From a virus, in IMG/VR virus record IMGVR_UViG_3300028610_000087, positions 1 to 47,466 of that record: 47,466 nt of DNA; one strand, 5' to 3'. The position numbers and the translations under genes were made by a program. The notes under the pieces were generated by a model that saw nothing but the letters and a program-made list of their open reading frames with translations, had not been told where the DNA came from and did no database searches. Below, one piece after another: positions 1 through 47,466 of this stretch; position 1 is the first letter of the stretch; every line of letters begins with the position of its first letter.

Positions 1-144
1 ACTATTGACGTTCTCGTTTCGAGTGCTATCGCTAGGATGAACTAACATGGCTAAACTTACGCTACTTGAGATGACTCAAGACATCCTGAGTGATATGAAC
101 TCAGATGATGTAAACACTATTGATGAGACTCCTGATTCTGAGCA
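1..144. repeat. Left copy of 144-bp terminal redundancy
   Basis: Bases 1-144 are identical to 47323-47466. The repeat covers the end of one virion gene and the first 32 codons of tail tubular protein A, so it interrupts coding sequence at an arbitrary place. That pattern fits a circular-assembly overlap better than a packaging terminal repeat. It shows that the window is one complete genome unit with its ends joined. Confidence 0.95.
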
Positions 145-829
145 AGTAGCTAAGATCATCAAGAGTACTTTCTTTGAGATTATTGGTAATAAGAACTGGC
201 CTCATCTACGTGAGCTTCTAACACTTGAAGCTTCTGGAGATAACACTAAGCCTACTCACATGACTCTTCCTGAACTTGTGAAGGAGCTAGAGTTTATACA
301 CTATAATCGACGAAAGCTTTCAGATGTCAATGATAAGTTTCGTCTGATTGAGTTCAAGCATCCCGATCAGTTCCTGAGTATTACTAACGATTATAATAAT
401 AGTAATGATAACGTACAGCAAGTAACAGACTTTAGTGGTGTGTTATTTAATATCAAGAATGATATTGCTCCTGACTTCTGGACTTCATTCGACGATGATC
501 ATGTAGTATTTAATGCTTTCGATAGTGATGTAGATACTACACTACAATCTAGCAAGACCCAAGCATCTGGTTTCAAAGAACCTGCCTGGAATGCTATCGA
601 TACTTTTATCCCTGACCTTCCTTCTGAAGCATTTCCCGGACTACTAGCTGAAGCTAAGTCGGCTTGCTTCTTACGACTCAAGCAGATGCCTGATCAGAAA
701 TCAGAGCAGCAAGCTACACGTCAACGTAATTGGATGAGTCGTAAAGCTTGGAGAGTAAACGGTGGAATCAGATTCCCAGACTACGGACGTAAAACCAGAA
801 AGCAAACAACTTTTACTCAGACCGATTAG
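47..829 (+). CDS. Tail tubular protein A (gp11-like)
   Basis: 260-residue protein resembling the T7 gp11 family, which forms the upper ring of the short tail and joins the portal to the nozzle. The N-terminal stretch, with leucine and acidic helices followed by an NWPHL segment near residue 50, looks typical, as does the C-terminal MSRKAWRVNGG-type segment. The length is somewhat above T7 gp11 (about 196). It lies directly upstream of tail tubular protein B, with only a small overlapping ORF between, as expected for a podovirus tail module. The first 32 codons are repeated at the window end, so the intact gene spans the circular junction. The family call is from recognition and order. Confidence 0.8.
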   Translation: MAKLTLLEMTQDILSDMNSDDVNTIDETPDSEQVAKIIKSTFFEIIGNKNWPHLRELLTLEASGDNTKPTHMTLPELVKELEFIHYNRRKLSDVNDKFRLIEFKHPDQFLSITNDYNNSNDNVQQVTDFSGVLFNIKNDIAPDFWTSFDDDHVVFNAFDSDVDTTLQSSKTQASGFKEPAWNAIDTFIPDLPSEAFPGLLAEAKSACFLRLKQMPDQKSEQQATRQRNWMSRKAWRVNGGIRFPDYGRKTRKQTTFTQTD

Positions 830-1004
830 AGGTTGTTATGAAGTATACTGGGAAGGTGGCGGAGAAGTACCTGTCTCTTTAAGAGGCTTGTTTACTTCTA
901 CTGGGGCTACCCAGAAAGCTATTGATCTATGGCAGGCTAGCAAGTGGCCTAACAAACGACGTAAAAGAAATAAGGTAAAAGTACATGGCGAGGACATCGA
1001 CTAG
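762..1004 (+). CDS. Small hypothetical protein between tail tube genes
   Basis: 80-residue ORF with a GTG start preceded by GGAGAG at suitable spacing. It overlaps the end of tail tubular protein A by 68 bases and the start of tail tubular protein B by 20. The C-terminus is strongly basic (PNKRRKRNKVK). No family is recognised. Tight overlap with both neighbours suggests translational coupling in the tail operon. The start is uncertain, and the real protein could begin later at a non-ATG codon. Confidence 0.5.
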   Translation: MESDSQTTDVKPESKQLLLRPIRGCYEVYWEGGGEVPVSLRGLFTSTGATQKAIDLWQASKWPNKRRKRNKVKVHGEDID

Positions 1005-3198
1005 TGTAGAACGTAATACGTTCATCCGTGGCCTGGTCACTGAGGCTGGACCTCTTACATTCCCAGAGAATGCTAGTAAGGACGAACTTAACTTTATCTT
1101 GAATAAGGATGGGTCGCGTCAACGTCGTCTAGGTATGGACTATGAGACTACTGGCACTCTTGTAGATACTCTACTCTCTACCGTTATTGTAGATGGAGCT
1201 AGTATTACTTCTTTCAGGTGGGATAATGTAGGTAACGATGCACGTATCTCTATAGGCGTACTACAGATTAAAGATAAACTGTGGTTCATGGACATGACGA
1301 CTACTGCCCCATCTGCTAACTTACTTAATAGTGGATCATCTATTACTATTGCTCAGCTAGTAGATACAGAATTCTCCTATGCTGCTGTGAATGGTGTACT
1401 AGTAGTAGTTGGGGAAGGTTTAGATAATCCAGTATTTCTAGAGTATGATGAAACTACTGACACCGTAACCCAATCTCCTATTACTTTAGAAGTTCGAGAC
1501 ATCTGGGGAGTGGATGATAGTCTAGGAATCAATGAACGTATTGCTACTCTATCTGATGAACACAAATATAACCTACTAAATCAAGGTTGGGATAACGATA
1601 AGATCAATGCATTCTTTGCTAGCCAAGCAGTGTATCCATCTAATGCGGATATCTGGCTACTAGGTAAAGATTCTAATGATGATTTCGATCCTGCACTCCT
1701 AGTTAAGCAAGACTTCGGTACTACTCTATCTCCTAAAGGGCGTTTCATTATTGATGCCTTCAATCGTGGAGCAGAGAGACAAGCAGCTACATCTATCAGT
1801 GGACTGCCTACTGACGCAGAGACTGGAAACATCTCAACTGCAGCTTCATTTGCAGGACGTATATTCTATTCAGGTGTTCGTGGTAACGTATCAGTTCCTG
1901 ATGATAAGTCTCCTTCCTATTCAGGTACAGTATTCTTTAGTCAGATCATTGATAGTAATAGTAAGCTAGGATTCTGTTTCCAGGAAGGAGACCCTACATC
2001 TGAGTTCACTGCTGAGGTAGTAGCTAATGATGGCGGCACCATCCAGATCCCTGAGGCTGCAGGTATTATTAAGATCGTTCCTAAAGAGAATGTTCTTCTA
2101 GTATTCTCAGAGAATGGAGTATGGATAGTCAGCGGTAATGATCTAGGATTCACTGCTGATAACTTTGCAGTACGTAAGATCACTAACGTAGGTGCTGTAG
2201 GTGCAGAAAGTATTGTTGATGTAGATGGCACTACAATCTACTGGGCTAAGGGTGGTATCTACCAGCTCACACCTGACCAGCGCAGTGGACGGCTAGTAGC
2301 TCAGAACATCACAGAAAGAACTATCCAAACTGAATTCAATACCATCAGTACTCCTGCTAAGATCTCAGCTAAAGGTGTGTTTGATAGCTCAGCTCGTCAA
2401 GTTCGTTGGCTATATAATGATAGCCTTACGTACGACGGGACTACTAGGGTAAACTCCTACAATAAAGAATTGGTACTTGACTTTGTATTAGGTGCTTTCT
2501 ATATACTTGATATCAAAGAGATTACTGGAGGTCCTTACGTAAGTTCTTATCTACAGACTACTGACTTCCTAAGCACTGACTCAGAACAACTTGTTGTAAT
2601 AGGTCCTGACATTGTACAGATCAATGCAGTAGATGTTGTCATTACAGAATCAGTACGGTCACGAGGAACTTCTGTAACTAAGTATGTAACCATTGTTCCT
2701 GGCACTACCGACTCCTTCACTCTAAGTGCCTTTACTGATCCTGACTTCCTAGACTGGAAGACATTCAACGCAGTAGGTGTAGATGCAGCAGCATTCTTGC
2801 TGACTGGTGAAGAACTCTTTGGAGATACTCAGCGAGATAAGGGTGTAGCTTATATGACTACACACTGTCTACGTACTGAGACTGGATTCTTCTTAGATGG
2901 TAATGGAGATCTTCAACCTGAGAATGAGAGTTCTTGTTTAGTACAAGCACGATGGGATTTTGCAGATACAACTGCAGGCGGTAAGTTCGGTAAACAATTC
3001 GAAGCTTACCGACTGACTAGGGTATTCATTCCTACAGGTGTTAGTGATCCTTTTGATTATGGTCAAGAAGTAATTACTACTAAGACTAAGCTTCGAGGAT
3101 CAGGACGTGCTTTATCTGTGAGGTTCGATACAGCAGCAGGTAAAGACTTGCTACTCTTCGGATGGGGATTAGCAGTAGACGGAAATACAAAGGTGTAA
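985..3198 (+). CDS. Tail tubular protein B (nozzle, gp12-like)
   Basis: 737-residue protein of the T7 gp12 nozzle type, the lower part of the short tail. It shows the family's pattern: an early segment about sequence to be processed (PENASKDELNFILNKDGSRQRR near residue 25-45), then beta-rich repeats. A later stretch (residues about 420-460) reads as a beta-propeller/nozzle domain (VDGTTIYWAKGGIYQLTPD). Length is close to T7 gp12 (794). It follows tail tubular A, with a two-base gap to the next virion gene. The identification rests on recognition, size and order. Confidence 0.8.
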   Translation: MARTSTSVERNTFIRGLVTEAGPLTFPENASKDELNFILNKDGSRQRRLGMDYETTGTLVDTLLSTVIVDGASITSFRWDNVGNDARISIGVLQIKDKLWFMDMTTTAPSANLLNSGSSITIAQLVDTEFSYAAVNGVLVVVGEGLDNPVFLEYDETTDTVTQSPITLEVRDIWGVDDSLGINERIATLSDEHKYNLLNQGWDNDKINAFFASQAVYPSNADIWLLGKDSNDDFDPALLVKQDFGTTLSPKGRFIIDAFNRGAERQAATSISGLPTDAETGNISTAASFAGRIFYSGVRGNVSVPDDKSPSYSGTVFFSQIIDSNSKLGFCFQEGDPTSEFTAEVVANDGGTIQIPEAAGIIKIVPKENVLLVFSENGVWIVSGNDLGFTADNFAVRKITNVGAVGAESIVDVDGTTIYWAKGGIYQLTPDQRSGRLVAQNITERTIQTEFNTISTPAKISAKGVFDSSARQVRWLYNDSLTYDGTTRVNSYNKELVLDFVLGAFYILDIKEITGGPYVSSYLQTTDFLSTDSEQLVVIGPDIVQINAVDVVITESVRSRGTSVTKYVTIVPGTTDSFTLSAFTDPDFLDWKTFNAVGVDAAAFLLTGEELFGDTQRDKGVAYMTTHCLRTETGFFLDGNGDLQPENESSCLVQARWDFADTTAGGKFGKQFEAYRLTRVFIPTGVSDPFDYGQEVITTKTKLRGSGRALSVRFDTAAGKDLLLFGWGLAVDGNTKV

Positions 3199-3199
3199 T

Positions 3200-3967
3200 A
3201 TGGCAGACACAATCTTTGATGATGTCCGTGAACTTGTTGCTGCACGTACACCTGTTATCACCACAGAGCAGGCTAGGGAACGTAGACGACAAGCTCGTAG
3301 GACTATATTGGGTGAGTTTACTGACCCTACTCCACCTCCCTCACGTATTGCTCGCGACAGTACTACAGTAACTCGTAGAGAGACTGACGGAGGTGATGGA
3401 GCTGGTGAGATTTTTGATTCAGGTATGCAGACTACATTTGATCTAAATCTAGGAGTACTATCCGGCTTGAATCCTCTAGATGTTGCACGTACTGCACAGC
3501 TTAGTACTGATCCTTTTGTACAAGCAGGAGGATTTCTAGGTGGATTATTCCCAGCTCCTTTCTCGGGATTACTAGGAGGGATTGGTGGAGTAGCTGCAGG
3601 ACTGACTGAAAGAGGCAGGACTATTGATGTTCCATTCTCTAACAGAGCATTCGTAGGACTAGGTCAGGGTCGTGCTACTACTATTAGCGAACTTGCCCCT
3701 GGTGCTACATCTACAATCTCTGGAGGTGTTCGCGGTGAGACTGATGTAACTCCTGGCGGCTTCGGCACAGGTGGATTCTCTACTGCTACTCGCGAGGTAA
3801 CACCCGGTGGATTTGCTGGGGCACCCACTGCAGTAGGAGCGACTGAGTTAGCACCTGGTAGCTTTGCACCTGAACAAGAAGGCTTCGCAGATCTAGGAGA
3901 TGATGAAGGTCCTGCAGGTCCTGGTGAAGCAGGTGGTGTTGGCATGGGCGGCGGTATTGGACTGTAA
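3200..3967 (+). CDS. Glycine-rich virion protein, function unknown
   Basis: 255 residues. The N-terminal 60 are charged and arginine-rich. The middle has a hydrophobic glycine-rich segment (about residues 100-140, GGFLGGLFPAPFSGLLGGIGG) that could insert in or cross a membrane. The rest is a low-complexity run of Gly/Thr/Ala/Pro/Glu with repeated 'TPGGF'-type units. It lies between the tail nozzle and the internal virion proteins, so it is probably a small internal or ejected virion protein. No family is recognised. Confidence 0.65.
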   Translation: MADTIFDDVRELVAARTPVITTEQARERRRQARRTILGEFTDPTPPPSRIARDSTTVTRRETDGGDGAGEIFDSGMQTTFDLNLGVLSGLNPLDVARTAQLSTDPFVQAGGFLGGLFPAPFSGLLGGIGGVAAGLTERGRTIDVPFSNRAFVGLGQGRATTISELAPGATSTISGGVRGETDVTPGGFGTGGFSTATREVTPGGFAGAPTAVGATELAPGSFAPEQEGFADLGDDEGPAGPGEAGGVGMGGGIGL

Positions 3968-3979
3968 GGAGTAACACAA

Positions 3980-4474
3980 ATGGGATTTTTTAGTGGACTC
4001 TCAGGAGCCATTAGTCTCGGGTCAGCAGTTGTTGGTGCTGTATCCTCATTCAAGAGTGCTGATGCAGCAGAAGAATCTGCACGTGCTCAATCGCAGGCTG
4101 CAAATCTAGCCCGCAAACAACAAGCTATTCAAGCTTCTCGTTCACGTAGAGAAGTTATTCGTTCACGTCGTATTGCTGCTGCAGCTAACCAAGCTCGTGG
4201 TGTTGCTACCGGTACAGTAGGAAGCTCTACACTGGCTGGCGTACAAGGTGCATTGAATACTAACTTTGCATCTAATCTTGCATTCCTAGATACGAATATG
4301 GCACTAGCTACACAACGTGCTAACTTCCTGGATCAAGCACAGATCAACCAAGCACAAGCCAGTATCTTCGGTGCTAAGGCAAGCTTGGCATTCGCTGGTG
4401 CAGCCACAGCATTCAATCTTTTCGAAGGAAGCAAAGAACACGTTCAGCTTTCTAAGGTACTTCGAGGTACTTAA
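3980..4474 (+). CDS. Internal virion protein (gp14-like)
   Basis: 164 residues, alanine-, glutamine- and arginine-rich. An N-terminal glycine/serine hydrophobic stretch (residues 3-25) is followed by a long helix with many Ala/Arg/Gln, and there is another hydrophobic patch near the C-terminus. This composition, and its place before two very large virion proteins, is typical of the smallest T7 core/ejection protein, gp14, which enters the outer membrane on injection. A ribosome site (GGAG) precedes the ATG. Call by composition and order. Confidence 0.6.
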   Translation: MGFFSGLSGAISLGSAVVGAVSSFKSADAAEESARAQSQAANLARKQQAIQASRSRREVIRSRRIAAAANQARGVATGTVGSSTLAGVQGALNTNFASNLAFLDTNMALATQRANFLDQAQINQAQASIFGAKASLAFAGAATAFNLFEGSKEHVQLSKVLRGT

Positions 4475-4476
4475 CT

Positions 4477-7400
4477 ATGGCAAATGGACCGGTAGAAGTA
4501 ATCGACTCAAGTAATGTCGACACTGCTCAGTTTGCTCCTGATGCTGCAAGAGAACAGCCAGGTACTGGTGGTATCTTTGACATCATGAATGATGCTGTAC
4601 TCACTGAGCAATCTACACAACGTCATGCTCGTGACATTGCCCTGCTTCGTCAGGGTAGTGCTGAAGGTGTTGATTGGGTAACTGAGTTTGATCAAGCATT
4701 CTCTGAGATTCAGGCTGGTGCAGATCCTCAGCAGATGAAGAACAATGCTAGCTTTGAGTTCGCTCAAGCTACAGACAATCGTATCTCTACATTCATTCAG
4801 CAGAACATTACTAGTAAAGATGCTAACATACAGGATGCAGTCTCTAACGCTTTGATTAACCGTGAGTTGATTAAGCAAGAAGAGATTGATAAGGTGTTGG
4901 ACTCTGATGGCACTGAGAAAGCTATTGCTGAGATGTATGCATCTGAGACTTCATCTGAATTCCGTAAGCGTCAGGATGCTGTACGTAACTACGCACTCTC
5001 AGTAACTATGGAGTGGGCAGAAGATCGTGGTACTGGTCAAGCTGTATGGGATTGGTTGACACATGCATTCGGTCCTGATGAATTCAAGGATGCTGCTGAC
5101 CTGATAGGTAAAGGTGATTTCTTCGCCTCTGATGAGCGGCTTAGGTTGATCCAAGAGTTCCAAAGTCTAGACCCTGAATTCCAGAAGCCTGCATTCGAAG
5201 CTCTATTCCCACGTATCATAGATGCTTATGATGATAACACTGAAGCTGTTCCTGTGTTTGTGTCTACACTATTTGCACGTGATTATGTAGGTGAAGTAGC
5301 TCTTGAGGAAGCTGCAGCTGCACTTAACTTGATTGACTTCGGTACTATTGGCGCTGCTGCTACGATCAGTCTAGGTACTAGGCTGGCAGGCAGAGTTGCA
5401 AAGCCTAAGCCTCGTCAGATCTCTGACATCAAGGCTAACAATGCTGCTGGTGCTGAGCGTAGTGTACCTAAGAACTTAGAGTCTGTAGGCAACCACGATG
5501 CTGCTGCTGAGTCAGCTACCATGGCGGGGCTAGACCCTAAGTCTAGTAACTTGCTAGGCATGGCACGTCTAGATTCAGCTATGACTGCATCTCCTTTCCG
5601 TCTGGATGAAATCTCCTTGATGGGAACGTCTATCGATAACCTAGCTGATAAGATGGTGCAGATGCATCGTGCATCAGTTGAGGCTACCATTGGGCGTCGT
5701 ACTGCAGAGCTGACACAACTGCGTAAGGGAACTACAACTGATATCGCACGTAACGTAGAGGTAGCACTAGAGGAACTCCCTCGTGAGATTGCTGCACTAC
5801 GTCAGTCTATCGGTACACTAGATCGTGGTATCAAAGCTCGTAAAGGTAGGGTGAAGCAAGCTGATATTGCTGAACGTAACTTTATGCAGGTTGAGATTGA
5901 GAATCAAGCTACGATGCTACGTCGTCTTGAGACTCAGCTTATTCGTGCTGAGAAGGTTGCTGCTAAGCGTCAACGTATCGATGATCTAAACACTGAGCTT
6001 ATCACTCTACGGTCAGGTCATGTACCAGATCCTATTGCTGCAGCAGTACGTGAGGCAGTAGGTAATCAACAGACAGTGCGTGCTGGTGCCCTCATACGTT
6101 CTCCTAAGATGCAAGAGCTACGTCAGGCAGAGGCTGCTAAGCTAGCTGCTTCTACATCAGATGATGTTGCTGAAGCAGTACTGAGTCTTCGTACTGGTCG
6201 AGTAGCTGAACGTATCGTTGATGATCACCGAGCACTGGGGCTCTCTGAGGAGTTCGTAGAGGACCTTAAGAACACCTTCCGTATTCCCATTAGTGGGCTA
6301 GCAGGTCAGGTAGAAGAGATTGCTCCTGACGCTCTCACGGCTGCTGAGAGGAAGATCTCACAAGAGCGTGTGATCAATAAGATTGTACGTGAAGCTGAAC
6401 AAGCTAATGAGTCTATCCGTGTAGGTACTGTAACAGAACTGAGTAAAGATGCATTCACTGTACGCTTTACTCGTGGTGGTATTGATAACAACCTCGAATA
6501 TAAATACACCATGAGTGATACGGGTGTGTTTGAAGGTGTATCTACTGGCGCACTGAAGAATGTCAAGAGCTTCATGAAGTCAGTACTATCTCCTGAAGTA
6601 CGGTTTGCTCGAGTAGGCGGATTCACTGGTGACTTTACATTCGCTGGTGATCAAGCTGCACGTATCGGTACTAAACTACAGAAGATTGATCAAGAGATTA
6701 CTAAAGGATTCTCTGCTCAACAGCGGGAAGATCTTGACTCTCTCTTGATGGCTGGTGACGAGAACAAGCGTGTGTTCACAGTAGAGGAACTTGAAGCTGG
6801 TATGGCTGAGACTAAGTTCGCTATCAAAGCACATGAGCCTGCAGTAATTGAAGCTTACTATAAGAAGCGTGCTATGCTAGATGAGCTGCACTCACTACGA
6901 GAGCATACCATCAAGCGTCATCTTGAGTTCTTAGGCTATAAGTCAGGTAAGTATCTGGATGATGCTGGTGAGCAGGTAGACTTCCTTGCTAAGCCTCGTG
7001 ATACCTTCCGCGGTGCTGACCTAGAAGATCAGACTAGCATCTGGATTCCTAATGGCGTAGCTGCTGGCGACAGTGCCTACTCTAACATGAAGGCTATCCG
7101 CGCTAATATGGAAGTGTGGAAGAATGAAGGCTACGAGATCGTAGAGCTTCTAGAACCTCACACCTTCAAGGATGGAAGTACTGTTAAGTTCGGTCTAGTT
7201 GCTGATGGGTTCGGTGTTAAGCTTAGGGATGTTCCACAGAATGTCTTGAACTACCAGCCCGGGTATGTTCCTCGGATCTACCGTTCTGGTTATCACTTCG
7301 TTAAAGACATCACTGATCCTGCGCGTCCTCGTACACTATTCGCTACTGAGACTGCAGCAGATGCAGAGAAGTTTGCTAACCAGATGATCGACTTCATGCC

Positions 7401-9477
7401 AGGTCGTAAGCTTACCTTTAAAGCTGACCGTGAGTTGAATGCATTTGATAAGATCGTTATTGATGCTGATGAGTACGGTGGGTTGTATACTGGTTCACGT
7501 AAGGATAACCTACTCCTGGTTAAGACTACTGGTGATACATATCGTCCTGAACGTGTAGGTACTGGTGAAGCTATTCAACGGTACATGTCTAACGTCTCTA
7601 CTCTGCTACCTATGGCTGAGTATCGTACTACCATTATGCAACGCTGGGTTAACTCAGTAGAAGCACTGGCCGGTAAGACTCATAAAGGATTGATTGATAA
7701 GCGTGACCTTAACTCTCCCATCGATCTGCCTAAAGGGCAACAAGAATTGATGGAAGATGCTAGAGATTATATTACTACTCAGCTGCGTATGCAGACTAAC
7801 GACGAGAAGGCATTTAATAATCTTATGCAAACCTGGTCAGACTCCCTATTCACAGGCTCTGGGAAGACCGCTAAGGCACGTGAGCTTGCAAGGGCTGTAA
7901 CTATCGGGATGATTGACAAAGACCCGGTACAGGCCATTAAGGGCTTCACATTCAACATGCAACTAGGTATGTTCAATGTACGTCAGCTTGCAGTACAGAT
8001 CCAGAACGCTGCTATTGCATCTGCTGTAGATCCTAAGCATGCGCCTGCTGCACTGGCAGATGCTCTAGCTATGCGTACCTTCGTTCTAGGTGCACGTAAG
8101 GACTGGGATACGCTAGCTGGTGGTGCTGCTAAGATCACTGGACGTAGTAAAGAAGAACTGAAAGAGCTGGTAGACCTATTCGATAAGACTGGTCTATACG
8201 ATTCTATCAAGCGTACTGCTGACTATGATGCACAGATTGTATCAATGGGTGGCAGCACTATGGCTGGTATCCGTAAGGCTGCACAAGCTGGACGAGTCTT
8301 CTTCACTGAAGGTGAATTGATGGCACGTCTCATCTCATTCAACATTGCACGTCGTCGTCTAGGTCCTAAGGCTGGTGTGCGTGAACTGTTTGATGAACAC
8401 CTACGTCTCTCTATGAACATGCAGTCAGCTAACGCTGCTGTGTGGCAGAAGAACTGGCTAGGTATTCCCCTGCAGTACATGCAAGTATTCACCAAGTTCT
8501 ATGAGAGGGCTATCCCTGGGCTGTTGAAGAAGCCAGGAGCTAAGTGGTCACGTAAAGAGGCTGCACAAGTATTGGGTGCACAGTTCGCACTGTATGGTAC
8601 TGTAGGTGTACCTATAGCTGAAGAAGCCTATGCCTTCCTTGCTGACCAGCAGGGTAAGACACCAGCTCAGATGCAACGAGAGATGCCCCTAGTACAGGAG
8701 ATGTTCGATGAAGGTCTGACTGGTGTGATGGCTACACTGATGGGCTTTGAGAATAACTTCTCTAAAGACTTCAGTATTGTCAGTGGTACCTTCGAGAACA
8801 ATGCTACTGATCTAGCCAAGGGAATCTGGGATGCTATACATACAGGGTCTTCAGGTGTAGATGCCTTCCGGTTGTTCACAGGTCCGTCAGCTTCAATGAC
8901 TGGACGTATTGTGGATGCTGGTAGTTCTGTCTGGCAAGCAGCATATGTACTTAAAGAGACTCCTTCAGTGGAAACTCTAGGTACTCAGACGCTCAATGTG
9001 TTGGATAACTTCGCTGCTATTACATCTACCTGGTCAGCAGCCCGTAAAGCTATCTTTCTCCACGATCAAGGTATTGTAAGTAAGCGCGGCAACACTATCA
9101 TCGAGGCTGATAGGTTCTCTGATATCTCCTTGCAGACTATGTTTGCTCGTGCTATGAACTTTGAGACTGATATCGAGACCGCATACTGGGATCTTAAAGA
9201 CTTGAATCGAACATCTCGTCAGTATCAGAATCAGGACATGGCTGCACTTAAGAAAGCACAGCTACAGTTCATTCGGACTGGGGATATCAAGAGTCTTAAG
9301 GCTATTCAAGCTCACATCCTGCTAGGTAAGACACCTGCAGAACAGAGTAAGATGATGGAACGAGCTACTCTAGGCTTAACTGGTGATAGTGACTATGACC
9401 GTCAAGTAGAAACACATACGAGAGAGTATATTCTCTCAGGTGGTAGAAAGATTCTCCACCCTGCCACCGCTAATTGA
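4477..9477 (+). CDS. Very large internal virion protein (1666 aa)
   Basis: 1666 residues, the largest gene in the window and comparable in size to T7 gp16 (1318). It is mostly soluble and helical. A long coiled-coil-like, charge-rich section lies at about residues 390-520 (repeated Arg/Glu/Ala/Gln heptads), and membrane-friendly segments occur in the last third. By position and size it should be the ejection protein that forms the trans-periplasmic DNA channel. I see no transglycosylase motif here; that domain is in the next gene. No enzymatic function can be assigned. Confidence 0.7.
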   Translation: MANGPVEVIDSSNVDTAQFAPDAAREQPGTGGIFDIMNDAVLTEQSTQRHARDIALLRQGSAEGVDWVTEFDQAFSEIQAGADPQQMKNNASFEFAQATDNRISTFIQQNITSKDANIQDAVSNALINRELIKQEEIDKVLDSDGTEKAIAEMYASETSSEFRKRQDAVRNYALSVTMEWAEDRGTGQAVWDWLTHAFGPDEFKDAADLIGKGDFFASDERLRLIQEFQSLDPEFQKPAFEALFPRIIDAYDDNTEAVPVFVSTLFARDYVGEVALEEAAAALNLIDFGTIGAAATISLGTRLAGRVAKPKPRQISDIKANNAAGAERSVPKNLESVGNHDAAAESATMAGLDPKSSNLLGMARLDSAMTASPFRLDEISLMGTSIDNLADKMVQMHRASVEATIGRRTAELTQLRKGTTTDIARNVEVALEELPREIAALRQSIGTLDRGIKARKGRVKQADIAERNFMQVEIENQATMLRRLETQLIRAEKVAAKRQRIDDLNTELITLRSGHVPDPIAAAVREAVGNQQTVRAGALIRSPKMQELRQAEAAKLAASTSDDVAEAVLSLRTGRVAERIVDDHRALGLSEEFVEDLKNTFRIPISGLAGQVEEIAPDALTAAERKISQERVINKIVREAEQANESIRVGTVTELSKDAFTVRFTRGGIDNNLEYKYTMSDTGVFEGVSTGALKNVKSFMKSVLSPEVRFARVGGFTGDFTFAGDQAARIGTKLQKIDQEITKGFSAQQREDLDSLLMAGDENKRVFTVEELEAGMAETKFAIKAHEPAVIEAYYKKRAMLDELHSLREHTIKRHLEFLGYKSGKYLDDAGEQVDFLAKPRDTFRGADLEDQTSIWIPNGVAAGDSAYSNMKAIRANMEVWKNEGYEIVELLEPHTFKDGSTVKFGLVADGFGVKLRDVPQNVLNYQPGYVPRIYRSGYHFVKDITDPARPRTLFATETAADAEKFANQMIDFMPGRKLTFKADRELNAFDKIVIDADEYGGLYTGSRKDNLLLVKTTGDTYRPERVGTGEAIQRYMSNVSTLLPMAEYRTTIMQRWVNSVEALAGKTHKGLIDKRDLNSPIDLPKGQQELMEDARDYITTQLRMQTNDEKAFNNLMQTWSDSLFTGSGKTAKARELARAVTIGMIDKDPVQAIKGFTFNMQLGMFNVRQLAVQIQNAAIASAVDPKHAPAALADALAMRTFVLGARKDWDTLAGGAAKITGRSKEELKELVDLFDKTGLYDSIKRTADYDAQIVSMGGSTMAGIRKAAQAGRVFFTEGELMARLISFNIARRRLGPKAGVRELFDEHLRLSMNMQSANAAVWQKNWLGIPLQYMQVFTKFYERAIPGLLKKPGAKWSRKEAAQVLGAQFALYGTVGVPIAEEAYAFLADQQGKTPAQMQREMPLVQEMFDEGLTGVMATLMGFENNFSKDFSIVSGTFENNATDLAKGIWDAIHTGSSGVDAFRLFTGPSASMTGRIVDAGSSVWQAAYVLKETPSVETLGTQTLNVLDNFAAITSTWSAARKAIFLHDQGIVSKRGNTIIEADRFSDISLQTMFARAMNFETDIETAYWDLKDLNRTSRQYQNQDMAALKKAQLQFIRTGDIKSLKAIQAHILLGKTPAEQSKMMERATLGLTGDSDYDRQVETHTREYILSGGRKILHPATAN

Positions 9478-9486
9478 GGATAAACA

Positions 9487-11958
9487 ATGGCTTTCGTACA
9501 AGATGTGCCAACCCCTAATGTAAGTACTGCTGCTCCTGTAGCTCCGGGTGACTCTTCTGATGTCATCCGGCTTGGGGGTGTTGAAGATGCCCTCAAGTTT
9601 GCAGGACGTGCACTCTCAGGATTCAATGATACTGCCCGTAAGGTACAGGCTGATGAAGTTACTGCCGATGCAGTAGGTGGTATCAATGATCTACTAGAGG
9701 AACGTGAATCAGCTGCAGGTATTGAGCGTCAGGTGTCAGGTCAGATAGCACAGATCGGTGCTGATGGTGAGATTACTGATGAAGAACGTACAGCTCTTGA
9801 AGGTATTCAAGTATCTCGAGACTTCCTGCAGCAAGCACGTGATACTGGTGTGCTCAGTCAGCAAGGATTCAGTACTCGATTGAATGCACTACGTCGTGCA
9901 TCTGTAGCCCGGGCTGAGAACCTAGGCATTCAGACTAATATTGAGCAACTATTCCTTCAGAATCAGTCACTTGCTAAAGCTCCTCCTGTTGTAGATCCTA
10001 CTACTAAGTTCATCACTGAGAATATGGATGCACTTCACGGTAAGGGTAACTGGTCAACTGCTACGGCTGCTGAATTTGTATCTTCTGAGCGTAAAGCACA
10101 GACCTTGTTGACTGATCTTACCACAGATGCAGCTCAGTACTCCTTCACCATGACTAACCATATGAACAAAGTCATGCAGAAGATGATGACTGATCAGCAG
10201 AATGGTATCATATTTACTGAACAGGACAATGCTAACATTGCACTAGCTGCTAATGATCAGGCTAGTGGGTTCTTGAAGGCACTGGAAGAGAAGCGTAGTG
10301 CACTTAACAATACTGGTCGTCTCACGTCTGCACGTAGTGAACAGATTAATGCTGCTGCACAGTCAGTGATGGATGTTAGGGACACATACACTAAGATGTT
10401 GACTGACCCTAAGAGTCTTCCTAACTACTTCTCCTTCCAACAGGCAGCTACTCGTGCTACTAAAGGTCTCGAACTGTACAACCAGCTCAACATGCCTCCT
10501 CAACTACGTGCTATTGAAGCACTGACAGGAGCTAATGGTGGTAACAACGGTATTCCCGGTAGTGTATTCATTGATCTACTAGATGCTGACAGTAATCGTA
10601 GTAATCGTATAGCTACTCTGCTTGCAGAACAAGAGGGATTGGGACGTTCTCCTGATGAATTTAGAAAGACCATGGGTCAAGCTATTGATCAGTGGTTGAA
10701 GGGAGTATCCAATGAAGAGCTTGTTGCTAAAGGCATCATGCTTCCTGAACTTAACCGTGTCCTCACTATGGAGGTTCAGCGTACTCCTGCTCAAACTACT
10801 GAAGAAGTTGAATTCAAGATTGGTCAGCAGTCTGGAAGCCTCGGTCCTGTACCTAACGACGCAGGGGCTAACACTGCTAACATGGCTGCAGCATCACAAG
10901 ACTTCGAACAGATTTTTAGTGAGTCTAAGAGACATAATCAGACTGCTGAGTTCACCCGATCCACTAAAGACATGCTCCGTCGCCATGCTTCAGAGCTTAC
11001 CGGATTCGTGGGAGCTAAGACTGCGTTCGTATTGGGAGTATCTCCCACAGGTCAAGTCGTGGTTAACTTCCGCCCCGAAGCTGCTGCTAATCTGGACGTT
11101 CTTAGTCCTTCTGACCAGCGTGTCAGTGACTCACTACGTGCACAGTTGCAAGTATTCGGAGATTATGCCGGGAAAGCCATTAACTCAGGGATGATGACTG
11201 TAGACGACCTGTCTGACATGATCACCCCTGATCGTAGCCTAGTAGATCCCCGGACTGGTGAGACTATTGATGCATTCACTGGTGCAGGTGCTACTGAACA
11301 AGCTGCTATTAACCGCCTGACTCCTCGTTTTGCACCTGACACTAACTTCCCTGAAGTTCCTGAGAATCTAAGGCTTCAAGGTGTAACTGAACAGGTAGAT
11401 AGTGACATCCAAGCGGCTATCCAGCTTGAATCTAGCGGTGATGCAGGTGCAATTAACCCAGGATCTGGTGCAGCAGGGCTATTACAGCTAACTCCTGAAC
11501 GTGCTAAAGAAGAAGGCATAGATCCTAGTGATCCTAACGCCTCTATCCAGGTATTTAAGGAACATCGTGATGAGGTGGCTCCTAAGCTTACTAAGGCAGG
11601 GCTGGCAGCCGATGGTCTAAACACCTATATTCTCTGGCAGCAGGGTAATCGTGGTGGTTTAGATATCTTGCAGAACCAGGACAAGAAACTATCCGATCTG
11701 TCCAGCTCTCGACGCAGCAACATGCTAGATAATCCCCCACCTACTGCAGGATGGCAGGCTATTGAGAACAAGAACGAAGCTTCTGTCTCTCAATGGGTAG
11801 ATGGGTGGCGCGAGCGCTTTACTGAAGCAGGTGGTCAGCAACAACAGCCTCAACAACAGGCTATAACTGGTACCCAAGTAGATCTTCCTGATGGTGTATA
11901 TGAGTTCGAAGGACGTGAAGTTATTGTAGTTAACGGAGCGGTAGTGAGGGAATTGTAA
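9487..11958 (+). CDS. Internal virion protein with lytic transglycosylase domain
   Basis: 823 residues. Residues 1-600 are a helical, Gln/Ala-rich core typical of podovirus ejection proteins. A lytic transglycosylase (SLT/goose-lysozyme-like) domain begins near residue 635. The catalytic glutamate is E648 in LESSG, followed by a GAAGLLQLTPERA motif, the usual Gly-Leu-x-Q signature. The C-terminus is glutamine-rich and then acidic. It should locally open peptidoglycan when DNA enters, as T7 gp16's domain does. The stop codon overlaps the next start (TAATG). This is the only peptidoglycan-cutting domain recognised in the genome. Confidence 0.8.
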   Translation: MAFVQDVPTPNVSTAAPVAPGDSSDVIRLGGVEDALKFAGRALSGFNDTARKVQADEVTADAVGGINDLLEERESAAGIERQVSGQIAQIGADGEITDEERTALEGIQVSRDFLQQARDTGVLSQQGFSTRLNALRRASVARAENLGIQTNIEQLFLQNQSLAKAPPVVDPTTKFITENMDALHGKGNWSTATAAEFVSSERKAQTLLTDLTTDAAQYSFTMTNHMNKVMQKMMTDQQNGIIFTEQDNANIALAANDQASGFLKALEEKRSALNNTGRLTSARSEQINAAAQSVMDVRDTYTKMLTDPKSLPNYFSFQQAATRATKGLELYNQLNMPPQLRAIEALTGANGGNNGIPGSVFIDLLDADSNRSNRIATLLAEQEGLGRSPDEFRKTMGQAIDQWLKGVSNEELVAKGIMLPELNRVLTMEVQRTPAQTTEEVEFKIGQQSGSLGPVPNDAGANTANMAAASQDFEQIFSESKRHNQTAEFTRSTKDMLRRHASELTGFVGAKTAFVLGVSPTGQVVVNFRPEAAANLDVLSPSDQRVSDSLRAQLQVFGDYAGKAINSGMMTVDDLSDMITPDRSLVDPRTGETIDAFTGAGATEQAAINRLTPRFAPDTNFPEVPENLRLQGVTEQVDSDIQAAIQLESSGDAGAINPGSGAAGLLQLTPERAKEEGIDPSDPNASIQVFKEHRDEVAPKLTKAGLAADGLNTYILWQQGNRGGLDILQNQDKKLSDLSSSRRSNMLDNPPPTAGWQAIENKNEASVSQWVDGWRERFTEAGGQQQQPQQQAITGTQVDLPDGVYEFEGREVIVVNGAVVREL

Positions 11959-12509
11959 TGCCTTTACTGAACTTATTTACCATTCCCAAGGCAGTCTTGA
12001 AGGATGTTGATTCCTTTGCAGGTGCAGGGGGTAAGATTACCTTCACTGATGCCCTTAATATTGCTGGTCGTAGCTCTGAGGCATTGACCAAAGAACAACA
12101 ATCGTCACTGATGTCTAAGTTTGGCAATGATTCTCTTATACAGAATACTCTGGAAAGAAAGAACGCTGCCAAGAATCCGGCAAGGTTGGAGAAGCAGATT
12201 AAGAAGCAGTTAATTGCTTTTGAGGTTGTGGAGGAAGGCAGAAAAGCTGGACTTACTCCAACTACGTTTGATCCTGACGCACTGACTGCTAGGAATTTCT
12301 TTACACCTGATAGACCAGGTATTGTTCAACAGCTAAGCCGTATCAAAGACAAAGCTAGAGAACAAAAACTTCTAGGTGAGGAACTAGCTCGTAAAGAAGA
12401 GGCAGCCAAGCCTATTGTGGAGCTTTCAAAGTTCCGTAGGGTAGGGGAGCTAACCGCTGAACAGCAGAGTGCTCTTGATGCTGCTATGAAGGATCTATTC
12501 GACGAGTAA
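11958..12509 (+). CDS. Hypothetical late protein (183 aa)
   Basis: 183 residues, highly charged and helical, with no signal peptide or membrane segment. It starts on the overlapping TAATG of the transglycosylase-carrying virion protein, so it is coupled to it. It lies between the virion genes and the lysis genes. It could be a small virion component or assembly factor; I looked for endolysin motifs and found none. Confidence 0.6.
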   Translation: MPLLNLFTIPKAVLKDVDSFAGAGGKITFTDALNIAGRSSEALTKEQQSSLMSKFGNDSLIQNTLERKNAAKNPARLEKQIKKQLIAFEVVEEGRKAGLTPTTFDPDALTARNFFTPDRPGIVQQLSRIKDKAREQKLLGEELARKEEAAKPIVELSKFRRVGELTAEQQSALDAAMKDLFDE

Positions 12510-12525
12510 TATAAGGGATTAGGAC

Positions 12526-12849
12526 ATGCCGGAGCACTTTAACGTACCCGACAGACGATCTAATGATGCACAACTAGGGTACTTAACCGGGCGCATTGAG
12601 GCCCTCGAGGGTAAATTGGAAGAGCATATAGAGAGTGAAGATAGGACAGTAAAGTCTATCGATGGTAAGCTTGACAAGATGTCAGAGCTTATTCAGAAGA
12701 ACTCTGATCAACTAAGTATGTATAAACATCTTGTATTCTTTATTAGAACGATTGCAATATGTCTTGGCGCTTTGCTAGCTGCTAATTGGTCAGAAGCCAG
12801 GGCAGTATGGACTGCATTCTTTGGAACTGAGCTACCACCAGGAGGATAG
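12526..12849 (+). CDS. Holin-like or membrane-anchored protein (107 aa)
   Basis: 107 residues. A charged N-terminal coiled-coil-like part (residues 10-65, GRIEALEGKLEEH and similar) is followed by one clear membrane segment (about 69-85, VFFIRTIAICLGALLAANW) and a short tail ending in PPGG. It lies immediately before the spanin-like lipoprotein gene, in the place where holins or Rz-type proteins sit. One transmembrane segment fits a class III holin (N-terminus inside) or an inner-membrane structural protein. Function is inferred from topology and neighbours. Confidence 0.55.
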   Translation: MPEHFNVPDRRSNDAQLGYLTGRIEALEGKLEEHIESEDRTVKSIDGKLDKMSELIQKNSDQLSMYKHLVFFIRTIAICLGALLAANWSEARAVWTAFFGTELPPGG

Positions 12850-13200
12850 ATGAAGAAGAATATACTATTACTACTTATGATGCTATCTCTTAGTGGTTGT
12901 TCAGGAGTAGGATTACTTAAAGGAGCTGTAAGTTCCTTAACACCCTCTAATGGTATTAGTGCTGAAGTCACTGTAGCTGAAGAGGTAAATGAGCAGATAG
13001 TTATAGGTAATCAGAAGGAACAAGAGATCGAAGGAGAGAATGTTGAGGTATTCAACACAGAGACTATCACTAATATCTCTGAAACCTCACCCCTCCTGCT
13101 TATACTACTAGTAATGGGGTGGTTACTGCCTTCTCCTTCTGAGATATGGAGAGGTTTGTTGAATTCTATTAACTTTCTTATCCGTGGGAAGAGAGACTAA
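12850..13200 (+). CDS. Unimolecular spanin candidate (lipoprotein + C-terminal TM)
   Basis: 116 residues. The N-terminus is a lipoprotein signal: MKK, a leucine-rich core, then lipobox LSGC with lipidation at C17. Residues 20-75 are a polar periplasmic stretch. Near the C-terminus a membrane segment (about 82-95, PLLLILLVMGWLLP) is followed by a basic tail ending RGKRD. An outer-membrane lipid anchor plus an inner-membrane anchor in one chain is the architecture of T1 gp11-type unimolecular spanins, which fuse the two membranes at lysis. The ATG follows GGAGG directly after the preceding gene's stop. Assignment is by architecture only. Confidence 0.6.
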   Translation: MKKNILLLLMMLSLSGCSGVGLLKGAVSSLTPSNGISAEVTVAEEVNEQIVIGNQKEQEIEGENVEVFNTETITNISETSPLLLILLVMGWLLPSPSEIWRGLLNSINFLIRGKRD

Positions 13201-13219
13201 AACTATAGAGGTACCTTAT

Positions 13220-13291
13220 ATGCCATTCCATATTGACAAAGTAAAGACTACGCCTGTTAAACAGAAGAAGAAGAACAAAGTAGCTAAGTAA
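13220..13291 (+). CDS. Very small basic protein (23 aa)
   Basis: 23 codons from ATG to TAA, MPFHIDKVKTTPVKQKKKNK and then VAK. The preceding GAGG lies 8 bases before the ATG. It is strongly lysine-rich and is the last gene before the bidirectional terminator. Short, basic proteins are common at this place in podovirus late operons. Function unknown; the ribosome site and composition support coding, though length limits certainty. Confidence 0.45.
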   Translation: MPFHIDKVKTTPVKQKKKNKVAK

Positions 13292-13304
13292 ACTCGAGAC
13301 AAAA

Positions 13305-13360
13305 AAAAAGCCCGAGAGGCTGGCAACCATTAGATTGGCTGTCAGGCTCTCGGGCTTTTT
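13305..13360. terminator. Bidirectional intrinsic terminator between convergent blocks
   Basis: A 14-bp perfect inverted repeat (AAAAAGCCCGAGAG at 13305-13318, matched at 13347-13360) ends in T runs on both strands. A 28-base apical part between the arms can fold further (CTG...CAG). It sits exactly where the plus-strand late block and the minus-strand block converge, so it should stop transcription from both sides. Confidence 0.9.
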
Positions 13361-13369
13361 CGTTTCTAT

Positions 13370-13570
13370 CTATTCAAAATCATCCCAATCACTGGGACTA
13401 TCTAACCTCACTTCAGTACCTACTGCATGAATCAAGTCAGGGATTAGATCCCACATCTCATCACACGTTATCTGTAGGTTGTGGTCCCTGTTCCACTGTA
13501 TCATCTTGTCCAGCCACAGGTGCTTCAGCCTCTCCTGCTCCGGTATCGTCAGTGATCCCAGTGTTGACAT
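13370..13570 (-). CDS. Hypothetical protein (66 aa), end of minus block
   Basis: 66 residues, ending in an acidic tail (SDWDDFE). The ATG has a GGAG nine bases upstream, but its first 36 codons overlap the end of the neighbouring 125-residue gene in another frame. A shorter form starting at ATG 13504 would reduce the overlap. Last gene of the minus-strand block, next to the terminator. No family recognised. Confidence 0.5.
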   Translation of the reverse strand: MSTLGSLTIPEQERLKHLWLDKMIQWNRDHNLQITCDEMWDLIPDLIHAVGTEVRLDSPSDWDDFE

Positions 13571-13838
13571 CGTCAGTCATCTCCTGCGCTACTTCAGGTG
13601 CATTATCTTTAGCTCGTTCTTCACATAGCCGTGCTACCATACCTGCAAATGTCAGGATATCAGGCTTACGGTTAGTGAACTGATCCTTTAGGTATTGCAG
13701 ACCACCTTCTTCATCGCCAGCGTCAAGGATAGCCATGTATTCAGGCAGCATCTTATCCAGTTCTTCCTGTGCGTAAGGAGGCAAGGAGATTTCTTCTTCA
13801 GTGGTCTGTGCTTCGGGAGCTTTAGTGTTACCAGTCAT
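13461..13838 (-). CDS. Acidic hypothetical protein (125 aa)
   Basis: 125 residues, very acidic, with a Glu/Asp/Thr-rich C-terminal half. A start at 13838 (MTGNTK) is chosen because AGGA lies seven bases before it; an upstream TTG has no such site. Overlaps the next gene in the block. No motif recognised. The acidic profile would suit an inhibitor or DNA-mimic role, but that is only speculation. Confidence 0.6.
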   Translation of the reverse strand: MTGNTKAPEAQTTEEEISLPPYAQEELDKMLPEYMAILDAGDEEGGLQYLKDQFTNRKPDILTFAGMVARLCEERAKDNAPEVAQEMTDDVNTGITDDTGAGEAEAPVAGQDDTVEQGPQPTDNV

Positions 13839-13839
13839 A

Positions 13840-14070
13840 TTATTGTCCTGCTCGTGCAATCACGGCGTTAGTTAGGATCTTGTGGTCATGCTTAACAGTC
13901 TCTTCATCCTTACCTTGGATGTGGATGTCTGTATTATATCTAGAGTCGCTCTTTAGAGTAATGTCGAAGATCCACACCTCGTCATACTTGTCATATCGTA
14001 CTTCAGATACTGCAATAATCAGAGGACACAGAACAATAGCGCCTCCTACTGTAATCCAATCGTTACCCAT
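13840..14070 (-). CDS. Hypothetical protein (76 aa) with N-terminal hydrophobic segment
   Basis: 76 residues. An uncharged hydrophobic segment (residues 6-22, ITVGGAIVLCPLIIAV) could be a membrane anchor. The rest is charged and beta-like. Its stop almost touches the next gene's start. Located after endonuclease I. No family recognised. Confidence 0.55.
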   Translation of the reverse strand: MGNDWITVGGAIVLCPLIIAVSEVRYDKYDEVWIFDITLKSDSRYNTDIHIQGKDEETVKHDHKILTNAVIARAGQ

Positions 14071-14076
14071 TGTCGT

Positions 14077-14499
14077 TTATTCCTCTAACCAATCTCTTTT
14101 GATATGCTTGTCTGCAAAGGGCCAAGTGATTCCTTTGAAAGGACCACGTCCAAGTCCTTTGCAAATGTCAGCATAGCTAGTTTTACTTCCTTTTCTAATC
14201 CGCTGCTTAGAGCGTGTGAAGACGAAACGTATATCGAGGTTCGGATATTGTTGCTTGATAAGGAGATGTTTATATCTGTCATCATAGTCCCAAAGTCCTT
14301 TAGTCTCGATGATTACTGTCTTCCCACTCTTCGTAGTTATATAGAAGTCAGGAGTATATGTGTGTTCTGTCTCTGGTATAGTGTAGACAATCTTTCCATC
14401 GGAAGGTTCATAGTCATATGTAATCTTTTCTTTATCTAATTGCTTAGCTACACCTTCCTCTAGTCCACTACGCCAGCAAGACTTGTGCTTACGTTTCAT
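14077..14499 (-). CDS. Endonuclease I, Holliday junction resolvase (T7 gp3-like)
   Basis: 140 residues, the same size as T7 gp3 (149). The catalytic pattern is complete: SGLE (E14), HTYTPDF (D51), and ETKG (E65, K67), the counterparts of T7 E20, D55, E65 and K67. The LDIRFVFTRS segment is also typical. It resolves branched DNA and in T7 helps degrade host DNA. It overlaps the previous gene by four bases. Neighbouring exonuclease, ssDNA-binding protein and polymerase complete a T7-like replication and recombination set. Confidence 0.92.
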   Translation of the reverse strand: MKRKHKSCWRSGLEEGVAKQLDKEKITYDYEPSDGKIVYTIPETEHTYTPDFYITTKSGKTVIIETKGLWDYDDRYKHLLIKQQYPNLDIRFVFTRSKQRIRKGSKTSYADICKGLGRGPFKGITWPFADKHIKRDWLEE

Positions 14500-14717
14500 T
14501 TGTAGAACATTCCTGTGTATTGCCAGCTTCCATCCTTGAACTCAGGTGTGCACAGTTCTTCCCATAGTTTAGGGTCAGCTTCTATATCCCTTTGAAGCTT
14601 ACGTATGCACATGTCATAGACATTATCTTCTAAGATAGGTTCACCTAGTTCATATGCCTTAGCACATTTAAGAATGAACTCTTGTGAGAAGATCATCTCC
14701 TCTCTGTCAGTCCTCAT
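14496..14717 (-). CDS. Hypothetical protein (73 aa)
   Basis: 73 residues with no recognised motif; charged and helical. The start at 14717 (MRTDREEM) is chosen because it follows the previous gene's TAG by one base, suggesting re-initiation; an in-frame ATG at 14738 also exists. No clear ribosome site precedes either. Overlaps endonuclease I by four bases. Confidence 0.55.
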   Translation of the reverse strand: MRTDREEMIFSQEFILKCAKAYELGEPILEDNVYDMCIRKLQRDIEADPKLWEELCTPEFKDGSWQYTGMFYK

Positions 14718-14718
14718 A

Positions 14719-14916
14719 CTAGTCAAGTATGTAGTCATCAGTTACGAAAGCACAGATACCTTCTGACAACTCTGAATGAGTAGCTTCTACTGAGACAACT
14801 ACATGTGGGTGGCAGTTATCATTGATCCACTTAATCATAGGCCTACTGACAGCTTCAAACTCTTTTCTCTGTTCTTCAGTTAGTTTCATATAGTGTTCCT
14901 TCTCTTCATTAGACAT
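14719..14916 (-). CDS. Hypothetical protein (65 aa)
   Basis: 65 residues. The start at 14916 (MSNEEKEHY) is chosen because AGGAG lies upstream at normal spacing; a longer form starting at 14940 lacks one. A helical N-terminus is followed by a beta-rich part (HVVVSVEAT). Overlaps the end of the exonuclease by eight bases. No family recognised. Confidence 0.55.
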   Translation of the reverse strand: MSNEEKEHYMKLTEEQRKEFEAVSRPMIKWINDNCHPHVVVSVEATHSELSEGICAFVTDDYILD

Positions 14917-15715
14917 TAAGCATCTCCTCTTTGTCCTCAAGCATGCACTGGAAATCTTCTAATAGATTAGCTGCTTCATAAGATGTAGTGATCCGAATGT
15001 ATTCCTTTACTGAATCTTCCCTCAACATCCACAATAGAGTACCATTCTCTTCTATGAACTGTGTGGAGTAACTGCCAAACCTCTGATCGTACAACTTCTT
15101 CACTATACGATACATCTCCAGAGGCTCTGTAACGCCCTTCAGGTAGTACTTCACATTAGTCTGACCCATCCCGTAAAGTCCAGGGATATTGTCCGTAGAA
15201 TCGCCTGTGATGAGCTGTGAGAAGAAGTGATGATACCCTTCAGCTTCAGTAGTGAACCACGGTTCCTTTTCTTTACAGTTGGAGGTGCCCCAAGAGTAGT
15301 GCCAACCAGGTACCATCCAAAGATCTTTGTCACGAGAACAGATGATGGTATGTGCCAGTGATTTCATATCGGGGAACCCCGCACACTGAGCCATACTCAT
15401 ACCATCGTCAGCTTCATACCCATCACACACTACAACTGGGTGGTTCAGTCCTGACTTAAGGTACTCTTCAATACGGTCATGCCAGAAGGGCTTTGGTTTA
15501 TTGCTTCTATTGCCTTTGTAAGGTCGGATAGTTGCAACGTCCTCTCGAAAGTTTTCATGGCCAGACATATATACACAGTAAGTATCTGCTCCGCTGCCAT
15601 GCATGATAGACTTGATCTTTCCATCTACTCTACTCTTGATCAGTGGCCAAGCTAGGGGCTGTCCTTCTGAGTTAGTGGCACATCCAATTTCATAGCCTTC
15701 GTAGGATGTCGCCAT
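14909..15715 (-). CDS. 5'-3' exonuclease (T7 gp6 / FEN-like), N-terminus in another frame
   Basis: Main frame of 268 residues. It shows flap-endonuclease motifs: VVVCDGYEADD (acidic cluster near residue 100), ICSRDKDLW, and ITGDSTDNIPGLYGMG with the helix-hairpin-helix loop. It should remove RNA primers and degrade host DNA. The family's first catalytic aspartate (IDGD) is missing from this frame. It is encoded just upstream in the other frame: an ATG at 15731 with AAGGAGG at 15741-15747 reads MKALIDGDILRRL and stops at 15690. A +1 shift near 15690-15705 would join the two. Either the gene uses frameshifting, or it is broken, or one base is wrong. Confidence 0.85.
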   Translation of the reverse strand: MATSYEGYEIGCATNSEGQPLAWPLIKSRVDGKIKSIMHGSGADTYCVYMSGHENFREDVATIRPYKGNRSNKPKPFWHDRIEEYLKSGLNHPVVVCDGYEADDGMSMAQCAGFPDMKSLAHTIICSRDKDLWMVPGWHYSWGTSNCKEKEPWFTTEAEGYHHFFSQLITGDSTDNIPGLYGMGQTNVKYYLKGVTEPLEMYRIVKKLYDQRFGSYSTQFIEENGTLLWMLREDSVKEYIRITTSYEAANLLEDFQCMLEDKEEMLNV

Positions 15716-15747
15716 CTATGAGAGCTTTCATCCTAAGTATCCTCCTT
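15690..15747 (-). promoter_or_regulatory. Strong SD and out-of-frame N-terminus of the exonuclease
   Basis: AAGGAGG (15741-15747) lies nine bases before ATG 15731, the best ribosome site nearby. The frame opened there gives MKALIDGDILRRL and then TGA. The exonuclease frame (YEIGCATN) runs through the same bases one position over. The next in-frame ATG (15715) has no comparable ribosome site, so translation seems meant to begin at 15731. Confidence 0.6.
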
Positions 15748-16149
15748 AAAGTGTCTGATTCTGTGACAATTAGCGCAAAGGAGTACACACTTTTGTATCT
15801 CCTTCTCTGCCTTATCCCATGAGCCTGTTAAGAACTTGCTGGGATTACCATCTTTGTCTCCGATATGGTGGAAGTCATAGCAACAACGGTCAAAGACTCC
15901 GCCACAATCTACACACTTACCTCCCATATACTCTATAGCTTTGTCCTTCTTACTGCGATTAAGTTCATTAGCAAGACGACGTTTTCTTTTGATGTTTCTT
16001 TTATAGTACGCAGACTTATAAAGGTTGTCGCACTCAGAGCATACGTTCGTCCTGCCAAAGGAACACTCCTTGTTCTTGATGAAGGCGTACAGTGGCTTGA
16101 CAATATCACATTTAGAACAAGGCTTTAGGAGTCTGTCAAAGTAAGTCAT
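15733..16149 (-). CDS. HNH homing-type endonuclease (zinc-ribbon) inserted before exonuclease
   Basis: 138 residues. An N-terminal zinc ribbon (CSKCD near residue 12 and CSECD near 38) precedes a basic linker. The HNH core has CVDCGGVF (about 79-86), YDFHH (about 91-95, the catalytic histidine) and LLCANCHRIRH (about 123-133). Zinc-bound HNH enzymes of this type are common free-standing homing endonucleases in T7-like phages. It starts inside a copy of the exonuclease start (ATAGATG) and ends one base before the real exonuclease ATG, fitting invasion of that gene's 5' end. Confidence 0.85.
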   Translation of the reverse strand: MTYFDRLLKPCSKCDIVKPLYAFIKNKECSFGRTNVCSECDNLYKSAYYKRNIKRKRRLANELNRSKKDKAIEYMGGKCVDCGGVFDRCCYDFHHIGDKDGNPSKFLTGSWDKAEKEIQKCVLLCANCHRIRHFKEDT

Positions 16150-16165
16150 CTATCAGTGCCTTCAT
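16136..16165 (-). pseudogene. Duplicate remnant of exonuclease start (MKALIDDLL)
   Basis: ATG at 16165 overlaps the stop of the zinc-ribbon gene (ATGA) and reads MKALIDDLL before TGA. The true exonuclease start at 15731 reads MKALIDGDIL. Over 19 bases the two differ at three positions, all third codon positions. It looks like the ancestral exonuclease start, cut off when the HNH gene inserted; translation here may couple to the HNH ATG at 16149. Confidence 0.6.
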
Positions 16166-16311
16166 GAGCTACCCCCTGCCTCATCCACGTCTACACCACA
16201 ATGGGCACAGAAGTAATGGTCTTCTTCTGAGTCTTCAACTACGAACCAACCACTGCAGTTGCTACATTTGATGTGCTTCCATAGAGAGATAGCCACTACT
16301 TCAGCTTTCAT
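16162..16311 (-). CDS. Small zinc-ribbon protein (49 aa)
   Basis: 49 residues from ATG 16311. Two CxxC pairs (CSNC at 16-19 and CAHC at 35-38) form a probable zinc ribbon, and the tail is acidic. Its stop overlaps the duplicate exonuclease start in an ATGA junction. Small zinc-ribbon proteins of this kind often bind nucleic acid or RNA polymerase. No specific family is recognised. Confidence 0.6.
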   Translation of the reverse strand: MKAEVVAISLWKHIKCSNCSGWFVVEDSEEDHYFCAHCGVDVDEAGGSS

Positions 16312-16314
16312 CTG

Positions 16315-16545
16315 TTACTCCGCTAGTTGTGTACGGATGTGATCAAGGAAGCGACGTTGTTGGAAGGGGAGATCAGTACATGTTTCAAGTAACACACCGT
16401 GCCGGTAAGGATCACGCACAGCACTCTGTTTGACTTTCAGTTTGTCTGGATCTTGACACAACTCGGTGAGTGTCTCATGTTCAGCCTTAGACTGGATCTC
16501 AATGGTGTAAGGACGGAAGGCTTTATTCAAATTAACTTTTGGCAT
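16315..16545 (-). CDS. Hypothetical protein (76 aa)
   Basis: 76 residues starting at MPKVNLNKAFRP, with GGAA about eight bases before the ATG. The start at 16545 is chosen over the longer reading because the extra N-terminus lacks a ribosome site. Charged and mostly helical. It lies between the ssDNA-binding protein gene and the zinc-ribbon gene. No family recognised. Confidence 0.6.
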   Translation of the reverse strand: MPKVNLNKAFRPYTIEIQSKAEHETLTELCQDPDKLKVKQSAVRDPYRHGVLLETCTDLPFQQRRFLDHIRTQLAE

Positions 16546-16631
16546 ATCTAATTTCCATGTGTGGTTGTGTACCCAAGTAAGAGAGAGGGTCAGCAGGTAC
16601 CCTCTCCTCCTCATGTAGTTGTGCTAGTGCA

Positions 16632-17243
16632 CTATACGTCGGGTTGGGACGTTGTGTCATGTCCTTGCGCCAGCAGTGCCCCTTGGATTGCACTGCCTTC
16701 AAAGTCAAGGGCACGCTTAATGTTGGTTTGACGCCACTCGGGGAACTTGAGGAAGGTATCAACATCAGTCTCATCCATATTAAAAGTAACAGGAGTATTC
16801 TTCAGTTCAGTTACGTTCATTCCTTGAGGCATACCAGCTACAGTCTGAATAGCTGCGTAACCGTTATCTTTCTGGTATGATGTAACCATGCAAGTCTTGC
16901 CGATCAGTGCTGCTAGGTTATTACCATTGTCAGATACACCGTCGTAACCATCAAGGGTACGTACTCGTAGCATCATGGTAGATGAGACCTTACCTTTCTG
17001 CTTAGGTTCATAGTCAGATACATTTACTGACTCCTCTACCCAGAAAGGACGACCATCTTCCATTGCTGTGTCTACTAGCTCGTACAAGAAGAGGATCTTG
17101 AACTTACTTTCTACTTGCTTGCCTTCGTACACATATCCTGGCTGATGGCCTAGGTCTACCAGACCTACCAATCGTGCCATGTGGGTACCTGCTGGTGCTT
17201 GCTCGCCTTTGTTACCGCCTGTGCTTCTCGCTTTAAGTCCCAT
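16632..17243 (-). CDS. Probable single-stranded DNA-binding protein
   Basis: 203 residues. An N-terminal region opens with GTHMARLVGLVDLGHQPG, a start seen in many phage OB-fold ssDNA-binding proteins, followed by beta-rich segments (KFKILFLYEL, MMLRVRTLDG). It is in the replication cluster beside DNA polymerase, where T7 has gp2.5. A good ribosome site (AAGGTGA) precedes the ATG. It lacks the strongly acidic C-terminal tail of T7 gp2.5, so partner binding may differ. OB-fold identity is by recognition, not alignment. Confidence 0.65.
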   Translation of the reverse strand: MGLKARSTGGNKGEQAPAGTHMARLVGLVDLGHQPGYVYEGKQVESKFKILFLYELVDTAMEDGRPFWVEESVNVSDYEPKQKGKVSSTMMLRVRTLDGYDGVSDNGNNLAALIGKTCMVTSYQKDNGYAAIQTVAGMPQGMNVTELKNTPVTFNMDETDVDTFLKFPEWRQTNIKRALDFEGSAIQGALLAQGHDTTSQPDV

Positions 17244-17244
17244 G

Positions 17245-17442
17245 TTACTTCACCTTTCCTAGTGCGCTATAGATTTTGCTCAGTAGTTTGCTGAGTTCTG
17301 AGTAACTACCTGCCTCATGCCTATATACTTCTTTAGCCACTGAATAGTTCTTTCCTGACAGCAGGTATACTAGAGCAACCTCTTCTTGTGTTTCCAGTAC
17401 AATAGTGACTGGCTTGAATGATTCTTCTCGTGTTACTTTCAT
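17245..17442 (-). CDS. Hypothetical protein (65 aa)
   Basis: 65 residues, helical, with a hydrophobic-charged heptad character (YSELSKLLSKIYSALG near the end). It begins two bases after the HNH gene's stop and ends one base before the ssDNA-binding protein start, so it belongs to the same transcript. No family recognised. Confidence 0.6.
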   Translation of the reverse strand: MKVTREESFKPVTIVLETQEEVALVYLLSGKNYSVAKEVYRHEAGSYSELSKLLSKIYSALGKVK

Positions 17443-17444
17443 TT

Positions 17445-17909
17445 CTAAAATTCCTTTCTCATTTTTAAAGTCTTTATCCGCCGTACGTAAGAAGAAGATA
17501 CTTCATACTCATTCGCTATAACAGAACTAGACCTAAAATCTTTACGGATATCTTTGACCTGTTCGTAGGTTAACTTGAGCCTGCTCAAACCGGTGTAGAA
17601 CATATGTTTTGTGTTCTGTGATGATGTCACCCACTGTAGGTTAGACACAGTGTTGTTGCCTTTGTTCCCATCTATATGATTTATTTCAGGGAGTTCCTCC
17701 GGGTTAGTTAAGAAAGCTTGTGCTACCAACCTATGGACGTATCTTTGGTTTGGAAATCCATACCTATAAAGGCACACTTGTTTGTATCCGCCGGTGTGAG
17801 TTCCTGGACTAAGCTGCTTACCATCCTTACGGTGATAATAACTCCATATGGTACCGTTCTCGTCTACTGCATACTTCTCAAACCCTGGTATTAGTGCACG
17901 TCTGCCCAT
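17445..17909 (-). CDS. HNH homing endonuclease (NUMOD4-type) after DNA polymerase
   Basis: 154 residues. NUMOD4-like N-terminus (GFEKYAVDENGTIWSYY), then the HNH core with VHRLVAQAF (about 78-86), INHIDGNKGNN (about 96-106) and LQWVT. A helix-turn-helix-like DNA-binding segment (about 120-150) closes the protein. Same architecture as the intron-encoded HNH at 21632-22108, although residues differ widely. Its ATG lies inside the last codons of the polymerase gene in another frame, overlapping by 19 bases. A free-standing homing endonuclease beside its probable target gene. Confidence 0.9.
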   Translation of the reverse strand: MGRRALIPGFEKYAVDENGTIWSYYHRKDGKQLSPGTHTGGYKQVCLYRYGFPNQRYVHRLVAQAFLTNPEELPEINHIDGNKGNNTVSNLQWVTSSQNTKHMFYTGLSRLKLTYEQVKDIRKDFRSSSVIANEYEVSSSYVRRIKTLKMRKEF

Positions 17910-19861
17910 GTTTTACCTATCTTTGCTTCGGCATCTAATGGCAAGTTAAGCTTAAGATCTATACCAGTCTGGATAATAGATTTAACTGCTAGTTCAGCGT
18001 ACCGTTCAGCGTGTTCTGGACTCACCTCAGCTTCTGCTTCATCATGATAATCAATCACTTTGATAACATCCAGTCCTTCCTCACGTACCCACTTGTCCAG
18101 CAGTACACGGGAGTACGTCATGACTACTGCTCCAGCGCTTTGAAGAAGAGTATTAAGTGCTTTGTGCTCTTGGACTCTGCCATCAAACTCCCGCATGGGA
18201 ACCTTACGACCGTCCAATCCTTTGAGCCATCCCTTACGACTTGCTTTCTTAACGTGCTTGATAAGCCTGTCCAAGACAGGGTTCTCACGGAGGAATTGTG
18301 CTTTGAGAAGGGCACCATCATCAGCGCTACCTCCCACAATGCTACCCAATTTCTCAAGGCCTGCACCGTAGTTGAAAGCGTACACAAAAGTTTTTGCGTC
18401 ATCACGTGTGGCCAGCGGATTAAAGATAAGCAGCGGCTTGAGGTTGTATTCATGTATGTCTCCGTTAAGGAGGATCTCCGTATAGGTAGTGTCGTTCATG
18501 TAGTGAGCTAGCATACGTAGCTCTAGACCTGAAGCATCATGTCCTACTAATACTCTGTCACCAGGAGATGAGAATAGTTCTCGACACTGTGTACCATAGA
18601 AACATTTGTTAGTTACAGGTAGATCAGCACCCTTAGCCTTGGGGATGTTAGCCACTACCTGGTGCTTCATTCTACTCGTGTTAGTACCCAATGGGTTGAC
18701 CATCGCTGGTACCCGTCCATCTGGGCGACAGGCCTGCAAGACTCCAGCGAATAATGCAAGACGTTTTGTGTATCTAAACCTGGCTTTGATCTCCTGTCCA
18801 ACGACGCCAGGGATGGAGTCAAAGGAATCTTCAGTGAGCTTGGGGGATGATCGAACTCTCTCATTGTCACTGTCGAGTGCAAACTGCTTAGGTCGCTGCC
18901 CGTAGTATGGAGACTCTGTATCTCTAGACTCATTCTCAGTAACCTTCTTATAGTTCCAGTCAGTAGGCTTCCAACCTACGCTGAGAAGCCATTCGTTGAG
19001 CTGCGGGTAGGAGTTAAGATTGATAAGATCCCACTGCACACGAGTATGGGGACCGCACACACAGTCAGGATCAAGAGACTCATCAACTCCACAATCTCTG
19101 TCACACCAATCAGTGACGAGCTTCTTGAGTCTACCTTGCTTGGTGAAGGGCTCATCGACAGTGACTCCGAACTGTGTAGGACGGGTAGGTGCGAGCTTAA
19201 TGAGTGACTCTGTAACCGTTTCGATACACTGGGTGAGATCATCAGTACATTCCTTAGCATGTTCTTGGTCAACGTACACACCATTCAATCGTTGTTGTGT
19301 CATGATACGTGCTGACTCATGCTCAACAGCTATGGCTTTATTCCATGCACCTCGTCCCTTCTCTTGCATCAGTGCCTCATACATAGCACACTGAATCTCT
19401 ACGTCCTTCTGACAACGGTTGATCATGGAAGGTTCCCACTTCAACCACTGTTCTTGCTCAGGTTTCCAGATGCCTAGCCTCCGTCCCCAAGCTTCGACCG
19501 AATGTGGACCAGCGCTGCAACCGTCAACGAGATCACGGTCAGGATTAAACAACCTGCTGAGGACGAGGGTATCAATGATCTTGCATGCAGTTCCAGGACT
19601 CCAGCCATGGACCCGAAGTAAAGCAGGCAGGTCGAAGTCAATCTGGTTATGGCATAGTAGCTCTTTAGCATTACTCATTAACTCCAAGGCTGGTAACCAC
19701 CACTCCTTACCCTGTCCATGGTGGAATGTATATGTCACACCTGAGTCTATGTCTTTAAGACTAATGACCCAGAACTTATCTATCTCATGGTGGTACTGTT
19801 TACGTTTATTATCCCATGCTTGTACTAGGCCTGTCCCTTCCGTGTCGTACATCAGACGCAT
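17891..19861 (-). CDS. Family A DNA polymerase with 3'-5' exonuclease (T7 gp5-like)
   Basis: 656 residues; T7 gp5 has 704. Start set at 19861 (MRLMYDTEG): GGGAG lies eight bases before, and an upstream in-frame GTG overlaps the previous stop. Exonuclease motifs: D6/E8 in DTEGTG, HNQIDFDLPAL (71-81), and QKDVE (D153). Polymerase motif A is VGHDASGLELRM, the O-helix is RDDAKTFVYAFNYGAG with a tyrosine at the sugar-selective position as in T7, and motif C is YHDE near residue 605. All key residues are present, so an active replicative polymerase with proofreading is expected. An HNH gene starts in its final codons. Confidence 0.95.
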   Translation of the reverse strand: MRLMYDTEGTGLVQAWDNKRKQYHHEIDKFWVISLKDIDSGVTYTFHHGQGKEWWLPALELMSNAKELLCHNQIDFDLPALLRVHGWSPGTACKIIDTLVLSRLFNPDRDLVDGCSAGPHSVEAWGRRLGIWKPEQEQWLKWEPSMINRCQKDVEIQCAMYEALMQEKGRGAWNKAIAVEHESARIMTQQRLNGVYVDQEHAKECTDDLTQCIETVTESLIKLAPTRPTQFGVTVDEPFTKQGRLKKLVTDWCDRDCGVDESLDPDCVCGPHTRVQWDLINLNSYPQLNEWLLSVGWKPTDWNYKKVTENESRDTESPYYGQRPKQFALDSDNERVRSSPKLTEDSFDSIPGVVGQEIKARFRYTKRLALFAGVLQACRPDGRVPAMVNPLGTNTSRMKHQVVANIPKAKGADLPVTNKCFYGTQCRELFSSPGDRVLVGHDASGLELRMLAHYMNDTTYTEILLNGDIHEYNLKPLLIFNPLATRDDAKTFVYAFNYGAGLEKLGSIVGGSADDGALLKAQFLRENPVLDRLIKHVKKASRKGWLKGLDGRKVPMREFDGRVQEHKALNTLLQSAGAVVMTYSRVLLDKWVREEGLDVIKVIDYHDEAEAEVSPEHAERYAELAVKSIIQTGIDLKLNLPLDAEAKIGKTWADVH

Positions 19862-19863
19862 GC

Positions 19864-20136
19864 TTACCACTCCCAGTGGAGATTCTCGTAAGGATTCTTA
19901 GGTTCCTTAGCTCCTCGCAGTTTAAAGATATACCCAGGTAGTGATTCAAAGACACTATCTCGTAAAATCCCACCTTCCATGTGCCCTACTTCCAAGGAGA
20001 TGTCATCATACTTTTTGACTAGGGAGATGCCTGCATTGATGATGATAGTATCATCTCCTGCTAGTTCGTAGATCTTAGCATGGCGTGCTGATATTTCGGG
20101 GTCAGTATAGTATGCATACGGTTGACAGAATTTCAT
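19864..20136 (-). CDS. Hypothetical protein (90 aa)
   Basis: 90 residues, rich in Tyr and acidic residues, with no membrane segment. It ends three bases before the polymerase ATG, so it is in the same transcript. The C-terminus ends NLHWEW. No family recognised; probably a small replication-region accessory protein. Confidence 0.6.
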   Translation of the reverse strand: MKFCQPYAYYTDPEISARHAKIYELAGDDTIIINAGISLVKKYDDISLEVGHMEGGILRDSVFESLPGYIFKLRGAKEPKNPYENLHWEW

Positions 20137-20139
20137 AGT

Positions 20140-20316
20140 TCATCCTTCTTGTTGTTCTTCTCGATCCTTCTTCGCTTGATCCCATCCCATACGGAACCAG
20201 CTAGCCTCAGAGTTAGTGTACACACCTCTATGAGATACATCAGGGTCACGTTCCTCTCCTTTACGGTATGCGTTAGCACCATCTTCATGTGCATAGTCTA
20301 AGTTACTAGTGTTCAT
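20140..20316 (-). CDS. Small RMF-like protein (58 aa)
   Basis: 58 residues from ATG 20316, chosen because AAGGA sits at the right spacing and the ATG overlaps the upstream stop (ATGA). The pattern 'ANAYRKGEERD...SWFRMGWDQAKK' resembles ribosome-modulation-factor-like or related small helical proteins found in phages. That resemblance is only a pattern match and function is unproven. Follows a 33-residue membrane peptide gene with translational coupling. Confidence 0.55.
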   Translation of the reverse strand: MNTSNLDYAHEDGANAYRKGEERDPDVSHRGVYTNSEASWFRMGWDQAKKDREEQQEG

Positions 20317-20414
20317 GCTAGCCATCCTTGTACGGTAGTGATTAAATAGAACATAAAGTGTGGGTTGTCATAGATGTAGGTACAACAGACCAGTGCAATG
20401 AATGGCTTCTCCAT
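20313..20414 (-). CDS. Tiny membrane protein (33 aa)
   Basis: 33 residues (MEKPFIALVCCTYIYDNPHF, then a hydrophobic stretch ending WLA). A very strong ribosome site GGAGGGAG lies at good spacing. The stop overlaps the next ATG (ATGA). Probably membrane associated. No family recognised. Confidence 0.6.
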   Translation of the reverse strand: MEKPFIALVCCTYIYDNPHFMFYLITTVQGWLA

Positions 20415-20429
20415 TAGAATCTCCCTCCG

Positions 20430-20729
20430 TTAAGGTGCGATCTTGCGCAGTTTGAACAGAGAAATGTAAGCTCCCGCCTTGTCGTCCGCGCACGTAAAAG
20501 GGCAGCTACCTTTTAGTAGCTTGAATAGTGGGCAAGAACTATCATCGTCCTGGTATAGCTCGATAACAGATCCTCGTGTAAAGGTGTGAGCAAACTCCTC
20601 TACGATAAAGATATCACCAATCGCATACCCCTGCTCCTCACAAGGTGTCTGAGGGACAGGCTCTGGTGTCTTAAGTTCTTGAAGTTCCTTGATGATACGG
20701 TCGATCTTATTGTTAGTTGATTCACACAT
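20430..20729 (-). CDS. Hypothetical protein (99 aa)
   Basis: 99 residues. A helical N-terminus (residues 1-25), then a proline-rich linker, and a beta-rich C-terminal part with four cysteines (CEEQ, CPLF, CPFTC) that could bind metal. The ATG overlaps the primase-helicase stop by one base (TAATG), so it is translationally coupled. No family recognised. Confidence 0.6.
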   Translation of the reverse strand: MCESTNNKIDRIIKELQELKTPEPVPQTPCEEQGYAIGDIFIVEEFAHTFTRGSVIELYQDDDSSCPLFKLLKGSCPFTCADDKAGAYISLFKLRKIAP

Positions 20730-21484
20730 TAGAATCTGCTCCTATAGTTAGTATCTTTCTTTTGTTCTTGTTCATCATAGCCAGCAGGCTTAGGTACCTT
20801 CCTCATACGTCCTGTCTTACCATCGAAGTGGAGGTACTCGCTGTCTCCAGTTCTTCCTGTAAATCTACACTTAAGGACTGTAACCTTGCTTGTATTAGCG
20901 CAATAGCTGTCACCATGCTGTTGATTTCTTGAGAGTGCAATGACGTCCCATGACAATTGCTTAAGTGTTCCAGAGCCTCGCAAGTCGTCAAGACTAGGCG
21001 TAGCGCCTTGTTCAAATGATGGCGCATTGGGTCCGCCGGAGGTCTTTTTAAGATGGACGATGAGGAAGATGACAAGTTCTAACTCCTTGACTAGCTTGGC
21101 TAGCTTAGTCATGATAGTATCTATACGTTCTCTTTCTCCACCTTGGGCTGCATACTCAGAGACAATGATGGACAGGTGATCCAAGTAGATGAATTTACAT
21201 CCTTGGGCTGCGAAGTATCTGATCTTAGAGAAGAGGTTTGAATCATCCATTCCTCCAAAGTGATCGTAGCCAAACCACCGTCCTGATCCGTAATAGTAAT
21301 CGAAGGCTTCTCGTTCTTCTTCATCAGACACCTGTACATCAGGAAGTTCAATACGCTTATTAAGATGGATAGACATGAGACCAGCCATAGTATCACCAGC
21401 ATCCTCTTCGAGTGCTATGTCAGCGAACTTAAAGTCGGTGGTCTTGTGGTAGTGGTCCTTCAACTCACGCATGAACTGCGTCTT
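20729..21484 (-). CDS. Primase-helicase, exon 2 (helicase domain)
   Basis: 251 codons after the intron. It begins KTQFMREL, completing the Walker A motif left as GSGMG in exon 1. Further T7 gp4-type helicase motifs: IYLDHLSI (Walker B region), FLIVHLKK (H3), SGTLKQLSWDVIALSRNQQ (H4), and CRFTGRTG (arginine-finger region). This part forms the hexameric 5'-3' helicase at the fork. Taken alone a start at MRELKDH would lack the P-loop, so the piece makes sense only as a spliced exon. Joined to exon 1 it gives 593 residues, against 566 in T7. Confidence 0.9.
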   Translation of the reverse strand, partial: KTQFMRELKDHYHKTTDFKFADIALEEDAGDTMAGLMSIHLNKRIELPDVQVSDEEEREAFDYYYGSGRWFGYDHFGGMDDSNLFSKIRYFAAQGCKFIYLDHLSIIVSEYAAQGGERERIDTIMTKLAKLVKELELVIFLIVHLKKTSGGPNAPSFEQGATPSLDDLRGSGTLKQLSWDVIALSRNQQHGDSYCANTSKVTVLKCRFTGRTGDSEYLHFDGKTGRMRKVPKPAGYDEQEQKKDTNYRSRF

Positions 21485-22263
21485 CGCTTATGTTACGTGT
21501 GCAGGCTAGGCACACTCTGCATGTTTCCATGCAGGCCAGACTATATCATGAACCTCTAAGCATTGAGGTCCCTTACCATTTCGAGTCCGCCGTTTGGACC
21601 CTACTCCCAATCACGGGATAGTCGTTGCACGTTAGAAATACTCTTTCGAGATATGTCTCCAAGTCTTACCTCTCTTAATATCTTCTGGGATATATCGAGA
21701 GATATCCATGACTTGTGAGATAGACCTGACAGACAGGCCCTCACCAAGCAGATCGCAAATAGTTTTTACTTGCTGTTCGCTGACCTTGGTGAATCTTTTC
21801 TGGAGGTTGTTGGCATGCGCATGGTATTGATTTATGCTTTGCGTACACCACTCTAGATTCTCTACAGTATTGTTTTGCTTGTCACCATCGAGATGGTTGA
21901 CTTGAGGGAAGCCATCAGGATTCTCTAAGTATGCTTGTGCGACTAGTCTGTGGATAAAAAATTTCTTAGGTTTGTTATCCATGCACAGGGTTACTCGGAG
22001 ATACCCACAAGAATTCGTATCGGTCTTAAGGATACGGCCTGTCTTCTTGTTGATGACGGTTCCTTCATAAGCTACGATGTAGTTGGGGTAATCTGTTATA
22101 GTTTTCATACTGTTTCAGACAGCATTCTTTCTATAAAGTTCCCCATGAACCGGAGTATTTCTCTTCGCTCAGGATTGCCCTCGTCTCTACACGTTAGGGG
22201 TTCCCCTGAATTAGATAAGTTATTCGATATATGTTACCACATAAAGGGGCTAAACGTTAGTCC
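21485..22263 (-). ncRNA. Group I intron in the primase-helicase gene
   Basis: 779-nt intron between GGT (Gly342) and AAG (Lys343). The exon ends in U and the intron ends in G, as group I introns require. The last exon bases GGGU can pair with GCCC about 17 bases into the intron (P1, with U-G at the splice site). Core elements on the minus strand: GGCAATCCTGAGC (P element, 22167-22179), P7 strand GACTATC (21617-21623) and its partner GATATAGTC (21539-21547). An HNH gene lies in a loop between. Self-splicing and mobility are expected from family knowledge, not shown here. Confidence 0.9.
21632..22108 (-). CDS. Intron-encoded HNH homing endonuclease
   Basis: 158 residues. NUMOD4-like start (YPNYIVAYEGTVINKKTG), HNH core with FIHRLVAQAYL (about 50-60) and VNHLDGDKQNNT (about 69-80), then LEWCTQ and a C-terminal helix-turn-helix-like region. 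Lies wholly inside the group I intron, between its P and P7 core elements, the I-HmuI-like arrangement. Should cut intronless copies of the primase-helicase gene near the Walker A codons, promoting intron homing. Confidence 0.92.
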   Translation of the reverse strand: MKTITDYPNYIVAYEGTVINKKTGRILKTDTNSCGYLRVTLCMDNKPKKFFIHRLVAQAYLENPDGFPQVNHLDGDKQNNTVENLEWCTQSINQYHAHANNLQKRFTKVSEQQVKTICDLLGEGLSVRSISQVMDISRYIPEDIKRGKTWRHISKEYF

Positions 22264-23289
22264 ACCCATTCCGCTGCCGGAGGTAATGGTGACGAGTGAA
22301 CCTAGTCTAGTGCCATATGTCTTGGCATTGATGTCGGTCCATGATTCGGGGTAGGGGTAGCATACTTTATTCTTGCCATGCTTGAAGCGGTCCCAACATT
22401 CACCATAGTTGATGATGTTGTCAGGCATGTATGCGCGTGCGTGCTTCATGACATCCCAATAAAGTTCATGGGACTTGCCTTTCAGCACCATATCATTGGC
22501 ATCCTTCTCCGAGAACTTGGCAATGTAAACCTTGCCTGCTAGGAGGGGACACACATCATCGACTGCTGCTTGACCAGGATCATCTTGATCGAAGCATAGG
22601 ATAATTTCATCGTACGTCTGAACGAAATCAAAATTTTCTGAGATATCTTTTGAAGCTGAAGCGCTTCCATTTGAGAGGGAGACTACGGCGGGGTTCCAGT
22701 CCATGCTGGAGTGTAGGCGGAGGGTCTGGTACAGTGCGAGGGCATCACACTCACCTTCAGTGATGAAGAGTTTCTTGCCATTAGGTTTGCATACTGACTG
22801 ACCAAAGAGTTCTACGCCTTGGCCATCACCTACAGATCGGAAGTCTTTAGTACTTACAATACGTTTCTTAAAGCTAGAGAGTTTGTTTTTCTTAGTGCGG
22901 GGATAGTAGTGGTGGGTGATGGTGTGACCATCAGTAGGAGAGAGAGCAACACGAACATCGAAGTGTTCACATGTCTCTTTGGTGATACCGCGATCATGTA
23001 GCGCGCGTATAGGAAAGGACAGACACTCATCTAAGATAGTCTGCTTATCTTTGGTGGGGATAGTACCGGTAATCGGGGTGCTTCGTGCAGGTACCACCTC
23101 GGAAGTTTCCTTATTCGCGTGAGTAGACACGCTATGACTCACACCTATACGGTATGGATCAGGATCGAAGTGACCGCACACGAAGCACGTAGCATTGTGT
23201 GTTCCATCATCTTGTTTGTACACAACAAGACCATCCGATGAACTACACTTATCATTAGTGCATGCACGTTTTTCTATTACTTGTCCCAT
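22264..23289 (-). CDS. Primase-helicase, exon 1 (primase and start of helicase)
   Basis: 342 codons from ATG 23289 (ribosome site AAGGGA) to the splice point. Zinc finger with C10, C15, C35, C38. TOPRIM primase core with FITEGECDALAL (about 174-185) and ILCFDQDDPGQA (about 227-238). The helicase linker then leads to ITSGSGMG at residues 335-342, the first half of the Walker A motif. Makes RNA primers and, when spliced, fuses to the helicase. If unspliced, nine intron codons (GLTFSPFMW) follow and translation stops at 22234, giving a 351-residue primase without helicase. Confidence 0.93.
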
Positions 23290-23389
23290 TTAATTCCCTT
23301 AATCAACATACACATTACTTTTATTATTTCAAAAAGGCTTAGTGTAAATTGGACTGCAATCAGGGAAAGTTAGTTCCATGATCAGGGAA

Positions 23390-23551
23390 TTATTTATACT
23401 TAATGTCAATCAGAGGGACGATCTGATAGACATCACCGTCTTCATCCTTCAGTTCCTGCCACTTGACAGAGATAGACTGGAGGTAATCACAATGCTTATC
23501 AGCGAGATACTTGAGAGTTGTGTTAAACTCTTTGAACTGTGGGTTGTACAT
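23390..23551 (-). CDS. Hypothetical protein (53 aa)
   Basis: 53 residues starting MYNPQFKEF, with AGGAG eight bases before the ATG. Shorter than the full open frame, whose extra N-terminus (up to 23632) lacks a ribosome site. Charged and soluble, with the ending LIDIKYK. Lies just upstream of the primase-helicase. The 100 bases between them hold no gene. No family recognised. Confidence 0.6.
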   Translation of the reverse strand: MYNPQFKEFNTTLKYLADKHCDYLQSISVKWQELKDEDGDVYQIVPLIDIKYK

Positions 23552-23724
23552 GATAGGTTCTCCTGGTGAGCTACACGTAGAAGTAGATCTGACGAGGTGT
23601 GAGGACTTTAACCCCCGACTTACATCCGTCATTGGACCCCGAAAGATCTACTACTAAGTGCAGCTCAATCTGTTGCCACGATCAACAGACTACAGGAGTA
23701 TCATTCAGTTCAATCAGGTAGCTA

Positions 23725-24033
23725 CTACTGGTTCACAAAGTCAATCACCATACCTGCAACCTCCGGCGTGATACCAGGTACTACGGACGGGTCTGCGCCA
23801 GCCATGATGGCAAGGTAAGCAGCCGTCGCAGGGATGCTGAACGGGATGTTAATGTACGTTACGACAGGCCACTTCAAAAGCTTTCCAATCAGGGTGGTGG
23901 GTTGCCACCAGTCCAGCAGAAAGAACCACTTGAAGAAGCCCCAAGCCCAGCCAGCAATGCCCAACACTGCCAACCAAACGTACCACAAAGGATTCATGTG
24001 GCGGAAGAACAGATCCATAGTAAACGCCATCAT
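23725..24033 (-). CDS. Membrane protein, two hydrophobic segments (102 aa)
   Basis: 102 residues. Aromatic-rich first hydrophobic segment (about 15-40, LWYVWLAVLGIAGWAWGFFKWFF), a second (about 62-78, FSIPATAAYLAIMAGA), and a short polar tail. Probably inner-membrane. The ATG at 24033 follows another small membrane gene's stop by three bases. Possible antiholin, exclusion or host-takeover role, none shown. Confidence 0.65.
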   Translation of the reverse strand: MMAFTMDLFFRHMNPLWYVWLAVLGIAGWAWGFFKWFFLLDWWQPTTLIGKLLKWPVVTYINIPFSIPATAAYLAIMAGADPSVVPGITPEVAGMVIDFVNQ

Positions 24034-24036
24034 GAT

Positions 24037-24189
24037 TCATACCCTCAATGTTTGCACCTGTCTTACAAGTTCAAGTGGGTCAACCTCAGGTACGTGGGAT
24101 GACACACCGATAACGCCGACCACAATAACACCAAGAGTCCAAACTCCTTTCATGATGTGGGCCAGCTCATGCATTTGAACGCCAAGCAT
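24037..24189 (-). CDS. Small membrane protein (50 aa)
   Basis: 50 residues starting MLGVQMHELAH; AGGAG lies six bases before the ATG at 24189 (another ATG two codons earlier is too close). One hydrophobic segment (about 17-30, WTLGVIVVGVIGV). A polar C-terminal tail follows. Directly upstream of a second membrane-protein gene in the same transcript. No family recognised. Confidence 0.55.
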   Translation of the reverse strand: MLGVQMHELAHIMKGVWTLGVIVVGVIGVSSHVPEVDPLELVRQVQTLRV

Positions 24190-24234
24190 AGGCATCTCCT
24201 GTTAGGGGGATATATGCTAGAGCCTCTCTCGTTG

Positions 24235-24282
24235 CCCGTGAATGGCACACACAGGGACCGGTAACCCAATGGCACAGGGTTA
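24235..24282. repeat. Two adjacent AATGGCACA-loop hairpins
   Basis: Two hairpins lie side by side in the intergenic region. The first (24235-24256) has stem CCCGTG / CAC-A-GGG. The second (24262-24282) has stem TAACCC / GGGTTA. Both have the same nine-base loop AATGGCACA although the stems differ. On the transcribed minus strand the loop reads TGTGCCATT. Further members are at 25370, 27970, 31562 and 31962. Confidence 0.6.
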
Positions 24283-24349
24283 GGTAGAAGGGCTCACCAG
24301 GGACAGCACAGAGCGTCTCAGTACGGGGGTTCAACTCCTCCTGTGTCGC
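24270..24349 (+). other. Weak tRNA-like segment (T-arm)
   Basis: GGGGG-TTCAACT-CCTCC is a good T-arm (stem five, loop seven), followed by TGTGTCG, which can pair with TGGCACA 79 bases upstream. No regular D-arm or seven-base anticodon loop is visible. It lies on the opposite strand from the early genes. Degenerate tRNA or chance. Confidence 0.25.
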
Positions 24350-24369
24350 TGCAGTGCAGCCGATACATC

Positions 24370-24426
24370 TTAGTTACCCGAGAGTATGGCAACATCGCTG
24401 TCTTCCTGTATAGATACATCACACAT
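24370..24426 (-). CDS. Possible 18-residue peptide
   Basis: ATG 24426 with AAGGAG upstream; reads MCDVSIQEDSDVAILSGN and stops. Very short, acidic. The ribosome site is the main support. Confidence 0.3.
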   Translation of the reverse strand: MCDVSIQEDSDVAILSGN

Positions 24427-24444
24427 GGTACTACTACTCCTTGA

Positions 24445-24543
24445 TTAAAAGCAGGGACTCGATAATATGAATCCCCATAAGTAAATGCAGGCACCGGCAA
24501 GTAATGCTGCCGACCACCAGCCAAACACAGCTATATATAGCAT
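24445..24543 (-). CDS. Tiny membrane protein (32 aa)
   Basis: 32 residues; nearly the whole chain is one hydrophobic segment (AVFGWWSAALLAGACIYLWG). AGGA lies upstream at suitable spacing. One of several tiny membrane proteins in this early block. No family recognised. Confidence 0.5.
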   Translation of the reverse strand: MLYIAVFGWWSAALLAGACIYLWGFILSSPCF

Positions 24544-24605
24544 GATCAAAATCCTATGGTTGATTATAGATGTGAGGTGCTGCTCATACCACCTCATCGC
24601 ACCTA

Positions 24606-24761
24606 TTACCCTTGGTCCAAGCCGTTCAGCTCGGGGATGTCGTACTTGAATGCCACGCTACTCAGTGACAGCTTATACACATTTGAATCAGCTTCCGCAT
24701 TTACTTCTTCCAGCTCATCACACATGGTACGGAAACGCTTGATGAATTGAGACGTGTTCAT
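24606..24761 (-). CDS. Hypothetical protein (51 aa)
   Basis: 51 residues starting MNTSQFIKRFRTMCDELEEV. Helical N-terminal half with an acidic stretch, then a beta-like end. A moderate ribosome site (GGTGA). Sits between two membrane-protein genes. No family recognised. Confidence 0.55.
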   Translation of the reverse strand: MNTSQFIKRFRTMCDELEEVNAEADSNVYKLSLSSVAFKYDIPELNGLDQG

Positions 24762-24779
24762 AGTTCGTCACCACTTAGC

Positions 24780-25130
24780 TTAAAGGATCAGTGGAGGATT
24801 ACGTTCCTTGATTGCAATAGGGAACGTAAGTTTATTTAACGGTGTTACCTGGTACAGCTTTGAAGACATATAGGTAACGACAGGTGGATCAGTGCCTGTC
24901 ACTCTATGCTTCATTGGTATTGGAGAGGGTGGAAGATCACCAGCATCAGGGGGTATTACTTCACCCATGATCTGATACTGGATCATTTGTTTCCACCAAC
25001 TGTTCAAGTCATCCTTGTATGTGTTGTAACCTAACATGAATATTGCAGTTACAGCACAGGCTAACAAGAACAGAAGGACATTCTTCACACACTCCACTAC
25101 CACATGCCAGATCCAATTAAAGAGTCCCAT
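24780..25130 (-). CDS. Single-pass membrane protein (116 aa)
   Basis: 116 residues. One strong membrane segment (about 14-35, CVKNVLLFLLACAVTAIFMLGY), followed by a polar, proline-rich domain (GDLPPSPIPMKHRV). N-in/C-out topology would put the domain in the periplasm. No family recognised; possibly an exclusion or envelope-acting protein. Confidence 0.65.
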   Translation of the reverse strand: MGLFNWIWHVVVECVKNVLLFLLACAVTAIFMLGYNTYKDDLNSWWKQMIQYQIMGEVIPPDAGDLPPSPIPMKHRVTGTDPPVVTYMSSKLYQVTPLNKLTFPIAIKERNPPLIL

Positions 25131-25181
25131 CTTTTGTGTGCTACTCTGGCCTTACGTTATCATGAAGGCAGGACACTCGGT

Positions 25182-25265
25182 TGGTCGGAGTGGAGGGATT
25201 CGAACCCTCGGGACTACCATTTCATTCTGCTTACGCAGCCATGTCCTCCCCACCACCGCACCCCG
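25182..25265 (-). tRNA. tRNA-like element with encoded CCA and abnormal anticodon arm
   Basis: Acceptor stem CGGGGTG pairs with CACTCCG (one G-T), followed by A and an encoded CCA. The T-arm is perfect: GAGGG-TTCGAAT-CCCTC. Total 84 nt, the size of a long-variable-arm tRNA. The anticodon region instead folds as CTGC-GTAA-GCAG, a four-base GNRA-type loop, so no seven-base anticodon loop with U33 is possible. The D-arm is also weak. Either a decayed tRNA or a tRNA mimic that keeps only the acceptor/T half. No amino acid can be assigned. Confidence 0.45.
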
Positions 25266-25369
25266 ACTAACAGAATGCCCTGCCACCTATATTGCTATTG
25301 CTCAGAGATCAGATTGGCTCACTGATCTACCATCATAGCTTGCACACCATGACCTGAAGCTGTTGGTCC

Positions 25370-25386
25370 TCCCAATGGCACAGGGA
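25370..25386. repeat. AATGGCACA-loop hairpin
   Basis: Stem TCCC / GGGA around the nine-base loop AATGGCACA. Shares CCCAATGGCACAGGG (15 bases) with 24265-24279. Member of the hairpin family described at 24235. Confidence 0.5.
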
Positions 25387-25696
25387 ATCTTCCAGCACCT
25401 AACATTGATCACCCACCAAGCTCCATGGGTGCACTTCAGTTGAGCTATCTTTACTAATGGCTGCCTACCTCAGCCGTTGCATGTCGATGTACCTTGAGGC
25501 CCTTGTCTATGCCCACATGCTAAGCATAGCTTGACGACACTCGTAGCCTATGGGTTATCACTTATCTGGTGAGCCCATGCTTATGCGAATTACTTGAGTC
25601 AATCATATTTTATACTGGTAACCCAAGTTAACCAGTCGTTCTGTGTGCTATCTGACTACACTATACGTCTCCGTGCTCTGCCATCTTGAGCTACCT

Positions 25697-25781
25697 GTAA
25701 TTTGGGAGGGCCTCGAACCCTCAACCGCAAGACGTACCGGATTCAAACCGTACCTTCAGAACCTATCGCTCGAAAGATTAC
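25697..25781 (-). tRNA. Degenerate tRNA-Ser(TGA)-like element
   Basis: 85 nt. The T-arm is clean (GAGGG-TTCGAGG-CCCTC). A seven-base loop TTTGAAT with U33 and a purine at 37 gives anticodon TGA (serine). The D-arm region (TCGAGCGATAGGTTCTGAAGG) is like that of serine tRNAs. Defects: the acceptor GTAATCT pairs with AAATTAC only with one mismatch, two extra C bases separate it from the T-stem, and the anticodon stem has a bulge. No CCA is encoded. Probably decaying. Confidence 0.4.
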
Positions 25782-26076
25782 CGTGCTCATTGGCCATGTT
25801 GTCTCTAGCTAGCCAGGGTACAATACCTGACCTGCATGTTTCCCATTCGCAGAGGAAGGACGTCTCCCTCATACAGCCGAGCACCTTAGAAGAGGTTTAT
25901 CGTCCGACCTCCGACAGACATGATGTACCCGTCACCGGTATACACCAACTCCACTACTGGCAAGCTGAGCGTTGGAGGCTTAAGCTTGTGGATCTGTACC
26001 CATGTAGTATCGAAGTAACAGATCAGTTCCAGTAGGGAGAGGAGTATAACTATTAACATATCATCTTACCTCCAAC

Positions 26077-26280
26077 CTATTCTTTAAGTTCTACGCAAAC
26101 AACCTTATATCTGTAGTTATATTTCATACTGTCGATATACTCTTGAGCATCTTCTTCACTCAAAAATGCTGGCGGCAGTGGCCCTCCATAAGGGTCTATA
26201 CTCTGGACCACGCACTTGTTGATAGAATCTCCGTGACCACATCGTTCAGATATGGTCTGTCCTATTAGGAAGATATTCAT
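26077..26280 (-). CDS. Hypothetical protein (67 aa)
   Basis: 67 residues starting MNIFLIGQTISERCGHGDS; GAGGAA precedes the ATG at good spacing. Mixed alpha/beta, ending in acidic VELKE, with the phrase AFLSEEDAQEYIDSMKY typical of small phage cytoplasmic proteins. No family recognised. Confidence 0.6.
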   Translation of the reverse strand: MNIFLIGQTISERCGHGDSINKCVVQSIDPYGGPLPPAFLSEEDAQEYIDSMKYNYRYKVVCVELKE

Positions 26281-26357
26281 AACATATTCCTCGTTAGTTA
26301 GTTCACTGATGACCCCTCACACCTATACCAGCATGCGAGGGGGCAGGAGTGATCACC

Positions 26358-26609
26358 CTAGTCACCCATATGTGCAGCCCAAACACCAACACCATTCAGT
26401 GCCATCCACAGTAACAGGAACATACCGTGGAACATCAGCATGACGTCAGGTTCGAAGTCGAAGACCCACTTAACTACATCCACCAGAGGTGTGATAGCAA
26501 GCGGCACGAAGATTACATTCAGTGCGAACAGGATCATAATCGTATAACGGCGACCCGTCTTACGATCATCCTCTTCTTTGTTACTTTGTGTTGCAGGACT
26601 CTTTGCCAT
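26358..26609 (-). CDS. Two-helix membrane protein (83 aa)
   Basis: 83 residues. A charged N-terminus (residues 1-22) precedes two membrane segments (about 23-44 and 57-78) joined by a short acidic turn. An antiholin/holin-like topology, but it lies in the early block, not beside the lysis genes. No family recognised. Confidence 0.6.
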   Translation of the reverse strand: MAKSPATQSNKEEDDRKTGRRYTIMILFALNVIFVPLAITPLVDVVKWVFDFEPDVMLMFHGMFLLLWMALNGVGVWAAHMGD

Positions 26610-26613
26610 GTGT

Positions 26614-26826
26614 TTAACCCTCTAATCTAACACGATACTTTAACCACTCACGCACTGTCTCACGAGAGATCTCATACTCACTGAAGTCTTCAGCTAATAT
26701 GTACCACACCTCTCGTGGATCGTATAACAACACCTCATGCAGGTGACGGGCAGCCTGAACAATGAAGAAGGGCACTGTTGCCCTCCCGTTCAAGCTACCT
26801 GACGCCGGATGATGAGGCTTATACAT
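26614..26826 (-). CDS. Small probable helix-turn-helix protein (70 aa)
   Basis: 70 residues starting MYKPHHPASGS at ATG 26826, which overlaps the upstream gene's stop by a few bases. The C-terminal half (HEVLLYDPREVWYILAEDF, then SEYEISRETVREWLKYRVR) reads as a helix-turn-helix: acidic/hydrophobic helix, turn, and a second basic recognition-like helix. Possible small regulator of the early operons, where repeated palindromes exist. Helix-turn-helix assignment is by eye. Confidence 0.5.
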   Translation of the reverse strand: MYKPHHPASGSLNGRATVPFFIVQAARHLHEVLLYDPREVWYILAEDFSEYEISRETVREWLKYRVRLEG

Positions 26827-26827
26827 G

Positions 26828-27283
26828 TCATTCGATCGAGGGCGGTGATGCGGATGATGTGTCCCGTGCCACCGGAGTAGTTCCCCCGGAAGTAACTTCG
26901 ACATCGGTGGATACCTCATGGATGAGATGGTTAAGACTGCCGTTCAATGACAGCGTATGGATGACACGGGCTGCATCAACGAGGCTGGCAAGATCCTGCT
27001 TGAGGATGTACCGGCGTGTATCTTCGACCGTGAGCTTAGCCTTCACCTCGTTCAGCTCAGTCAAGAGTTCGAGGATGCGGGCATCACGTTCAGCGATCAC
27101 ATCCCCGGGGTCAAGATAGGTGGCAGCCTTGTCAACTGCTGCATCCTTAACCCCAACACCAACGGCACTGAGCCACTGGAGTGGATGCTCCGTGAACTTA
27201 GGTACCTCCTGTGCTGACACTAACACCGGCAGACTGATGGATACTACGGCAGCGAAGAGTGCTGCTAACATTGAGCGTTTCAT
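26828..27283 (-). CDS. Exported protein with coiled coil (151 aa)
   Basis: 151 residues from ATG 27283. Signal peptide: MKRSML start, hydrophobic core (AALFAAVVSISLPVL), likely cleavage at VSA-Q. The middle (about 65-90, ERDARILELLTELNEVKAKL) is coiled-coil. The tail is Ser/Thr/Pro-rich. Destined for the periplasm. Phage proteins sent there early often block superinfection or alter the envelope, but nothing here proves that. No family recognised. Confidence 0.65.
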   Translation of the reverse strand: MKRSMLAALFAAVVSISLPVLVSAQEVPKFTEHPLQWLSAVGVGVKDAAVDKAATYLDPGDVIAERDARILELLTELNEVKAKLTVEDTRRYILKQDLASLVDAARVIHTLSLNGSLNHLIHEVSTDVEVTSGGTTPVARDTSSASPPSIE

Positions 27284-27356
27284 AATAGTTATTACCTTTT
27301 CTTTTAAGTGGACAGGATAGGTGTGACGTATACCGATGAGCATATGTCACCCCCGG

Positions 27357-27725
27357 TTAGATGCTGGTGCGGTTTATCCAAGTATCGTTTCTACGGTCAA
27401 GAACCATGTCGTTGTGTTCTCCCAAGACTCTGAGATCGATTAGCTTGTTAAGCTTTCGAGCGTTATTCTCATCGAACCACTGCTCAACGATAGTTCTCTT
27501 ACCACCCAGCACCTGGCGTTGCCACCGATCCTCAACACCCAGCTCAATGAGAATCTTCTTGATCTCCTTGGGCTTGGAGAACACAGGAATACAGAAGGAC
27601 ACGTGATAATGTTCTTCACTGTTATCCGTAATCTTGTTACGTCCCCAGATCAGATAAGGAATACCCAACGTCGGGATGTTGAAGAGGAACCAGATCAGTC
27701 CTTTCAGAAACCTAATCATCCCCAT
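27357..27725 (-). CDS. Membrane-anchored hypothetical protein (122 aa)
   Basis: 122 residues. An N-terminal membrane segment (about 5-28, FLKGLIWFLFNIPTLGIPYLIWG) precedes a soluble alpha/beta domain with charged helices (KEIKKILIELGVEDRWQRQV). A start two codons later (MIRF) is also possible. Its start overlaps the end of the 66-residue gene by ten bases. No family recognised. Confidence 0.6.
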   Translation of the reverse strand: MGMIRFLKGLIWFLFNIPTLGIPYLIWGRNKITDNSEEHYHVSFCIPVFSKPKEIKKILIELGVEDRWQRQVLGGKRTIVEQWFDENNARKLNKLIDLRVLGEHNDMVLDRRNDTWINRTSI

Positions 27726-27916
27726 TTACCCCACTCTTCCTGATCTGCCCGCTCTGCAACAGCCTTGTGAACTAATGCCGACCGCTCATAACGAGGCTTC
27801 TTGTGGAAGTCCTCATCATAAACACCTAGGGCTTCAGCCTTCCTGTCTAACGTGCAGACAGGGCGAACAGCATCAGCCTCTTGCTGAGCGTACTCAGCCT
27901 TCTTGCGTTCAGCCAT
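27716..27916 (-). CDS. Hypothetical protein (66 aa)
   Basis: 66 residues, highly charged, opening MAERKKAEYAQQEADAV and ending EEWGKWG. AGGAG precedes the ATG. Soluble and helical. No family recognised. Overlaps the next gene by ten bases, so it is translationally coupled. Confidence 0.6.
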   Translation of the reverse strand: MAERKKAEYAQQEADAVRPVCTLDRKAEALGVYDEDFHKKPRYERSALVHKAVAERADQEEWGKWG

Positions 27917-27969
27917 ACGTATACTCCTGATGTGTTATACGAACTGTACTCAGGAATGAGCACACCTTG

Positions 27970-28004
27970 AGGGACAGGCATGAATGACACACATGTCTAT
28001 CCCT
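27970..28004. repeat. Long hairpin with AATGACACA loop
   Basis: AGGGACAGGCATG (27970-27982) pairs with CATGTCTATCCCT (27992-28004) at 12 of 13 positions (one G-T, one mismatch). The loop is AATGACACA, one base from the AATGGCACA loop found elsewhere in the early region. This is the longest stem in the family. It sits upstream of the 66-residue gene. Confidence 0.6.
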
Positions 28005-28113
28005 CCGAGTGTAGCTCACGCACACTCACGGAAAGCTTTACATATGATATGGGCTGCCGTCTTTTAATTAGATGAGGCTAGCTTGTCACATGTTCAGCGG
28101 CAGCACTGGGCTG

Positions 28114-28611
28114 CTAGTTGTGTTGGCCACCTTTCTGGTTACCACGCTGTTGGTGGTGAGTATTCTCAAGACGTTTGCGATCAGCAGGAGGAATGATCAC
28201 CTGCTGTGTGCCACTGGGGATACCAGAACTCTCAAGAGTATACGTCTCACTGTCACCACTAACCTTCTTCGTGCCCTTCAGGGCTTTCACCCACGTTTTC
28301 CAATCTTGACCGGGCTTATCAAGATCATGTTTCCTCATACCAGTGAAGGGCTTGCCTTCATAAGGTTCGCCAAGACCTTTCATCTTGCCGGTTGCAGATT
28401 CAATGGAGCTGGTGATCTCTTTCTTCTTACGAATGGCAGCGAGACGGTTGTTATTACTAACGACCATTTTCTCGTGCAACTCTTGGAGTTCACCTTCGTA
28501 CTTACGGATGTGGTTGTCGTAGTTCTCATGATCACGCCACAGAAACCCGAACCACCTCTTCATTTGCATGACGCCGCCACCGTTAAGTAGCTTGTCTCTG
28601 TAGAGAGCCAT
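28114..28611 (-). CDS. Hypothetical protein (165 aa)
   Basis: 165 residues. Mostly charged; a long helical coiled-coil-like stretch (about 35-75, DNHIRKYEGELQELHEKM and following). The C-terminus is glutamine-, histidine- and glycine-rich. AGGAG lies ahead of the ATG. No motif recognised. An open frame on the other strand (28072-28590) looks like a shadow. Confidence 0.6.
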   Translation of the reverse strand: MALYRDKLLNGGGVMQMKRWFGFLWRDHENYDNHIRKYEGELQELHEKMVVSNNNRLAAIRKKKEITSSIESATGKMKGLGEPYEGKPFTGMRKHDLDKPGQDWKTWVKALKGTKKVSGDSETYTLESSGIPSGTQQVIIPPADRKRLENTHHQQRGNQKGGQHN

Positions 28612-29353
28612 GATAATGTATCTCCTTTAAAAATTTTCATAATAAATAGGGGGAGGAGAGCCGTTCATCGTGGTAATAAGCTCAACCCTCACCCTCTCAC
28701 ATCTAATGAGTAGATTCCTTACGTCCACTCGTCGACGAAAACTATCTTGCACCTACTCTGCACTTACTTACTAGCCTGAGTTATCCTCAGTATGGCCACA
28801 CCAATACACTTAGCTACAACATGCACATCACCTTACCGGGAGAGGTAGCATGGGGTCTCATACGGTGTGTCTGTTTCATGGCAGTACATCTATGACATGA
28901 GTGGTGTGGTATGTGCACACCCTGCTTGCACTAGTAACAAGCACCACTGAATGGCTCACTCATAGAGATATGTGTAGGTTTGCGTGTCAACCGTATACAT
29001 TAGGTCATCGTTGTGGTATGTCTCACACTTGGTCAGGTCAATCACACTACTGATACTCAGAGCCAGATGCCCGGGCATCCAGATAAGGGCAGTACTAATG
29101 AGAGTTATCTGAGAGTGTAAGTTACAATCAGCCTACAAGATGACAGATGGTTGACGTTGTATCACTTAGCTAGAAGACTTCACTTGATCACCTGCTTCAT
29201 ACATGCTGGTTCCACGTTTCAATGTGGTGTTATGGGTAGAGATAAGCCCACTCCAGAGATGCCGTACGTCATCACGACTATGCTTCACAAGCTTGAGGTC
29301 CATGATCTATCTAGCTCTTCACTTATGTTCTACTATCTGATTACCACGCGCAC
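28612..29353. other. Non-coding stretch of about 740 bases
   Basis: No gene can be supported on either strand. Contains the perfect palindrome GATGCCCGGGCATC (29066-29079), a hairpin with GGTGTG / CACACC arms near 28900, and a near match (AATGGCTCA at 28950) to the loop of the hairpin family but without a good stem. A 68-codon plus-strand frame at 29151 starts at TTG and has no ribosome site. May hold structured RNA or control sequences. Confidence 0.5.
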
Positions 29354-31168
29354 TTAGTGCATAGCGGGGCTGGTTACGATGGGGTTACCATCAAACACAC
29401 GACCAGGTAGAATCAATCCGTGGTCTTCACTGAACTTCATGTTCAGTTGTTCACATGCCTTATTCAACAGGCGGTTATGGGTATGTAACAGTTCCTTCGA
29501 CGCTTGACCAGCATGAATTAACTTCGAGTACATATCTGATAAGGGGGCAAGGCAAATGTCTTGTACACAACCCTCTTCATTATCACGCTGCTTGGAAACA
29601 GCCAACGCTTTAACATATGATACTGCTCGAATAGAAGCAACCCTCCGCGCCTCTCGCTGACGTGCCGCAGAAACAACCTTCTTATGTGAAGGATCAAAGA
29701 CCCGATCAGTCACACTCTTACGAAGGATCTTACTAAACACTGAAACAGTCCGATCATCATGGTTACGTAGCCATGAGCGCAGCTTGTAGACTTGACGCTT
29801 GGCCTCATGCTCTTGACGTTCAGTGTCCTCCTTACGTACTGCTACTTCAGCCCGACGAATGATCTCGCTAGACGTAACCGACCGGTTAAAGTCAGGGTGT
29901 ACTTGTTCTACTTCTTTCTGACACCACATATCACGATTAGAATACATCGGATATGCTGCAGCGAATGACACGAGTGCAGTTGCCTGATCCTCGGTGACGT
30001 TCTCGATCACAGTAACCAATCGATAGGTCATGCCCTCGCCATGTTGCTTGAGGTACTGTCTCATCAGCACACGTTGCCGGTACTGATCCATAGCTAACAC
30101 TAGGTTAGCATGTCGGGCATCCCTATGATGTTCAGCCCTTGCCTCCCGACGTGCCTTCAACATTAGAAGACGCTTCAATCGTTTGGCATAGACGTGTCGC
30201 CCATGCATCTGGACATACACATCATTCATGAAGCCGTCAACAATACCACCATTGCTAAGGTGATCAGATGACCTGACCTCGTGCTCTCGCTGCAGGATAG
30301 CTTGGCGTGATCGCCGCATGTCCTGCACTTGCTCCATGAAGTTATGCTCACCAGCCAGTGGCACAGGCTGATGGACGTGGTGTCCACCGTCTTCGGGGGT
30401 ACCAGATTGCTCACCTTGGTGTGAGCTGTCGTTAGCAGCGGGCCACGGCGGCCCTTCTACTTCCGAGGGTGCTTGTTGATTGGGTTGTCTGGACAACACT
30501 GCACTGTCGACATAGCGCTTGGCCATCTCGGTGGTACGGATGAAGTCAGCCTTACGAGTGGCGGATTCAACTTCCGTATGGTGCACATTGTTAGTGCGCT
30601 CCTGTCGTGCATTAGCAGACCGCTTCAAGTGCTGTTCCTTTACCCGCTGCCATGACTTAGGTACATAGAGGTAGCGCAGGGTCTTAACCTTCAGCGTACC
30701 TAGAGGTATCCCATGTATAAGCAGTGGTTGTATGTCCATGACCGGGACAAGTTCTTGCTTGTCTTTCGGGTGGACAAGGGACGTAACACTATTCCTCAGT
30801 GACTTGGGAGTCCATGCGAACTCCTTCAACCATAGATCATAGCGGTCTTGATCGCCACGTACATCGTGACCATTGTCTGTTGCCAGTTTGACAGGCGGAG
30901 CCTTCCTTATCTCTGCCTCTCCTGGTATGTCCTCAGCCGGCTTGATGGCGAAGGCTACACTTGTAGGGTGCGCCGCCAACAGGCTAGCTTCAGTGGACTG
31001 CAGGAGAGACTGCAAGGTATTGCTCCGCATTGCGGCGTAGGGTAGTACCGCCCGGTTGATCGGGATCGGTTTGGTTACCCTGTGGGTCAGCCGCTGTTGA
31101 TGCGAATGATGCCGATAACAGTCACCACTCACACCCTTACCGGCAGCTTTGCGAACTCGCATAGCCAT
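29354..31168 (-). CDS. Large basic early protein, unknown (604 aa)
   Basis: 604 residues, the largest gene of the early block. Start at 31168, or at 31162 (MRVRKAAGKG), which has a better spaced AAGGA. The protein is very basic and rich in Arg, His and Gln, with long charged helices (residues about 290-380 and 440-520). A low-complexity linker at about 225-265 is rich in Gly/Gln/Ser/His. No polymerase, helicase or nuclease motifs seen. Bordered by non-coding stretches on both sides. Basic character suggests nucleic-acid binding; candidate takeover or virion-internal protein. Not recognised. Confidence 0.65.
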   Translation of the reverse strand: MAMRVRKAAGKGVSGDCYRHHSHQQRLTHRVTKPIPINRAVLPYAAMRSNTLQSLLQSTEASLLAAHPTSVAFAIKPAEDIPGEAEIRKAPPVKLATDNGHDVRGDQDRYDLWLKEFAWTPKSLRNSVTSLVHPKDKQELVPVMDIQPLLIHGIPLGTLKVKTLRYLYVPKSWQRVKEQHLKRSANARQERTNNVHHTEVESATRKADFIRTTEMAKRYVDSAVLSRQPNQQAPSEVEGPPWPAANDSSHQGEQSGTPEDGGHHVHQPVPLAGEHNFMEQVQDMRRSRQAILQREHEVRSSDHLSNGGIVDGFMNDVYVQMHGRHVYAKRLKRLLMLKARREARAEHHRDARHANLVLAMDQYRQRVLMRQYLKQHGEGMTYRLVTVIENVTEDQATALVSFAAAYPMYSNRDMWCQKEVEQVHPDFNRSVTSSEIIRRAEVAVRKEDTERQEHEAKRQVYKLRSWLRNHDDRTVSVFSKILRKSVTDRVFDPSHKKVVSAARQREARRVASIRAVSYVKALAVSKQRDNEEGCVQDICLAPLSDMYSKLIHAGQASKELLHTHNRLLNKACEQLNMKFSEDHGLILPGRVFDGNPIVTSPAMH

Positions 31169-31361
31169 ATCCTTTTCCGATTAAGAGTTAATGTGAATGA
31201 CTTACGTTTGTACACGGCTCGCTGTTGTTGAAAGGAATCACTAACCTCGGCACATCACCACGTCGTAGCATGTGGGTAGGACACAGGCTACAGTAACAAC
31301 TCGTAGGAGATTAACCAATGATGTGTACTTACTGGTTGCTATCCGATCTCAGGTTCGCCGG
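31169..31361. other. Intergenic stretch, no gene seen
   Basis: About 190 bases between the 604-residue gene and the small coiled-coil gene. I see no ORF with a ribosome site and no clear repeat. It probably carries leader sequence for the large gene. Confidence 0.4.
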
Positions 31362-31547
31362 TTATCTGCATTGGTGGTAGGGATACTCGTCGTCCACTAG
31401 ACCATACAGTAAGGCGTCAGTCTTTTCTTCAGAGCTGGGAGGCTTGACATCACCCAGTCCGAGGGCACGCTTGGTGTCCTCAATAGACTCTACCAATGCT
31501 TCGATAGAATCCTCCAGCTTTTCTAGTTCCTCAACAAGTGAAGACAT
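31362..31547 (-). CDS. Small acidic coiled-coil protein (61 aa)
   Basis: 61 residues. Residues 1-30 form a clear leucine/glutamate heptad coil (LVEELEKLEDSIEALVESIE). An acidic tail follows. AGGAG precedes the ATG. A small oligomerising acidic protein; possible inhibitor of a host factor, not shown. No family recognised. Confidence 0.65.
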   Translation of the reverse strand: MSSLVEELEKLEDSIEALVESIEDTKRALGLGDVKPPSSEEKTDALLYGLVDDEYPYHQCR

Positions 31548-31561
31548 GGTGTTAACTCCTC

Positions 31562-31581
31562 ATCCCATTGGCTCAGCGGGA
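31562..31581. repeat. Variant hairpin of the AATGGCACA family
   Basis: TCCC (31563-31566) pairs with GGGA (31578-31581) around ATTGGCTCA plus GC. The loop matches the conserved nine bases at seven positions. Weakest structured member. It lies just upstream of the 61-residue gene. Confidence 0.35.
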
Positions 31582-31711
31582 TTCAAATGTCACATGAGAA
31601 AAGTAAGACCTTCCAAGGAGTTGGTTGCGCCTTACACTTGATGATGAATAGCACAGCAGAAATCCCTACATGTACCATCATGTTATACCACATCACCTCG
31701 ATGAGCAGATC

Positions 31712-31784
31712 TCCAACCAACAGGACTCGAACCTGTATCTCAGCCTTCGTTAGCACTGGCTCTATCCAATTGAGCTATGGTTGC
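31712..31784 (-). tRNA. tRNA gene with irregular anticodon arm (Arg-ACG- or Val-AAC-like)
   Basis: Acceptor GCAACCA pairs with TGGTTGG at six of seven positions (G1-G72 mismatch). Then TA, a D-arm GCTC...GAGC with the usual AATTGGATA loop, and a perfect T-arm ACAGG-TTCGAGT-CCTGT. The anticodon region reads CAGTG-CTAACGAA-GGCTG: an eight-base loop, one base longer than the CTACGAA loop of arginine ACG tRNAs, or AAC if counted from U33. No CCA is encoded. Best preserved tRNA in the window; function uncertain. Confidence 0.6.
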
Positions 31785-32127
31785 AGGAGGGAGGGGTGAT
31801 AAGATGATCGTCGGGTATGCTGTGCTCTATGCTACGCACCTCACAGTACGGTTACACATACCTTATCGGCAAAGATATATGGAACCACACTGCTTGATGC
31901 ATAGTCTAAGCTTTACAAACAAGGATACTGAATGGCACACACAGAGCCTTGCTTCAATGCATGAGTGACTGGCACACACTCAGCTACATCAGCACTCATA
32001 AGAGTGACTAACTTCTATCGCCTATGAGGCTGGCATAGCATGCTCTCATGTTGTGAGACACACGCTATAACTGCATCATGATAACCACGTTGCTACTGCA
32101 GCACACACTAACATGTACCACATGAAC
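31785..32127. other. Non-coding stretch with hairpins
   Basis: About 340 bases without a convincing gene. Contains TGAATGGCACACACAG (31929-31944, also at 24239-24254) and a perfect hairpin of the same loop family at 31962-31982. Further small hairpins (CACTC-ATA-AGAGTG, CTCAT...GTGAG) follow. Likely structured RNA upstream of the tRNA. Confidence 0.5.
31962..31982. repeat. ACTGGCACA-loop hairpin
   Basis: Perfect six-base stem TGAGTG / CACTCA around loop ACTGGCACA, one base from AATGGCACA. Stem sequence is unrelated to those at 24235, 24262 or 27970, so structure and loop are kept while the stem changes. Confidence 0.6.
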
Positions 32128-32448
32128 TCAGTCAAAGACATCTTCACTATACACACCTCTCAATGTCTCGAGTACTATGTATGATCGTGCCATACAACTG
32201 TGCCATAGCATGTTAAACGTATGGCTCTTAACTTCAGGTGCATTCTCTGACACTACCTTCCAGTCAATGCCTTTGAGCATTTCCATCAGCAATCCATTTG
32301 CATCTTGATCACAATACTCGGGCATCTCCTTGACTGCCTGCTCATACCTGTCATCAGCACTACGTGCCTCAGGAGCAAAGATGAATAGCGCTACCAACAG
32401 ACAGAACAAGACTGCCATTACGGTGTCAGTTTTATCAGGAGTTTTCAT
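32128..32448 (-). CDS. Exported or membrane-anchored protein (106 aa)
   Basis: 106 residues. Hydrophobic N-terminal segment (about 10-26, VMAVLFCLLVALFIFAP) with a likely cleavage at ARS-AD. The mature part has two cysteines (C46 and C84) that could form a disulfide and a helical C-terminus. Follows the lipoprotein gene by ten bases. Predicted periplasmic; function unknown. Confidence 0.65.
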   Translation of the reverse strand: MKTPDKTDTVMAVLFCLLVALFIFAPEARSADDRYEQAVKEMPEYCDQDANGLLMEMLKGIDWKVVSENAPEVKSHTFNMLWHSCMARSYIVLETLRGVYSEDVFD

Positions 32449-32458
32449 TGTCTTTCCC

Positions 32459-32842
32459 CTACTTAGAGATGCTTGTTGATAGATCTACGTTAGGAATAAT
32501 AGTTTCCGGTTTGAAGATCACCCTATATCTGTACACACTTACCTCTGCCGGACGTAGTTGTTCAGAGAAGTAGGTTACCTGTCCACTCAGACCGAGGTAA
32601 TGCTTCTTGAACTCATCAGGTCCAGTCTTGCATGTCACAGCAACCCTGTTACCATACTCGATTGAGCAACGCCCTTCGATAGAGAGCAGGTACTCCCCCT
32701 TCCAGGTGTTATAGAAGATAATCCGACGATCCAACTCGAACATGTCTGCTGACTTGGACAGGTTACGTGATGCAACCTGAGCATCAGTACTACATCCTGC
32801 GATTGCTGCTACTAAACACAGAGCTATTATACTTTTCTTCAT
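32459..32842 (-). CDS. Lipoprotein (127 aa)
   Basis: 127 residues. Lipoprotein signal: MKKS, hydrophobic core, lipobox IAGC with lipidation at C17, then STDA. The mature domain is beta-rich with two cysteines. Ser at +2 favours outer-membrane sorting in enterobacteria-type hosts. The 16-bp palindrome lies 27 bases before the start. Phage early lipoproteins often exclude superinfecting phage (as T5 Llp does), which would fit, but that is inference. Confidence 0.7.
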   Translation of the reverse strand: MKKSIIALCLVAAIAGCSTDAQVASRNLSKSADMFELDRRIIFYNTWKGEYLLSIEGRCSIEYGNRVAVTCKTGPDEFKKHYLGLSGQVTYFSEQLRPAEVSVYRYRVIFKPETIIPNVDLSTSISK

Positions 32843-32868
32843 GATCGTGTTTCCTTTTGTGATATGTA

Positions 32869-32884
32869 ATGTTGTCTAGACAAC
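32869..32884. promoter_or_regulatory. Perfect 16-bp palindrome, operator candidate (copy 1)
   Basis: TGTTGTCTAGACAACA, identical on both strands. Sits 27 bases upstream of the lipoprotein start. Same sequence at 34638-34653 and, with small changes, at 33275 and 36122. Confidence 0.7.
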
Positions 32885-32904
32885 ACTCTAAATTTAAGGC
32901 GTAG

Positions 32905-33117
32905 CTATGCCACCTTACTGGTGATCATGGATCGGAAGATACGTCCTACTATCCCATCTACATCCACTTGGAAAGTCAGACGACCAACAGACAGCACCTT
33001 ACCAACACGGATGCTAGTGCCTGGTGCTACACGGAAGCTCACTTCCTCCCCTTCAGCAAGGGAGTGACCAGCATCTACCATCTGGTCCGATCTTATTGCA
33101 TGGTTAAGGCGACTCAT
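32905..33117 (-). CDS. Hypothetical beta-rich protein (70 aa)
   Basis: 70 residues from ATG 33117 (MSRLNHA). A full AAGGAGG ribosome site at six bases settles the start; the earlier ATG abuts it. Beta-strand-rich (EEVSFRVAPG, IRVGKVLSVGRLTFQVDVDG). Overlaps the 43-residue membrane gene by 14 bases. No family recognised. Confidence 0.6.
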   Translation of the reverse strand: MSRLNHAIRSDQMVDAGHSLAEGEEVSFRVAPGTSIRVGKVLSVGRLTFQVDVDGIVGRIFRSMITSKVA

Positions 33118-33235
33118 GGTCATCCTCCTTAGGCATAGTGTTTAGAAACTTAGGGAACAGATACACCATGATGAGCGTGCTGAATACCAGCCCACCTAGT
33201 GATAGAAAGATTTTATAAAGTAAATCTAAATCCAT
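33104..33235 (-). CDS. Small membrane protein (43 aa)
   Basis: 43 residues, MDLDLLYKIFLSLGGLVFS and on, with one membrane segment (about 6-28) and an acidic tail ending DDHESP. The ribosome site of the next gene lies within its last codons. No family recognised. Confidence 0.55.
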   Translation of the reverse strand: MDLDLLYKIFLSLGGLVFSTLIMVYLFPKFLNTMPKEDDHESP

Positions 33236-33274
33236 AAGCATGGGCCTCTTGCTCTTGTGTGTTGGTTGAGTTGA

Positions 33275-33296
33275 TGTTGTCTAGACAACGTTGTCT
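33275..33296. promoter_or_regulatory. 16-bp palindrome with an extra half-site (copy 2)
   Basis: TGTTGTCTAGACAACG followed by TTGTCT. The core is as in copy 1 with one end base changed. Adding GTTGTC gives a third half-site and a second overlapping palindrome, GACAACGTTGTC. Forty bases upstream of the 43-residue membrane protein. Confidence 0.65.
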
Positions 33297-33387
33297 TACT
33301 TAGGTCGGACTACTCCCAGTGTGTAGCCAAGGTATAGGCAAAGAGAGATACCTCACCCACTCTTAAGAGCAGCCCGACCTAAGTATC

Positions 33388-33591
33388 CTAAGCACGGATG
33401 ACCTGCTCCATCAGGTTAAGGAATCGAGCACCAGCTTTGACAGCACCTTGAACAGTGGCGTATGCCTGAACACTACGCACTCTCTTGATGTGCGTATAAG
33501 TCTTCAGGCGTATCTCGTAATGATACTCAGGTACGAACCCACTCGCTATATCAGCAGAGATAACAACTACAGTTACGGTAGGTTTATTCAC
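33388..33591 (-). CDS. Hypothetical protein (67 aa), GTG start
   Basis: 67 residues with GTG start at 33591, preceded by GGGAG at good spacing and overlapping the upstream stop by eight bases. Beta-rich N-terminal part (VTVVVISADIASG) and a helical C-terminal part ending NLMEQVIRA. No family recognised. Confidence 0.55.
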   Translation of the reverse strand: MNKPTVTVVVISADIASGFVPEYHYEIRLKTYTHIKRVRSVQAYATVQGAVKAGARFLNLMEQVIRA

Positions 33592-33772
33592 CGTTCCACT
33601 CCCTTTCAGGTAGAGTAGCCACGTCCCACAAGAACACTGCAATACGCCACCAATCCTTTCTTCTATTCTTATTCTTATAAGGATTCTTTTTCTCCACCTC
33701 TAACAGACTATCACTCTTGTTAACAGCATCTCTCGCTGTCCTTACAAGCTGATGTGAAAGTTTCTTCTTCAT
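33584..33772 (-). CDS. Small basic protein (62 aa)
   Basis: 62 residues, strongly lysine/arginine-rich (MKKKLSHQLVRTARDAVNKS; KKNPYKNKNRRKDWWR). GAGGA precedes the ATG. The composition suggests nucleic-acid binding. Overlaps the next gene. No family recognised. Confidence 0.6.
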   Translation of the reverse strand: MKKKLSHQLVRTARDAVNKSDSLLEVEKKNPYKNKNRRKDWWRIAVFLWDVATLPEREWNGE

Positions 33773-33843
33773 GATACTATCCTCTGATGAATGAACACCG
33801 GGATGCCCACACCTCCTATGTGTAGGTCACCCGCTATTCACTA

Positions 33844-34584
33844 TTACCCGTTGACAACAGACGCCACTGCCTTGCTGGCGATGTTCTTAAACTGTTGGTC
33901 AACATTCTTCAACATCTTGATTGCTTTATCTGGATGGACTCCTTGCGCACTTGCAGTGATGGACATGATCAGCTCGAGCACACGCTCATCAAGATCGGCA
34001 ACGGCTTCAGCTACCTGCTCCACCTTTACATCGGTCTGAGTAGTCTCACTCTTCTCGATGTTGGCGGAGCCCTTGTCATCGGTACCCTTACCGGTATCCT
34101 TGACGTGCTCACCCTCAGCAGCGATGGAGGCTAGAGCTTGACGCCCTTCCTCCTCCTTCAAACGTTTACGTTCCTTACCAGCCCAGATCTTACAAGAGCT
34201 GACGGTGCCATGCATGTTGAAGTCACCACCCAATTCAATGAATGCAATCAGTTGTGACTTCGCATTGCTCCAGCAACGAGGGATTACACCACCCATACCT
34301 TCAGCCTTACGCATGTGTTCCTCTGCGGGCTGACACTCACTCTCAAACTGCAAGCGAATGGCAGTGAGGTTAACATCCTTCTCAGCAGCAACAAACTTAG
34401 TTACAAGTTCTTTACTGATACGAGCTGACTCACGGTACAGCACAGCACTCACGCTGATACCTGCCGTATCAACCTCACGCTGAGCAGCCTCGGTCATTAC
34501 TGCAACCTTGGCAGCCTCAAGGAGGCTAATAGTTTCGGGATCTCTAATAACCTGGACGGTTACTTTAGTTTCATTAACAGACAT
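33844..34584 (-). CDS. Early protein, unknown (246 aa)
   Basis: 246 residues. An alpha/beta N-terminal half (to about 130), a charged, low-complexity linker (about 140-180, rich in Lys/Glu/Gly), then a helical C-terminal part with a hydrophobic core. GGAGGTGA lies five bases before the ATG, one of the strongest ribosome sites in the block, so expression should be high. A copy of the 16-bp palindrome lies 54 bases upstream. No family recognised. Confidence 0.65.
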   Translation of the reverse strand: MSVNETKVTVQVIRDPETISLLEAAKVAVMTEAAQREVDTAGISVSAVLYRESARISKELVTKFVAAEKDVNLTAIRLQFESECQPAEEHMRKAEGMGGVIPRCWSNAKSQLIAFIELGGDFNMHGTVSSCKIWAGKERKRLKEEEGRQALASIAAEGEHVKDTGKGTDDKGSANIEKSETTQTDVKVEQVAEAVADLDERVLELIMSITASAQGVHPDKAIKMLKNVDQQFKNIASKAVASVVNG

Positions 34585-34637
34585 ATGTCACCTCCATAGG
34601 GACGTTGAAGTCTTTATGTGGAAGTGAGCTTCTGTGT

Positions 34638-34653
34638 TGTTGTCTAGACAACA
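34638..34653. promoter_or_regulatory. Perfect 16-bp palindrome, operator candidate (copy 3)
   Basis: TGTTGTCTAGACAACA, identical to copy 1. Upstream of the 246-residue early gene. Confidence 0.7.
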
Positions 34654-34817
34654 TCAGTACTCACAAAGCAGAGCCCTACCTACTATCTGAGAGGGAGTTG
34701 AGGGCTCTCGATTGTGAACGCTGGTATGTTACCCAGACAAAGCAATCGGTATTACTATCAGAGGTATAGGTATGCACTGCCATGTGCTCCCTTGGTAGGG
34801 AACACACAACAAACGCA

Positions 34818-35024
34818 CTAGTCAATGCAGGTCACAGCCAACTCAGCCATGGCAGCAGATGTTTCAGGAGTCATCTCGATAGATAGACCCCTATCCTGTG
34901 CTTTCAATGCAGCATTGAGTAAGGCTAACCAAGGACACCGGAACACAGACAGTGGTTCTCCCGCACAATACACACGGTATTCACCAGCTTCTGAGTCAGC
35001 GATGTGGATGATCTGAACATTCAT
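34818..35024 (-). CDS. Hypothetical protein (68 aa)
   Basis: 68 residues from ATG 35024 (MNVQIIHIADSEAGEYRVYC); GGAG lies eight bases before. The pattern YRVYCAGEPLSVFRCPWLALLNAAL resembles small phage early proteins with conserved beta-strands and a helix. Three cysteines. No family recognised. Confidence 0.55.
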   Translation of the reverse strand: MNVQIIHIADSEAGEYRVYCAGEPLSVFRCPWLALLNAALKAQDRGLSIEMTPETSAAMAELAVTCID

Positions 35025-35143
35025 AGGTGTAGCTCCATATGTGTTAGCACATGGCAGCACACACCCATACACTTCTGATCTTAGGACTAGTCGAGTAGTT
35101 ACTAGGGGCTTGCGGCACTTATCAGTGGGCACCATTAGACATA

Positions 35144-35437
35144 TTAAGGGCGGGCAGTAAACTCCTTACGTAAGGGCTTACACTTACCTGATGATGTAAC
35201 AAAATGAGTGTCTTCGTGATTATGATTCCACTGATCAGGTGCACCACACATGCCTAAGGTAGGCATAGCATCCTGACTAGAGAACTCACGTTCGAAGGGG
35301 TATGGCTTCTTCTGAGGCTTGATGCCAACATTCTTCATAGCCATACGGAAGTCCATAGGTTCACACTCTACCTGTGACTCCTTGGCTTTGGCTATACGCT
35401 TGGCAATCTTACGTCTGTTGCTGAGGCTCTTGATCAT
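35144..35437 (-). CDS. Basic hypothetical protein (97 aa)
   Basis: 97 residues. The first 25 are strongly basic (MIKSLSNRRKIAKRIAKAK), followed by a mixed part with histidines and cysteines near the end. AGGGA precedes the ATG. Possible nucleic-acid binding by the N-terminus. No family recognised. Confidence 0.6.
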   Translation of the reverse strand: MIKSLSNRRKIAKRIAKAKESQVECEPMDFRMAMKNVGIKPQKKPYPFEREFSSQDAMPTLGMCGAPDQWNHNHEDTHFVTSSGKCKPLRKEFTARP

Positions 35438-35529
35438 ATGGATATCCCTGTATTATAGGATGCCCACTGAAAAGCACCACAAGCACACGAAGCACGCTTG
35501 CTCGATTGTCCTGTTTAAATCTTTTCAGT

Positions 35530-35564
35530 CGGTACGCTTTGATGTGCCCGCTAAGCGGGGCACC
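35530..35564. repeat. Hairpin repeat, copy A
   Basis: About 35-40 bases shared with 36158-36193 (core GATGTGCCCGCTA, then GCGG-GCACC). Arms GTGCCCGCT and AGCGGGGCAC form a hairpin. In the minus direction it follows the stop of the 52-residue gene, where a terminator or processing hairpin would lie, but there is no T run. Confidence 0.6.
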
Positions 35565-35569
35565 TATTG

Positions 35570-35728
35570 CTATGCGAAACGAGCTATCACATAAGACGTA
35601 GTATCGCGCTCAATGCGGGCAGACTCGACAGTAAACAACCAACGAGGTAACCACTTAGCAAGATAGCTATTACTTCTCAGAAGTAGCCCCTTGCCGTCAT
35701 GGGTACGCTTTAGATGGTAGTTAGGCAT
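35570..35728 (-). CDS. Hypothetical basic protein (52 aa)
   Basis: 52 residues, MPNYHLKRTHDGKGLLLRSN and on, basic and aromatic (WLPRWLF). GGAG lies nine bases before the ATG. The next hairpin repeat begins after its stop. No family recognised. Confidence 0.6.
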   Translation of the reverse strand: MPNYHLKRTHDGKGLLLRSNSYLAKWLPRWLFTVESARIERDTTSYVIARFA

Positions 35729-35744
35729 AGTTATATCTCCAATG

Positions 35745-36178
35745 TGTGAGTGAGCACATCAAAGAGTACCAACCTACTTGCTATAGAGTATGTAAGGCCG
35801 TAAGCCAAGACTCCGATAGCGTGAGGGTTTCCTACTAGCCTGCACCTGGCAGCTACTAGCTAGTATGAATACCCACAAACCCAGCGATGTTAATCAGCGT
35901 GTTAGAGTCGGTCACCCAGTCTTAGGGCTTCGACTATATGACTACACACTACAACTATACAGTCAGCCATAGAACCCCGTTCAAATGCCTTGCTACACTA
36001 GCCAAGGAGCGGGCTGTTTAACACTGATCAGTCTATTAGCAAGGGTACGCCCACCGGAATGGATACCTTCCCCTCTAAGACAGTCACAGCGCGTTCAACT
36101 GTTACTGTTAAGTATTCAGCATGTTGTCTAAGACAACACAATTGCATACGTTTTAATCGATACCCTATGATGTGCCCG
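35745..36178. other. Non-coding stretch of about 430 bases
   Basis: No convincing gene. A minus-strand frame (36028-36219) crosses the palindrome and hairpin repeats and lacks a ribosome site. Contains palindrome copy 4 and hairpin copy B at its right end. The rest shows no clear structure. Confidence 0.45.
36122..36138. promoter_or_regulatory. Palindrome copy 4 (one extra central base)
   Basis: TGTTGTCTAAGACAACA: same arms as the 16-bp palindrome with one more A in the centre. Lies next to hairpin copy B. Confidence 0.6.
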
Positions 36179-36193
36179 CTATTGCGGAGCACC
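36158..36193. repeat. Hairpin repeat, copy B
   Basis: Diverged copy of 35530-35564. The core GATGTGCCCGCTA is kept, and arm changes (GCGGAGCACC) weaken but keep the fold. About 630 bases from copy A. In the minus direction it overlaps the end of the 58-residue gene. Confidence 0.6.
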
Positions 36194-36355
36194 ATGCTTG
36201 ACGTTATGAATAAGTCCACCGATGTAGTAATACCTACGGTTTAATTCTTCAAAGTTCCACTTATCATTGTCCCTATCTTCAATCTTAGATAGCAGAGATT
36301 TATGCTCGGCTTCCAAGAACTCAAGGACAGCAATGTCTTTGTCTAGTGGCGTCAT
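36179..36355 (-). CDS. Hypothetical protein (58 aa), first gene of minus block
   Basis: 58 residues from ATG 36355 (MTPLDKDIAVLEFLEAEHK); AGGAG lies six bases before. Charged helical coil-like protein with an NRRYYYIGG motif near the end. The first clear gene leftward from the regulatory hub. No family recognised. Confidence 0.6.
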   Translation of the reverse strand: MTPLDKDIAVLEFLEAEHKSLLSKIEDRDNDKWNFEELNRRYYYIGGLIHNVKHGAPQ

Positions 36356-36411
36356 GGTATATTCTCCTGATGTTAGTAAGCACATCATAGAATACCGATC
36401 AACTGTATGTA

Positions 36412-36426
36412 CTAGGGATTCCCTAG
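36412..36426. promoter_or_regulatory. Perfect palindrome CTAGGGATTCCCTAG
   Basis: Odd-length palindrome (centre T/A) about 60 bases upstream of the first minus-strand gene. Possible operator; no second copy seen. Confidence 0.35.
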
Positions 36427-36655
36427 CGTCTGGTATATGTAGTGTATCCGTTTATCTCCGTATGGTTTGTTGCTGGTGGGTAGATTAGCTGACCGTCTAC
36501 CCCTTTGCAACCCTATGTTTAATAAATCTTTTTCTACATCTACCGACGTTTGTTTGCCGGCAATAAACATAATGCAGGTGGTGTGCCAACTTTGAAAAAG
36601 GTATATGAATCAATGAGTTAGCATGAGTACTGTGTAGATCAACAGTGGTATAGGC

Positions 36656-36711
36656 GGCAAGGTATTGCCGTAGGGTGGCAACATATTGCCGGTAGGTGGC
36701 AAGGTATTGCC
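36656..36711. repeat. Three 14-bp palindromes at 21-bp spacing (iteron-like)
   Basis: GGCAAGGTATTGCC (36656-36669), GGCAACATATTGCC (36677-36690), and GGCAAGGTATTGCC (36698-36711). Starts are exactly 21 bp apart, two helical turns, so protein bound to them would line up on one face. Fits an operator array or origin iterons. Confidence 0.75.
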
Positions 36712-36759
36712 GATTGTATATACAACTAGTGTAGATACCGGGGTAGATATGAATGGTAA

Positions 36760-36774
36760 TGAGAATGATTATCA
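36760..36774. promoter_or_regulatory. Fur-box-like site
   Basis: TGAGAATGATTATCA differs at one base from the Fur 7-1-7 consensus TGATAATNATTATCA. Two weaker, related sites follow at about 36815 and 36880. Binding by a host Fur protein is inference. Confidence 0.4.
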
Positions 36775-36820
36775 TTTGCATTAACGTGCTGGGCCATCGG
36801 ATGCGAATAGTAATGGTAAT

Positions 36821-36897
36821 GATAATGGTTCGTATTACCTGAGAGCTGCATGGGACTAAGGATAGAGAGAAGGAGCTAGTGATAATGATTCGTATTA
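36821..36897. repeat. Direct repeat GATAATGRTTCGTATTA, two copies
   Basis: 17-base repeat at 36821-36837 and 36881-36897, one mismatch, exactly 60 bp apart. A partial third (ATTCGTAT) is near 36977. May be binding sites in the hub. Confidence 0.55.
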
Positions 36898-37249
36898 GCA
36901 TCGGTTAGTGGTGAGTGTATTGGTAATGGTGGGGATAATGCACATAAGACTCATAAGGCTAGTGAGAACCAATATCATTCGTATCCCAGGCTACATGGGG
37001 TATCCAGGGGGGTAGCCTCGCGTGACTACTGTTGCATTGTAACTAATAAATATCTAGTAGAAATTATGGGCTTTGACCTATCCTATCGCCTCGGTAAGAT
37101 ACACATTCAAGTCCCCCAGGACTCTCATATACACCAATAAAATACACACCTAATCACGTAGGACTTCCTAATTATCCAGATTTGGAGTGTTACCTATATT
37201 ACAACTATCCTCCTTCGCAGAGGACTATTTAATTTATTTTAAATATTTA

Positions 37250-37281
37250 TTGAACTTAATGTATTTTTAGAGGTCTATAAT
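37250..37281 (+). promoter_or_regulatory. Possible sigma-70 promoter for the late block
   Basis: TTGAAC (37250-37255) and a perfect TATAAT (37276-37281), but with a 20-base spacer, longer than ideal. It lies 130 bases before the first plus-strand gene, in AT-rich DNA. With no phage RNA polymerase seen, host polymerase should read the late block. Confidence 0.35.
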
Positions 37282-37410
37282 AAGCATTATATAATTATAT
37301 TACTTAAAGTTAACTTTATGTATATAGATATCTGTGAAAGAAGTGAGTGATAACGAACTGATTGAAGATATTTAATATACTTTTAATATCTATTAAAGGA
37401 TAAGATTAAT

Positions 37411-37827
37411 ATGTCTTCTCTTGCTGATCTACTCAATAAACGAGAACGTACTCTAGATAATCCTGCTCGTACTATCTTTACTTCAGTAGCACGTACTACT
37501 ACTACTAATTCAACTGACCAAACTAAGACTGCTGGTGTAGGTATTAAATTATATCTAGATATCTCTGCAGCTTCAGGTTCATCTCCTACATTAGATATTG
37601 CTGTTCAAGGTAAGGACCCAGTAACAGGGATGTACTTCGGTATCCCTGATGTTTCCTTTGCTCAAAAGACTGGTACTGGTGGAGATACTCTAACACTATA
37701 TCCAGGTATAGCTGAGACTGCTAACCGTTCTATATCTGATATTCTTCCTAAGACTTGGCGTGTAGTAGCTACCATTGGTGGTGGTACTCCTAGCTTTACA
37801 TTCACTATTGGTGCGGAGTATATTTAA
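37411..37827 (+). CDS. Hypothetical structural protein (138 aa)
   Basis: 138 residues, beta-rich, Thr/Gly/Ser-rich, few charges (YLDISAASGSSPTLDIAVQGK). AAGGA precedes the ATG. First gene of the late block, two bases before the tailspike gene. Small beta-sandwich proteins like this are often virion or spike-accessory proteins. No family recognised. Confidence 0.6.
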   Translation: MSSLADLLNKRERTLDNPARTIFTSVARTTTTNSTDQTKTAGVGIKLYLDISAASGSSPTLDIAVQGKDPVTGMYFGIPDVSFAQKTGTGGDTLTLYPGIAETANRSISDILPKTWRVVATIGGGTPSFTFTIGAEYI

Positions 37828-37829
37828 TC

Positions 37830-39794
37830 ATGGGAACTACTTACGTACCAGAGGCAGTAGGTAGTGGTGTACAGACTACTTCTACTCTGAATGATAACTT
37901 CACTAATATTCAAACTGCATTAGCAGCTACTCTGTCTAGAGCAGGTACAGCTCCTAATGGTATGAGTGCTGACATTGATCTTAATTCTAATGATCTATTG
38001 AATGTTGCTAACATCAATACAGATGCTATGGTGCTTGGTGGTGTAGCCGTTACAGGTTCTGCTAATCTAGTTCAGACACAATTTGTAGAGAATGTTACTG
38101 CACTAGCTGCTACTACATTTGCTGTAGGCACTATTGTAGAAACTAAAGGATATGCTGTAAAAGGTGATGGTGGACAAGCTCGTTACCTGATTCAAACATC
38201 AGCAGAGTTCGGAGCTACACCTGATGAACTAGGTGATCATACTGACGCTAATAGTAATGTTGCTGCTATTCAAACTGAGACTATGCTCTCTCTTAAACAA
38301 CTAGGTTGTGTTGGAGATGATGTTGCAGATGATACTACAGCATTGATTGCTGCTTGTGTTCGTGGTACTGATCTCATAGTTAATGATGGACTCACGTTCA
38401 AAATTACTACAGTTGTAGCTATGCCAACAGGTTGTGTACTACACGGTCCGGGTACTCTAAATCTAGCTGGTATTGATGGTACTGTTTACCTAACTATGAC
38501 TAGCGCATCTAATGCTGGCTTAAAGAGTGTTATCCTTACAGGCACAGGTAATGCATCAATAGCTGGACGTGCTATTAGGATGAGTACTACAGATAATTGT
38601 TTTGTATCTGAGTGTGACTTCACTGATATTGAAGGTTCAGGTGTAGAACTTAATCTGACTGCAGTTTCTAATATAGTAACTAAAAATAAGTTTACTGATT
38701 GTAGTGGCTTCGGTATTGTACTAGATTCTGCTGCCAATGCAAATGAAATTAGTTTCAATAAAACTAAGTCGAATGGCCTAGAGTTAATCGGACTAAAGCA
38801 AAATAGTTTCTACAATCGTATTATCGGGAATATTGCAGAGAATACTGGGGATAATGGAATCTCTATTTCTGGATTCCGTAACTCAATCGTTGGCAATACT
38901 TGTGTAACTAATCAAAAGGCAGGCATCTGGATATGGGGTGGATTCAATACCGTAACTGGCAATACCTGTTTAAATAATAACCAGATTGCATCTACGTGGG
39001 CTGGGATTGGTGCATCATCTAATTTTGGTGGTACTGGTCAGAACAATATTATTTCAGCTAATATCTGTGAAGATACTCAAGCTGTAGCTACACAGCATAA
39101 CGGAGTTCGACTTGGTGGTACTGGATACTCTATCTGGGTTACAGCTACAGCATATACTGCAAGTACAGACTTTGTTACAAATGGATTGAATATCTATTTA
39201 GCAACAACTACTGGAACATCTGGAGCTACAGCACCAACACATACTTCTGGCGATGTGTCAGATGGTGGTGTTACTTGGAGATTCATTAGAACTTTCAATC
39301 TAACAGCAAGCGGTAACTACAACAATGTCTCAGACAATATGGTGCTTAGATCTGCATCTGATGACTATTTTGATGTTACAGGGTTCTCACTAAACTCTTT
39401 AAATGCTGATGTTAATCAGATCTCTACTGGTCAAACAAACCACCAAATATCTGGTATTCAACGGATTGAAGGTGCTACCACGATATTCTTAAATATCAAT
39501 GGGACAGATGAGCTTAGAGTAACATCAACAGAGATGCGACCGGAAGCAGATTTAGGATCTAAGTTAGGACTAACTAACAGGAGATTTTCAGAAGTACATT
39601 CGAATGCTTTCTTTAGCGGAGCAAGTGGAGCTACTGTAAAGGTTGTAGGTGCCCGTCAAACAGGATGGACAGCTCCTACAGGTACTTCAGATAGAACAAC
39701 ATTCGCTACTTCGACTGTTACACTGCCTGAGCTAGCCGAACGAGTTAAAGCACTTATAGATGATACAACTACTCACGGACTTATCGGTACTTAA
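37830..39794 (+). CDS. Tailspike / receptor-binding protein with beta-helix
   Basis: 654 residues. N-terminal part (1-150) is a particle-binding region. Residues about 155-420 are a right-handed parallel beta-helix of the pectate-lyase type: repeating short asparagine/valine/isoleucine turns (GNIAENTGDNGISISG, VTGNTCLNNN). Residues about 430-490 (IWVTATAYTASTDFVTNG, APTHTSGDVSDGGVTWRF) form a small carbohydrate-binding-like module. The end (GARQTGWTAPTGT, TTHGLIGT) is a common phage fibre C-terminal motif. It should bind, perhaps cut, host surface polysaccharide. The catalytic residues cannot be named by eye. Confidence 0.8.
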   Translation: MGTTYVPEAVGSGVQTTSTLNDNFTNIQTALAATLSRAGTAPNGMSADIDLNSNDLLNVANINTDAMVLGGVAVTGSANLVQTQFVENVTALAATTFAVGTIVETKGYAVKGDGGQARYLIQTSAEFGATPDELGDHTDANSNVAAIQTETMLSLKQLGCVGDDVADDTTALIAACVRGTDLIVNDGLTFKITTVVAMPTGCVLHGPGTLNLAGIDGTVYLTMTSASNAGLKSVILTGTGNASIAGRAIRMSTTDNCFVSECDFTDIEGSGVELNLTAVSNIVTKNKFTDCSGFGIVLDSAANANEISFNKTKSNGLELIGLKQNSFYNRIIGNIAENTGDNGISISGFRNSIVGNTCVTNQKAGIWIWGGFNTVTGNTCLNNNQIASTWAGIGASSNFGGTGQNNIISANICEDTQAVATQHNGVRLGGTGYSIWVTATAYTASTDFVTNGLNIYLATTTGTSGATAPTHTSGDVSDGGVTWRFIRTFNLTASGNYNNVSDNMVLRSASDDYFDVTGFSLNSLNADVNQISTGQTNHQISGIQRIEGATTIFLNINGTDELRVTSTEMRPEADLGSKLGLTNRRFSEVHSNAFFSGASGATVKVVGARQTGWTAPTGTSDRTTFATSTVTLPELAERVKALIDDTTTHGLIGT

Positions 39795-39797
39795 TAT

Positions 39798-40292
39798 ATG
39801 AGTAAGTTTAAAGATAGTATCGGACGTTACTTTACTAAAGGACTCTTCTGGGAAACATGTAAACCTGAGAACAAAGACTGGGCTTCGTATACTCTTAAGG
39901 AGGTAGATCATAAAGGTCTGCCTTCTCTTAAAGTTCTATATTTGAAGTTAAGTACTTCTCCAGGTGCAGGCGAGTATGACTTCGCTAAAGCTTGTCTAGG
40001 TGGATGGAAGCATTGGTTAGTATTGACTGAGAGTGCATGGTTCAAACCTTATCTTGAAGAGTGGCGTGAAGAACTTGAGATTAAAGTTCGTAGTGAAGCT
40101 ATCAAGCAGATTGCTAAACATGCCAAGTCTGAGAAAGGATATCAAGCTTCTAAGTTCTTAGCAGACTGTGGATGGAATCTTCATAAGGCAGGACGTCCTT
40201 CTAAAGCAGAAGTAACTCGCGAAGCTCGTATCGCTGCTAATGTTAAGTCTGAAGTTGATGATGATCTGAAGAGACTACAACTGGTAACTTAA
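39798..40292 (+). CDS. Terminase small subunit (probable)
   Basis: 164 residues, directly upstream of the large terminase with a one-base gap. Highly charged, helical, with a C-terminal GRPSKAEVTREARI segment typical of phage small terminase proteins. It should recognise phage DNA and feed it to the large subunit. No Shine-Dalgarno is seen, so it is probably coupled to the tailspike gene's stop three bases earlier. Assignment by position and character. Confidence 0.65.
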   Translation: MSKFKDSIGRYFTKGLFWETCKPENKDWASYTLKEVDHKGLPSLKVLYLKLSTSPGAGEYDFAKACLGGWKHWLVLTESAWFKPYLEEWREELEIKVRSEAIKQIAKHAKSEKGYQASKFLADCGWNLHKAGRPSKAEVTREARIAANVKSEVDDDLKRLQLVT

Positions 40293-40293
40293 T

Positions 40294-41829
40294 ATGGCAC
40301 CACGTAATAACATTGACATTATCCGTGAAGCAGCAGAGTCAGATCTATATACCTTTGCTAAACTCATTGGGCCTAACCGTCTATACGGAGATATTCACAG
40401 AGAAGTGTTTACTTGGTTACAGGAAACTGAACAACCTAACCAACTACTGTTGTTACCTCGAGCGCATATGAAGTCGCACTGTATTGCGGTATGGTGTGCA
40501 TGGTGGATCACGCGGCATCCAGATACTACTATTCTTTACATTTCAGCTACATCTACATTGGCCGAGCAACAACTCTTTGCTATTAAGAATATCTTAACTA
40601 GCAAGAAGTATAAGAAGTATTGGCCTGATATGATCCATCCTGAAGAGGGTAAGCGAGAGCGGTGGGCGTCAACTGCTATCTCGGTGGATCATCCGAAACG
40701 TAAAGATGAGGGCGTCCGTGATCCTACCATTATCGTTGCAGGTCTTACTACTAACACTGTAGGTCTTCACTCAGATGTTATCGTAGCAGATGATGTCGTA
40801 GTTCCTGACAATGCACACACAGAAGATGGACGACGTAAGTGTTCAAGCGCTATGTCTCTTATGGCATCTATCTTGAATACTGGTGGTATGATTAAAGCTT
40901 GTGGTACACGCTATCATCCTGCAGATCAATATGATGTGTGGAAGAAACAAAAGATGGCTACCTTTGACGATAACGATGAGATCGTTGGAGAAGAACTTCT
41001 ATGGGATATTAAAGAACATGTCGTTGAAGATGATGGACTCTTTCTCTGGCCTAGAGAACAAAGACCAGATGGTAAGTCGTTTGGCTTTAATCGCAGAGAA
41101 CTGGAGAGAATTAAACAGTTGTATACTGACCGAACCCAGTTCTATGCCCAGTACTACAATGATCCGAATGACCCCAGCTCCGACCGTCTCAGCCGAGATC
41201 GTTTCCAGTATTATGACCAGAAGCACATAAAGTTTACTGATGGACAGTGGCACTTTAAGTATAGTCCTTTGAATGTGTACGCCTCTATTGACTTTGCATT
41301 TACAGTTAGCAAGAAGGCTGACTTCACAGCAATAGTAGTTGTAGGTGTAGACCCTGAAGGATATATTTATCTGCTGGACATTGACAGGTTTCGATCTGAT
41401 AAGATCTCCGGTCTATTCGATCATGTAGTGTCGATGCATGAGAAATGGAATTTCGCTAAGCTACGAGCTGAAGTGAACGCAGCACAAGGAATGATCGCTA
41501 GAGATCTTAAGGATCGGATTAGAAAAGAAGGTATGCGTTTATCTATTGATGAACATAAACCTACAAGACATACAGGCACTAAGGATGAACGTATCCGTGC
41601 AGTGCTAGAACCACGATATGATAACCAGACTATCTTCCACTACCGTGGTGGATATGTAGGAATACTTGAGGAAGAACTCGTACTTGCGCGTCCTCCTCAT
41701 GATGATATTAAAGATGCCTTGGCCTCTGTAATTGAAATTGCAAAGTCGCCACGAGCTACCCGAAGGTCTAAGAAGACCAATAATAATGTAATCTTTCATA
41801 GCCGTTGGGGCGGAGTAGCACACAGATGA
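40294..41829 (+). CDS. Terminase large subunit
   Basis: 511 residues. N-terminal ATPase with the Walker A-like LLLPRAHMKSH (51-62) of T7 gp19-type terminases, and Walker B DVIVADD (161-167). C-terminal RNase H-like nuclease beginning YASIDFAF (329-336) with KADFTAIVVVG after, and a third acidic site in HDDIKDALAS near residue 470. Packages DNA into the prohead and cuts it. Its stop overlaps the portal ATG (ATGA). All expected motifs are present. Confidence 0.93.
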   Translation: MAPRNNIDIIREAAESDLYTFAKLIGPNRLYGDIHREVFTWLQETEQPNQLLLLPRAHMKSHCIAVWCAWWITRHPDTTILYISATSTLAEQQLFAIKNILTSKKYKKYWPDMIHPEEGKRERWASTAISVDHPKRKDEGVRDPTIIVAGLTTNTVGLHSDVIVADDVVVPDNAHTEDGRRKCSSAMSLMASILNTGGMIKACGTRYHPADQYDVWKKQKMATFDDNDEIVGEELLWDIKEHVVEDDGLFLWPREQRPDGKSFGFNRRELERIKQLYTDRTQFYAQYYNDPNDPSSDRLSRDRFQYYDQKHIKFTDGQWHFKYSPLNVYASIDFAFTVSKKADFTAIVVVGVDPEGYIYLLDIDRFRSDKISGLFDHVVSMHEKWNFAKLRAEVNAAQGMIARDLKDRIRKEGMRLSIDEHKPTRHTGTKDERIRAVLEPRYDNQTIFHYRGGYVGILEEELVLARPPHDDIKDALASVIEIAKSPRATRRSKKTNNNVIFHSRWGGVAHR

Positions 41830-43577
41830 GTATTAAAACTCTTGAACTTAAAGACCTACTGACCCAAGATAACTTGGCGAAGACTATTGCTGAACGGTGG
41901 GATTCATTTAATTCTCAGCGTCAAGGCTGGTTGAATGAGTTGGAGGAGCGTCGGAATTATATCTTTGCTACTGACACAACTTCAACAACTAATGCAGCAT
42001 TACCCTGGAAGAATAAGACTACGCTTCCTAAGCTAGCACAGATCAGGGATAACTTGCATGCTAACTATTTGTCTGCTCTCTTCCCTAATGATGAGTGGTT
42101 GCGTTGGGAGGGCTATACATTAAATGACGAAGTACAGCAGAAGCGACAAGCTATTCAAGCTTACATGTCCAACAAGACTCGCATCTCTGATTTCCGTAGT
42201 ACAGTGTCCCGTCTACTGTACGATTATATTGATTATGGTAATGCATTTGCTACAACTGATTGGACTGATGAATCTAAGTTAGACACTGAAACTGGCGAGG
42301 TTATACCTGGTTATGTAGGTCCCCGACTAGTTCGTATCTCTCCTCTTGATATCGTATTCGATCCTACCGCTTCTTCCTTTGAAGATACCTGGAAGATCAC
42401 CCGTACCATTAAACACTTCGGCGAACTGGAGATGGAGTCGGATGCTAATCCCCACTTCAAAGATATCCTCGCTAAGGCGAAACAAGTACGAAGTGATGCA
42501 AGTTCCTTTACGCGTGATGACTTCCGTAAGGCCGTAGGATTTAGTGTAGATGGCTTCGGCGATCTCCAAGAATATTTGAAGTCAGGATATGTAGAGATCC
42601 TCGAATTTGAAGGGACCATGCATGACTGGGCTACTGGTGAGCTGCTAGATGATCATGTGATTACTATCATTGATCGTCAACACGTAATCCGTAAAGAGCC
42701 TATCCCTGCATGGAAGCGTAATGGATATAAAGTACACGTTGGCTGGCGTCTCCGTCCCGACAATCTATACGCTATGGGACCTTTGGATAATCTCGTTGGA
42801 CTTCAATATCGACTAGATCATCTAGAGAACTTGAAGGCTGATGTATTCGATCTTATCGTAGCACCACCTCTAAAGATCTTTGGTGATGTAGATGAGTTTA
42901 AATGGGCTCCATTTGCAGAGATCCATATCGGTGAAGGTGGTGATGTACAGCCTCTAGCTCCTACTGCGAATGCTCTCCAAGCTAATATAGAGATCGCACA
43001 GATTCTTCAACTGATGGAGGAATTTGCTGGTGCACCAAAACAAGCTATGGGTATTCGAACTCCTGGCGAGAAGACTGCTTTTGAAGTACAATCTCTTGAG
43101 AATGCGGCAGGCCGTATCTTCCAAGAAAAGATCCAGCAGTTCGAAATAGAAATGCTAGAACGTAGCCTCAACAACATGCTTGAGGTTGCACGACGTGAAT
43201 TGGATGGTGCTGATGTTGTCCGTGTAATGGATAATGATATTGGTGTTGCTCAGTTCCTTAGCGTTACTAAAGAAGAGATTACTGCTAAAGGACATCTACG
43301 TCCTATCGGTGCTCGGCACTTTGCAGCACGGTCACAGCTCATTCAGAACTTGACAGGTATTACTAATTCAGGTGTGTGGCCTAAGATTGAACGTCACTTT
43401 AGCGATAAAGCATTGGCTAAACTTGTTGAAGACAGTTTCCAACTGAAGCGCTTTGAGCTAGTCTCGGATAACATTGCACTGTTTGAAAAGGCTGAAGCTC
43501 AGCAGCTGGTTAACCAGATGGCTGAAGACCTGGCTGTTGAACAAGCTACACCAATTGAAGGGGGGCCAGTAGCATGA
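41826..43577 (+). CDS. Portal (head-tail connector) protein
   Basis: 583 residues starting MSIKTLELKDLL at 41826, where the ATG overlaps the terminase stop; a longer frame from 41805 lacks a ribosome site. T7 gp8-like portal character: an early helical region (WDSFNSQRQGWLNELEERRNY split over about 25-45), a wing region, and the conserved GAPKQAMGIRTPGEKTAFE segment (about 405-423). Dodecameric ring at the vertex for DNA entry and tail joining. Larger than T7 gp8 (536). Confidence 0.88.
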   Translation: MSIKTLELKDLLTQDNLAKTIAERWDSFNSQRQGWLNELEERRNYIFATDTTSTTNAALPWKNKTTLPKLAQIRDNLHANYLSALFPNDEWLRWEGYTLNDEVQQKRQAIQAYMSNKTRISDFRSTVSRLLYDYIDYGNAFATTDWTDESKLDTETGEVIPGYVGPRLVRISPLDIVFDPTASSFEDTWKITRTIKHFGELEMESDANPHFKDILAKAKQVRSDASSFTRDDFRKAVGFSVDGFGDLQEYLKSGYVEILEFEGTMHDWATGELLDDHVITIIDRQHVIRKEPIPAWKRNGYKVHVGWRLRPDNLYAMGPLDNLVGLQYRLDHLENLKADVFDLIVAPPLKIFGDVDEFKWAPFAEIHIGEGGDVQPLAPTANALQANIEIAQILQLMEEFAGAPKQAMGIRTPGEKTAFEVQSLENAAGRIFQEKIQQFEIEMLERSLNNMLEVARRELDGADVVRVMDNDIGVAQFLSVTKEEITAKGHLRPIGARHFAARSQLIQNLTGITNSGVWPKIERHFSDKALAKLVEDSFQLKRFELVSDNIALFEKAEAQQLVNQMAEDLAVEQATPIEGGPVA

Positions 43578-43828
43578 GTATGAGTGTTAAGTGGTGTGCC
43601 CACCTAAAAGGATCGGACAAGGAAAACTTTCAGAAGTTTGTCCGTTCTAATTCAGATCTCCTTAGACGCCTTGACCAGATCCTTACTGAAGATCTTGAAG
43701 AGACTTATTTGGAAATGTCCCAAGCGGATTCATACCAGACTCCTGCTTGGGCAGAAAAACAGGCTGATCGTTTAGGTAAGATCAGGACTTTACGTAAAGT
43801 TAAAGACTTAATTAATATTTGGAGTTAA
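43574..43828 (+). CDS. Small hypothetical head-region protein (84 aa)
   Basis: 84 residues, charged and helical. Starts on a four-base overlap with the portal stop (ATGA) and ends two bases before the scaffold start. Position suggests a head assembly role. No family recognised. Confidence 0.65.
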   Translation: MSMSVKWCAHLKGSDKENFQKFVRSNSDLLRRLDQILTEDLEETYLEMSQADSYQTPAWAEKQADRLGKIRTLRKVKDLINIWS

Positions 43829-43829
43829 A

Positions 43830-44576
43830 ATGGCTGACGATATTTTCGGCAACCCCGGAACTGTAGTGCCTGCACAAGATACACAGGTAACCCCTGCAAC
43901 GACCGAACAGCCGGTCACTAAACCTGCTGAGTCCCCTCAACCGATTACTGATCCGTATGCTAACCTGCTCTCGGGAATCCAGGCGGAAGATGGACGACAG
44001 AAATACGCAACAGTATCAGATGCGATCAATAGTATCCCTCACGCACAGACCCACATTAAAGAATTGTCTGATAAGGTGAAGGATCTTGAAGGGAAGCTAG
44101 ATCAGTCTACTTCTATCGAGGACGTACTGAAGCGTGTTGAACAGTCTAAACAAGCTGTCGATGAGACACCCTCAAAGCAAGAGCTTGATGAGACAACTCT
44201 AGCACAACAAATGGAAGCGTTTCTTAATAAGCGTGAACATAACAATGTGCAGAAGACTAACCAAGAACAAGTGGTTAGTTCTTTGGCAGAGAAGTTTGGA
44301 GATAAGGCTAAAGAGACTTACGTTGCTAAAGCTACTGAACTAGGATTATCCATTGAGGTGTTCAATGACCTTGCACGCCGGAGTCCTAAAGCAGTACTGC
44401 AATACTTTGATGCATCTCCTAAACAATCTGTTAGTTCTTTTACCAAGCCGTCTGTGAATACGGCAGCCCTGGATATGACTCCTAAAGTTGAGATTGATCC
44501 TATGGCTAAGTTCCGTTCACACGACACTGAACTACTACAGAAGTGGCGTACTGCTGCTTCGAAAATTGAGGGTTAA
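43830..44576 (+). CDS. Scaffolding protein (probable)
   Basis: 248 residues. Acidic, Gln/Pro/Thr-rich N-terminus, then a coiled-coil-like part (about 75-100, HIKELSDKVKDLEGKLDQS) and a basic helical C-terminus (about 225-248) that would bind the capsid protein. Position directly before the major capsid gene, with GGAG before the ATG, is standard for T7 gp9-type scaffolds. Assignment by composition and order. Confidence 0.75.
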   Translation: MADDIFGNPGTVVPAQDTQVTPATTEQPVTKPAESPQPITDPYANLLSGIQAEDGRQKYATVSDAINSIPHAQTHIKELSDKVKDLEGKLDQSTSIEDVLKRVEQSKQAVDETPSKQELDETTLAQQMEAFLNKREHNNVQKTNQEQVVSSLAEKFGDKAKETYVAKATELGLSIEVFNDLARRSPKAVLQYFDASPKQSVSSFTKPSVNTAALDMTPKVEIDPMAKFRSHDTELLQKWRTAASKIEG

Positions 44577-44581
44577 TTGCA

Positions 44582-45556
44582 ATGGCAATTACACGCGATT
44601 CCAACACTAGCTTCATTGAAGCTCAACAGTATTCCCAGTTCATTCTGGAAACTCTTCATGATGGTCTCCTTCCGACCAACTTCTATCGTAACGTAACTGA
44701 CTTTGGTGATGGCACTACGCTGAACATCAAGACTGTCGGTACCGCTACCATTCAGGAAGTTACCGAGAACGAAGACATCACCTTTAACCCGATTGAGACT
44801 GGTAACGTCCAGTTGACTATCACTGACCATATTGGTGACGGCTGGTTCGTTACTGATGAGATGCGTCAAGACGGTGCTCAGATCGAGCAACTGACTGCCC
44901 TCCGTGGTACTGAAGCTACTCGTGCTATTCAAGAGCACTTCGAGACTCGCTTCCTGACTACCATGAATGCCGGTCAGACTGATGACGCTCCCAACAATGT
45001 TAACGGGTTCTCTCACCGTTTCCTGGGTACTGGCACCAACGAGACTATGGCTGAAGCTGACCTGATCACTATGCGTCTGGCTTTCGATAAGGCTAACGTG
45101 CCTATGACTGGTCGTGTAGCTATCGTTGATCCGGTTGTAGCTGCTACCTTTGCTAACAGCTCTACCCTGACCACCTTCCTGAACAACGGTGGTGATGCTC
45201 AAGGTCTGTCTGCTCAGTTGGTTAAGGACGGGTTCGATATGAACCACCAGTTCGTAACTATGCTGCACGGATGGCAGATCTGGACTTCTAACCGTCTGCC
45301 TACTCTGGCTGCCGGTGCCGGTGTAGATGGTACTGCCTCTGTAACCGCTGCTGGTGTTGCTAACATCTTCATGTGCATGGCTGACGATGGTTGTAAGCCT
45401 GGTATGCTGGCATGGCGTCAGCCCCCTCGTGTTGAATCTGAGCGTAACATCTCTAAGCGTCGTGACGAGTTCGTCCAGACTGCTCGTTGGGGTGTTGGTG
45501 TTCAACGTGTTGACACCTTGGGTGTTATCGTAACCGACGCTATTGCTGTCGTATAA
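44582..45556 (+). CDS. Major capsid protein
   Basis: 324 residues. Matches the T7-type/HK97-fold capsid in size and layout: N-terminal arm, YSQFILETLHDGLLPTNFY near the start, and a C-terminal beta-rich domain. Preference for abundant codons (CTG, GGT, CGT, ACC) is visibly stronger here than in neighbours, as expected of a very highly expressed gene. Located after the scaffold gene. Antisense open frame of 310 codons on the other strand is a by-product. Confidence 0.88.
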   Translation: MAITRDSNTSFIEAQQYSQFILETLHDGLLPTNFYRNVTDFGDGTTLNIKTVGTATIQEVTENEDITFNPIETGNVQLTITDHIGDGWFVTDEMRQDGAQIEQLTALRGTEATRAIQEHFETRFLTTMNAGQTDDAPNNVNGFSHRFLGTGTNETMAEADLITMRLAFDKANVPMTGRVAIVDPVVAATFANSSTLTTFLNNGGDAQGLSAQLVKDGFDMNHQFVTMLHGWQIWTSNRLPTLAAGAGVDGTASVTAAGVANIFMCMADDGCKPGMLAWRQPPRVESERNISKRRDEFVQTARWGVGVQRVDTLGVIVTDAIAVV

Positions 45557-45570
45557 AGGAGACTTGAATA

Positions 45571-46044
45571 ATGTCTACTATTGAAGATACTGCTGGACTC
45601 GGCGTTAACAACGTCTTCGGTCCTCGTGATACACAAGAAGGCCGTCTGGGTGGTGGTAAGCATCCCCATGTAGGTGCTGAGCATGAAGCTGTTGTTTATA
45701 TTACTGGTGATGATTTCGCTGGTGGTGTAAGCTTTAACACCCAACTGACTCTGCCTGCTGGTTCTTTCCCCCTCGAAGCTACCTTCGAAATTACTGAGGC
45801 ATTCACTGTAGGTAACGCTGATAACGTTATCAACATTGGTACTGATACTTCTGAGATCACTAATGGCTTTGCTATTGCTGATCCAGAGACTGCCGAGGTC
45901 ACCCGAGATACTTCCGGTGCTGGTACTTGGGCTGCTGAACTAGCTGCCGATACCGCTGTAGGTGTATCTGTAACTGGTACTACTGCCGCTATTACTGCTG
46001 GCTCTGGTGCTGCTAAGGCTATCATCAAGTATATCAAGATTTGA
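45571..46044 (+). CDS. Head decoration or minor capsid protein (157 aa)
   Basis: 157 residues, rich in Ala/Gly/Thr/Val and beta-like, with few charges. Strong ribosome site AAGGAG and the codon bias of the capsid gene suggest high expression. Ends before a strong terminator, so it shares the capsid's abundant transcript. Decoration protein is the best fit from position; no family certain. Confidence 0.65.
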   Translation: MSTIEDTAGLGVNNVFGPRDTQEGRLGGGKHPHVGAEHEAVVYITGDDFAGGVSFNTQLTLPAGSFPLEATFEITEAFTVGNADNVINIGTDTSEITNGFAIADPETAEVTRDTSGAGTWAAELAADTAVGVSVTGTTAAITAGSGAAKAIIKYIKI

Positions 46045-46057
46045 TGTAGTCTTGGAT

Positions 46058-46086
46058 AGGGAGCTTCGCGGCTCCCTTTTCTTTTT
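46058..46086 (+). terminator. Intrinsic terminator after capsid genes
   Basis: Seven-base stem AGGGAGC (46058-46064) / GCTCCCT (46071-46077), loop TTCGCG, followed by TTTTCTTTTT. Should end or thin out transcription after the capsid and decoration genes, keeping downstream tail genes lower. Confidence 0.9.
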
Positions 46087-46104
46087 CTAGCCTAGGAGTT
46101 TAAT

Positions 46105-47367
46105 ATGGCTATTGAGCATTCGCTTGCAGCTGATCCCGATATCCACGAGCCTAAAGATATTTCTACTGCTACTCTTGGGCAAGTATATATTTCTGATGGT
46201 GCTGGTAGCGGTGATTGGATTAATGCAGAGGGAAGTAAGACAATTCTCATATCTGTTAAAGCTGATCTCCCTACCCCAGCAGCAGGTGTTATTATCCTAG
46301 CTGCAAATACAGAATATCGTTTCCTAGCAGATGTGAGCCTAGGAACAGATCGTCTAGTTCTCGGAGATAATACTGTAATTCGTGGTATTGATTCTCTTAG
46401 CGTTACGATCACATATACCGGTACTGGTGACATGTTCACCATGGCTGATACGACTAACCGTGTTTCATTTGTTACTCTTGCATGTGCATTAGGTCGTGTA
46501 TTTAACTGGTCATGTACATCAACTAAGATCCTTCGTGTACATGATGTAACCATAGCTTCTGCAGATAAGGTCGGACTATTTACTGGTGTAGCTGGTATTA
46601 TCCGATTTACTAATGTAAGTCCTTCTGTCGTAACTACTGATGGTCTAGAATTCGTAGGTGACTTCCGTTCTTTTCTCTGGGAAGTAAGTGCATTCACTAT
46701 TTCTGCAGGTGCTATCTTCAATCTAGGTACTGCAACGTTTGATTCTTTTATCACTGATACAGTTCTAGCAACATTGAATGGCACAGCAAACCTTGTTAGT
46801 GGTGCAGCTTCATCTGCTAATATCAATACTGGTGGTATTGGTTTAGTTAATGTTATGCGGATCTCAGGAACAGGTACTCCTCTTTCAGGTGTTAGTCCTG
46901 ATGATGCTCTATGGGAATTCCGTCACAATGATGACATCCAGGACACCCGTCCTGATGGTCTTCTATCTATGCAAGGCAATGCTGTTAATACCGTGATCGC
47001 TGTATCTGGAACTTATGTCCTCGTTGCAGGTACTTGGGTAGTAGAACGCTCCAGTCAAACGACAGGAACTACTGCAGGCCGTATTACGTATAACGGTGGT
47101 AAAGACGCTACTCTTCCCATCGCATTTACTTGTTCTGTAGAACCTGCAAGTGGTACTAATAAACTCATCTCTCTCCGTTTATCTAAGAATGGTACTCCTG
47201 TTGCAAACAGTACTCGTACTGCTCAGACTAATACTGGTGTACCCACATCTATCACGGTTCTGTGGCAAGATGTAGCATCTACCGGAGATTTCTACGAAGT
47301 GTTTGCTACTAATGATACAGATACTATTGACGTTCTCGTTTCGAGTGCTATCGCTAGGATGAACTAA
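46105..47367 (+). CDS. Fibre- or head-fibre-like structural protein (420 aa)
   Basis: 420 residues, beta-rich with low charge. The N-terminal part (about 1-40) reads like a virion-attachment segment (SLGQVYISDGAGSGDW pattern). The middle resembles a beta-helix-like fold with inward-facing valines and isoleucines. The C-terminal 130 residues (NTVIAVSGTYVLVAGTWV; SLRLSKNGTPVANS) look like a C1q/TNF-like jelly-roll as found at phage fibre tips. AGGAG precedes the ATG. The gene ends three bases before tail tubular A. Probably a second host-contact or head-fibre protein; not proven. Confidence 0.6.
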   Translation: MAIEHSLAADPDIHEPKDISTATLGQVYISDGAGSGDWINAEGSKTILISVKADLPTPAAGVIILAANTEYRFLADVSLGTDRLVLGDNTVIRGIDSLSVTITYTGTGDMFTMADTTNRVSFVTLACALGRVFNWSCTSTKILRVHDVTIASADKVGLFTGVAGIIRFTNVSPSVVTTDGLEFVGDFRSFLWEVSAFTISAGAIFNLGTATFDSFITDTVLATLNGTANLVSGAASSANINTGGIGLVNVMRISGTGTPLSGVSPDDALWEFRHNDDIQDTRPDGLLSMQGNAVNTVIAVSGTYVLVAGTWVVERSSQTTGTTAGRITYNGGKDATLPIAFTCSVEPASGTNKLISLRLSKNGTPVANSTRTAQTNTGVPTSITVLWQDVASTGDFYEVFATNDTDTIDVLVSSAIARMN

Positions 47368-47466
47368 CATGGCTAAACTTACGCTACTTGAGATGACTCA
47401 AGACATCCTGAGTGATATGAACTCAGATGATGTAAACACTATTGATGAGACTCCTGATTCTGAGCA
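47323..47466. repeat. Right copy of 144-bp terminal redundancy
   Basis: Identical to 1-144. Includes the 3' end of the 420-residue gene and the truncated start of tail tubular protein A. Confidence 0.95.
47370..47466 (+). CDS. Tail tubular protein A, cut off by window end (duplicate start)
   Basis: First 32 codons of the gene at 47-829, repeated here because the window ends overlap. Not a second gene. Confidence 0.95.

Follow-up and report, generated by a model that had tools for sequence, protein, structure and literature searches.

Evidence for a mobile group I intron that interrupts the Walker A motif in a T7 gp4-type primase-helicase gene of an uncultivated virus

Introduction

The window analysed here (the whole stretch of 47,466 nt, IMG/VR virus record IMGVR_UViG_3300028610_000087) carries a gene for a primase-helicase whose ATP-binding loop is interrupted by an insert. 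An earlier note, made from the sequence alone, had read the insert as a group I intron that carries an HNH gene in its loop and splits the P-loop between GSGMG and KT. This raises the questions of what kind of element the insert is, where exactly it begins and ends, and whether insertion at this site is a single event. Group I introns that carry HNH genes have long been known from DNA-metabolism genes of phages (PMC3984707). Group I introns and inteins prefer conserved sites (PMC2814812), and P-loop inteins in phage terminases have been published (PMC5050341).

Results

The two exons form a complete primase-helicase

The features of the locus are listed in Table 1. Toprim_2 and Toprim scored above the Pfam cut-offs in exon 1, and exon 2 matched the T7 gp4 structures 1cr0, 1e0j and 6n7i. 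DnaB_C matched exon 2 alone with 37.1 bits, beginning at profile position 112; after the exons had been joined the score was 52.2 bits and the match was nearly complete (profile 6-251 of 255). The joined product thus combines Toprim and DnaB_C with a restored Walker A motif, GSGMGKT, as in T7 gp4-type primase-helicases. Both exon ends given in the earlier note, ...ITSGSGMG and KTQFMREL, were present in the sequence, and the T7 gp4-like protein of 593 residues that it had proposed was reproduced by removing the intron.

Table 1. Coordinates of the split primase-helicase gene, the intron and its predicted structural elements in the window.
Feature	Position	Strand	Description	Evidence
Exon 1	22264..23289	(-)	342 codons for the primase half and the beginning of the helicase domain; last residues ...GSGMG	ORF, Toprim_2/Toprim, empty-site relatives
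Exon 2	20729..21484	(-)	Remaining helicase domain, 251 codons and stop, starts KTQFMREL	DnaB_C, T7 gp4 structures
Group I intron	21485..22263	(-)	779 nt, starts GGACTAAC, ends AAGCG	RF00028 35.2 + 21 bits, intron-less homologues, same-site relatives
In-frame stop	22234..22236	(-)	Nine codons into the insert, unspliced reading	ORF 22234-23289, 351 aa
HNH homing-endonuclease gene	21632..22108	(-)	158 aa, NUMOD4 and HNH_3, in P6 loop	Pfam, PHROG 59, 1u3e
P1 exon strand	22264..22270	(-)	AAUGGGU, one internal mismatch, U.G pair at splice site	
P1 internal guide sequence	22244..22250	(-)	GCCCCUU	Guide matches local exon in six related introns
P3 5' strand	22214..22219	(-)	CUUAUC	
P3 3' strand	21572..21577	(-)	GGUAAG	Covariation across nine distinct helices
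P4 5' strand	22205..22209	(-)	UCAGG	
P4 3' strand	22169..22173	(-)	CCUGA	
P7 5' strand	21617..21623	(-)	GACUAUC	
P7 3' strand	21539..21547	(-)	GAUAUAGUC	
P8 hairpin	21551..21570	(-)		
P9 hairpin	21517..21534	(-)	CUGCAUG-GAAA-CAUGCAG	

Intron-less relatives fix the junction to the base

The intron lies in phase 0, after the Gly codon and before the Lys codon of Walker A (GSGMG/KT; the slash marks the insertion). The nearest relatives, as judged over exon 2, are intron-less, and their exact empty site defines the junction to a single base. The uninterrupted motif GSGMGKTQFMREL was found at exactly the junction of the window in an IMG/VR contig (L005, 91% identical over exon 2) and in the Zobellviridae phage GX1-k141_326647 (L003/PQ867844.1, 88% identical over exon 2). 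The splice sites cannot slide, since the last bases of exon 1 and intron differ (T and G), as do the first bases of intron and exon 2 (G and A). An exact empty site in intron-less homologues is what marks a mobile intron, and it supported the P-loop insertion point of the earlier note. Occupancy of the site is rare, as the intron was absent from all homologues of the helicase search with a readable site (81/81).

The synonymous positions at the junction were variable, with 27 distinct 15-mers among the homologues. Together with the introns of relatives that lie 4 nt away (see below), this variation indicates that the protein motif leaves the DNA target free to vary. We dropped a possible link between U as the last exon base and the presence of the intron, since T was also found in 73/81 intron-less homologues. 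A co-conversion tract beside the junction, considered in view of the lower identity to L005 upstream, was unsupported by the counts of identical synonymous codons (8/17 versus 106/188).

The insert has the core of a group I ribozyme

The Rfam model for group I introns, RF00028, was the check named by the earlier note. On the minus strand it matched both halves of the intron, the 3' half with 35.2 bits and the 5' half with 21.0 bits (in a 1.2-kb search the E-values of the halves were 5.3e-7 and 0.0091), but both matches stayed below the gathering score of 50. These low scores are likely due to the HNH gene, whose 477 nt interrupt the match to the model at the P6 loop. For the same reason a default Rfam scan of the window at the gathering threshold, which did not list the intron, was not treated as a negative. 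The sole match above the gathering score in that scan was a tRNA gene (31712-31784, minus strand, 39.3 bits, RF00005). Two related P-loop introns settled the class as group I because they exceeded the RF00028 gathering score: the intron of RCIP0089 (L266), which has no HNH gene and is inserted 4 nt upstream, with 75.8 bits, and the intron of L306, which has only a remnant ORF and lies at the same junction, with 64.8 bits.

P3, P4 and P7 showed conserved pairing, with GACUA/UAGUC as the core of P7; P1 contains a U.G pair, and the intron ends with G. The U at the end of exon 1 and the terminal G of the intron could be read directly in the sequence, where the strands pointed out before, GGCAATCCTGAGC, GACTATC and GATATAGTC, were also present. 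Among relatives, nine distinct P3 helices were found, in which the own strands formed 6.8 of 7 pairs compared to 4.3 for exchanged strands. The pairing was equalled in 0/50000 strand permutations for P3, in 229/50000 for P4 and in 24/720 for P1; these counts take related introns as independent and should therefore be read as indications and not as exact values. In the window a P10 with five pairs could form, but it is not conserved among the relatives. The poor conservation of P10, the internal mismatch in P1 and the RF00028 scores below gathering were counted against our interpretation. The assignment of the insert to the group I introns was nevertheless supported by the covariance-model matches, the empty sites, the ORF-less relatives above the Rfam threshold and the compensatory pairing.

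The intron loop harbors an intact HNH gene

The HNH gene that the earlier note had placed in the intron loop is an intact ORF. Its HNH_3 domain reached 34.8 bits, above the Pfam cut-off of 24.8, and NUMOD4 was just under its cut-off (20.7 bits versus 23.4). The protein matched PHROG 59 and aligned to the solved HNH homing endonuclease 1u3e. From established knowledge of this family, the predicted HNH protein should nick intron-less alleles and drive homing. In the predicted fold of positions 22090-22140 (minus strand) the HNH start codon lies within a hairpin (AUGCUGU-CUGAA-ACAGUAU), which could restrain translation of HNH.

A tree of HNH proteins neither showed nor rejected a single clade for all HNHs from the same site (AU p = 0.18). 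The HNHs of Asterion (L185), KZY1-k141_1938105 (L265), L304, L305 and L314 grouped together (97/95), and the HNH of the window was unplaced. Since the ribozyme of the window is nearest to the KIL1 intron (see below), the intron core and the HNH gene may have separate histories.

Introns occupy the Walker A codons of other phage helicases

The nearest HNH relatives among annotated phages were located in split primase-helicase genes. An intron at the identical junction (G/K, phase 0) was found in at least nine other genomes, comprising Zobellviridae, Seunavirus PVP-SE1 and metagenomic phages. Three of the carriers are Asterion, KZY1-k141_1938105 and PVP-SE1 (L085); a DNA pattern scan of IMG/VR added L304, L305, L306, L310, L314 and L316. 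In all nine the exon ends with ...G and continues with K followed by S or T, the intron ends with G, and a P7 strand is present. An intron ORF with an HNH-like start was found in all except L306.

A second insertion point, 4 nt upstream (GT/A GGT AAG), was occupied in vB_Kp_Z1 (L182), ULINTec6/7 (L183, L186) and RCIP0089, four records from Klebsiella and E. coli T7-like phages. The intron of Roth32 (L355) is apparently also at this point, and L333 may be another case, although its contig ends. At each point the guide sequence suits the local exon, with GCCCAU or variants for AUGGGU and GCGCC for GGCGU. A shift of the splice site or two nearby invasions are both possible origins of the upstream introns with their guide refitted to the new exon end. 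Close intron-less relatives were available for PVP-SE1 (SSE-121, 94%), Asterion (Klyazma, 96%) and ULINTec6 (ULINTec4, 96%). A search pattern derived from the first two introns returned only PVP-SE1, plus chance matches without P7, and HNH-based searches of viral contigs gave no additional helicase case among those checked.

The split helicases of KZY1-k141_1938105 (PQ867851.1, 665-2816), Asterion (PV891806.1) and RCIP0089 (OR532883.1) were deposited as two or three primase-helicase or hypothetical genes, and in KZY1-k141_1938105 the intron ORF itself is annotated as primase/helicase. In two further T7-like phages, Vibrio phage JSF38 (L267, about 1190-1900) and Erwinia phage VL73 (L268, about 1180-1900), an HNH group I intron splits gp4 in the primase half, and the parts are annotated as separate genes. 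Such annotation of split gp4 genes as two or three genes is frequent and hides the complete helicase.

Comparison with known introns and inteins

The intron in gene 13 (helicase/primase) of PVP-SE1 (GU070616/NC_016071), deposited as a joined gene, shares with the window the identical junction in a homologous helicase (GPSGGG/KST), a similar guide sequence GCCCCUU, 78.8% identity across the aligned intron parts and a NUMOD4/HNH-type loop gene that is 39% identical. It is longer (934 nt), as is its HNH protein (235 aa), and it resides in a very different host phage (Seunavirus). The Klebsiella phage Asterion and KZY1-k141_1938105 (Zobellviridae) have the junction ATGGGT/AAG, HNH genes and P3-P9, but the 5' part of their introns is shorter, the P-loop is the variant GAAQKMGKS, and the genes are annotated as two or three. 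In the gp4 genes of ULINTec6/7, vB_Kp_Z1 and RCIP0089 the ribozyme lies within the same motif and related HNHs are 41-43% identical, whereas the insertion 4 nt upstream falls inside the codon preceding the last Gly, and the RCIP0089 copy lacks the HNH gene.

The nearest ribozyme core was found in the Pseudomonas phage KIL1-type intron (83% over 194 nt, identical P3), which differs in that its loop has no HNH gene and its host is not a helicase. Without such a gene, the KIL1 intron scored 71.9 bits with RF00028, which fits the HNH gene as the likely cause of the low scores in the window; the KIL1 intron lies between annotated genes (L004, 2461-2694), and its host exons are not obvious. HNH introns of DNA polymerase and terminase genes (SPO1 I-HmuI type, CB7) belong to the same class of intron plus endonuclease and reside in other host genes; splicing of a CB7 intron was demonstrated by RT-PCR (PMC7344957). 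In Klebsiella phage FKP3 (L087), group I introns at 1655-1902 and 2741-2954 split the gene for the large terminase subunit, and only the second contains an HNH gene. P-loop inteins, e.g., mycobacteriophage TerL1-a, are likewise self-splicing mobile elements in the Walker A motif of a phage ATPase (PMC5050341). They act by protein splicing between Lys and Thr, while in the window RNA splicing would occur between Gly and Lys.

Discussion

Our analysis established where the intron begins and ends, that its ribozyme helices are conserved and its HNH gene is intact, that relatives have the empty site, and that the junction is occupied repeatedly. Very probably, a mobile group I intron splits the T7 gp4-type primase-helicase gene, splices itself out and spreads by HNH-driven homing. 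Splicing, endonuclease activity and homing are deduced from the sequence. With the 5' splice site of the transcript positioned in P1 through pairing with the internal guide sequence, a bound guanosine would attack after its U. Exon 1 would then attack after the terminal G, and joining of the exons would yield GSGMGKT and the full helicase. The NUMOD4/HNH protein is expected to nick or cut intron-less helicase alleles near the junction, and repair would copy the intron in. Homing would take place between phages during co-infection.

An insert in a P-loop of an uncultivated virus record could also be an intein, since these are common at P-loops (PMC5050341), or an assembly artefact. We regard both as practically negligible and rejected them: the helicase reading frame meets a stop nine codons into the insert, and the insert has a group I core, while introns at the same junction in nine other genomes, cultured phages among them, are independent cases that speak against an artefact. 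It is improbable, though less so, that spliced and unspliced RNA are both used and that splicing sets the ratio of primase to helicase. The same stop would end the unspliced frame after a complete primase half of 351 residues, and in T7, primase-containing and primase-less forms of gp4 coexist; the nearest relatives, however, manage without any intron. Such dual use is an addition to self-splicing by a group I intron and not an alternative ribozyme class.

Between these two in probability, and still very unlikely, is an element that no longer splices, with the exons translated separately as associating primase and helicase fragments, as reported for NrdA of Aeromonas phage Aeh1. Besides that non-splicing HNH insertion, one CB7 intron was RT-PCR-negative (both cited in PMC7344957), and an ATG (21472) is present four codons into exon 2. 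A product from this ATG would, however, be without the Lys-Thr of Walker A, and there is no obvious ribosome-binding site ahead of it. Moreover, P3, P4 and P7 are intact and conserved, as are the U and G of the splice sites, which fits a self-splicing intron.

What is new is that the P-loop intron is not a one-off; the recurrent targeting of the P-loop is the interesting part. In searches of the open-access literature, we found no paper that describes repeated group I intron insertion at the Walker A motif of helicases. We lean towards the view that group I introns have invaded phage replicative helicases repeatedly, and partly independently, with the Walker A codons as a hot spot and with the guide sequence adjusted to the codons at the site. 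If true, two insertion points 4 nt apart are used over T7-like phages, Zobellviridae and Seunavirus, and they would be to RNA splicing what the P-loop intein sites are to protein splicing. It is plausible that the intron persists because mutation can hardly remove a conserved catalytic site, which is also the published general explanation for persistence (PMC2814812). The P-loop introns provide a clean case in which RNA-splicing and protein-splicing parasites share the same type of motif, the loop with which a phage motor protein binds ATP. The cultured pairs with and without the intron make the preference for conserved catalytic sites, and the benefit for persistence, testable by co-infection.
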